Source: Confluentibacter flavum (lineage in GTDB: Bacteria > Bacteroidota > Bacteroidia > Flavobacteriales > Flavobacteriaceae). Taken from it: a DNA stretch of 41,790 bases. The number at the start of each line of letters is the position of its first letter. Position 1 is the stretch's first letter. A program made the translations under genes and the position numbers. The stretch is taken from NCBI RefSeq assembly GCF_002843175.1, contig NZ_PJEO01000030.1, positions 1 through 41,790 of the forward strand, given 5' to 3'. The notes beneath the pieces were generated by a model. That model made no database searches, was not told where the DNA came from, and saw only the letters and a program-made list of their open reading frames with translations. Below, in pieces: positions 1 to 41,790 of this stretch.

Positions 1-765
1 TGGTTTCTGAGTCCTTTCAGGTCAGAAACCCAAGCCTCTTTCAAGGTCTCCAGAACCAAGAACAGATGGTACGACCACGGTGAAGGTATTGGAGGTAATG
101 TGATAGATTTGGTATGCAAAATTTTAAAATGTTCCATAAAAGAAGCTTTGGAGTTTTTAAGTGATGCCATTCCAATTAACATAATGGAACAACGGTATCA
201 GTGGGATACAACGGCAATTAACATAATCCCATGTACCAATATTAAAATCATTAAAGTCCAGGACATCATGCACCCTGCCCTGATTCAATATTTGAATTCC
301 AGAGGTATTTCATTAATGGTTGCCAATACCTATTGCAAAGAAGTTTGGTATAGGTTTAAGGAGACTCAATTCTTTGCCATCGGATTAAGAAATTCTAAAA
401 ATGGTTGGGAACTTCGGAACAAGCTATTTAAAAACAGTAGCAGTCCCAAATCCTACACCCATATAAAACGGAATTGTAAACGGTTAATCATTTTGGAAGG
501 CATGTTCGATCTATTGTCATTGGCCACATTGGAACAGGAACTGTTGAACATTTCGGATATTATGGTCCTGAATTCCATTGCCTTTGTAAAGGACATAGAA
601 CCCTATATCAATAACTATGAACAGACCTTGCTCTATTTGGATAACGATACGGCAGGAACTGGAGCTACTAAATACCTTATGGATACCAATCATAAGGTCA
701 TGGATAAAAGTGATACCTATAAAAACCATAAAGACTTAAACAACTATTTGTGTGATGGAAGATGA
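1..765 (+). CDS. CHC2/toprim DNA primase of a mobile element (5' end outside window)
   Basis: The reading frame is already open at base 1, so the gene starts upstream and the ATG at 100 is internal. The first residues (SPFRSE, then a WYDHGEGIGGN segment) match the second half of a DnaG-type CHC2 zinc-binding domain. Further on, LILEGMFD (the toprim Glu) and YLDNDTAG (the toprim Asp pair) mark a metal-binding toprim domain. No helicase domain follows, so this is the short mobile-element type of primase rather than chromosomal DnaG. It probably primes replication of the transferred strand or of the element. The stop overlaps the start of the mobC-like gene, which suggests translational coupling in one operon with the relaxase. 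The family is clear; the exact role in the element is inferred. Confidence 0.85.
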   Translation, partial: WFLSPFRSETQASFKVSRTKNRWYDHGEGIGGNVIDLVCKILKCSIKEALEFLSDAIPINIMEQRYQWDTTAINIIPCTNIKIIKVQDIMHPALIQYLNSRGISLMVANTYCKEVWYRFKETQFFAIGLRNSKNGWELRNKLFKNSSSPKSYTHIKRNCKRLIILEGMFDLLSLATLEQELLNISDIMVLNSIAFVKDIEPYINNYEQTLLYLDNDTAGTGATKYLMDTNHKVMDKSDTYKNHKDLNNYLCDGR

Positions 766-1282
766 CAATAACTTTGATTTTAAGTCAAAAACTAACCAAG
801 GGCAAAAACAGCGGACGGTACAGATTCCGACCGAAGCACTGAATAATTTGGAGGTCTTGGACATGGGAGTGGTACTGAACATTTCGGAAACGGAACTGTC
901 CATGGGTAGGAATTCGAGATGTGTGTCTGTGGACACATTCTCGTTTGCTCCCGAAGGTCGCAAAGAAAAAAAAAGAGTGTTTAAGGGGAAGGGAGACCTC
1001 GTTAAGTTTCGATGCAGCGTTTATGAAAAGAAGCTTTTGAATATCAAGGCAGCCAGAAGCGGTTTGACATTAAGTGAATATATACGACGTAGCCTATTTG
1101 AACAGGAAATTACTGAACGTTTTACGGAGGAGCACATTGAACTTTATAAAATGCTCATCAAGTACCATAATAATTTTAAATCGATTGGGAACATGTTCAA
1201 AAAACGGAATCCCAAACTTATGGAAGAAGTCCATGCTCTGGCTAACGACATCAAGGCGCACCTTAATAAGTTTCAACTATGA
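755..1282 (+). CDS. MobC-like relaxosome accessory protein
   Basis: This 175-aa protein has a charged, poorly conserved N-terminal half and a C-terminal half typical of MobC/BfmA-type mobilisation proteins. It contains a basic FRCSVYEK strand, then a SGLTLSEYIRRSLF helix resembling a ribbon-helix-helix DNA-binding unit, and a helical tail. Such proteins bind oriT and help the relaxase nick. A GTG at 752 lies directly before the ATG at 755; I prefer the ATG. The start overlaps the primase end by 11 bases, and the stop overlaps the relaxase start in an ATGA, so the three genes look coupled. The mobilisation role is well supported by the adjacent relaxase; the subfamily is less certain. Confidence 0.75.
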   Translation: MEDDNNFDFKSKTNQGQKQRTVQIPTEALNNLEVLDMGVVLNISETELSMGRNSRCVSVDTFSFAPEGRKEKKRVFKGKGDLVKFRCSVYEKKLLNIKAARSGLTLSEYIRRSLFEQEITERFTEEHIELYKMLIKYHNNFKSIGNMFKKRNPKLMEEVHALANDIKAHLNKFQL

Positions 1283-2136
1283 TAGGAAAAGGAAAAAGCA
1301 TATCGCATACCCGGGCTTCCATGTCCTACGGATGGAACCAGGAAAAGGATGCACAGATCGTACTGAAGGAATTCCTGCATGGCGATTCCCCTGCAGAAAT
1401 AACCAAGGAATTCAAAATGGTTCAGGACCTGAACTACCATTGTACCAAGAATACCCTCTCCTTTGTCATCAGTCCGACCATTGAAGATGGAAAAAACTTG
1501 GGAACAAAGGAGCTACATGACATCACGGTACGTTTTATAAAGGACATGAATCTGGGCGAACGCCAAGCGATTGCTTTTGTGCATCAGGACAAGGAGCATA
1601 AGCACATCCATTTATATGTCAACCGTATTGATTTTAGGGGCGTTGCCTATAACGATAGTTTTATTGGTAAGCGCAGCCAATTGGCCGCTGAAAGGGTGGC
1701 GGAATGTATGCAGCTGACCACGGTCAAACAGGTACAATTTGAAAAGGCCTTTAACTCGATGGAAATCCGTACGGAAATCAAGCGAAGACATGATCTGGCC
1801 ATGAAACAATTTCAGCCCAAATCCTTTGATGATTATGTCAAGGCGATGGAGACCAATGGAGTTAAGGTCATCCCGACCATTAACAACCAAAATAAGCTTC
1901 AGGGCTTTCGGTTTGAGTTTGATGGACATAACCTTAAGGGCAGCGAAGTCCATCGCAATATGTCCATTGGGAATATTGGAAAACAGATGTCCGGGATTCA
2001 GGGAGCAAGTATTTTAAAAGAAAATAATGCAAGTATCAAACTAGCTGGTAAAGTAGTTGACCTCACCCCAAACTTAGCTCTAAAAATAACCAAGTTCATC
2101 ATTAAAAAAGCAATCCAAAAAGGAATCGGATATTAA
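1279..2136 (+). CDS. Relaxase / mobilization nuclease (MobB type)
   Basis: A 285-aa relaxase that would nick and covalently hold DNA at oriT for conjugative mobilisation. The metal-binding histidine motif is intact: H102, then H107, H109 and H111 in HKHIHLYVN, ending in N115. An N-terminal tyrosine, Y17 in the SMSYGW segment, is the likely nucleophile. The remaining part is short and basic with no helicase or primase fusion; the primase is a separate upstream gene. The start ATG overlaps the stop of the MobC-like gene by four bases (ATGA). No type IV secretion genes are visible, so the element is mobilisable rather than self-transmissible as far as the window shows. Confidence 0.88.
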   Translation: MIGKGKSISHTRASMSYGWNQEKDAQIVLKEFLHGDSPAEITKEFKMVQDLNYHCTKNTLSFVISPTIEDGKNLGTKELHDITVRFIKDMNLGERQAIAFVHQDKEHKHIHLYVNRIDFRGVAYNDSFIGKRSQLAAERVAECMQLTTVKQVQFEKAFNSMEIRTEIKRRHDLAMKQFQPKSFDDYVKAMETNGVKVIPTINNQNKLQGFRFEFDGHNLKGSEVHRNMSIGNIGKQMSGIQGASILKENNASIKLAGKVVDLTPNLALKITKFIIKKAIQKGIGY

Positions 2137-2153
2137 ACTTAAACATAACAATC

Positions 2154-2459
2154 ATGACAAAACTTGAAGAACTGACCGCCCTTTTGGTCAATGAACTCCA
2201 TGAGTTTAACAAGAGCATTGAAAGGCTGGAAAAAATCAGTGAGCAATTGAATACGACTAAAATCAAAATGGATGTTGCGGAATACAAAGCCATTATTGAG
2301 GTGCATCAAAAACAAATGATGTCACACTTAAATAGTATAGAACGTTTTGAAAATCGTTTCAACAATAAAATAAAGGAAGCTAAAATATATCCTAATTGGG
2401 CGGTAGTGGTGTTTATAATTTCAGTATTATTTGGAGCGGGAGCAATAGTATTGTGTTAA
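2154..2459 (+). CDS. Small membrane protein at the end of the mobilisation operon
   Basis: A 101-aa protein with a long amphipathic, probably coiled-coil N-terminal part (residues 1-75, rich in Glu, Lys and Leu) and one C-terminal membrane helix (about residues 80-100, WAVVVFIISVLFGAGAIVL). It starts 17 bases after the relaxase stop, so it is probably co-transcribed. Small proteins with this plan commonly follow mob genes in Bacteroidetes elements, and it resembles DUF6730, though I assign that from memory only. Its function is unknown; a link between relaxosome and membrane coupling protein is speculation. Confidence 0.65.
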   Translation: MTKLEELTALLVNELHEFNKSIERLEKISEQLNTTKIKMDVAEYKAIIEVHQKQMMSHLNSIERFENRFNNKIKEAKIYPNWAVVVFIISVLFGAGAIVLC

Positions 2460-2465
2460 ATATTA

Positions 2466-2750
2466 ATGAATTTTAGTAATTCGGGTAAGGCCACAATTCG
2501 TGTACCATTACCAAAACGAGGGTTTCCCCCAACAGTTCCTTTTGTTGAGATTGTCAATGCTATCCTTTACAAATTAAAGACAGGAGTTCAATGGCACCAA
2601 TTGCCCACACAGGTGTTTTTTTAAGAAAAGCCATTGTGTTGGGAGTCCTTATATTACAATTATCGGAAATGGTCTGTCAATGGCGTTTGGAAGACCTGTT
2701 GGATAGTAGTAAGGAGAGTCCTATATTGCTTTTTGTCAACTCTATTTTCA
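2466..2750 (+). pseudogene. Decayed IS5-like transposase fragment
   Basis: The frame from the ATG at 2466 gives 52 residues ending at a TAA at 2622-2624. Its EIVNAILYKLKTGVQWHQLP segment matches the N-terminal helix-turn-helix (DUF4096) of IS5-family transposases. After the stop, other frames still read like transposase: SLYYNYRKWSVNGVWK, then LLDSSKES. The gene is therefore broken by at least two frameshifts, and the catalytic DDE part is missing. It begins seven bases after the stop of the preceding gene, so it may be a scar of an insertion at the end of the mobilisation module. No clear terminal inverted repeats were found. Confidence 0.75.
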
Positions 2751-2758
2751 TAATTTTA

Positions 2759-2787
2759 CTCAAATGGCTCCTTTGGGAGTTTTTTTA
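2759..2787 (+). terminator. Weak intrinsic terminator candidate
   Basis: A short hairpin, CTCAAA (2759-2764) pairing with TTTGGG (2772-2777) with one G-U pair, is followed two bases later by a run of Ts. The stem is weak. It would close transcription from the mobilisation operon and IS remnant. Confidence 0.35.
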
Positions 2788-3111
2788 AATTTTTAATATA
2801 CATCTGTCCTGATTGGATGGTTTACCAATTTTAATAACCTCAAATAATTCTACTGCCACACATTGTCTTACCATTTGTCTGGTTTTGAAATTATTATATG
2901 ACCAGAATCATATACTACATTTCTTTAATCAACTATTTTTGTTCTAATTAATTGACATTTAGGATTTTATTTAAACTATCTTTGTCAATGAAATGAGGTG
3001 ATAAAACATAGTCCTCTGAATATTTGGAAACATACAAATGTATTCATCACACCTTACCCAAAGCAACTAGTACTCCCTCTCATATTAATAATACCTAATT
3101 GAATTGTAAAG
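2788..3111. other. Intergenic stretch upstream of the histidine kinase
   Basis: About 320 bases of AT-rich DNA between the IS remnant and the kinase gene. I see no ORF, tRNA or clear repeat in it. The only recognisable signal is the promoter candidate at 2952-2984. Confidence 0.6.
2952..2984 (+). promoter_or_regulatory. Candidate Bacteroidetes promoter for the histidine kinase
   Basis: A TTG at 2952-2954 and TATCTTTG at 2977-2984 (consensus TAnnTTTG) are separated by 22 bases, one more than the usual range. The transcript would carry a leader of roughly 120 bases before the kinase ATG at 3112. Confidence 0.5.
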
Positions 3112-6100
3112 ATGAAAGATAAATCAAATGATTCTATAGGTACTCTTTCGACGGAGGAGAGGCTGCAAAATGCAATTAATAAATTGTCACTTCAGAATGA
3201 AGTCATGAACAAGCGGGCACAAGAGCTAATCCTTGCAAACAAGCTGCGCCTCTTTGAAAGCAATGAAAAAGCAGCACGAGCAGATGAACTAATTATCGCC
3301 AATAAAGAGCTTGCTTTTCAACAAATGGAAAAGGAAAAGCGAGCAGTTGCGCTAACGGCTTCAAACGATAAACTTCATGAAACTGAAATAAGATTAAATA
3401 AAGTCAATCGCCTTTATTCTTTTCTCAACCATATCAATAAAACCATTTTAAGGGTAAAAGACGAGCAAACATTATTTAACGAAGTCTGTCGGATAGCTGT
3501 TGAAATCGGAAATTTCAAAATGGCCTGGATTGGAATTGCAGATATTTCAAGGCGTAAAATCCAACTTGTTGCAAGCAATGGCTCAACAGAAGAAGATATA
3601 AAACTGCTTTCTGATAAAACCTATCATATTGAAGGACTGACGGACAAAATTTTGCATGGAAGCGAGTATTATGCTATTCCGAATATTCAGGCGGAGGATA
3701 TAATAAGGTGGCAAGACTATGCAGCCGCTCGCGGCTTTATTTCTGCCGTTTCTCTTCCGATAAAAAAGTCAGGAAAAGTGATTGGGACGTTTGATATGTA
3801 TTCGTCTGAAACGAATTTATTTAATGACGAAGAAATTAAAATGCTCAGGGAAGTGGCAGAGGATATATCCTTTGGAGTTGACCTTTTTGAAAAAGAAAAA
3901 ATACACCAGGATACGGAAATGCTTGTACTTAAAAACGAAAAGCGTTTCCGGTCACTGATAGAACATGGTGTTGATATGAAAACGCTGAAAACTCGTGAAG
4001 GCAAGGCTTTGTATGGCAGTCCTTCCGTGGAAAAGTCACTTGGATACTCATCGGAAGAATTTCTTCATATATACCCGCTGGGTTTAATTCATCCCGATGA
4101 AATTGAAAGTTATCTTCAAAAACGAGATGCCCTATTAAAAACGCCGGGCAAATCATTTGACTTTAAGCAACGGAGACTCCATAAAAACGGGAATTGGATT
4201 TGGTGCGAAGGCGTGGTTACTAATTTACTTGAAGAAGATGGCATTAACGCTTTGGTATCCAACTTCAGGGATATTTCTGAAAAAAAGGTTGCGGAAGAGT
4301 CTATTATTGAAAGCGAAAAGGAAATCATGGCCATGGCTGAATCAATGCCTCAGATGGTTTGGGTAACAACAGGAGATGGCAAAAATATTTTTTTCAATAA
4401 ACAGTGGGTGGATTATACAGGTCTTACCTTAGAGCAAAGCTATGGAGACGGATGGTTAATTCCATTTCATGAAGATGATAAACCACTTGCGTGGGAAGCA
4501 TGGAATAATGCTGTGATTAACCTTGCGGAATATAGTGTTGAATGTAGATTACGAAAATATGATGGAAGCTATCAATGGTGGTTGATAAGGGGTGTGCCAA
4601 AGATTAATGAACAGGGTCAAATAGAAAAATGGTACGGCAACTGCACCGACATTGAAAAAATAAAACAAGCGGAAGAGCAAGTCAGAAAAAGTGAAGTCTT
4701 TAACCGCGGAGTGCTTAACTCATTAATTTCGCATATTGCTGTAGTTGATGGTACAGGAAATATTATTTCGGTAAATGAAACATGGAAACAATTTGCATTG
4801 GAGAACGGAGAAACCACACTGGAGCGCATTGGTGTAGGAAGCAATTATTTTGAAGTGTGCCGTCAGTCAGCCGCAAGTGGAGATAAAATAGCCGGTGAAG
4901 CATTGAACGGAATGATGGAGGTTATGAATAACAAGAGCACAAGCTTTTATCTTGAATATCCCTGCCATTCACCTGACGAGCAACGATGGTTTGGGATGAA
5001 TGTAAAAAGATTTGAAGGTAATGTAGCAATGTTGGTGGTGGCTCATCTGAACATTACTGAACGTAAACTAGCCGAAAACAAACTGATTATTACTTCCAAT
5101 GAACTTCAACACGCCCTAAGCGACATTACTAAAATAATGGACTCGTCGTTGGATGTCATTTGTGCTGTTGATGCAAAAGGGAATTTCCTGAAGGTAAGTG
5201 CTGCAAGTGAAGCCGTTTGGGGATATAAGCCAGAGGAGCTTATAGGCAAATCCCTTGTCAATTTTGTTTATCGCGAAGATAAAGATAGAACAGAGTTAAC
5301 ATCGGCTATGGTAATGACAGGCAACAATCTCAACCATTTTGAAAACCGGTATGTACGTAAAGATGGTTCGTTGGTGCCCATTGAATGGACTGCCCGATGG
5401 GATAAAAAGGGTCAAGTAAGATATGGGATAGCAAGAGATGTTACCGAGAAAAAAAGATTGGAAAAAGCTTTTGAAATTGAGAGGCAGCAATTTTTTGATT
5501 TGTTCTCTGAAGCCCCTTCCAGTATGGGCGTATTAAGCGGCCCTGACCACAGATTTGAAATGGCAAACCCTCCGTGCTTACAATTAATTGGCAAAAAGGA
5601 TATTATTGGTAAGAATTTAAAAGATGTATTGCCTGAGATCATGCAGCAAGGGTTTATTGAAATATTAGACAGCGTTTATCAAACGGGGAAAACTTTTTAT
5701 GCTAATGAAATACTCATTAAATTAGATGCCAATAATGATGGAATACTTGTTGATAGTTATTTGAATTTATTATACCAGCCGCACAAAGGCAGTAACGGAA
5801 AAACTGATGGCATTCTCTTCTTTGCAGTGGATGTATCAGAACAAGTGCTGTCACGAAAAAAGATAGAGGAAAGTGAAGCCAGGTTAAAAGAGGCACAAGC
5901 ACTTTCCCATATAAGTAACTGGGGAATTGATCTGGCTGCCGGAGTGAATACCTGGTCAGATGAGTTTTATCATATTTGTGGAATGAACCCCGGAGAGATA
6001 GCGCCTTCTTCTGAAGCATTTTTATCTTTCGTTCATCCTGAAGATGCTGCCTATGTACAGGAAGAAATTCATAAAACTTTTGAAACTTTTGCTGCATCAC

Positions 6101-7341
6101 ATTTCTATTCCAGGATATTCACAAGAGATGGCATTCTAAAATATGTTTATAGCGAATGGAAAATTGAATTGGATGAAAACGATAAACCCATCCGCCTTTA
6201 TGGAATATTGCAGGATATTACTGAACCTATTTTAGCAAAGGAGAAGTTGGAATTAACTCAATTTACTTTTGACCATGCAGGTGATGCCATTTTTTGGATG
6301 ACCTCTGATGCCCGGATTGTTGATGTTAATGAGGCGGCATGTGTTTCACTTGGGTATACGCGTCAGGAATTGCTAAGGCTATCAGTACCAGATATTGACC
6401 TGGACTTCAACGTTGAAACGTGGTCTGCTTTTTTTCCAGAACTACGTAAAAAGCATTCTATATCCATTGAAGCCAAACAGCTAAGAAAAGATGGCTCGTT
6501 ATTCCCAGTAGAAATAAGATCTAACTATATAAAATTTGGAGATAAAGAATTTAGTTGTGCTTTTATTCGAGACATCACAGAACGGAAAAAAGTGGAACAG
6601 AATCTTGAACGACAACATAGAGAACTTCAGAAGACCAACACCGAATTAGATCGCTTTGTCTACAGTACATCGCACGATTTACGAGCTCCGCTTGCTTCTT
6701 TGCTTGGTCTGATAGACATAACGACCGATGAAGTTGAACCCAACAACGAGTTGCTTATAGAATATTTGGGCATGATGAAACAAAGTGTTTTAAAGTTGGA
6801 TAATTTCATTGGGGATATTCTCACGTATTCAAGAAATGTACGAACAGAATTAGAAAATGAGGATATTGTATTTGATGATATGATTCAGGAAGTGCTTGAA
6901 AAACATAAATTTATGGAGATGGCTAGCGAGTTTAAGTTGAAGGTTGATGTTAAACAAAAAGCAGCATTCATATCGGATAAAAGAAGAATAAACATCATTC
7001 TTAATAATTTAATTTCCAATGCCATAAAATACAAAGACGACACAAAAGAAAAATCATTTGTTCATGTATCAGTTCAATCGGACAGGAAAAATGCAACGAT
7101 TATTATAGAGGATAATGGTATAGGCGTTGCTGAAAAAGACAAGAAAAAAATATTCGAAATGTTTTATCGTGCCTCCACACAGTCTACGGGCTCAGGACTA
7201 GGTTTATACATTGTACAGGAAACCATTGATAGGCTTGGGGCAACTATGACGCTTGAATCAGAAAAATCAGTTGGTTCAAAATTTACAATCACCATTTTTA
7301 ATTTACTCGACGATGAAAACGAAAACAATATTACTGATTGA
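3112..7341 (+). CDS. Multi-PAS/GAF sensor histidine kinase
   Basis: A 1409-aa kinase without membrane segments or signal peptide, so probably a cytoplasmic sensor. In order: a charged coiled coil (1-100), a GAF domain (about 105-260), seven PAS domains (about 280-395, 405-520, 530-655, 670-785, 790-920, 930-1045, 1047-1163), several ending in the typical DITERK-type linker, then HisKA with the phospho-accepting H1188 in STSHDLRAPL. The HATPase domain has an N-box (N1299-N1303), G1 (D1334-G1338, DNGIG) and G2 (G1360-G1364, GSGLG). No receiver domain is fused; the response regulator gene overlaps the 3' end by 29 bases, making a cognate pair likely. No haem- or flavin-specific residues could be assigned, so the signals are unknown. 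The DNA looks less AT-rich than the following genes, possibly from transfer. Confidence 0.93.
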   Translation: MKDKSNDSIGTLSTEERLQNAINKLSLQNEVMNKRAQELILANKLRLFESNEKAARADELIIANKELAFQQMEKEKRAVALTASNDKLHETEIRLNKVNRLYSFLNHINKTILRVKDEQTLFNEVCRIAVEIGNFKMAWIGIADISRRKIQLVASNGSTEEDIKLLSDKTYHIEGLTDKILHGSEYYAIPNIQAEDIIRWQDYAAARGFISAVSLPIKKSGKVIGTFDMYSSETNLFNDEEIKMLREVAEDISFGVDLFEKEKIHQDTEMLVLKNEKRFRSLIEHGVDMKTLKTREGKALYGSPSVEKSLGYSSEEFLHIYPLGLIHPDEIESYLQKRDALLKTPGKSFDFKQRRLHKNGNWIWCEGVVTNLLEEDGINALVSNFRDISEKKVAEESIIESEKEIMAMAESMPQMVWVTTGDGKNIFFNKQWVDYTGLTLEQSYGDGWLIPFHEDDKPLAWEAWNNAVINLAEYSVECRLRKYDGSYQWWLIRGVPKINEQGQIEKWYGNCTDIEKIKQAEEQVRKSEVFNRGVLNSLISHIAVVDGTGNIISVNETWKQFALENGETTLERIGVGSNYFEVCRQSAASGDKIAGEALNGMMEVMNNKSTSFYLEYPCHSPDEQRWFGMNVKRFEGNVAMLVVAHLNITERKLAENKLIITSNELQHALSDITKIMDSSLDVICAVDAKGNFLKVSAASEAVWGYKPEELIGKSLVNFVYREDKDRTELTSAMVMTGNNLNHFENRYVRKDGSLVPIEWTARWDKKGQVRYGIARDVTEKKRLEKAFEIERQQFFDLFSEAPSSMGVLSGPDHRFEMANPPCLQLIGKKDIIGKNLKDVLPEIMQQGFIEILDSVYQTGKTFYANEILIKLDANNDGILVDSYLNLLYQPHKGSNGKTDGILFFAVDVSEQVLSRKKIEESEARLKEAQALSHISNWGIDLAAGVNTWSDEFYHICGMNPGEIAPSSEAFLSFVHPEDAAYVQEEIHKTFETFAASHFYSRIFTRDGILKYVYSEWKIELDENDKPIRLYGILQDITEPILAKEKLELTQFTFDHAGDAIFWMTSDARIVDVNEAACVSLGYTRQELLRLSVPDIDLDFNVETWSAFFPELRKKHSISIEAKQLRKDGSLFPVEIRSNYIKFGDKEFSCAFIRDITERKKVEQNLERQHRELQKTNTELDRFVYSTSHDLRAPLASLLGLIDITTDEVEPNNELLIEYLGMMKQSVLKLDNFIGDILTYSRNVRTELENEDIVFDDMIQEVLEKHKFMEMASEFKLKVDVKQKAAFISDKRRINIILNNLISNAIKYKDDTKEKSFVHVSVQSDRKNATIIIEDNGIGVAEKDKKKIFEMFYRASTQSTGSGLGLYIVQETIDRLGATMTLESEKSVGSKFTITIFNLLDDENENNITD

Positions 7342-7711
7342 TGACAACAAGATTGATAGTTTCTTAACAAAGCATTTGCTTTTAAAGAATAAAATTGGAG
7401 AAAATATTATTGCTGTGTCATCGGCCATAGAAGCTTTAAAATTTCTGGACACCGTACATAACGAGCCGGAACAGATTCCAGATTTTATATTTCTTGACAT
7501 TAGAATGCCTGAAATGGATGGGTTTGAGTTTTTAGATGACTATGAGCGTTTACCTGACACCATCAAAAGTAAGTGTGATATTTTTATGCTTAGTTCCTCG
7601 AGCGACCAGCGGGATATTGACAGAGCAGCGCGCTACTCTTATGTGAAGATGTTTTTAATGAAGCCTTTGGATGTAAATATGCTTAAGGAACATATTTATA
7701 AAATTGCTTAA
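7313..7711 (+). CDS. Single-domain response regulator (Rcp1/CheY-like receiver)
   Basis: The chosen start is the ATG at 7313, giving MKTKTILLIDDN, the standard beginning of a receiver. An upstream ATG at 7253 would add 20 unrelated residues that only read the kinase gene out of frame. The 132-aa product has the acidic pair D10/D11, the phosphoacceptor D62 in FIFLDIRMPEMDGF, and K117 in MKP. There is no output domain, so it probably passes phosphate on or acts by protein contact, like Rcp1 regulators paired with phytochrome-type kinases. The 29-base overlap with the kinase gene implies coupled translation and a dedicated pair. Confidence 0.9.
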   Translation: MKTKTILLIDDNKIDSFLTKHLLLKNKIGENIIAVSSAIEALKFLDTVHNEPEQIPDFIFLDIRMPEMDGFEFLDDYERLPDTIKSKCDIFMLSSSSDQRDIDRAARYSYVKMFLMKPLDVNMLKEHIYKIA

Positions 7712-7741
7712 ATCCGAACCTGTTAGACAAAATCTAGGATC

Positions 7742-8043
7742 ATGAAAGATATTAACGAAATAGTCATCATCGATGACAACAAAACTGATTGTTTTATTAA
7801 TCAAAAAATTTGTTCACTTACTTTTTAAAAAAAAAACCAATTGATGTTTATTTTCTTTCCTCATCCAATAATGAAAAAGACATTTATGAAGCATTAAGTA
7901 TTGCGTTTTGTTCTGGATATATAATAAAACCCTTAACGAAAGAGAAATTAATTGAGGCGATGACGTTAAAAAATAAAAAAGAATCTTTTTTACTAAATAA
8001 CAGTACGTCTATAAAAACAAATATAAAAAATAATGTAGCGTAA
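7742..8043 (+). pseudogene. Response regulator gene with internal deletion
   Basis: The ATG at 7742 opens a second receiver (MKDINEIVIIDDNKTD, with its acidic pair) that stops at 7826-7828 after 28 residues. In another frame, from about 7840, the C-terminal half of a receiver continues: VYFLSSSNNEKDIYEA, then IKPLTKEKL with the conserved Lys. The middle, including the phosphoacceptor Asp, is gone. This looks like a tandem duplicate of the receiver at 7313-7711 that suffered a deletion. A 77-aa frame remains open to 8043 but cannot form a working receiver. Confidence 0.8.
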
Positions 8044-8081
8044 ATACATAGCATTAATAACCCTAAAATACCTACTTAATT

Positions 8082-10043
8082 ATGAAATACAAGGCTTTAT
8101 TATTATTATACTTTTTAAGTATCTACACCCTTTTTTCGCAAATTGTAAATGAAGGGACTTTAAAAATTAACACGGCTACACTTGTGTCTTTTGGGAATGA
8201 ATACACCATTACATCTACAGGAACTCATAACAATGAAGGAAATCTATATCTAAATAGCAATTTTATAAATCATGGTACTGTATCAATACCAATATCAGGA
8301 ACTACATTTTTTAATAGTTCAGTAAATGATACTCAAACCATCTCGGGAACAACAGGCAATGTTAATTTTTATAATCTAGAAGTTAATGTAACCGGAGTTA
8401 CTAAAAAAGGGGTTTCTGTAGCTGATGGCTTTGATTTAGAAGTTGTAAATATGGTTAATTTGGTGAGTGGTGATTTACGGTTAGTAGGAGAAGCTCAACT
8501 AGTGCAAACCCATACTGGTGCAAATGCTAATACGCCGAGTTCGGGAAAATTATTAAGAGACCAACAAGGTATTTCAAGTACCTATGGATATAATTATTGG
8601 TCATCACCAGTGAATAACAATACAGGAGCTTTTTCTTTTAATGGGGGATTGTTTGATGGAACCGATGCAAGTATAAATTCATTTGTACCACAACAAGTTT
8701 TAATTAATTATGGTTCTCCATATAATGGTTCTCCAGCAATGGTAGACGGAAGTAATAATGTAATAACACCATTATACATAAGCGATCGCTGGTTGTATAC
8801 CTATTCACCAAATACTTCTGGATATGCAGGTTGGGATAAAATAAATAAAGACTTAAAGATAGCGCCTGGTATTGGGTTTACCATGAAAGGAACTGGAGCA
8901 ATTAATCAAAACTATGTATTTAAAGGCCTGCCAAATGATGGAGACTATACTTTTCCTATAGTTATTGGACAAAGTACTCTATTAGGAAATCCATATCCTT
9001 CTGCTATGGATTCAGATAAATTTATAACTGATAATTTGCAACTACTGGACAAGTTGCTGTTTTGGGTAGATGGCGGATCTAATTCACATATTTTAGCAGC
9101 CTATCTTGGAGGCTATTCTATTTATAACTTAACTGGAGGTGTAGGACCATCTATAAATTCATCAATCTCTGGTTTAGGATCAGCTGCAGGAACCATACCA
9201 AAGCAATATATGGCAGTAGGGCAGGGTTTTATGGTGGAAGCCATATCTAATGGAATAATTACTTTCAATAATTCTCAACGTTCTTTTCAAACTGAAGATG
9301 GAGAAGTTTCAAATTTTTATAAACAATCAAATACTAAAAAAAGTGATTCACAAGCAGACACAGTAGAAAGTTTTATAAGAATGGGTTATGAAGATCCTGA
9401 ACTGTTTCATAGGCAACTTTTGTTAGCATTTTTGCCTAATAGAGATGCAGATTTAAATTTTAATAGGGGTTTTGACGCTACGATGATAGATCCAAGAGAA
9501 GATGAAATGTTTTATATTATTGAAAATGATCTAACAAAAAAATACGTGATTCAAGGCGTTGGAACTTATGACAATATATATGAGTTCCCTATTGGAATAA
9601 TAATTACCCAACAAGGAAAGCATGTCATTATGTTAGATGCCGTTGAAAATTTTACTGATCCTGTTTATATTAAAGATTCATTATTAAACACGTATTACAA
9701 TTTATCTGAATCTAATTTTAGTCCAAATTTACCTCCAGGAGAGTATTTAGATAGGTTTAGCATTGTTTTTCAAGCTACTGAAACGCTTAACAATACTAAA
9801 GAGGTCCTTACTAACAACAACATTAGTGCTTACTTCAAAAATGATGCGATAATAATCAAAAATAAAAATCTTATAGGAATTAATCAAGTAACAGTATTTA
9901 ATGTATTAGGACAAAAAATAGAGTCTTTAAATAGGCTGTCTCATGATGATAACATCATAATCCCTTTTGTACATCAAAAAGGTATGTACATTGTTTTAAT
10001 TGAATCTGGACAAAATAAAAAATCTTTTAAAATTATAAATTAA
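8082..10043 (+). CDS. Secreted T9SS type A surface protein
   Basis: A 653-aa exported protein. It has an N-terminal signal peptide (hydrophobic LLLLYFLSIYTLFSQ, cleavage near residue 20) and a beta-rich body with segments common in flavobacterial adhesin-like proteins, such as YNYWSSPV (near 170) and GNPYPSAMDSDKF (near 305). The last 75 or so residues form a T9SS type A sorting domain: a VTVFNVLGQ strand, then the closing GMYIVLIESGQNKKSFKI. It should be moved across the outer membrane by T9SS and anchored or released. The function of the body is not recognised. The next gene, an ice-binding-like protein, starts 24 bases downstream, so the two are probably co-transcribed and may act together at the cell surface. 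No clear promoter was found upstream. Confidence 0.85.
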   Translation: MKYKALLLLYFLSIYTLFSQIVNEGTLKINTATLVSFGNEYTITSTGTHNNEGNLYLNSNFINHGTVSIPISGTTFFNSSVNDTQTISGTTGNVNFYNLEVNVTGVTKKGVSVADGFDLEVVNMVNLVSGDLRLVGEAQLVQTHTGANANTPSSGKLLRDQQGISSTYGYNYWSSPVNNNTGAFSFNGGLFDGTDASINSFVPQQVLINYGSPYNGSPAMVDGSNNVITPLYISDRWLYTYSPNTSGYAGWDKINKDLKIAPGIGFTMKGTGAINQNYVFKGLPNDGDYTFPIVIGQSTLLGNPYPSAMDSDKFITDNLQLLDKLLFWVDGGSNSHILAAYLGGYSIYNLTGGVGPSINSSISGLGSAAGTIPKQYMAVGQGFMVEAISNGIITFNNSQRSFQTEDGEVSNFYKQSNTKKSDSQADTVESFIRMGYEDPELFHRQLLLAFLPNRDADLNFNRGFDATMIDPREDEMFYIIENDLTKKYVIQGVGTYDNIYEFPIGIIITQQGKHVIMLDAVENFTDPVYIKDSLLNTYYNLSESNFSPNLPPGEYLDRFSIVFQATETLNNTKEVLTNNNISAYFKNDAIIIKNKNLIGINQVTVFNVLGQKIESLNRLSHDDNIIIPFVHQKGMYIVLIESGQNKKSFKIIN

Positions 10044-10067
10044 CCCCATTTAATTAATATACTTAAC

Positions 10068-11333
10068 ATGAAAAATTTAAAACTTATTTTAGTAATATGT
10101 TTCTTAATAAATAGCATTGTTTTTGGACAAGTAGGTATTGGAACTATAACTCCAGACAACTCATCTATGTTAGATATTTATTCCGACAGTAGAGGGTTAT
10201 TAATACCAAGATTAACCACAGAACAAAGAGATGCTATCATACTTCCAGCGACAGGTTTAATGATTTACAACCTTACCTTGAATGATAGTCAATTAAATAC
10301 TGGAATTCCTTCAGTACCAAATTGGATAGGTATCAAAGGACAAGCGGGATCTATGATTGATACTGTCACCGAAGGCGGAATTATTAGTACCACATCTACT
10401 AGTGATTTGTTGGTGACGGGGATGACACTATCGCCTCCTTCAGGCACTTACTTGGTTTTATTTAATGCCCAGTTGTCTAGCAGTCAAACATTTAGTTCAG
10501 ATCAAGGTGTTATTGATGCTGCAAGTTTATATAACCAATTAATGGCATACCCAGGCGGTGTCCCACACGTTCTAACTTTTGGTAGTGGAGAGATTTTGTC
10601 TGCAGGTGTCTATGATGTGTCCGGAGCACCATCGATTGCCGGAACACTTACAATGGACGGGGGTGGAGACCCAAATTCGGTGTTTATTATAAGAGGCTCT
10701 GGAGCATTTACTACAGGAGTAGGTACAACTGTTGTACTGACAGGAAATGCAAATCCCAAAAATATATTCTGGGTTTCTAATGAAGCCATGTCAACGGCCG
10801 CTAATACAATAATGAAAGGTACCATGCTTGGTGGTGGAACAGCTGCTGGAGCAGTGTCATTAGGTGCCGATTCGAATCTTGAAGGAAGGCTGTTTACAAA
10901 GTTGGGAGCAGTAACCCTTGGGGCGGGCGTCGTTATTACTGCTTCAACAGGTAGTGCTCCCGTTAATTTAGGAATACTTTCCACATTTGCTATGTGGAGC
11001 TCTTCAGGTGCGGTTTCAGATGTAGCATCTGCCACAACCACTGGAGATGTGGGTACTGCATTAGGAACTTTGACAATGGCTGGTACACATGTTGGGGAAG
11101 AATATCCCGCAGGTACAACAAGTAGCCCAAGTACTACTACTTACAGTATTTATCAAAATGGTTTGGAGGTTGCGAATTCAAGCAGAATAATTAATTTGTC
11201 TCATTCAATAGTGTCTCTTCAAGCTATGGTTACCGTAATTGCAGGGGAACCTATTGAAATACGGTGGAAAGTTGATACTGGTGAAGCGACGCTGGACCAT
11301 AGAACCTTATCGTTGATTCGTTCAGGATATTAA
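10068..11333 (+). CDS. Ice-binding-like (DUF3494) secreted protein
   Basis: A 421-aa exported protein with a signal peptide (LILVICFLINSIVFGQ). It continues with QVGIGTITPDNSSMLDI and a PRLTTEQRD segment, the usual N-terminal module of flavobacterial surface and tail-fibre-like proteins. From about residue 105 the sequence alternates. GIISTTSTSDLLVTGMTLSP looks like the start of a C1q/TNF-like sandwich, and the last 60 residues (SIYQNGLEV to DHRTLSLI) like its end. Between them lies a repetitive Gly/Ala/Thr-rich beta-helix with DUF3494 hallmarks: FGSGEILSAGVYDV, GNANPKNIFWVSNEA, LEGRLFTKLGAVTLGAGV, then a late LGILSTFAMWSSSGAVSD segment. DUF3494 proteins bind ice and inhibit recrystallisation; real ice activity here is inferred. 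No T9SS signal is evident at the C-terminus. Confidence 0.78.
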   Translation: MKNLKLILVICFLINSIVFGQVGIGTITPDNSSMLDIYSDSRGLLIPRLTTEQRDAIILPATGLMIYNLTLNDSQLNTGIPSVPNWIGIKGQAGSMIDTVTEGGIISTTSTSDLLVTGMTLSPPSGTYLVLFNAQLSSSQTFSSDQGVIDAASLYNQLMAYPGGVPHVLTFGSGEILSAGVYDVSGAPSIAGTLTMDGGGDPNSVFIIRGSGAFTTGVGTTVVLTGNANPKNIFWVSNEAMSTAANTIMKGTMLGGGTAAGAVSLGADSNLEGRLFTKLGAVTLGAGVVITASTGSAPVNLGILSTFAMWSSSGAVSDVASATTTGDVGTALGTLTMAGTHVGEEYPAGTTSSPSTTTYSIYQNGLEVANSSRIINLSHSIVSLQAMVTVIAGEPIEIRWKVDTGEATLDHRTLSLIRSGY

Positions 11334-11476
11334 TTGCTTTGAATTTTAAACTAATAGGGCAGTGATTCACAATATTCTCAATAAGCTTTGACATAAAAGT
11401 CGGCGAATAAATATATAGAGTGCCTATGGTTTCCAAGGTGAAGATGTCACATTTCTTAACTTTAAAAATTAAGATT

Positions 11477-12000
11477 ATGAAAACAATAAATACATATGTT
11501 TTAAGTGCTATGCTGATTTCATTTTTAACTTTTAATTTATAAACCTTTGCTCAAGTAGGTATCGGGACAACCAGTCCTGATGCCTCTGCAATGTTAGATA
11601 TTAATGTATCCACTTTAAATGCAAATGCAAAAAAAGGGAATTTTAATGCCGAAGATGACTACCACTGAAAGAGATAATATCGCAGCACCCGCAGAAGGAT
11701 TGCAAATTTATAATACAACCAAAATATAGCAGTGGTGCTTGGAAATCTTTTTTGTTTTCTACTAGCTCTAACCTTGTTTATGTTTACTCACTTGGTGATT
11801 TGCCAACCCCAGCTAGTACTGCTATCACATTAGATGCAACTAAAATGTATATCTTTTCTGGTTTTGTTAATATTAGTCCTAATTATATTATTATGAATGG
11901 GCCGGACTAAGGGGTACCGATCCACAAAAAGATGGAGTCATGTCATCAGTTTCTGGAGCTGTTCTATGAAGTACAAATACCAGCATTTATATGGCATAGC
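11477..12000 (+). pseudogene. Decayed surface protein related to the ice-binding-like gene
   Basis: An ATG at 11477 opens a signal peptide (MKTINTYVLSAMLISFLTF) interrupted by a TAA, followed in frame by TFAQVGIGTTSPDASAMLDI. This is the same N-terminal module as in the gene at 10068. A frameshift in an A-run near 11630 leads to LMPKMTTTERDNIAAPAEGLQIYN, and another near 11725 to SLGDLPTPAS, ITLDATKMYIFSG and ISPNYIIMNG, a region typical of flavobacterial surface proteins. Several stops then follow, and the end near 12000 is approximate. The body differs from the DUF3494 part of its neighbour, so it is a sister with a different head. It cannot make a full protein. Confidence 0.75.
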
Positions 12001-12021
12001 ATAAAAGAAAGACGGAACATG

Positions 12022-12951
12022 TTATTGCTCAAACATTACTATTCTAGTATCCAATAGCTTTAAATATTTTATTTTCATTTCATCAGAAAGAAAAGATATC
12101 TCAAGTAATTCCTTCCAAATAGGAATTGTTTTTTTTATTTGTTCTAGAATTATAGTTATTGTTTTTTCGTTGAGTTGTAGCCTTTCTTTGGCGTAATAGT
12201 CAATAAAATCGGTTGCTTTCAAATTACTTTTTTTTCCTTTCATGGTGAGCGCTATGTCTTCATCGGGATGTTTAATAGCTATAGTAGAGTTTAGGAAATC
12301 ATAAATGGGAGAGAGTGTTGTTTTACCATTTTTAGTAATTAAAGAAAAGTTTTTCAAATGCATATCCTCATTTCCAGTTAGAAAACAAAAAAGAATTCTT
12401 CTGAAAAAATCAGCTTTTTCGATAGCAGGGAATGAACAATATTCGTCAAGTACCGGAATGAGTTTTTCCATTGTAAAACGATATTTTGTATCTCTGGTAT
12501 TTCCAGTTAATTGAGCAAAATCTTCTGTAGCCCATTTTTTTCCTTTACCATAGCGGTCAAAACGTTTGATAAAATAGGATAAACTACCATCTTTACCATA
12601 AAGCATTCCGTGAAAAGGAACTTCTAAGCCAAATGCTTTTGCCATTCGCATGGTTACATCTTCGTTTTCTGGTAATTGTGGAAACAAATCATTTTGTGGC
12701 TTTATTATATATGTTCCAAATTGATCAACAATTTTAAATTCTTGACCCACAATAGAAACAGAGGCACTAAGCTTTGGTTGTACTCCTTGAATCGATAGTT
12801 TTTTAGCTCTATTAGCGGCTTCCTGACGTAATTCTACTGCTGTATAAGGCAAATCGTTTAAGTGCGTTAATTTAGGGGCAATCATGCGTATTCCTTTTTC
12901 GCTATAGGTATTCGTACCGCATAATTCGTATGTTATGGGACATCTATTCAT
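12022..12951 (-). CDS. HipA-family toxin kinase, HipT-like core
   Basis: This 309-aa protein is the kinase body of HipA without the N-terminal subdomain 1. It has the Gly-rich loop S53-IQ-G56-VQPK60 (the Ser position that is autophosphorylated in HipA/HipT kinases), K84 in YIIKP for ATP, the catalytic loop N194-E-D196-M-H198-L-K200-N201 and the metal-binding D218 in SPIYDF. HipA/HipT toxins phosphorylate aminoacyl-tRNA synthetases (GltX for HipA, TrpS for E. coli HipT) and halt growth. The target here is unknown. The missing N-terminal part is supplied by the upstream gene, whose end overlaps this start by eight bases. All key residues are present, so the kinase should be active. A neutral role outside persistence cannot be excluded. 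Confidence 0.9.
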   Translation of the reverse strand: MNRCPITYELCGTNTYSEKGIRMIAPKLTHLNDLPYTAVELRQEAANRAKKLSIQGVQPKLSASVSIVGQEFKIVDQFGTYIIKPQNDLFPQLPENEDVTMRMAKAFGLEVPFHGMLYGKDGSLSYFIKRFDRYGKGKKWATEDFAQLTGNTRDTKYRFTMEKLIPVLDEYCSFPAIEKADFFRRILFCFLTGNEDMHLKNFSLITKNGKTTLSPIYDFLNSTIAIKHPDEDIALTMKGKKSNLKATDFIDYYAKERLQLNEKTITIILEQIKKTIPIWKELLEISFLSDEMKIKYLKLLDTRIVMFEQ

Positions 12952-13258
12952 TTTCCAATAATTGAACCGTTACTGATCCTACTAAATCATTTCCTGTAGC
13001 AATTAGTTGGGAGAAATAATCTTTTTTATCAATTTTGGCAATGCGTAATAAACCTTCTAACATAACACCTTCAGGCAATAACCCTTCGAAAAAAGGAGGA
13101 AAGGATTTGTAACTATATTTTTTATGGTTCGTGGGCATGGTCAAAGAAATCGCTTCACCCTCATAATTTTGATCGTACTCAAAAATATAGTTGCCAGCGG
13201 CTATTTCTGTTAAAATCCCAGCTCTTTTTCCGTGAGTTAATATAATTGCTTGTCTCAT
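12944..13258 (-). CDS. HipA N-terminal subdomain protein, HipS-like
   Basis: A 104-aa protein equal to subdomain 1 of full-length HipA, with the FPPFFEGLLPEG motif and the LIATGNDLVGSVTV segment. In the three-part HipBST system of enteropathogenic E. coli the corresponding small protein HipS, not HipB, neutralises HipT. The same role is likely here by analogy. It lies two bases after hipB and overlaps the kinase gene by eight bases, so all three should be made together. The split could be ancestral or a break of a fused hipA. Both parts are complete and in different frames with their own ATGs, which favours a real two-gene arrangement over a frameshift. Confidence 0.85.
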   Translation of the reverse strand: MRQAIILTHGKRAGILTEIAAGNYIFEYDQNYEGEAISLTMPTNHKKYSYKSFPPFFEGLLPEGVMLEGLLRIAKIDKKDYFSQLIATGNDLVGSVTVQLLENE

Positions 13259-13260
13259 AA

Positions 13261-13470
13261 TTATTTAGTTAATGGACTTTTGAATTCTACTTTAATATTG
13301 AGTACTTGAAGCACTGCAAATAGATTATTTAATCGCACCGTTTCTTTATTCTTTTCAATATCAAAAACAGTTGTTTTACCAACTCCTGCTAGATTGGCTA
13401 GCTCCAGTTGGGTAAGTCCTGCTTTTTTTCGATGGTCTTTAATCAATGCCCCTAAATCAAAATCATTCAT
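13261..13470 (-). CDS. HipB-like XRE-family antitoxin/repressor
   Basis: A 69-aa helix-turn-helix protein (HTH about residues 10-60: KKAGLTQLELANLAGVGKTTVFDIEK), the right size and place for HipB. It is the first gene of the hipB-hipS-hipT operon and should repress it by binding palindromes upstream. A palindrome ends four bases before its start codon, and two more copies follow at about 71-base intervals. The C-terminal tail (VEFKSPLTK) is short. Confidence 0.88.
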   Translation of the reverse strand: MNDFDLGALIKDHRKKAGLTQLELANLAGVGKTTVFDIEKNKETVRLNNLFAVLQVLNIKVEFKSPLTK

Positions 13471-13473
13471 TAT

Positions 13474-13491
13474 ATACTGTTTAAACGGTAA
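13474..13491. promoter_or_regulatory. HipB operator candidate 1
   Basis: ATACTG-TTTAAA-CGGTAA, an imperfect palindrome with a six-base spacer, just upstream of the hipB start. It shares its half-sites with copies at 13546 and 13617. Binding by HipB is inferred from position and repetition. Confidence 0.6.
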
Positions 13492-13545
13492 AAATACGCA
13501 ATTTAAATATTTATAGAAACATTTTTTATGTAAAATTATATTTTA

Positions 13546-13563
13546 TTACTGTTATGGCAGTAA
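13546..13563. promoter_or_regulatory. HipB operator candidate 2
   Basis: TTACTG-TTATGG-CAGTAA: both arms are perfectly complementary, with a six-base spacer. Its centre is 72 bases from copy 1 and 71 bases from copy 3. Confidence 0.62.
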
Positions 13564-13616
13564 ATAAAAGAAGAGATATTGGTTTTTACTGGTGAAAAGG
13601 CAAAAAATGCATTACA

Positions 13617-13634
13617 TTACTGCTAAGGCGGTAA
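13617..13634. promoter_or_regulatory. HipB operator candidate 3
   Basis: TTACTG-CTAAGG-CGGTAA, the third copy of the palindrome, with one mismatch between arms. It is the farthest from hipB, with no gene on its other side until the 3' end of the Crp/Fnr gene. Confidence 0.6.
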
Positions 13635-13826
13635 TTTATTAAACAAAGAGCTATAGATTTGTAGCTTTTTTTTGAGTTACTTCGGATATTAGATACACTT
13701 ATGCAAAAAATTTGTAAGTATATACTATAATAATATCAAAAGAAAACAAAATATTACACCTTATTTACACCCGGAAGGCTGTTATGCCCCGTATTTAAAG
13801 GAAAGTTACATATTGCATCGAAATAA

Positions 13827-14519
13827 CTAACTTTCTTTATTGCTTAATAATTGAAGTAATTGTTCCTTATTTTTTATATAGATAACTCTTTTATCTACTT
13901 CGATAATCCCTTCATCCTTAAATTGTTTGAGGCTTCTTCCTAAACTTTCTGCGGAAGTGCCAATAATGTTGGCTAAATCTTCTCGTGTTAAATCAATACC
14001 ACCAGCTTTCGAATGTTTTTCGAATCGATTTTCTAAAATGAGCAGATTAATTGCCAATCGTGCATTTAGATTTTTTTGGGCAAGTACAGCTATAATATTA
14101 GCCAATACTCCAAATTCATGACCTATATTTTTTATAAATGTTTGTTGTAAAGCTGGAATAACTTGCAATAATTGAAAAAAAATATCTTTAGCTATAAAAT
14201 TTACTTCAAGATCCTCTAATGCCTCACAAGAATCTTGATAACGCTCTTCTCCAAATAATGCATGATACCCAAATACGTCTCCCGGTGTGTAGATATAAAA
14301 AATTTGTTCGGTTCCAGAAAAACCGCGCTTAAACTTTTTAACTTTCCCTTTCTTAATCTGAAAGATACCGGTAGGAACACCTTCTTCATAAAACAAAAGA
14401 CTTCCTTTTTTTATGGTCAATGACTCCATTGAAGCATATACGGCATTTTTTTCATCAGTAGTTAATGCTTCAAAAAGTAGTTCGCTTTGAAAATCAAATT
14501 GTGAATAAAAGTTTTTCAT
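13827..14519 (-). CDS. Crp/Fnr-family transcriptional regulator
   Basis: A 230-aa regulator with an N-terminal cyclic-nucleotide-binding-like beta barrel (about 15-135, containing IKKGSLLFYEEGVPTGIFQIKKGKVK and YTPGDVFGYHALFG), a long dimer helix, and a C-terminal winged helix-turn-helix (about 165-220: DLTREDLANIIGTSAESLGRSLKQFKDEGII). Only a couple of cysteines are present and there is no N-terminal Cys cluster, so it is not an iron-sulphur FNR; the effector is unknown. It is transcribed away from icd, and the 100-base gap has a palindrome midway between two mirror-image promoter boxes, which suggests control of both genes. Its own promoter box is so close that the mRNA may be leaderless. 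Confidence 0.88.
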   Translation of the reverse strand: MKNFYSQFDFQSELLFEALTTDEKNAVYASMESLTIKKGSLLFYEEGVPTGIFQIKKGKVKKFKRGFSGTEQIFYIYTPGDVFGYHALFGEERYQDSCEALEDLEVNFIAKDIFFQLLQVIPALQQTFIKNIGHEFGVLANIIAVLAQKNLNARLAINLLILENRFEKHSKAGGIDLTREDLANIIGTSAESLGRSLKQFKDEGIIEVDKRVIYIKNKEQLLQLLSNKES

Positions 14520-14523
14520 CTGT

Positions 14524-14531
14524 CAAATATA
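14524..14531 (-). promoter_or_regulatory. -7 box for the Crp/Fnr gene
   Basis: Read on the minus strand this is TATATTTG, a perfect TAnnTTTG box. Its G lies five bases before the ATG at 14519, so transcription would begin at or next to the start codon, giving a leaderless or nearly leaderless message. Confidence 0.5.
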
Positions 14532-14552
14532 TAAAAAACAACATATAAAACA

Positions 14553-14564
14553 TAACATTTGTTA
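14553..14564. promoter_or_regulatory. Palindromic operator candidate between crp/fnr and icd
   Basis: TAACA-TT-TGTTA, with perfectly complementary arms, sits within half a base of the midpoint between the two divergent TATATTTG boxes. From a start site near 14600 its centre lies about 41 bases upstream, the position of a class II activator site. Binding by the Crp/Fnr protein is inferred. Confidence 0.55.
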
Positions 14565-14586
14565 AGTTTTTAAATAACATTTATCG

Positions 14587-14594
14587 TATATTTG
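14587..14594 (+). promoter_or_regulatory. -7 box for icd
   Basis: TATATTTG, matching TAnnTTTG, with a leader of about 20 bases to the ATG at 14620. No TTTG/TTG lies at the normal 19-22 base spacing; the nearest is part of the palindrome 25 bases away, which fits an activator-dependent promoter. Confidence 0.6.
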
Positions 14595-14619
14595 CACTCA
14601 ATTAAATTTAATACATATT

Positions 14620-15840
14620 ATGAATGAAAGCAAAATTAGTTTTGTTAACGGAAAATTACATGTTCCCAATAAGCCTATTGTTCCATTTATTGAGGGTGAT
14701 GGCGTAGGGTCCGATATTTGGAAAGCTACAAAATTAGTCATTGATACCGCTGTTAACAAAGCATACGGTGATTATAGGGAAATTAAATGGAAAGAAGTAT
14801 ATGCAGGTGATAAGTCATTTAAAAAAACAGGTGAATGGTTGCCCGAAGACACTATTAAAAGTATTGAAAAATACCTAGTGGCGATTAAAGGTCCATTAAC
14901 AACACCGATAGGGGGTGGGATGCGCTCCCTCAATGTAGCTTTACGGCAACAACTCGATTTATATGCCTGTGTAAGGCCAGTTAAATGGTATGAAGGTGTC
15001 CCTTCTCCTGTTAAGGCTCCAGAAAAAGTAGATATGATTATTTTTAGGGAAAACACAGAAGATATTTATGCCGGAATAGAATGGCTGCATGGCACTCCTG
15101 AACTTGAAAAAATAAAAAACTTTCTAATAAATGAGATGAAGGTTACGGCAATCCGCTTTCCCGATACCGTATCCATTGGCATTAAACCCGTTTCAAAAGA
15201 AGGAACAGAACGCTTGGTTAGGGCGGCTATTCAATACGCCATTGATAATAAAAAAGAATCCGTGACCATTGTGCATAAAGGCAATATCATGAAATTTACA
15301 GAAGGGAAATTCAAGGAATGGGGCTATCAACTGGCCAAAGATGAATTTGCCGCTAAAGATTATGAAGGAGGCCCTTGGCAAGTTATTACCAAAAACGGTT
15401 TTCAGTTAATCATTAAAGATGTCATCGCCGATGCATTTTTGCAACAAATAATTTTAAGGCCGGACCAATATGATGTTATAGCAACACTTAACTTAAATGG
15501 TGATTATATTTCTGATGCTTTGGCTGCCATAGTGGGTGGAATTGGCATAGCGCCCGGTGCAAACATAAATTATAATACGGGAGTTTCCATATTTGAGGCC
15601 ACGCATGGTACGGCGCCCAAATATAAAGATCAAGATAAGGTGAATCCTTCTTCCGAAATACTTTCTGGTGTAATGATGTTGGAATATATGGGATGGAACG
15701 AAGCTGCAAACCTTATTGTCAAGGGATTGAAAGGAGCCATTCACAAAAAAACGGTCACCTATGATTTTGAACGTTTGATGGAAGGTGCTACCTTACTTAA
15801 ATGTTCTGAATTTGGGAATGCTATAGTTGATAATATGTAA
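14620..15840 (+). CDS. icd: NADP-dependent isocitrate dehydrogenase
   Basis: A 406-aa enzyme of the E. coli Icd type, converting isocitrate and NADP+ to 2-oxoglutarate, CO2 and NADPH in the TCA cycle. Visible hallmarks are [12 protein letters not shown] at the N-terminus, [18 protein letters not shown] with S103 (equivalent to E. coli S113, the phosphorylated substrate-binding Ser), the [14 protein letters not shown] signature, and [21 protein letters not shown]334-Y335 in the last segment are the pair that selects NADP+. Length is normal and no residue is missing. It stands alone under its own promoter, divergent from a Crp/Fnr regulator. No isocitrate dehydrogenase kinase (AceK) is nearby. 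Confidence 0.97.
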
Positions 15841-15994
15841 ATTAAGTTTTATAAATGATTTCTAATAAAAAAGATTTCGAAGTTTTATATGCTGGAAGAA
15901 TCAGTAAATCCTTGGCTTTTACAAAAGATGAAAGGGAACAATTTTAAAACCATAAATACTATATGTATCATCCAAATTTCAATATTAGAACTTT

Positions 15995-16381
15995 ATGAAA
16001 AAAGGAACAAAGCTATACAGTGTTTTAAAATTGAAATGTCCGCGCTGTCACATTGGAAATTTGTTCAGTAATCCAGGATTATTTGTTTTTTCAAGAATCT
16101 TAGAAATGCCCGATAAATGTCCGCACTGTAAACAAGATTTTAAGCTAGAACCAGGATTTTACACAGCTGCTTTATGGATTAGCTATCCGGTGGTCCTATT
16201 AATTTTTATTCCGTTGATCCTATTGGGATTTTCACTTGATGACCTGAACAGCTTTTTCAAATATCTTTACCCAGTTATCATCATTCTTGCCTTCGTTTTA
16301 CAAATCCCGTTAATGCGCATCGCAAGAGCCATTTTACTGAATATGACAATTGATTATACAAAAAATGGTAACTTTCAATAA
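15995..16381 (+). CDS. DUF983 membrane protein with zinc ribbon
   Basis: A 128-aa protein whose N-terminal half carries two CxxC pairs (CPRC near residue 15 and CPHC near 42), a probable zinc ribbon. Two membrane helices follow (about 54-80 and 88-107). This is the DUF983 plan; the family has no established function, though members often lie near respiratory genes. The start at 15995 gives the standard opening MKKGTKLYSVLKLKCPRC. It lies 45 bases before the SulP transporter gene on the same strand, so co-transcription is likely. No promoter box was recognised in the 154-base gap after icd. Confidence 0.8.
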   Translation: MKKGTKLYSVLKLKCPRCHIGNLFSNPGLFVFSRILEMPDKCPHCKQDFKLEPGFYTAALWISYPVVLLIFIPLILLGFSLDDLNSFFKYLYPVIIILAFVLQIPLMRIARAILLNMTIDYTKNGNFQ

Positions 16382-16426
16382 AAGATTAAAATTCACTTTT
16401 TTATAAAATTAACAATCACTAAAACA

Positions 16427-18076
16427 ATGCGCAAGGAATTTATACCAAAATTGTTTTCTCTTTTAAAACAAGGAATATCTAGAGAAATTTTGACAAAAGA
16501 TATGCTCTCGGGATTAATCGTGGGCATCGTAGCTTTACCATTGGCCATCGCTTTTGCTATTGCTTCTGGTGTGTCTCCTGAAAAAGGCATCTTAACGGCA
16601 ATTATCGCAGGAATTATTATTTCGACTTTTGGTGGAAGTCGGGTTCAAATTGGAGGGCCAACAGGAGCCTTCATTGTAATTATTTATGGTATTGTTCAAC
16701 AATACGGGACAGACGGCTTAACCATCGCAACGTTTATGGCTGGGTTTATCATCATTGGATTTGGATTGATGAGGCTTGGAAATTTACTGAAATACATCCC
16801 ATATTCTCTCATTGTGGGCTTTACAAGTGGCATTGCACTCATTATTTTCTCCTCTCAAATTAATGATTTTTTTGGACTCCATATAGCTAAAGTTCCTGCT
16901 AATTTTATTGATAAATGGTCAGTATATTTTGATAATTTACACAACATTAATTGGTTTGCCATTGGTATTGCCTTTGCAACTGTATTGATTACCCTTTACT
17001 TTCAAAAAATAATAAGGAAAATTCCAGGGTCAATTATAGCCATTGTACTTGCAACGATAGTGGTTCAAGTTTTTGAAATTCCGGTAGATACTATTGAAAG
17101 TAATTTTGGTGATATTCCCAACAAGATAGGTTTGCCCAGTATTCCCAATGTAAGTTTCGATACCATTCAAGCCCTTATTCAACCAGCATTTGCAATTGCT
17201 ATATTGGGTAGCATAGAGTCACTTCTTTCTGCTGTAGTTTCAGATTCCATGATTGGAGGAAAACACCGTTCAAATATGGAATTAGTAGCGCAAGGAGCAG
17301 CAAACATAATGTCGTCTCTTTTTGGTGGCATCCCGGCTACAGGAGCTATTGCAAGAACGGCGACCAATGTTAAAAATGGGGGGCGAACACCTATTGCCGG
17401 CATCGTTCACGCTATTGTATTATTGACTATAATGCTCTTATTTGCACCCTATGCGAAATTAATACCTATGTCCTGTCTTGCAGGTATTTTAATGGTGGTC
17501 GCCTATCATATGAGTGAATGGAAACAATTTAGATCTATTTTAAAAGGGAATAGAATGGATATTATTATTTTGCTTACTACGTTCTTTCTTACTGTTATTT
17601 TTGACCTGGTTATTGCCATAGAAATTGGTATAGTGCTTTCGAGCTTTATTTTTATGAAACGAATGAGTGAATCTGTTAATATCCAGGATTTTTCATCTGA
17701 AAATGAAAATACCGAGCATCTTTTTGATGAAGAACAATTGGATATACCTGAAGGCGTTATTTTATATGAAATTAATGGACCACTATTTTTTGGTGCGGCA
17801 AGACAATTTCAGGAAACCATTACCAATACTCATTTTCAACCTAAGGTTATTATTATTAGAATGCGCTATGTGCCATTAATCGATGCGACTGGTTATCAGA
17901 GCATCAAAGAAATAATAAAAACCTATAAGTCTAGAAAAATTAAAGTAATAATTTCAGGTGTTAAAACATCCTTGAGGAAAGATTTTGAAAAAAACGAGTT
18001 GTTTTTATTTATTGAAAGTGATCTTGTTGTCGAAGAAATTCAAACAGCCATAAAACGGGCCAAAGAAAGTTTGTAG
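16427..18076 (+). CDS. SulP-family anion transporter with STAS domain
   Basis: A 549-aa inner-membrane transporter of the SulP/SLC26 family. The opening MLSGLIVGIVALPLAIAFAIASGVSPEKG is the conserved first helix pair, and IGGPTGAFIVIIYGIV follows. About 12-14 hydrophobic segments fill residues 20-425, and a cytoplasmic STAS domain fills about 440-545 (GVILYEINGPLFFGAARQFQ, then IDATGYQSIKE at the regulatory loop). SulP proteins move sulphate, bicarbonate or dicarboxylates; the substrate cannot be read from the sequence. The DUF983 gene precedes it. It is only distantly like the second SulP gene on the minus strand nearby, so they are not a recent duplication. Confidence 0.9.
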   Translation: MRKEFIPKLFSLLKQGISREILTKDMLSGLIVGIVALPLAIAFAIASGVSPEKGILTAIIAGIIISTFGGSRVQIGGPTGAFIVIIYGIVQQYGTDGLTIATFMAGFIIIGFGLMRLGNLLKYIPYSLIVGFTSGIALIIFSSQINDFFGLHIAKVPANFIDKWSVYFDNLHNINWFAIGIAFATVLITLYFQKIIRKIPGSIIAIVLATIVVQVFEIPVDTIESNFGDIPNKIGLPSIPNVSFDTIQALIQPAFAIAILGSIESLLSAVVSDSMIGGKHRSNMELVAQGAANIMSSLFGGIPATGAIARTATNVKNGGRTPIAGIVHAIVLLTIMLLFAPYAKLIPMSCLAGILMVVAYHMSEWKQFRSILKGNRMDIIILLTTFFLTVIFDLVIAIEIGIVLSSFIFMKRMSESVNIQDFSSENENTEHLFDEEQLDIPEGVILYEINGPLFFGAARQFQETITNTHFQPKVIIIRMRYVPLIDATGYQSIKEIIKTYKSRKIKVIISGVKTSLRKDFEKNELFLFIESDLVVEEIQTAIKRAKESL

Positions 18077-18327
18077 TGTTACACTATTTCATAAACCATC
18101 CCAGAATATAAAAGAGTGCAAAACTAATTTATAATCTTCTGTCCTTTTTATATACTTTTTTTAAAAGAGAAATGGATTGTTCATCGGTATAACTGATATT
18201 TATTAATTATTGTATCCAATAAATGTGAGGATAGTTAATCAAAGCATAGGGAAGTAGCTACTATTTGCTCAAGCTAATATTATAAATACCTTACTTTAAA
18301 ACGACTTTTTTGAAAACGGCACATAAA

Positions 18328-18654
18328 TCAAAAAGCACAACGAACACATAAAACACTTTCAGGACGAATCATTAATCGCCCTTCAGGAATAGGCTGTTTA
18401 CAGTTTCTACATATTCCAAAACCAGCATCATTTACTTTTTCGAGTACCAATACTAATTTTTTATAACGTTGTTCGGCTTCTCGTAAGGCAGCATCAATAA
18501 CACTTTTATTATTAATGGCATCCATCCGTGATACACGCCCGATAGCATTATCGGGCGCGATTGGATTGGTCATGTTTTTATACATTATAATGGTGTGTTC
18601 CAATTTTTCAATTTCAGCTTTTACAGCTACAATAAATTTTGCTTTGTCCATCAT
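18328..18654 (-). CDS. TraR/DksA-type C4 zinc-finger protein
   Basis: A 108-aa protein with an N-terminal coiled coil (about 1-75, with GRVSRMDAIN near the tip) and a C-terminal C4 zinc finger (CRNC and CVRC) as in DksA/TraR proteins. DksA relatives bind the RNA polymerase secondary channel and alter initiation, often with ppGpp. The tip keeps one Asp in RMDAIN. It is shorter than E. coli DksA (151 aa), so it may be a specialised relative. It follows the SulP gene on the minus strand after 23 bases, so both are likely on one mRNA. Two ATGs lie in tandem at 18654 and 18651; the first is used here. Confidence 0.82.
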   Translation of the reverse strand: MMDKAKFIVAVKAEIEKLEHTIIMYKNMTNPIAPDNAIGRVSRMDAINNKSVIDAALREAEQRYKKLVLVLEKVNDAGFGICRNCKQPIPEGRLMIRPESVLCVRCAF

Positions 18655-18677
18655 AATGTTTCAATTAAAACAAAAAA

Positions 18678-20174
18678 CTATTCTACTACATTAACGTTAA
18701 TCATTTTATCGGCTTTAATTAATAATTTATGACTGGAACTTGATAAATTAGTAACATATAACTTTTTTCCAACTGAGTGGTAACGTTCGGTAAGCTTATT
18801 AACCGCCTCAATGGCAGACATATCTACTATACGACTTTCTTTAAAATCAATTACAACTTCTTCGGGATCGTTCTGTACATCAAACTTTTCATTAAATAGT
18901 TGAATAGATCCAAAAAACAATGGTCCATAAATTTCATAATGCTTTACACCTTTCTCGTCAACGCGTTTTCTGGCACGAATGCGTTTGGCGTTACCCCAAG
19001 CATATACTAGCGCAGATACTATAACACCTATTAAAACAGCAAGCGCAAGGTTATGCATAAATACCGTAACAAGAATTACAATATTCATTACAATGATATC
19101 AGAAACAGGATATTTGTTTAAAATTTTCACACTAATCCATTCAAAAGTACCAATAGCAACCATGATCATTAGTCCTGTTAATGCTGCCATGGGTACTTGT
19201 TCAATAATTCCTGCGCCAAACATAATAAAAACTAGTAAGGCTACAGAAGCCACAACACCCGACAGTCTTGCACGCGCACCATTGGAAATATTAATTAAAC
19301 TTTGCCCCAACATAGCACAGCCACCCATACCTGAAAAGAACCCTGAGGTAATATTGGCAATGCCTTGAGCCGCGGCTTCTTTATTGGTACGCCCCCTTGT
19401 TTCCGTAATTTCATCTATCAGTTCTAAGGTTAATAAACTTTCTATTAAACCAACACCTGCCACAATAGCAGCATATGGAAAAATAAGCGTTAAGGTTTCT
19501 AATGTAAAGGGCACTTGAGGGATATGAAATGGCGGGAAACCACCTTGTATGGATGCAATATCGCCCACGGTTTTGGTATCAATTCCTAAAAAAGCTACAA
19601 TTCCAAAAACAACTAATATAGCAACCAATGATGCCGGAATTGCTTTGGTAAGTTTAGGCAAGCCCCAAATAATAACCATGGTAAGTAACACCAGTCCTAA
19701 AACAATAAACAATGCATTACCTGTTAACCAGCTTCCTGAGGCATCTTTAAACTGGTCTAATTGGGACATGAATATAATGATAGCCAGGCCATTAACAAAC
19801 CCGTAAACCACGGGCAATGGTACTAAACGCATTAATTTCCCTAGTTTTAAGACACCGGCAAGTAATTGTATAATACCCGCAAGCACGACGGTAGCAAAGA
19901 CATATTCCACACCATGGCTTTGGGCTAAAGCTATAATAACAACTGCAATAGCACCAGTGGCACCTGAAATCATGCCAGGCCTCCCTCCAAAAATAGAGGT
20001 GACTAAGCCCATAACAAAGGCAGCATACAAGCCAACCAATGGCGATAAGCCTGCTATAAGGGCAAAGGCAACGGCCTCTGGCACCAAGGCAAAAGCAACA
20101 GTTAAACCCGAAAGGACTTCAGTTTTGAAATTAACTTTTTGTGAGAAATCAAATAATCTTAAATATGGTTTCAT
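18678..20174 (-). CDS. SulP-family anion transporter with STAS domain (second copy)
   Basis: A 498-aa SulP transporter. The conserved start VLSGLTVAFALVPEAVAFALIAGLSPLVGLYAAF, then GRPGMISGATGAIAVVIIAL and GMGGCAMLGQSLINI, are typical of the bacterial subgroup that includes the cyanobacterial bicarbonate carrier BicA. The C-terminal STAS domain (about 395-498) has IYGPLFFGSIQLF and RIVDMSAIEAV. Substrate is unproven: sulphate and bicarbonate are both plausible. It is the first gene of a two-gene unit with the DksA-like gene. A strong promoter lies about 170 bases upstream (20343-20373), leaving a long leader with a tiny ORF. Confidence 0.9.
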   Translation of the reverse strand: MKPYLRLFDFSQKVNFKTEVLSGLTVAFALVPEAVAFALIAGLSPLVGLYAAFVMGLVTSIFGGRPGMISGATGAIAVVIIALAQSHGVEYVFATVVLAGIIQLLAGVLKLGKLMRLVPLPVVYGFVNGLAIIIFMSQLDQFKDASGSWLTGNALFIVLGLVLLTMVIIWGLPKLTKAIPASLVAILVVFGIVAFLGIDTKTVGDIASIQGGFPPFHIPQVPFTLETLTLIFPYAAIVAGVGLIESLLTLELIDEITETRGRTNKEAAAQGIANITSGFFSGMGGCAMLGQSLINISNGARARLSGVVASVALLVFIMFGAGIIEQVPMAALTGLMIMVAIGTFEWISVKILNKYPVSDIIVMNIVILVTVFMHNLALAVLIGVIVSALVYAWGNAKRIRARKRVDEKGVKHYEIYGPLFFGSIQLFNEKFDVQNDPEEVVIDFKESRIVDMSAIEAVNKLTERYHSVGKKLYVTNLSSSSHKLLIKADKMINVNVVE

Positions 20175-20273
20175 GATATAGATAAATGAGTTTTGCTGAC
20201 CAAATGGTCTATTAAAAATAAGAATAATTGTTTATAAATAAGTGAGCGTTAGACTTTAGAGCCTAAAAAAGAT

Positions 20274-20330
20274 TCAATGCGGTGTTACCACTGGCAATAG
20301 AAGTTGGTATGGAGATGTAATGTTGCTCAT
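20274..20330 (-). CDS. Possible 18-codon leader peptide in the SulP 5' leader
   Basis: ATG at 20330, reading MSNITSPYQLLLPVVTPH and TGA at 20274-20276. It would begin only a few bases after the predicted transcription start and end 100 bases before the SulP start. It could be a regulatory leader peptide or chance. No similarity was recognised and no Shine-Dalgarno is visible. Confidence 0.25.
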   Translation of the reverse strand: MSNITSPYQLLLPVVTPH

Positions 20331-20342
20331 TTTTTGAAGCAA

Positions 20343-20373
20343 CAAATATACATCATTTAACAATCCTCACAAA
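20343..20373 (-). promoter_or_regulatory. Bacteroidetes-type promoter of the SulP-DksA unit
   Basis: On the minus strand, TTTG (20373-20370), 19 bases, then TATATTTG (20350-20343): a full match to the TTTG-N19-21-TAnnTTTG consensus. The start site would be near 20337, giving a leader of about 165 bases. Confidence 0.7.
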
Positions 20374-20795
20374 TTTAATTGGATTTTAAACTATACAAGT
20401 TACCAAAGAATTGGACTCAAATTAATTTGTCATTATAATTAACTTAGGAGGATTGGAATCTGCTATAATAATTTGAAAAATGAGAATCAAATATGGTTAG
20501 TCCTCTGTTTTTGAGTTTTTATAATTTTTGGAAAGAATATTTATTAGCTAGAATTTAATCCTACCTCGACGAAGAAATCCCTGTTTTTAAAGATATATTA
20601 TATTTAGTATTAGTGAAGTAGTTTTAATTTAATTAATGAGAAAACAGCTGAATATTGGCTTTATATTTCGTTTACCAATATCCAACTTGTTTTCACATCT
20701 CTGCTTTGAAAACCTAGAAAAAAGCAATGGAACAATTTTCTGAGGTAAAATAATTTTAGGATAAAATCATTCAATTTTCAAAGACACTAATAATA

Positions 20796-22274
20796 CTAGT
20801 TATTTAAACCTGGATTCACTAAAGTTTCACTTGCAGGTAAAGGCATATAGTACTTAATTTCTCCTAAAGGTTGTAAATCGTCAGGATGTTTATTTGCATT
20901 TACACTCTCAACCATTTCTAGCCTGGTTAAATCAAACCACCTACAATATTCTCCTGCAAATTCCCATGCTTTTTCTTGAACAATTTGTTCTTGCGTTAAC
21001 GACGTATAATCTACACTGGGTGCTGGAGTGTTTAAGGGGAGGCCATAAGCTCTTCTAACAATTTTATTAACAGCTTCAAGTGCATCAGGATCCGAAGAAT
21101 TTCCTGTTGCCATTACTTGCGCTTCGGCATAATTAAAATAAACTTCTGCCATGCGCTCTAAGGGCAGAGATAGTGCATTTCTCCAAGTAAGTCTGTCTCC
21201 TTGCAGCTTTTCAAAATACGGCCTTCCAGTATTAAATTGCTCCCAAGGGGTGCCATCTGGCAATTCGGTTTGAAAAGTTATATCTTTTCTCAGTTGGTCG
21301 GGAAAATTATTAAAAAATGCAATCTCCGAGAAGTAATCATCCCAGCCACCTAAATCACCTGGTCTGGCTGCATTACCATAGGCAGCATTTGAATTACGAG
21401 TAATGAGAGCAGTAAAATTTAATGCGAAAACTTCTTCTTTATTGCCATCATTATTAATTGTTGGCGAAGGCCATAAATCGATAAAGTTATCCATGAGTCC
21501 AAAACCATATTCATCTTCGTTATCAATCAATTCTTTAGCAACACTTGCAGCCATGGCATATTTTGAGTTGTCCTTCAAAGGCCATCCCGCCATTTGTAAA
21601 TAGACTTCTGCCAAAATAGCTTTAGCGGTACCTTGCCCAGCTCTGCCAGGGGCTGGTTTCTTTTTTTGCATTAAACCTATTGCTAGTTCCAAATCAGAGA
21701 TGATTTGTGCATAAAGGTCCTCTGTCGAGCTAGATGACATTGTTAAATTTTCTGGATCATATACATGTGAATTTAAAAGTATAGGTGCTTTACCCCATAG
21801 ACGGACGATCCAAAAATAATTATATGCTCTTAAAAAATAGGCTTCACCAGCTATTTGATTAATAACATCTTCATTACCGGTAGCGTTTTGGTAATTAGCA
21901 ATAATATTATTTGATCCTTGAATAGATTTATAAGCACCACTCCAAATAAATGGTAGTCTCCCATTTTGCTGAGATACATTGAATTGATCAAACTCCCTAA
22001 AATCAGCTTTATTACTGGCTTTGTGAGTTGTTAAATCATCACCACCCATTAAAATAGCTTGTGTTGCAGCGGTTTCAAGGCCACTATTCCACGTTTGTGT
22101 TAATGGGGAGTAAGTACCAACCAATGCAGCTGTCAAGCCACTTTCATTTGCTAAGGCATCACCGTCTGGTGTTAATTGTGCGGATAAGTCTTCCTCTAAA
22201 AATTCACTACAGGAAAATATTGTAAAAACTAAGCATACTAAAAGTGTTAGTTTTGTTTGAATTATATTTTTCAT
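20796..22274 (-). CDS. SusD/RagB-family outer-membrane lipoprotein
   Basis: A 492-aa substrate-binding lipoprotein. The signal peptide ends in a lipobox (TIFSC, acylated C22) followed by SEFLEEDL, so it is exported to the outer membrane. The body shows SusD features: helical TPR-like segments, QIAGEAYFLRAYNYFWIVRLWG, KAILAEVYLQMAGWP, and the C-terminal EKAWEFAGEYCRWFDLTRLE. It would cap the SusC channel at the cell surface. It follows susC after 11 bases. No glycoside hydrolase, lyase, sulphatase or protease gene is next to it, so the substrate (glycan, peptide or other) is unknown. Confidence 0.93.
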   Translation of the reverse strand: MKNIIQTKLTLLVCLVFTIFSCSEFLEEDLSAQLTPDGDALANESGLTAALVGTYSPLTQTWNSGLETAATQAILMGGDDLTTHKASNKADFREFDQFNVSQQNGRLPFIWSGAYKSIQGSNNIIANYQNATGNEDVINQIAGEAYFLRAYNYFWIVRLWGKAPILLNSHVYDPENLTMSSSSTEDLYAQIISDLELAIGLMQKKKPAPGRAGQGTAKAILAEVYLQMAGWPLKDNSKYAMAASVAKELIDNEDEYGFGLMDNFIDLWPSPTINNDGNKEEVFALNFTALITRNSNAAYGNAARPGDLGGWDDYFSEIAFFNNFPDQLRKDITFQTELPDGTPWEQFNTGRPYFEKLQGDRLTWRNALSLPLERMAEVYFNYAEAQVMATGNSSDPDALEAVNKIVRRAYGLPLNTPAPSVDYTSLTQEQIVQEKAWEFAGEYCRWFDLTRLEMVESVNANKHPDDLQPLGEIKYYMPLPASETLVNPGLNN

Positions 22275-22285
22275 ATTATTTTATT

Positions 22286-25200
22286 TTAAAAGTTAAGATT
22301 TATACCAATAGTCCAAGTTGTTGAGTTTGGATATGAGCCACCGTCACCACCACTGGAATCACCAAGACCATTGTTTGAAAAGGATTCAGGGTCTAGTCCT
22401 TTATAATTAGTCCAGGTTATTAAATTAGTTCCACTAACCAAAACTTGCATACCGAGACCACCGAGTTTTTCTTTAGGAATATTGTAGGCAACACTTAAGT
22501 TTTTCAGTCTAACAAAGTTGCCACTTTCTATAAACCTAGAAGATTGTATTTCTTCTAAACTCGTTGGACTAAAATGCGGAATATTACTATCTTCATTGGT
22601 GCCAGCTACCCAGCGATCCAAAATGTCAACATGAACGGCTTCACGAGCATCTACATTGGGCATAATACCTGTCGCATAGGCCAAATTCCATTTATCATAG
22701 CCTGTCATGGCATTAAAGAAGATATTGACGGTAAAGTTTTTGTAAGATATGATATTGTTCAAGCCATAAGTTGCTGTAGGCATCCCTTGGCCAATAATCA
22801 TATAATCATCTCCATTGATTGCAAAATCACCATTTAAATCTGCATATCTTGAATCGCCGGGCACATTACCATATTGAGCCGCTTCAGCAGCTTGGTTGGT
22901 TTTCCAAGTCCCTAAATAATTAAGCCCCCAATAAGATGATAACGAACGGCCCGGCGTAAGAATATTTTCAGGAAGGTTTGTTAATCCTGCACCCACGTTA
23001 CCGGAAAGGAAAATTTCATCTAAATCACCAAGATTTGCTATTTCATTGTTTAAGAAAGTAGCATTGAAGGTAGCATCCCATTTAAAATTGGCATTGTCAA
23101 TAATAGCAGCATTAATACCTATTTCGAAACCATTATTATCTACTTGCCCTACGTTTTTTGTGATAATGCCACCGCCTACATATAAGGGTAGCGGATTGTT
23201 AAGTAACAAGTCTTTAGTGGATTTCTCATAATAATCTAGGCTTATTCCCATTCTATTATTAAAAAACTGCATGTCAACACCAAAATTGATTTGGTCAGTT
23301 GTTTCCCATTTAAGGTCTGAATTTCCAGGATTACCCAATACGATACCAGGCAATAGGGTGTTGCCGTCAAACGAAGCAGCTGCACTATTATTATCAGTCG
23401 CTAGTGTTGTAACTGTTCCAAAAGGACCTATGGCTTGACTCCCTGTTTTACCCCAGCTAGCACGTAATTTAAGTTCATCAAAAAAACTGTTTTGCATAAA
23501 ATTTTCTTCAGTAACTCTCCATCCTAAAGCAATTGAAGGGAAGGTACTATATCTATTATTACCTCTGAATTTTGAAGAGCCATCAGATCTGACTGATGCT
23601 GTTAATAAATATTTATCCATAAACTCGTAATTAATCCTTCCAATGTAAGAAAGTAAGGTTTCCTTTCTTTTTATAGCGGATGAAGTAGTGGCTTCTACTA
23701 ATGTTAAATTATCATATCTAAAAATAGGATAAAGCAAATTAGTAGCATCGGTGCTAAAACCGTCAACTTTTCTTGTTTGATTTTCAAATACTCCAGTCAC
23801 CGTTAGGTTATGTACATCATTAAATGTTTTTTTATAAGTTAGGTTATTGGTGTTTTGTAAGAACAAGTTTTCTATTGAACCACGTGATGCCGACGGAGTA
23901 TTGTTTTGAAGTTGAAGGGAGAAGTTTTTGTTTTGTGTATTTGAGTAACTCAAACCATAGCCAACGTTTAAGGTAAGTCCTTCAAAAAACTCATAGTTAA
24001 GAGATCCATTAGTGGTTAGTGTGTTTACTTCTTGGATATTATCATTATATGCAGATTCTAGTGGATTTGCCTTAATAGAAGAGATGGGATCTAATATGGT
24101 GAATTGACCGTTTTCATCTCTTGCGGGTGTGGTGGGAGCCCATGTTAGTGGTCCTGCAAGTGCACCACTGGTATTACCACTCCCATTTACATTATTGGTT
24201 TCCCTTCTATTAAAGTTCATTTTAATGTCAGCCGTAAGTTTATCTGTTAAATCGGCTTTAATATTCGTACGTAAACCAAACCTTGTAAAGTCTGAGTTTA
24301 CTACAATCCCAGTTTGGTTTAAATAATTACCAGAAACAAAATAGGAGACATTATCCGATCCACCAGAATAGTCCAATTGGTATTCTTGACCGTAGCCGGT
24401 TCTAAATAACTCGTCTTGCCAATCCGTTCCGCCATTAATTCTGAATTGGTCTATTTCGCTTTGGGTAAATCTAGCGGATTGGCTAAAATTTGCAGCTCTT
24501 TGGTTTACAACTTCCGCAAATGTGGCGGCATCCATTAAATCCCATTCATTTATAGTGTTGGATATTGACCCCCTTACTGTAAAAGATATTCTTGGTTTGC
24601 CTGTTCGTCCAGATTTAGTTGTTATTAAAACAACACCGTTGGATCCTCTACTACCGTAAATTGCAGTAGAAGAGGCATCTTTCAAAACTTGCATAGATTC
24701 AATATCGGCTGGATTAACATCTCGAAAATCGGCTCCAACAAAGCCATCAATAACATATAAAGGCTCATTACTGCCGTTGATTGAATTAGCCCCACGTATT
24801 CTGATAGATACTGTTCCACCTGGTGCTCCCGAAGAATTTGTTACGTTAACCCCAGGGGTTCTTCCTTGTAGGATTTGATCCACACGCGTAACAGGTTGGT
24901 CTTTATAGTCTTCTGTTTTTACAATGGATATGGCACCAGTTAAATCTTTTTTAGACTGTACACCGTAACCCACTATAACAACTTCATCTAAGCCAGAGGT
25001 GTCTTCTTCTAGTATAATATTCATTGTAGTTCGTCCGTTTAAAGGGACTTCTTTTGAAATATAACCAATGTAGGATATTACTAAAACAGCATTACCGTCT
25101 TCAACATTAATGGAAAAATTACCATCAAAATCGGCTGTAGTACCATTTCTTGTTCCCTTTTCAATGATATTGGCACCTAGTAAGGGTTGGTCGTTAGCAT

Positions 25201-25648
25201 CGGTAATCTTTCCACTAACTATTATTTGGGGTTCTGCTTCTATTTCTTGTGTTTGTAAAGAATTGACCAGCAAATTATTATCAATTTCCTTGCCTTTTAA
25301 CAAAATTTTACGGTCATCTATTTCATAAGAAATTTTTAAAGTATCAAAAAGAGTTTCTATAACGTTTTGTATTGAAGCCTTTTTTACCCTAATAGAAACT
25401 TTTTTGTTCAAATTGACTGTTTTGGTTGTAAATAAAAACTTGAATTCGGTACTTAACTCTATATCGTCAATAATTTCCTTAAGCGTAGCCTCAGTTTTGT
25501 CTATTGAGATTTTAGTTTTTTGTGCATAACTTGAATTTGCTTGCATAGCAAAGCTTAGTGTCATAAACAAAAGTAGGGATATTCTCATTTTTAGTGCATA
25601 GTTTAAACGCCAAGGGAGAAAAACCCTTGATTTCTGTTTTTTTTTCAT
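22286..25648 (-). CDS. SusC/RagA TonB-dependent transporter with STN signalling domain
   Basis: A 1120-aa outer-membrane receptor. In order: extended signal peptide (cleavage near residue 42, SSYAQ), an STN/secretin-like signalling domain (about 47-115), a carboxypeptidase-regulatory-like beta domain (about 142-225, DFDGNFSINV and LVISYIGY), a TonB-box-like EVVIVGYGVQ, a plug (about 235-350, with RGANSINGSNEPLYVIDG and GSRGSNGVVLITTK), and the 22-strand barrel ending WTIGINLNF. The STN domain is what FecR-type anti-sigma factors contact, and fecR lies directly upstream, so this is a signal-transducing receptor. A hairpin and a possible antisense promoter lie in its leader, and no housekeeping-type sense promoter is visible there, which fits ECF control or readthrough from fecR. 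Confidence 0.95.
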   Translation of the reverse strand: MKKKQKSRVFLPWRLNYALKMRISLLLFMTLSFAMQANSSYAQKTKISIDKTEATLKEIIDDIELSTEFKFLFTTKTVNLNKKVSIRVKKASIQNVIETLFDTLKISYEIDDRKILLKGKEIDNNLLVNSLQTQEIEAEPQIIVSGKITDANDQPLLGANIIEKGTRNGTTADFDGNFSINVEDGNAVLVISYIGYISKEVPLNGRTTMNIILEEDTSGLDEVVIVGYGVQSKKDLTGAISIVKTEDYKDQPVTRVDQILQGRTPGVNVTNSSGAPGGTVSIRIRGANSINGSNEPLYVIDGFVGADFRDVNPADIESMQVLKDASSTAIYGSRGSNGVVLITTKSGRTGKPRISFTVRGSISNTINEWDLMDAATFAEVVNQRAANFSQSARFTQSEIDQFRINGGTDWQDELFRTGYGQEYQLDYSGGSDNVSYFVSGNYLNQTGIVVNSDFTRFGLRTNIKADLTDKLTADIKMNFNRRETNNVNGSGNTSGALAGPLTWAPTTPARDENGQFTILDPISSIKANPLESAYNDNIQEVNTLTTNGSLNYEFFEGLTLNVGYGLSYSNTQNKNFSLQLQNNTPSASRGSIENLFLQNTNNLTYKKTFNDVHNLTVTGVFENQTRKVDGFSTDATNLLYPIFRYDNLTLVEATTSSAIKRKETLLSYIGRINYEFMDKYLLTASVRSDGSSKFRGNNRYSTFPSIALGWRVTEENFMQNSFFDELKLRASWGKTGSQAIGPFGTVTTLATDNNSAAASFDGNTLLPGIVLGNPGNSDLKWETTDQINFGVDMQFFNNRMGISLDYYEKSTKDLLLNNPLPLYVGGGIITKNVGQVDNNGFEIGINAAIIDNANFKWDATFNATFLNNEIANLGDLDEIFLSGNVGAGLTNLPENILTPGRSLSSYWGLNYLGTWKTNQAAEAAQYGNVPGDSRYADLNGDFAINGDDYMIIGQGMPTATYGLNNIISYKNFTVNIFFNAMTGYDKWNLAYATGIMPNVDAREAVHVDILDRWVAGTNEDSNIPHFSPTSLEEIQSSRFIESGNFVRLKNLSVAYNIPKEKLGGLGMQVLVSGTNLITWTNYKGLDPESFSNNGLGDSSGGDGGSYPNSTTWTIGINLNF

Positions 25649-25655
25649 AATTTTG
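25627..25655 (+). promoter_or_regulatory. Candidate antisense promoter over the susC start codon
   Basis: On the plus strand, TTG at 25627-25629, 18 bases, then TAATTTTG at 25648-25655 (matches TAnnTTTG). It overlaps the susC start codon and points toward fecR. The start site would be near 25661. Confidence 0.45.
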
Positions 25656-25660
25656 AATGT

Positions 25661-25734
25661 TTATTAGTTGGTTATTCACTTGTAATAATCACCTTTCAAC
25701 TCGGAAAATGTAGCAGCATTTTCCGATTTTTTTT
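25661..25734 (+). ncRNA. Candidate short RNA antisense to the susC leader
   Basis: A promoter-like sequence ending at 25655 and a strong intrinsic terminator ending at 25734, both on the plus strand, would define an RNA of about 74 bases complementary to the susC 5' leader. Both flanking genes (fecR and susC) are on the minus strand, so a plus-strand terminator here has no coding gene to serve. In Bacteroides, DonS-type cis-antisense RNAs repress susC homologues in loci run by an ECF sigma/anti-sigma pair, the same context as here. Existence and effect are inferred; the exact 5' end is a guess. Confidence 0.5.
25701..25734 (+). terminator. Strong plus-strand intrinsic terminator in the fecR-susC gap
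   Basis: A perfect ten-base-pair stem, TCGGAAAATG (25701-25710) and CATTTTCCGA (25717-25726), with a TAGCAG loop and eight Ts after it. The T-run is only on the plus-strand side, so it ends plus-strand transcripts. In susC mRNA the same hairpin would form in the leader. Confidence 0.75.
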
Positions 25735-25793
25735 ATTATAAAGTGATTCTTCCTTTTATTTAATTTTATTTTTTATTCATTGGCAATTGATTT

Positions 25794-26948
25794 TTAGTTA
25801 ATGACTATTTTATTTTCTACGATTATATATTCTATTTGATATACCTTGTTAAAATAATTTAGCACTTGTTCTATAGTTTCACGTTTCGTTTCTATGGTAG
25901 CATTAAAGGTTTCCTTAGCTAAATTTTTATTATTATTGATGATGATAACATTGTATGCTCTTTCTAACTTTTGGGTAATATTATCAAAAGTGGTATTTCT
26001 GAATACGAGATTACCATTCATCCAAGATGTATAGAGGCTTGTATTGACCTTTGAGTCAATTATATTTTTATTGTTTTTGTTGAAAGAGCCTTTAAATCCG
26101 GGGGTTAAAAAAAACTCATCTTTTTGAACAGAGTTTGTTAGGCTTACAGAACCTTCAACTAGAACAACATCTGTATCGGTGTCTTCTGGATAATTGGAAA
26201 CATTAAATGTTGTTCCGTAAACTTGAATATCAAGCTCTTGCGAGTTTACTACAAATGGTTGATTTTTATTATGTGTCACGTCAAAATAAGCTTCCCCTGT
26301 TAACGACACCCATCTGGTGGAATCTTTTAAAAACTTTACAGGGAAGGTTAGAGAACTGCCAGAGTTTAAGTGAACTTTAGATCCATCTGATAGTACAATA
26401 TTGAATTGTTTTCCGTTGGGAATATGAAGTGTATTGTAAGTTAATTTTGTTTCATGATTATCTTGGTTGTAAATAAGTTGATCTCCCGATTTTTTACCAA
26501 CTACCTCACCATTTGAGTTTAAAACTTCAGAATCTCCGTTTTCATCAATTACCTCAATATTTCCGTTTCCTAGATCAAGCGTTATAACGTCGGTTTTAGG
26601 TGTGATTTTTTGGCTAGAGGACGTTTTTTTAAAACTAATTTGCAACATAAACCCTATGCTTAAAAAAAATATAGCCACAGCAGCATATTTAACAATGGAT
26701 AATCTATTTCTATACAACGGATTCTTTTCTTTTCTAATCTCTTTTATTAGCTGTTTCTTAATATTTTCTAGATTGGGATCGTTCATGACTAAATTGATTG
26801 CAAAATTGGTTTTAACAAATTCTTTAAAAATATTTTGGTTTTCTTTTATTGAAATCCAGTCGTTCAGTAAATCTAAGTCTTCTATAGCTGCCGATTGGCA
26901 GAAATATTTTATAATACAATTTTCGACTTCTTTTGGGATCATTTTCAA
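25794..26948 (-). CDS. FecR-family anti-sigma factor
   Basis: A 384-aa inner-membrane protein. The N-terminal cytoplasmic part (1-85) should bind the sigma factor, one membrane helix follows (about 87-105, IVKYAAVAIFFLSIGFMLQI), then the periplasmic FecR domain (about 165-285, with LHIPNGKQFNIVLSDGSKVH and LTGEAYFDVTHNKNQPFVV) and a C-terminal DUF4974 domain (about 315-384) that contacts the STN domain of the receptor. It lies 145 bases upstream of susC on the same strand. The ECF sigma gene is on the other side and points the opposite way, unlike the usual co-directional sigma-fecR-susC-susD order. Confidence 0.93.
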   Translation of the reverse strand: MKMIPKEVENCIIKYFCQSAAIEDLDLLNDWISIKENQNIFKEFVKTNFAINLVMNDPNLENIKKQLIKEIRKEKNPLYRNRLSIVKYAAVAIFFLSIGFMLQISFKKTSSSQKITPKTDVITLDLGNGNIEVIDENGDSEVLNSNGEVVGKKSGDQLIYNQDNHETKLTYNTLHIPNGKQFNIVLSDGSKVHLNSGSSLTFPVKFLKDSTRWVSLTGEAYFDVTHNKNQPFVVNSQELDIQVYGTTFNVSNYPEDTDTDVVLVEGSVSLTNSVQKDEFFLTPGFKGSFNKNNKNIIDSKVNTSLYTSWMNGNLVFRNTTFDNITQKLERAYNVIIINNNKNLAKETFNATIETKRETIEQVLNYFNKVYQIEYIIVENKIVIN

Positions 26949-27059
26949 TTACTTTTTTAATATATTACAGTTCGGATTTACAATACCCTAACTTTTATTT
27001 AATTTTTTTTTTACATTCTCATAAAATTTTGTTTAATTTACGAAAATGATAATTTTGTT

Positions 27060-27593
27060 ATGAATTTTAGTAATAATAGAATTTTAACAGAAAACCTTAT
27101 AGCGGGGGAGGAAAAAGCCTATATATTTCTCTTAAACAAATTTCACAGGCAGCTGAATGCCTATGCACTTACTTTGGTGCACGATCAAGCTTTGGCACAG
27201 GATATTGTTCAAAATGTATTTTTAAAAACTTGGAAGTCAAGAAAAAAATTGAATCCAGATTTTTCTATTCAAGGTTTCTTGTATAAGTGCGTGTATTATG
27301 AGTTTGTTAACACCTATCAAAAAAATAAAAAGACCATGCTTTTGCACCAACAATATATACACTCTGTACAAGAAGTAGTTAGTGGTTATGAGGAAAATGA
27401 AATTGACAAGTTAATAGAAATGCTAAATAGGGAAATAAAAAAACTACCACCTAAATGCCAGGCAATTTTTCTTCTGAGCAAGAAAGAAGGCCTTACAAAT
27501 TATGAAATAGCAGAATATTTAAATATATCTATCAAAACAGTAGAAGCTCAAATAACCAAGGCATTTGGTATTCTTAAAAGTAAGTTGAGTTAA
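27060..27593 (+). CDS. ECF RNA polymerase sigma factor (FecI-like)
   Basis: A 177-aa extracytoplasmic-function sigma factor with region 2 (about 10-85: VHDQALAQDIVQNVFLKTWKSRKKL) and region 4 (about 120-175: LPPKCQAIFLLSKKEGLTNYEIAEYLNISIKTVEAQITKAF). This form is typical of Bacteroidetes FecI-like factors that work with FecR. It is divergent from fecR across a 111-base gap, so the two are expressed separately. It probably directs transcription of susCD when the receptor signals. No consensus housekeeping promoter at a sensible distance was found for it; a TAATTTTG lies only three bases before the ATG, too close unless the start is further in. Confidence 0.93.
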   Translation: MNFSNNRILTENLIAGEEKAYIFLLNKFHRQLNAYALTLVHDQALAQDIVQNVFLKTWKSRKKLNPDFSIQGFLYKCVYYEFVNTYQKNKKTMLLHQQYIHSVQEVVSGYEENEIDKLIEMLNREIKKLPPKCQAIFLLSKKEGLTNYEIAEYLNISIKTVEAQITKAFGILKSKLS

Positions 27594-27730
27594 TAAAATT
27601 CCTGTAATTGATAATCTTTAAAGAAAATTGGATTCATTTTTTGTTTATAAAATCAAAGGATTTAAATTAATTGATTTACTTTGTATTAAAAAAAATTCGA
27701 CAAAATGATTATTTTTAACGATTAATTACA

Positions 27731-27738
27731 TAGATTTG
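27731..27738 (+). promoter_or_regulatory. -7 box before the 148-aa secreted protein
   Basis: TAGATTTG matches TAnnTTTG and is placed for a leader of about 20 bases before the ATG at 27765. No -33 TTG lies at proper spacing, so it may be regulated or weak. Confidence 0.4.
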
Positions 27739-27764
27739 CTAAATTAAACCCTTAAATCTTAAAC

Positions 27765-28211
27765 ATGAAGACAAAAATTATTTTAGTAAGTTTTAGTCTA
27801 TTTCTAGTGGCAAACATTGGTTTTGCTCAAAAAAAAGATGAACCTAAAAGCATAATTAGTGATAAGATATCAATTAAAAAGTACTATAATAAGGAAGAAT
27901 TGGAGCGCTTGCAAAAAGGGGATTTATTAACACTTTATACAGAGCGTACAGAGGCTTTAATAGAAACGTTACCTTATATAGCATTTGCAACCAAGCCAGG
28001 AATTACCATGTCTTCATTAGGTATTCCAAACGATAATGATAATAGAAAGATATTAGATAGCAAGGTTGAAGCGACTAAAGATTTTCTAGAATCCAATAGA
28101 GGATTTCAAGGTAAAATATTACCCTATTCTGATACAAGTAAGTTGATTTCTGCTATTTTATTTTATGAAGAAATATTAAAATCATTGCACGAATATAGCG
28201 AGTTTCATTAA
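27765..28211 (+). CDS. Small secreted protein of unknown function
   Basis: A 148-aa protein with a clean signal peptide (MKTKIILVSFSLFLVANIGFAQ, cleavage after residue 21 or 22) and a helical, charged mature part of about 125 residues. I recognise no domain. Visible features are the segments YYNKEELERLQKGDLLTLYTERTEAL and a C-terminal LISAILFYEEILKSLHEY helix; there is no Cys in the mature part and no T9SS signal, so it is probably periplasmic. It is followed by a strong terminator, so it forms a single-gene unit between the ECF sigma gene and the beta-helix protein. A link to the Sus locus is possible but unsupported. Confidence 0.72.
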   Translation: MKTKIILVSFSLFLVANIGFAQKKDEPKSIISDKISIKKYYNKEELERLQKGDLLTLYTERTEALIETLPYIAFATKPGITMSSLGIPNDNDNRKILDSKVEATKDFLESNRGFQGKILPYSDTSKLISAILFYEEILKSLHEYSEFH

Positions 28212-28250
28212 GAACTAGATATCCTTGTTGGACAAGCGTCAAATTATTTT

Positions 28251-28281
28251 AAAACCTTGAGTTAACCCAAGGTTTTTTTTT
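28251..28281 (+). terminator. Intrinsic terminator after the 148-aa gene
   Basis: Stem AAAACCTTG (28251-28259) and CAAGGTTTT (28268-28276), eight-base loop, and a T-run from 28273 to 28281. A well-formed rho-independent terminator 40 bases after the stop codon. Confidence 0.8.
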
Positions 28282-28502
28282 GCAATAATGCTAGGAACTA
28301 TTGGTGTTTTCAAGGAATTTTAATTATTAAATTAAACAGAATTTTCATTTATAGTGTATATTTTACTCCATCAGCCATTAGCTATATAAAAACCTTAAAA
28401 CGTTGGTTTTAAAGAAAATCGATTCTTTTATTGCCATTTTAGTGCTGTTCATCGAATTATTTTGAAAGTAAATTCATTTATTTTATGTATTTCGGCGAAA
28501 TA

Positions 28503-28535
28503 TTTGGTATTTCATAGGATTTTTTTTTATTTTTG
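28503..28535 (+). promoter_or_regulatory. Bacteroidetes-type promoter for the beta-helix protein
   Basis: TTTG (28503-28506), 21 bases, then TATTTTTG (28528-28535): a good match to the housekeeping consensus. The leader to the ATG at 28590 would be about 50 bases. Confidence 0.6.
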
Positions 28536-28589
28536 AGCGTTAATTCGTTGAAAAACCTTGTTTAGTTTTTAACCGAAAATTATTTAATT

Positions 28590-29924
28590 ATGAAAAACAT
28601 TACTCAGGTGTTGTTGATATTTCTTTTTTGTATTGGAAATGTTTTTGGGCAACAAGAAAAAGGTATTATAGGTGCCAATAATTGGTTGTACAATTGGACA
28701 GAATTTAAACCAAACCAAAATAATTATGATGAGCCTACACAAATATTAGCTGGCAATATAGATAAAGATACAAAACTGGTTAAAAGAGACACCTATTTGC
28801 TTTTGGGAAGTGTTTTTGTAACAAATGGAGCAACACTAACAATAGAGCCTGGAACTGTAATTATAGGAGATTTTGATTCAAAGGCTTCTCTCACAATTTC
28901 TAAAGGGGCTAAAATAATTGCAGAAGGTTTAGAAACAGATCCCATTATTTTTACATCAAATAGGAGTGTTAAAAGAGCAGGAGATTGGGGTGGTTTAATC
29001 GTACTTGGCGATGCGCCTACTAACAAATTTGGCAATAGCTCTGTAGCATCATATCATGCAAATCTGACGCCATCGGCATATGCCAATACAAATTTTGGAG
29101 GTTCAGATCCAGAAAGTAATTCTGGGATATTAAAATATGTTAGAATAGAATTCGCCGGTAAAAGAATAAGCAACAATGACTATTTTAATGGTTTGTTGTT
29201 GGCTTGCATAGGTAGTAATACGGTTATTGAAAATATTATGGTAAGTTATTCGGCAGGAAATTCTTTTGAAATACATGGAGGACAAGTTGATTTAAATAAA
29301 TTAGTTTCTTATAGATCTAGTGGAAACGATTTTAAATTCAATTATGGAGCAAATTCAAAATTAAATAATTCGCTAGCGGTAAGATCTCCTTATGTATCTA
29401 GTAGCTATGCTGTTAGGTGTTTACAGATTTCTTCATATAACAAAAAAGAAGAAGTAGATTTTAGTAAAAATGGCACTTTGGTAGTTGCAGAAAACATAAC
29501 ATTGGTTACAGATAGCGATAATATAAAAGCGGATATAGAAAAAGGATTAGTAAAAGAGGCTGTATATGTTGGTCAGAATTCATCACTTAGCATGAGTACA
29601 AGTGTTATATCTGGGTTTAATCCAGCTGTATTGTTTGAAGATACTATTTACATAAATCAAGAAAATTTAGAAAAAATTAAGTTTTCTAATATGTATTTCA
29701 ACAATTGCAATGGCAATATTTTTGTTGAAAACAATTCCAATAATGAAGACTTAGAAAACTGGTATGGAAATAGTGCTTTTTTTAATGTGTATGCTAAAAG
29801 TAATAATACCGAAACCTTTATTGATTTAAAGAATGATAAAAGACCTGACTTTAGGTTAAGGATTAATAAAATAATTGCTTCTAAAGATCATTTTGCTTCA
29901 GAAGATTTGGGGATTAACGAATAA
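28590..29924 (+). CDS. Secreted beta-helix-like protein
   Basis: A 444-aa exported protein: signal peptide (VLLIFLFCIGNVFGQ) then a body with the pattern of a right-handed parallel beta-helix family common in Bacteroidetes. Examples are TNGATLTIEPGTVIIGD, SKGAKIIAEGLETDPIIFTS, AGDWGGLIVLGDAP, and short repeating strands such as SNTVIENIMVSYSAGNSFEIHGG. Such folds occur in adhesins and polysaccharide-acting enzymes, but I see no catalytic residues to assign. There is no recognisable T9SS sorting domain at its C-terminus. It has its own promoter, and the type B T9SS gene follows after about 180 bases, so it may belong functionally to that surface block. Confidence 0.7.
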   Translation: MKNITQVLLIFLFCIGNVFGQQEKGIIGANNWLYNWTEFKPNQNNYDEPTQILAGNIDKDTKLVKRDTYLLLGSVFVTNGATLTIEPGTVIIGDFDSKASLTISKGAKIIAEGLETDPIIFTSNRSVKRAGDWGGLIVLGDAPTNKFGNSSVASYHANLTPSAYANTNFGGSDPESNSGILKYVRIEFAGKRISNNDYFNGLLLACIGSNTVIENIMVSYSAGNSFEIHGGQVDLNKLVSYRSSGNDFKFNYGANSKLNNSLAVRSPYVSSSYAVRCLQISSYNKKEEVDFSKNGTLVVAENITLVTDSDNIKADIEKGLVKEAVYVGQNSSLSMSTSVISGFNPAVLFEDTIYINQENLEKIKFSNMYFNNCNGNIFVENNSNNEDLENWYGNSAFFNVYAKSNNTETFIDLKNDKRPDFRLRINKIIASKDHFASEDLGINE

Positions 29925-30103
29925 TATTAAGTAAAAATTAACCAAATAAAATTTTAGCTTCCATGTTTTCTAGTTTGTTTCCCTATAAACTTAAATGCAG
30001 CATTTTTTGATAAAGCTAATAATGATTGTTAAAACAGGCTAGCTAAATGTGTTAGAATAAAAATTGTTTGTAAAGGTTTATTTAATAAAGAAAAAAATAT
30101 GGA

Positions 30104-31531
30104 ATGAGGAATTTTACTATTATTGTTTTAATTTTTTCTTTCACTAAAACTATTAATGCCCAAATAGTTATAGCCAAACCTAATTTGGGTTTTACCCAAG
30201 CTTGTGCAAGTCCTACTTTTAATACTTATAACGTAACATTTTCTTTTTCACCAGAGGCGGGATTGTCGGCAACAAATCAGTTTATCGTAGAACTTTCAGA
30301 TGCTTCGGGCAGTTTTACAAATGCTACAACCGTTTTTACATCGCCACAAGGTGCAGTTACAGTATCACCAGCAGCTTTAAGTTTTTCTTTACCTACCACA
30401 ACTGCTGGAGAGGCCTATAAAGTTAGAATTAAAAGTACAGCACCTGTGGCTACCAGTCCTACATCTAGCGAGTTTGCTGCATATTACAAAATTCAAGATA
30501 CCCCATTCACCATTAATAATTTAATTGAAACAGGAGCATATTGCTTAGGTGGAAGTTATCTGTTAACCATAGATAATCCTGGAACTGGGTCAAATGATTC
30601 GCCATTGCAATATCCATCACTTACATTCAATTGGTATAGAGAAACAAGCCCAACAACATCTGTTTTTGTAGCATCAGGCAACACTTTGGCTGTTACCGAA
30701 GCAGGGACTTATTTTGTTGAAACAAATTATGGTTCTTGTACATCAAACTCATTTTCAAATAGGGTTACTATCAGTCAAGCGTCTTCGGGAGCCATGTCTT
30801 CAATTAATTCTAGCTTGGGAAACCCTTATTGTTCAGGCGAAGGTTCTACAACATTAAGTACTATAAATGGCGATAGTCATCAATGGTTTAAAGATGGTAC
30901 GGCGATTTCGGGAGCAACCAATCAAACATACATAACCAACGAGGCTGGCACGTATTCGGTTACCATAGATTTAGGCAACTGTGTTACAAATGCAACTATA
31001 GATCTTGAAAACAATGGTTTTACAAGTAGTATTGATGTTTCTGATACGAATGTGTTAAATGAAGGAGATACTTTAATGGCTAATATAACTACAGATGCCA
31101 CAAATCCTGAATTTGAATGGTATTTGAATGATGTTATCATTCCAAGTGCAACGGGTAGTAGTTATGAAGTCACTCAAACAGGCAATTATAAGGTTGTAAT
31201 AAATCAAACGAGTGGATGTATATCCTCTAATGAATTTCTTTTTGCAGTAACTGAAGCATTTCCAAATGTGACGAATATTCCCAATTTAATTAGTCCGAAT
31301 GGAGATGGCATCAATGATACCTGGGTCATTCCTCAACAATACGTAGCAGGAACAAATACAGAAGTCATCATATTAAGCTCTCAAGGTAAAATGGTTTTAA
31401 AAACAACGGATTATCAAAACAACTGGCCAGAAAACCAAATAGATTTTAAAGATATTAATCCTGTTTATTACTATATAATAACAACACAAAATAACCAAAC
31501 AAAAAAAGGCTCAATAACAGTAGTGAAGTAA
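30104..31531 (+). CDS. Secreted protein with T9SS type B (CHU_C) sorting domain
   Basis: A 475-aa exported protein: signal peptide (FTIIVLIFSFTKTINAQ), several Ig-like beta domains with paired cysteines (for example ETNYGSCTS, then YCSGEGSTTLST near 240), and a C-terminal gliding-motility-associated type B domain from about residue 387 (IPNLISPNGDGINDTW to YYYIITTQNNQTKKGSITV). Type B cargo depends on a partner PorP/SprF-like protein, and exactly such a gene starts two bases after the stop. The pair is therefore probably a cargo-exporter unit. The start at 30104 is preferred because it opens directly into the signal peptide. Its Ig-like domains suggest adhesion; the ligand is unknown. Confidence 0.85.
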   Translation: MRNFTIIVLIFSFTKTINAQIVIAKPNLGFTQACASPTFNTYNVTFSFSPEAGLSATNQFIVELSDASGSFTNATTVFTSPQGAVTVSPAALSFSLPTTTAGEAYKVRIKSTAPVATSPTSSEFAAYYKIQDTPFTINNLIETGAYCLGGSYLLTIDNPGTGSNDSPLQYPSLTFNWYRETSPTTSVFVASGNTLAVTEAGTYFVETNYGSCTSNSFSNRVTISQASSGAMSSINSSLGNPYCSGEGSTTLSTINGDSHQWFKDGTAISGATNQTYITNEAGTYSVTIDLGNCVTNATIDLENNGFTSSIDVSDTNVLNEGDTLMANITTDATNPEFEWYLNDVIIPSATGSSYEVTQTGNYKVVINQTSGCISSNEFLFAVTEAFPNVTNIPNLISPNGDGINDTWVIPQQYVAGTNTEVIILSSQGKMVLKTTDYQNNWPENQIDFKDINPVYYYIITTQNNQTKKGSITVVK

Positions 31532-31532
31532 C

Positions 31533-33962
31533 ATGGTAAAATATGTAATATATATGATTTTATTTTTATCCATAGTGCAACAATCCAATTCTCAAGAAGA
31601 CGGTGTTGTTGCGTTAGCTTTGCCTTTTAGAAATTCATTAAAGTTTAATAAATACGTTATTAACCCTACATTTAGTTTTGTAAGGGAACAAAATAAATAT
31701 ATAACCTTTACCAATAAAAGAGAATGGATGCAATTTGATAATGCACCACAAACCTATTTATTTAGTTATTCTGGAAGATTAAATGAAAATTCTGGCGTGG
31801 GCGTTGGATTGTTTCAGCAAAATTACGGCGTGTTAACCACATTTGGAGGCGTATTTAATTATGCTTACAACGTTGTTCTTGATAGGGATAGTAATCTAAC
31901 TTTTGGTATGAATTTAGGTGCTTATAAAAGTGGCATCAATGAAGGAAACGTTGTAACAAATTTTCCAGATCCATCATTACAGAATATACCTTTCAATACA
32001 GTGATTACGGTAAATCCGGGTATTAATTACGGCACGGCATTTTTCGATTTAGGCGTGTCGCTAAACAATTTGGCATCATACAATTTTACCACCTCAAGAC
32101 TCATAGAGGATAATCCAGAACAAAGTGTTCAAGCGCATGTTATGTACACAGGGTATGTAAACAGTCGTGGTTTTTTCGATGAAACTAAATTTTCTGGTTT
32201 ATTGAGGTCAGAATTCAAAAAAGATCAAACAGTTATTTCAGGCATAGCTATGTTCACAGTTCCGAAAGGCTTTTGGGCACAAGCAGGTTACAACACCTTA
32301 TATGGATTGTCTGGGGGTGTTGGTTTTAATATCAGTTCCCAAATTGCTTTGGAGTATAATTATGAAAAGGCTATGGGTGATTTATCAACGTTTGGTAGTT
32401 CCCATGAAATCACTTTAGCATATAAATTCAAAAACCGATATAAATATAATTACAGTGGAGATGATGATGAAGACGCATTAATTACGCCAGTAAAAAAATC
32501 AAGAACAGTTGCGGTAAAAAGAACACCAACAACCAGAACGGTTAGAAATACAACTGTTGACACCGTTGCTGAAGCTCAAGCCAAAGCAGATGAAGAGGCC
32601 AGAATCAAGTTAGAACAAGAACAATCTCAAGCCAAAGCAGATGAAGAGGCTAGAATTAAATTAGAGCAAGAACAACAAGTTCAGGCCAAAGCGGATGAAG
32701 AAGCCAGAATCAAGTTAGAACAGGAACAAGCTCAAGCTAAAGCAGAAGAAGAGGCTAGAATTAAACTAGCTCAAGAATCACAAGCTAAAGCATCCGAAGC
32801 AGCAAGAGTTAAGTTAGCACAGGAAGCCCAAGCTAAAGCAGATGAAGAAGCCAGAGTTAAGTTAGCACAAGAAACACAAGCCAAAACCGAAGAAGAAGCT
32901 AGAATTAAATTAGCTCAAGAGGCCCAAGCTAAAGCAGATGAAGAAGCCAGAGTTAAGTTAGCACAAGAAACACAAGCAAAAGCCGAAGAAGCAGCTAGAA
33001 TTAAATTAGCACAAGAGGCCCAAGCTAAAGCAGATGAAGAAGCTAGAATAAAACAAGAAGAATTAGATGCTGTTTTAATCTCAGTACCAACTGATGCCAC
33101 AGGTATAGCTATGCAGAATTTAACAAAATTAGTTTCAGATTCTAAAGTAGAACAAGACGAATTAATAATCAAATTGAACGAAACGGTAGCTAGTAGAGAA
33201 AAAGATCTTCAAGATTTAAAACAAGAAAACGATTTAAGTGAACAAGGTATTTATACAGAACCTAAACCTTTTAAAAGCGTATCAGCTGAAAATGCAGCTT
33301 TGGAATCTTTACAAGTTCAGATTGATGATGTTATAAAAGCCCAAGATATAAAAATTAAAGAATTAGAAAATCTTTATAATGAAAGACTTAAAAATGTTCC
33401 TAGTGTAGAGGATCCAATAAACATGATTTATCTAAATGAAATTTTAATATTAAAAGAAGCACAAGCGAAAGCGAAACGTTCTAAAGAAACTTTAGTATCA
33501 GAATTGGAAAGTATTAAAATAGCAACCGAAATTGAGCGTAAACGACGTATAAAACGTGCTGCTTATGATAGTGAAGAAGATAGATATTTAAAAGATAGAG
33601 CAATATTAAATACAATAAAACAAAACACACCTTTAAGTACCATTCCAATTGAAGAAAAAGATTTTGATTTTGGAGAAGAACAAAGTGATAACATACAAAT
33701 ATTAAAAGGAGTTAGTAATGTAGAAAGTGGCTATTATGCTGTACTTGCTGTACATAGTGATGTAGCAAAACGCGATGACTTTTTAACTAAAGTAGTGGCA
33801 TCTGGACAAAGCAATGTTGATTTCTTTTATGATGTTAATACCAGTAAATATTTTATTTATTATCAAAAATTTGAAACAATAGAAGCAGCAAACAATGCCT
33901 TAAAAACAACCTACAATGAACCATATAATAGTAAAATGTCTATGATTAAAATAGAGAATTAG
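31533..33962 (+). CDS. PorP/SprF-family T9SS protein with TolA-like stalk and SPOR-like end
   Basis: An 809-aa protein with three parts. Residues 1-310: signal peptide (MILFLSIVQQSNSQ) and a PorP/SprF-type outer-membrane beta barrel (LNENSGVGVGLFQQNYGV, GFWAQAGYNTLYGLSGGVGF, EITLAYKF). Residues 347-509: ten tandem copies of a 16-18-residue AQAKADEEARIKLxQE repeat, a long charged helix like the TolA stalk. Residues 510-730 are more coiled coil, and about 735-809 resemble a SPOR-type domain (ESGYYAVLAVHSDVAKRDDFL). SprF-like proteins are needed for secretion of type B cargo such as SprB. The stalk could span the periplasm, with the end gripping peptidoglycan. It sits between two cargo genes, two bases after the first. 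Confidence 0.82.
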   Translation: MVKYVIYMILFLSIVQQSNSQEDGVVALALPFRNSLKFNKYVINPTFSFVREQNKYITFTNKREWMQFDNAPQTYLFSYSGRLNENSGVGVGLFQQNYGVLTTFGGVFNYAYNVVLDRDSNLTFGMNLGAYKSGINEGNVVTNFPDPSLQNIPFNTVITVNPGINYGTAFFDLGVSLNNLASYNFTTSRLIEDNPEQSVQAHVMYTGYVNSRGFFDETKFSGLLRSEFKKDQTVISGIAMFTVPKGFWAQAGYNTLYGLSGGVGFNISSQIALEYNYEKAMGDLSTFGSSHEITLAYKFKNRYKYNYSGDDDEDALITPVKKSRTVAVKRTPTTRTVRNTTVDTVAEAQAKADEEARIKLEQEQSQAKADEEARIKLEQEQQVQAKADEEARIKLEQEQAQAKAEEEARIKLAQESQAKASEAARVKLAQEAQAKADEEARVKLAQETQAKTEEEARIKLAQEAQAKADEEARVKLAQETQAKAEEAARIKLAQEAQAKADEEARIKQEELDAVLISVPTDATGIAMQNLTKLVSDSKVEQDELIIKLNETVASREKDLQDLKQENDLSEQGIYTEPKPFKSVSAENAALESLQVQIDDVIKAQDIKIKELENLYNERLKNVPSVEDPINMIYLNEILILKEAQAKAKRSKETLVSELESIKIATEIERKRRIKRAAYDSEEDRYLKDRAILNTIKQNTPLSTIPIEEKDFDFGEEQSDNIQILKGVSNVESGYYAVLAVHSDVAKRDDFLTKVVASGQSNVDFFYDVNTSKYFIYYQKFETIEAANNALKTTYNEPYNSKMSMIKIEN
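32571..33060 (+). repeat. Ten tandem 48-54-bp coding repeats
   Basis: In-frame repeats encoding the AQAKADEEARIKL-type helix. The first three units are slightly longer (17-18 residues) and end in EQEQ; the later seven are 16 residues and end in AQE. Copies are similar in DNA as well as protein, so expansion and contraction by slippage or recombination is likely. Confidence 0.85.
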
Positions 33963-33967
33963 AATAT

Positions 33968-33992
33968 GAAAAAAAATTAAGCATTTTTTTTC
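33968..33992 (+). terminator. AT-only hairpin between the PorP/SprF and SprB-like genes
   Basis: GAAAAAAAAT (33968-33977) and ATTTTTTTTC (33983-33992) form a perfect ten-pair stem with a TAAGC loop, six bases after the stop. With the T-run inside the stem it may act as a partial terminator, setting the ratio of the exporter to the huge cargo. It is thermally weak. Confidence 0.35.
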
Positions 33993-34036
33993 CTTTAACC
34001 CCAACTAATGGAAAGAAATTACTAAAAGAAACCATC

Positions 34037-37000
34037 ATGAAAAAGCCTACCAATTTTAAATCAACGCTTGTTGTTTTAATTTTATTAACATGTTTTAATA
34101 GCATCATAGCCCAAACATACAAGCCGTTTACGGTAAGGGAAAAGGTTGATGTAAAGGGAAGTATGCTTGTAATAGGGAATAATATTCTAAGCGAGAGCAA
34201 CCAGCCTATTAATGATAACAGAGTTAATCAAGATATCAATATGCGGTATGTTGATATTGATGGTGATGCTTCTACTTTTAGTTCTAGTAGTGCAAATCTT
34301 TTATTATCAGATCATGAAGATGGGAGCGAGACAACATGCTATAGGGTGGCTTACGCAGGATTATACTGGAGTGCTATGCTTAAAAATGGAGAAGATAGAG
34401 CCAGTATAACTAACATAAAACTAAAAACACCAGGTAGTTTAACATATGTTAATATTGGTGGTGAACTTATCTACGACGCCGTAGTAAATCCCATTGTAGC
34501 ATATAATAATGAGCCTGGTAATACGCCTTATGCTTGTTATGCCGACATCACAAATATAGTATCTGGTTTATCTGATATTGAAGGAACTTATACGGTTGCT
34601 GATATTGTATCTAGCGAAGGGTTTAATAACTCTACAGGTTTAAGTGCGGGGTGGTCACTTATAGTTATTTATGAAGACCCAGAATTGCATACCAAATCAT
34701 TTACCCTATTTGATGGCTTTAGCCATCTTTTTAATGGGCAACAATTAATAATTCCTGTTACAGGCTTCAGAACACCGCCCGCAGGTAATATAGATTTACA
34801 GTTTGCTTATGGTGCTTTAGAAGGAGATAAAACTCAAAAGTCTAAGCTAGAAATTAATGGAAAAGAGGTGTTAACTCCATTAAGAAAACCAGCAAATAAT
34901 TTTTTCAGATCAATAATAGAAAACACTAACGGAGTTTCTCATCCAAGAAATCCAATGAGTGAAAATACACTAGGGTATGACACAGGGTTTTTAGAAATAA
35001 TAAAGGCAAATCCTTCTTATATAAATAATAATGTCACATCAGCCGATTTTCGTTTACAAGTACCACTAGGCCAAGCGGATCCTATTTTTGCTTTTTTTAG
35101 TGCATTTGCTGTTGATATTATTGCTCCTGATATCAATTTGACAAAAATTGTATTGGATGCAAACGGTAATAATATTGATGGAGATGATGTTAATTTAGGT
35201 CAAAATTTATTCTATGAAATAACCTATCAAAGTTTTGGTAATGATAATGTTACACAATTTACCATAAAAGATGTACTTCCTGATAATATTGTTTTTGATC
35301 CCGCAACAGATATTGATTTAAGCAATGCTGGCGGGGCAACATTGCAATCTTATGACCCTGTAACAAGAACGCTCATTTTTAATATTCCAGATGGTTCAGT
35401 AGAAGTTAATGATCCCAGTTTTGTAATACGTTTAGCAATACAGATTGTGCCTAATTGTTACGACTTGAGTCAGGCCTGTTCTAATGAAATTATGAATCAA
35501 GCCTTTGCAACATATAGAGGCGTAATTAATACGAATTGGATTCAGGAAGAAGGTAGTTTTGCCACCACCGAGTGTTTAGGTACACCAAGAGCTACCAACT
35601 TATTAGTGGATATTTCTAATTGTAATTTTGAAAGAACTGAAGTTTTGTGTGGTACCAGCATACTTTTAACAGCCTCTGATGGCTATGAAAGTTATTCCTG
35701 GTCTACAAGTCCAACAGGAACACCGGTCATAGGTACGGAACAAACATATACGGCTACAGAGCCAGGTTCGTATTATGTAACAAATACAGCTCCGGCCACT
35801 TGTTTGTCTATAGACGAACAAATAAATGTCATCACTTATGGTGCTGACGTAACCAACCCTGTTATTCCTTTTGCTGATGAAGTGGTTATTTGCCCGAATG
35901 ATGGAAAGGAATTGCCTAACATTTTCTTGTGTGGTGCAAACGATTCGAGGGTAATTAATACGGGCATTAGTGACGCTGTTTCTATTATATGGCAAAAACT
36001 GAATGAGGACAGCTGTGCTGCAGTCGCATTAGACAATTGTGCCAACGAAGATTCCGGCTGTACATGGAACCAAATTGCTACGGGACCAAATTATACGGCA
36101 AATGATTCAGGTCAATTTAGAATGTTTATTAATTATCCCGGCGGCTGTTTCAATGTTTTTTATTTCAATGTTTACCAAAACCTATTAAATCCCACCATTA
36201 ATGCTAAAGATATTTTATGTACTACTCTTGGAGAAGTAACTGTAGGTGGGGTGCCAAGTGGCTACGAATACAGTATCGACGGAACCAATTATCAATCTAG
36301 TAATGTGTTTTCTGTCAGTACCCCTGGATATTATACCGTTTATATAAGACAGATTGGAGTAAATACAAATCCTTGTATTTTCCAAACACCTAGTATATAT
36401 GTTAGGGCAAGGGATTTTACGGTGTCAACAGTTGTAACACAACCTTTTTGCTATGGAGAAAAAGGAAGTATTATGATAGCTGCTAACAATGCGCTTCCTC
36501 AATATTATTATAGTATTTATTTAGGAGGCACTTTGGTTAACAGTGCAGGACCCGTTATGGCAAGCGATTATACATTTGCCAACTTAAACCCAGGAACTTA
36601 TACGGTGAACGTCTCTACTGATGATGGCTGTACATATTCGGAAGATATTGAGATAATAGAACCACCATTGTTGACGGCTACGGCGGCATTGACCCAGCCA
36701 TTAACCTGCACAGATGGTGAGATTACAGTGTATCCAAACGGCGGAACGGCGCCCTATATCTATTATGTGAATGGAGCAGCAGATTCCCAGGATTCACCTT
36801 TAATACCTGTAACCGCATCAGGGGTGTATAATATTACGGTTGTAGATTCCAACAATTGTTCTGCGGAAACTTCAATAACTGTTGATGCCATACCAGCACC
36901 AGATTTTAATGTAACTAGTACGGATATTGATTGTTCGGATTCTGGTGATACGGGTACCATAAGCATCAATGTTACGAATGCAAACGGAAATAGTTTGCTG

Positions 37001-40000
37001 TACAGCATAGATAATGGTGTTACGTTCTTTAGTTCTCCTATTTTTACCGGACTGGCTACAGGTAATTATGATGTGGTTGTTCAATATACTATAGGAACAG
37101 ACGTGTGTGTTACTAATCCAGAAACCATAACCATTACAGAACCGCCAGCAATTACCGGAACAGCGACATTAACAACTCCTTATACGTGTATTACCAACGG
37201 TGTTATAACAGTTTCTGGTGTTTCTGGTGGAACAGCACCATACACCTATAGTTTAGATGGTATTAATTACCAATCGGGCACAACATTTAGTGGATTGATA
37301 AATGGCACCTTTACGGTTACTATTATGGATGCTAGAGGCTGTACATTTGCTACAGCTCCAGTGACCATAGATCCATTAGACCCCCCAATAAACATGTCGT
37401 TTAGTAATTCACCATTAAGCTGTCCATCCAACACAACGGATGTTACCATAACAAGTGTTACGGGAGGTACGGGAGCGTTGGAATACCAAATAATAGCCCC
37501 ATCGGCATCGGCTACAGCATACCAAGCATCAAACATTTTTACAGGATTGGTATCTGGTACTTATACCTTTCAAGTGCGGGATGCCAATAACTGTACCTAT
37601 TCGGAAACCTACAGTATTGCGCCATTACCGGTAATTAATGTTGTGGGTCAAACCATAAGTGATGTTTCTTGTTTTGGTGCATCTGATGGATCTGCCAGAT
37701 TTACAGTTTCTGGCACTACAAACTTTACATATACTATCAATGGTGGGGCTTCTATAGCTGGAACATCTCCTATTGATTTAACAGGGTTGTCAGCTGGAAG
37801 TCATTCCATATTGGTAACCGATGCAACAACTAATTGTACGGCCACAGCTTTGGTAACAATAAACGCACCAACTACAGTACTAAGTGCCACATCAAGTACG
37901 TCACCAATTACATGTAATGCTGATGGTAGTGTGGTTATTAGTGCTTCTGGTGGCTGGGATGGTTATACATATCAACTTTTGCAACCTGATAGTATAGTTA
38001 TAGGGCCTCAAGGCAGTAATATTTTTGCGGGCTTATCTCAAATAGGTATCTATACCGCTACGGTTATTGATGCAAAAGGATGTGAAACCACAACAACATT
38101 TACATTAAATGCTCCAAGCACACCAACGGCAACTATAGATCCAGCATCCGATTTATGTTATAGTGGAAGTGGCGCTACAATTATAGTAAATGCTTCAGAT
38201 GGACAATCACCTTATGAATATAGCATCAATGGAAGCGCGTTTGGTTCTAACAATACATTTACCAATTTAATTCCAGGTAATTTCGATATAACCGTAAGGG
38301 ATGCTTACGGATGTACATTTAATATACCTACCCAAACCATCGCCGATCAATTAACGGCAACCGCTGTTTTAACAAAAGGGTTGGATTGTACAGTTACGCC
38401 CGATGCAGAAGTTGATATTACAATATCGGGAGGTACGGCGCCTTTCACTTACGAAGTATCATTTAACGGTGGAGCGTTTTCATCTATTGCAGCTCCAACT
38501 TACACATACAATGACACCCAAGTAGGCAATTACCAATATAGAATTACGGATGCTCTCGGATGTACTACCTTAACCAATGTTGTTACAATCCAGCCCATTA
38601 CAAACCCTTCGGCCACAGCAAGCGTAATAGATGTATTTTGTAGCAGCGACAGTAGTGGCGTTGTAACTATAGATGTTGACGAAACCGTTGGAGCACCTCC
38701 TTACCAAATAAGCTTTAATGGATCTGCATTTACTTCCCAAACCGTTTATAGTGGCTTGTCTGCGGGTTCTTATAATTATACAGTAAGAGATGCTAACGCC
38801 TGCGAATTTAATGGGTTTGCTATGGTTAACGAGCCTAGTGCTGTTGCTTTAGGTTCTGCGGTTATAATACCAATTACATGTAGTGGCTCAGGAAATGTTT
38901 TAGGCGCCATAACTATTTCGGGTGTTGCCGGTGGTACAGGCAATTATACTTATACTTTATTGGATAGTTCCGGAAATCTTGCCACAACATCGTCTACAAA
39001 TCCAGTAGGGCCAACAGCAAGTACAAGTGTTATGTTTAACGGTTTAGCTTTTGGAAACTATTATTTAAGACTGGTTGATGCCAATGGTTGTGAATACAAT
39101 TTTGGACCTTATCAAGTAGCTTCAAATGTTGATGCGCTCAATATTGATGTGGATGCTTCCTCTGCTAGTTGTGTAACAGGGGTTGACTATAATATAGAAA
39201 TCGTAAATGGTGTTGGTCCTTTTAGGGTTAGAATTTACGATGGAACAACAACTTTTAACCCCGTAGATGGGGTTGCTCCCAACGGACTGCCTACATCGGA
39301 TGTTTCACCAAACGAAAGAAACCATCAATTTTCTGGGTTACAATTTGGGGTGAGCTATGTTTTTGAAGTATTGGATACAAGTACAGGCTGTACCTATATT
39401 GAACAAGTCCCCGCAGAGCCTAGTCCATCCCCAATGGCTTTATCTGGTACTGCGAATAGCGTAGCCTGTTTGGGGGACACCAATGGCACTTTTGATTTTA
39501 CCATATCAGGCTATACAGGAGACGCTTTGTCTTGGGAGGTTTACAATAACTTATCTAATACTACAACAGGAATAACAGGCAGTGCAGCAGGATTGTCAGG
39601 TGCAGATTACAGTGACACAGTGATAGGTATAGAACCAGGTGATTATTATCTGTTGGTTACCGAAACAGATACTGGTTCAACACAATGTACTGCATTTATC
39701 AATTTCAGGATTACTGAACCTACAGAGCTATTACTGGCCGAAGTGGTTAACACCAATGCAAACTGTAACCAAGATGCGCAAGTTGTTGTGAATGGTAGTG
39801 GAGGAGTATCTCCTTATGAATATGCTTTTGTTCAGGATGGAACAGTGCCTTCTGCTGGGGACTGGACAACAAACAACCTAGCGATTTTAGACCATACTGT
39901 AAATACCAATTGGGATGTGTACCTACGTGATTCAAATGGATGTGCCATAGCAATCCCTTTAGATGTTATAATTGCTGCAGACCCATTACCTTCTGTAACC

Positions 40001-41790
40001 TTACCACCATTTGCAGATGATCAATGTTCTTCTGGTGGTAATTCATATACATTTACAGCAACTCCTGGAGGAAGCGAAATAGCGCCGGTTAGTTATAGTA
40101 TTGATGGTGTTAATTTCCTGTCTAATCCAACATTTACGGTTTCCACAAGCGGAACCTATACATTGACTATTAGGGATGGTAATGGCTGTACAGCAACAGA
40201 TACTATTACAACTTATCAACCGCTTCTGGTAAATGCAGTTGTAAGTGCGCAACCTTCATGTACAGTGGGGGGTACTATTACAGCTACAGGTAATGGAGGT
40301 AGTGGCAATTATAGCTTTGCTCTTTTAGATAGTCTTGGAAATCCAACAATCTATACCATTTCTGGGTCTGACTTCACAGGAGTTCCAGCGGGTAACTACA
40401 TTGTGGAAATTACAGACGCCGTTACAAGTTGTTCTTCACAATCACCAATCAGTCTAGAAACGCCAACACCGGTAACATTCTCAACTTCTGCAAATGATGT
40501 GAGTTGTAATGGAGGTAGTGATGGTGTAATTATAGTAACCTTAGATGCAGGTAACAATAACCCGCCTTATACCTATAGTATTTCGGGACCAGTTTCAGTT
40601 GGGCCGCAATATTCAAATATTTTTACGGGGTTACCAGCGGGAATTTATGATGTTACGGTAACCTCAAGCAGGGATTGTAGTTTAACACAACAGGAAACAA
40701 TTGGTGAACCTACACCTTTAAGTGTTTCAGGAACAGCAACCGATTTTGCATGTGCACCTAATAATTCCGTAAATACATCCTCTCTTACCATTTCAGTAGT
40801 AGGAGGAACGGCTCCTTATGTATATAGTATTGATGGAACCAATTATTTATCTACCAATACGTTTGATATTATAGATACTGGTAGTCCCCAAACAATAAAT
40901 ATCTTTGTAAAAGACACTAATGGCTGTATCGCTTCTAATACAGTTTCAATTACACCGTTACCTGTATTAACGGCAGCATCAGCGGCTATTGTAACACCTA
41001 TTGATTGTAACAATACGGGTACTGTTGCTATAACGGTATCAGGAGGTTCTGGTGATTTTAATTACCAAATGTTACCAGAGGGAGCCATTCAAACGTCGAA
41101 TACATTTAGTATTGTTAATCCAGGAGATTATTATTTTAGAGTGTACGACAATATTACGGACTGTTATATTGACACTTCGGCATTTACAGTTACACCATTT
41201 GATACAATTGACGTGTTGGTTACGCCAATTTCAGATATTACCTGTTTTGGAGATGTAGACGGCGCATTCGAGATCAATGTCAGTGGCTATTCGGGGACCT
41301 ATGATTATGAAATATTCGATAGCACCAATACACTTATAAGAACCGTTAATGGTGCCAATACATCTACAAACCCACAGTTAGTTACCGGGCTTCCCGCAGG
41401 AAGCTATACGGTGGTCGTTACGGAAACTGCCAGTCCGTTCTGTAGCACAACATCAAACATCGTTACCATAGCAACGCCGGCAACGGCCTTGGATGTGGCC
41501 GTTTCAGAAACATCCAATGTCACATGTGATGATGGGCAGGGAACAATCACGGCAATTGCCAGTGGCGGTTGGGGATCTTATGAATATGAACTGACTGGAG
41601 CTGCCACGGTAGCGTATTCCCCAAATGGAACGTTCAGGAACCTGTCGGCAGGATCATACACCGTTAATGTAAGGGACTCGGGAGGATGTACCGTATCCGG
41701 GGCCATTACGCTTACAGTTCCAACACCTATATCGGCAACGGTAACTGCCGATACAACATTATTGTCCTGTTTTGGGGATACCAGCGCCAC
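34037..41790 (+). CDS. Giant SprB-like gliding adhesin (3' end outside window)
   Basis: The frame from the ATG at 34037 stays open to the last base: 2584 residues without a stop. It starts with a signal peptide (STLVVLILLTCFNSIIAQ). An N-terminal domain (about 40-340) has the AGLYWSAMLKNGE and GWSLIVIYEDPELHTKSFTLFDGF segments of SprB-type proteins, a DUF11-like domain follows (about 360-490), then an Ig-like region with cysteines. From about residue 720 come SprB repeats: 22 whole units and one cut by the window edge, each about 80 residues with an opening Cys (for example VSCFGASDGS) and a closing GxYxVTVxDxxGC. SprB is a filament moved along the cell surface by the gliding motor and exported by T9SS. 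The expected type B C-terminal signal lies outside. The PorP/SprF fusion 75 bases upstream is the likely partner. Confidence 0.9.
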   Translation, partial: MKKPTNFKSTLVVLILLTCFNSIIAQTYKPFTVREKVDVKGSMLVIGNNILSESNQPINDNRVNQDINMRYVDIDGDASTFSSSSANLLLSDHEDGSETTCYRVAYAGLYWSAMLKNGEDRASITNIKLKTPGSLTYVNIGGELIYDAVVNPIVAYNNEPGNTPYACYADITNIVSGLSDIEGTYTVADIVSSEGFNNSTGLSAGWSLIVIYEDPELHTKSFTLFDGFSHLFNGQQLIIPVTGFRTPPAGNIDLQFAYGALEGDKTQKSKLEINGKEVLTPLRKPANNFFRSIIENTNGVSHPRNPMSENTLGYDTGFLEIIKANPSYINNNVTSADFRLQVPLGQADPIFAFFSAFAVDIIAPDINLTKIVLDANGNNIDGDDVNLGQNLFYEITYQSFGNDNVTQFTIKDVLPDNIVFDPATDIDLSNAGGATLQSYDPVTRTLIFNIPDGSVEVNDPSFVIRLAIQIVPNCYDLSQACSNEIMNQAFATYRGVINTNWIQEEGSFATTECLGTPRATNLLVDISNCNFERTEVLCGTSILLTASDGYESYSWSTSPTGTPVIGTEQTYTATEPGSYYVTNTAPATCLSIDEQINVITYGADVTNPVIPFADEVVICPNDGKELPNIFLCGANDSRVINTGISDAVSIIWQKLNEDSCAAVALDNCANEDSGCTWNQIATGPNYTANDSGQFRMFINYPGGCFNVFYFNVYQNLLNPTINAKDILCTTLGEVTVGGVPSGYEYSIDGTNYQSSNVFSVSTPGYYTVYIRQIGVNTNPCIFQTPSIYVRARDFTVSTVVTQPFCYGEKGSIMIAANNALPQYYYSIYLGGTLVNSAGPVMASDYTFANLNPGTYTVNVSTDDGCTYSEDIEIIEPPLLTATAALTQPLTCTDGEITVYPNGGTAPYIYYVNGAADSQDSPLIPVTASGVYNITVVDSNNCSAETSITVDAIPAPDFNVTSTDIDCSDSGDTGTISINVTNANGNSLLYSIDNGVTFFSSPIFTGLATGNYDVVVQYTIGTDVCVTNPETITITEPPAITGTATLTTPYTCITNGVITVSGVSGGTAPYTYSLDGINYQSGTTFSGLINGTFTVTIMDARGCTFATAPVTIDPLDPPINMSFSNSPLSCPSNTTDVTITSVTGGTGALEYQIIAPSASATAYQASNIFTGLVSGTYTFQVRDANNCTYSETYSIAPLPVINVVGQTISDVSCFGASDGSARFTVSGTTNFTYTINGGASIAGTSPIDLTGLSAGSHSILVTDATTNCTATALVTINAPTTVLSATSSTSPITCNADGSVVISASGGWDGYTYQLLQPDSIVIGPQGSNIFAGLSQIGIYTATVIDAKGCETTTTFTLNAPSTPTATIDPASDLCYSGSGATIIVNASDGQSPYEYSINGSAFGSNNTFTNLIPGNFDITVRDAYGCTFNIPTQTIADQLTATAVLTKGLDCTVTPDAEVDITISGGTAPFTYEVSFNGGAFSSIAAPTYTYNDTQVGNYQYRITDALGCTTLTNVVTIQPITNPSATASVIDVFCSSDSSGVVTIDVDETVGAPPYQISFNGSAFTSQTVYSGLSAGSYNYTVRDANACEFNGFAMVNEPSAVALGSAVIIPITCSGSGNVLGAITISGVAGGTGNYTYTLLDSSGNLATTSSTNPVGPTASTSVMFNGLAFGNYYLRLVDANGCEYNFGPYQVASNVDALNIDVDASSASCVTGVDYNIEIVNGVGPFRVRIYDGTTTFNPVDGVAPNGLPTSDVSPNERNHQFSGLQFGVSYVFEVLDTSTGCTYIEQVPAEPSPSPMALSGTANSVACLGDTNGTFDFTISGYTGDALSWEVYNNLSNTTTGITGSAAGLSGADYSDTVIGIEPGDYYLLVTETDTGSTQCTAFINFRITEPTELLLAEVVNTNANCNQDAQVVVNGSGGVSPYEYAFVQDGTVPSAGDWTTNNLAILDHTVNTNWDVYLRDSNGCAIAIPLDVIIAADPLPSVTLPPFADDQCSSGGNSYTFTATPGGSEIAPVSYSIDGVNFLSNPTFTVSTSGTYTLTIRDGNGCTATDTITTYQPLLVNAVVSAQPSCTVGGTITATGNGGSGNYSFALLDSLGNPTIYTISGSDFTGVPAGNYIVEITDAVTSCSSQSPISLETPTPVTFSTSANDVSCNGGSDGVIIVTLDAGNNNPPYTYSISGPVSVGPQYSNIFTGLPAGIYDVTVTSSRDCSLTQQETIGEPTPLSVSGTATDFACAPNNSVNTSSLTISVVGGTAPYVYSIDGTNYLSTNTFDIIDTGSPQTINIFVKDTNGCIASNTVSITPLPVLTAASAAIVTPIDCNNTGTVAITVSGGSGDFNYQMLPEGAIQTSNTFSIVNPGDYYFRVYDNITDCYIDTSAFTVTPFDTIDVLVTPISDITCFGDVDGAFEINVSGYSGTYDYEIFDSTNTLIRTVNGANTSTNPQLVTGLPAGSYTVVVTETASPFCSTTSNIVTIATPATALDVAVSETSNVTCDDGQGTITAIASGGWGSYEYELTGAATVAYSPNGTFRNLSAGSYTVNVRDSGGCTVSGAITLTVPTPISATVTADTTLLSCFGDTSA
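36194..41790 (+). repeat. Array of SprB repeats (23 seen)
   Basis: About 80-codon units of the SprB repeat family. Unit starts show a Cys followed by Gly/Asp (LTCTDGEIT, VSCFGASDG, ITCNADGSV, VSCNGGSDG, ITCFGDVDG, LSCFGDTSA). Units differ strongly in sequence, so the array is old and not the product of recent slippage. Confidence 0.8.

Follow-up and report, generated by a model that had tools for sequence, protein, structure and literature searches.

A gene for a cis-antisense RNA is strongly supported, on the basis of sequence comparison, in the gap between fecR and susC of Confluentibacter flavum, and positions 25659-25734 (plus strand) of the window (the whole stretch of 41,790 nucleotides that was analyzed, contig NZ_PJEO01000030.1) most likely encode a flavobacterial RNA of the DonS type, about 76 nt long, that limits susC expression. 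The case for such a gene rests on terminator polarity, a promoter box, the spacing between the two, two hairpins, and changes of the G.U type, all of which are conserved across many genomes. Because many relatives show promoter, fold, and stop signal in the same position, the RNA is probably a built-in brake on susC. The antisense promoter box, the two-hairpin RNA, and the terminator appear to be kept by selection, as their conservation among relatives shows; from the same features we infer that the RNA is expressed and that it represses susC.

The fecR-susC Locus

Both fecR and susC are encoded on the minus strand and, as the first-pass annotation of this DNA had claimed, no plus-strand gene occupies the gap between them (zero plus-strand open reading frames of at least 80 aa). 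The locus includes an ECF sigma/anti-sigma pair, recognized by Pfam matches to a sigma factor and to FecR. The sigma factor gene is oriented divergently from fecR, which corrects an earlier description, and the pair presumably controls susC itself. It should be noted that the TTG taken as the start of fecR is merely the earliest start codon in that frame. The features of the locus are as follows.

20796-22274, minus strand: susD (Pfam SusD)
22286-25648, minus strand: susC, an STN-carrying SusC/RagA receptor (Pfam STN, CarbopepD_reg, and Plug) and the presumed target
25627-25629, plus strand: candidate -33 element TTG, spacer 18 (from sequence; weak across relatives)
25648-25655, plus strand: -7 box TAATTTTG (TAnnTTTG), overlapping the susC start codon (from sequence and conservation)
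25659-25734, plus strand: predicted cis-antisense RNA of about 74-76 nt, start uncertain by about 2 nt (from the box-to-start distance and the R1 model match)
25666-25694, plus strand: 5' hairpin of the antisense RNA (from fold and conservation)
25701-25726, plus strand: terminator hairpin of 10-11 pairs (from the terminator finder and covariation)
25727-25734, plus strand: T-run (T8) of the intrinsic terminator (from sequence and the side of the T-run in relatives)
25794-26948, minus strand: fecR anti-sigma factor, long type, about 384 aa (Pfam FecR and FecR_C)
27060-27593, plus strand: ECF-type sigma factor (Pfam sigma-70 regions 2 and 4)

Elsewhere in the window, two distinct SulP-STAS sulfate permease genes (16427-18076, plus strand, and 18678-20174, minus strand) are close neighbors of one another near susCD. 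A plus-strand frame at 34037-41788 (2584 aa or more) directly follows genes for PorP/SprF and CHU_C and is open at the contig end; at a guess, it encodes a very large surface protein, for example a SprB-like adhesin.

The Predicted RNA

The gap carries the plus-strand terminator that had been claimed for it: the arms TCGGAAAATG and CATTTTCCGA (25701-25710 with 25717-25726) form a perfect stem of ten Watson-Crick pairs that is followed by eight Ts at 25727-25734, and the terminator finder counts 11 pairs by including a T.G pair next to the loop. A total of seven terminator-like sites were found between 22 and 30 kb, an ordinary number when compared to shuffles (4.5, sd 1.9), and the site at 25701-25734 ranked first in the list with the most pairs (11). 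When positions 25661-25734 are folded as RNA, the energy is -18.7 kcal/mol (z -5.1), a value equaled by 0 of 200 shuffles. The covariance model R1 matches the window at 25661-25735 with 67.8 bits (E 4.8e-9), the window being one of its 67 training rows.

The RNA is predicted to start at approximately 25659 because the box-to-start distance was taken to be as in sigma-A promoters of Flavobacterium psychrophilum, where the available text of the report places the -7 box, TAnnTTTG, at -12 to -5 (PMC9723704). So defined, the RNA is encoded opposite and divergent to susC, at the susC 5' end, and its length of 74-76 nt, which follows from the box, the terminator, and a predicted start site, compares with 78-128 nt reported for the DonS type. 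The first-pass annotation had described an RNA of about 74 bases, fully complementary to the susC leader and transcribed from a promoter candidate, TTG-N18-TAATTTTG, some 45 bases before the hairpin. The position opposite the susC leader and the box over the susC start codon are upheld here; full complementarity presupposes a susC mRNA that spans the gap, and the TTG is weak in relatives. A peptide encoded within the RNA was rejected, as the ATG at 25707-25709 immediately meets a TAG. Rfam 15 returned 0 matches at gathering score across the whole window, and a lenient Rfam scan of 10 related loci returned only 1 match, to an unrelated family and under the cut-off of that family.

An Antisense Terminator Across the Family

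A FecR alignment search identified long-type FecR in 55 of the 149 genomes of the family. The set used for comparison comprises 130 distinct fecR-susC gaps from 46 genomes, two from the window's own genus; these are the window, 29 loci, 99 further places among the FecR matches listed (mostly better-scoring ones), and one locus (L225) that joined the set through a hairpin pattern match. Another locus (L070) was removed since it is the same locus as the window. A same-strand SusC follows FecR in 131 of 131 loci examined, the window being counted twice. The genome of the window also has a second long-type fecR, with equal-scoring FecR-domain matches at three places (L006, L007, and L008, on contigs C37 and C38). 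Two of these are followed by susC at identical gap coordinates, and L006 carries a long-loop antisense hairpin and a CAAATTTATG box.

When the gaps alone were scanned, with those shorter than 30 nt scored as lacking a hairpin, 76 of 130 gaps held an antisense perfect-stem terminator and 3 of 130 a sense one, while dinucleotide shuffles lead one to expect 1.2 and 0.2, respectively. An identical scan of 76 control codirectional gaps yielded 2 antisense and 4 sense terminators. With flanks included, a strict terminator finder recovered 85 antisense versus 4 sense terminators (130 gaps, 46 genomes) and a long-loop hairpin finder recovered 99 versus 2 in the 130 gaps; combined, the two finders place an antisense hairpin in 105 of 130 gaps and 41 of 46 genomes, related loci being non-independent samples. 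The remaining 25 gaps lack an antisense hairpin by either finder, and the box is present in 8 of these. The comparison among relatives that the first-pass annotation had proposed therefore finds a plus-strand-type terminator in 105 and a promoter box in 94 of the 130 gaps.

The hairpin lies at a narrow distance from the susC ATG (median 51, IQR 48-54, full range -56 to 108, which counts misplaced first ATGs) and at a wide distance from fecR (median 69, range 1 to 209). A strict hairpin pattern matched 19 distinct sites in 11 of the 149 genomes, 19 of 19 within fecR-susC gaps of the set; the window itself does not match this pattern. Long-loop antisense hairpins of a second class were observed at eight loci (L162, L164, L174, L187, L189, L191, L197, and L214), often shortly after the fecR stop codon, and this class seems to have a conserved sequence of its own.

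A Promoter Box Over the susC Start Codon

The antisense box TAnnTTT(G/A), which is [CT]AAANNTATG in the sense reading, lies over the susC start codon in the same phase. It was found at 94 of 130 fecR-susC starts versus 3 of 260 control starts, at 0 of 19 SusC without FecR, and at 0 of 27 receptors beside short FecR, the last being the receptor starts that were located in the 32 loci supplied. In 74 of 85 loci the box is situated 38-50 nt before the hairpin, a range at which its mirror image gave 13 matches, and it co-occurs with the hairpin (86 of 105 gaps with a hairpin versus 8 of 25 without; Fisher 2.7e-6). An exact -33 TTG, at spacers of 16-21, accompanies 23 of 94 boxed starts versus about 12 estimated from control starts; this signal is weak, the element not being conserved at one spacing, and a TTG at a fixed distance was rejected.

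Distribution of the RNA and Its Layout

In the window's own genome, R1 has one convincing match, the locus described here (67.8 bits); the next (33.7 bits) has no fecR or susC beside it. Searches of 13 genomes of the family at E 0.01 returned 75 matches, up to 12 per genome, of which 60 are antisense within fecR-susC gaps of the set. Of the remaining 15, 14 lie within 400 nt of an opposite-strand susC frame and 13 of those are accompanied by FecR; no FecR was found beside the exception (L437), which is separated from its susC frame by about 300 nt. In total, 74 of 75 matches lie at, or close to, a susC start in antisense orientation; many of the 60 gap matches are also in the training alignment, and the 15 others are not. 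Across 295 genomes of the class, searched at E 0.001 with stricter filters, nine matches were found in seven genomes, seven of them in fecR-susC gaps and two elsewhere; three of the seven gap matches are outside the window's family. At the strictness of the class scan, seven listed members of the window's own family lacked an R1 match. The sequence-conserved form of the RNA is patchily distributed.

The layout, scored as terminator and box, was also followed in three further sets. The class-wide set (59 gaps, 58 from other families and one from the window's own, 9 of 68 loci having been dropped) contains 22 antisense and 4 sense terminators and 18 boxes. Among named genomes (79 of 80 gaps kept, L363 dropped, order labels assigned from genus names), 50 gaps that are nearly all Flavobacteriales by name, and that include two unplaced 'Bacteroidia bacterium' MAGs, gave 28 antisense and 0 sense terminators and 37 boxes. 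The 29 other gaps, one from a 'Chlorobiota' MAG, gave 16 antisense, 1 sense, and 17 boxes, with both features present in Marinifilum, Butyricimonas, Bacteroides, Labilibaculum, and Ginsengibacter. Because DonS-type RNAs have been reported from Bacteroides, a Bacteroides MAG genome serves as a check: among the best 30 of its 69 FecR matches (29 of 30 kept, L468 dropped), 13 antisense and 1 sense terminators were found, with the box at 19 of 29. It should be noted that the scans of the named genomes and of the Bacteroides genome permitted loops one base longer than the family gap scans. This Bacteroides genome (G481, the genome of L380) has its 69 FecR matches in about 3.6 Mb. Judging from these sets, the layout recurs in other orders, less strongly.

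Selection on the Antisense Strand and Alternative Readings

The terminator stem is conserved as CGGGAAATG/CATTTTCCG in flavobacterial RNAs. Alignment A3, which holds 67 of 74 boxed RNAs (seven divergent ones were omitted by eye), has 99.3% of the cells of this stem paired, with 9 of 11 pairs changed on both sides and 61 double-change cells versus 10.5 in shuffles. Identity between genomes is 78% in the stem, 52% in the 5' part, and 47% in the loop, the least conserved element. A stem identity of 78% exceeds what pairing requires and is left unexplained by a simple antisense model. One tentative extension is that a single ancient, class-wide RNA gene occupies the fecR-susC gap, its promoter phase-locked to the susC start codon and its copies numbering a dozen or more in some genomes, and that the stem of the Flavobacteriaceae RNAs is read by a shared trans-acting partner, such that loci would be damped both jointly and singly.

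The RNA might instead act mainly in trans through its conserved stem, either by contacting several susC leaders or by way of a protein partner, with the cis position being only its origin. The identities just given would suit such a role, as would the presence of as many as 12 model matches in one genome and the undiversified loops of paralogues. Orthogonality of loops among paralogues was examined and is unsupported: a first pass found 0 identical loops in 104 within-genome pairs (P 0.14) and, with 14 loci added, 4 of 237 pairs were identical versus 5.6 expected (P 0.35). Action mainly in trans is nevertheless unlikely, given that the position is bound to the susC start nearly everywhere the RNA is found and that pairing in cis is perfect by construction.

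A second possibility is that the hairpin is an insulator that just stops stray antisense transcription from entering fecR, the short RNA itself being functionless. Terminator polarity and the position between susC and fecR fit this role, which has no need of a promoter box at a near-fixed distance, nor of a conserved 5' hairpin. That hairpin, GTGGTTAA ... TTAATCAC, was recovered under a strand-neutral rule at 52 of 74 loci versus 9.7 in shuffles, and its mismatches are 61 G.U and 0 A.C versus 6.6 and 1.7 in shuffles. Because the 5' hairpin is conserved, a mere insulator is disfavored and we consider it quite improbable.

The same DNA also folds as sense RNA, and the narrow distance from hairpin to ATG would likewise be expected if the hairpin, preceded by an A-run, were a regulatory structure of the susC mRNA leader. 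The two strands can be told apart by a strand-neutral search that admits both G.T and A.C and requires no T-run; this is the fair test because the 67 alignment rows came via a finder that permits G.U. Hairpins were found in 79 of 130 gaps, and their mismatches amount to 80 G.U and 1 A.C when read as antisense RNA, whereas the sense reading turns them into A.C. The G.U changes of the stem are spread over ten positions. With one vote per genome, 29 of 33 genomes show G.U and 1 shows A.C (P 2.4e-4 versus a shuffled baseline of 68% G.U, which was computed with a looser stem rule than the hairpin count and which is above half because the antisense strand is T-rich). Of the 79 hairpins, 73 have the T-run on the antisense side and none has it on the sense side. 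The antisense fold is also the more stable in 74 of 74 loci, by a mean of 9.4 kcal/mol, a comparison that is partly biased because the loci were chosen by the G.U-permitting finder.

In the fecR-susC gaps, the A-run was the only conserved sense motif found upstream of the hairpin, and a sense ECF promoter beside the hairpin was rejected on this ground; a proposed second role of the stem as an ECF -35 element was dropped because some stems, when read, lack GGAA. Since stem mismatches in both hairpins are of the G.U type in the antisense reading, selection acts on the antisense RNA and, by the same rule, a sense element is disfavored and highly unlikely. Outside the family set, the neutral G.U:A.C counts are 45:1 (named genomes), 22:4 (class-wide set), and 11:2 (Bacteroides genome), the last being not far from the baseline; the strand signal therefore weakens with distance. 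Scarcely credible is the view that CAAANNTATG, which overlaps the start codon, is a translation-start signal of these SusCs rather than a promoter and that the terminator has some other purpose, given that the box is missing from all 19 SusC without FecR, from all 27 receptors beside short FecR, and from 257 of the 260 control starts and that its occurrence tracks the antisense hairpin.

Proposed Mechanism

For a cis-antisense RNA that limits susC expression, the following sequence of events is proposed. A primary-sigma promoter, with its -7 box over the susC start codon, would direct synthesis of a two-hairpin RNA of ~76 nt that ends at the intrinsic terminator in the gap. While FecR keeps the ECF sigma factor inactive, this RNA would be transcribed through the primary sigma factor and would then pair with the stretch of the susC leader between about bases -12 and -87. 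Pairing, in turn, would block ribosome binding and/or trigger decay of the susC mRNA, and transcriptional interference may be an added effect. Expression of susCD would thus stay low up to the point at which the sigma factor increases transcription of the sense strand, with the RNA setting the threshold for induced sense transcription.

The first-pass annotation had suggested that the logic of DonS-type RNAs operates here and that pairing begins with a kissing contact between hairpin loops. The conserved antisense gene and the same layout in a Bacteroides genome agree with the former suggestion. The latter gains nothing from the comparison: the loop is the least conserved element (47% versus 78% for the stem), the loops of paralogues are not significantly diversified, and the proposal is without specific support because the two strands of any hairpin have complementary loops. 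A kissing contact is possible.

Relation to Known Systems and Significance

As described in the available portions of the respective sources, the DonS family of Bacteroides consists of cis-antisense RNAs of 78-128 nt that are divergent to susC homologues and have a negative effect on them (PMC7366714), B. thetaiotaomicron has 32 PUL-associated antisense RNAs (PMC10994844), and Bacteroides host-glycan PULs are typically governed by ECF sigma/anti-sigma pairs, in a 2025 paper that calls the mechanism of DonS repression unknown (PMC11697453). The RNA described here resembles these RNAs of Bacteroides fragilis and B. thetaiotaomicron in being short, divergent to a susC homologue, and part of an ECF/anti-sigma locus, and its layout rule matches a Bacteroides MAG genome too. 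It differs in being flavobacterial, in its predicted length of about 76 nt, and in the conserved terminator stem and 5' hairpin, which are known here from sequence alone. Antisense transcripts listed for F. psychrophilum are likewise flavobacterial and share the sigma-A -7 box TAnnTTTG, but none is tied to susC in the available text of that report, whose authors suggest their list as a possible starting point for studies like those in B. fragilis (PMC9723704). A literature search, which took in few subscription papers and parts of the sources, returned work on Bacteroides and one flavobacterial transcriptome, in which the structural family and its reach were not found described. PUL antisense RNAs being already known from gut Bacteroides, what appears new is the structural family and its taxonomic reach.

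With a promoter-RNA-terminator unit that recurs across the family and, more weakly, in several other orders, a list of transcripts becomes a candidate family of conserved genes, for which a covarying structure and a searchable model are available. The box, the stem, and the 5' hairpin offer clear mutational tests, and the sequence-conserved stem hints at a partner still to be found. As a probable brake on susC, the RNA bears on the choice of glycans by Bacteroidota.
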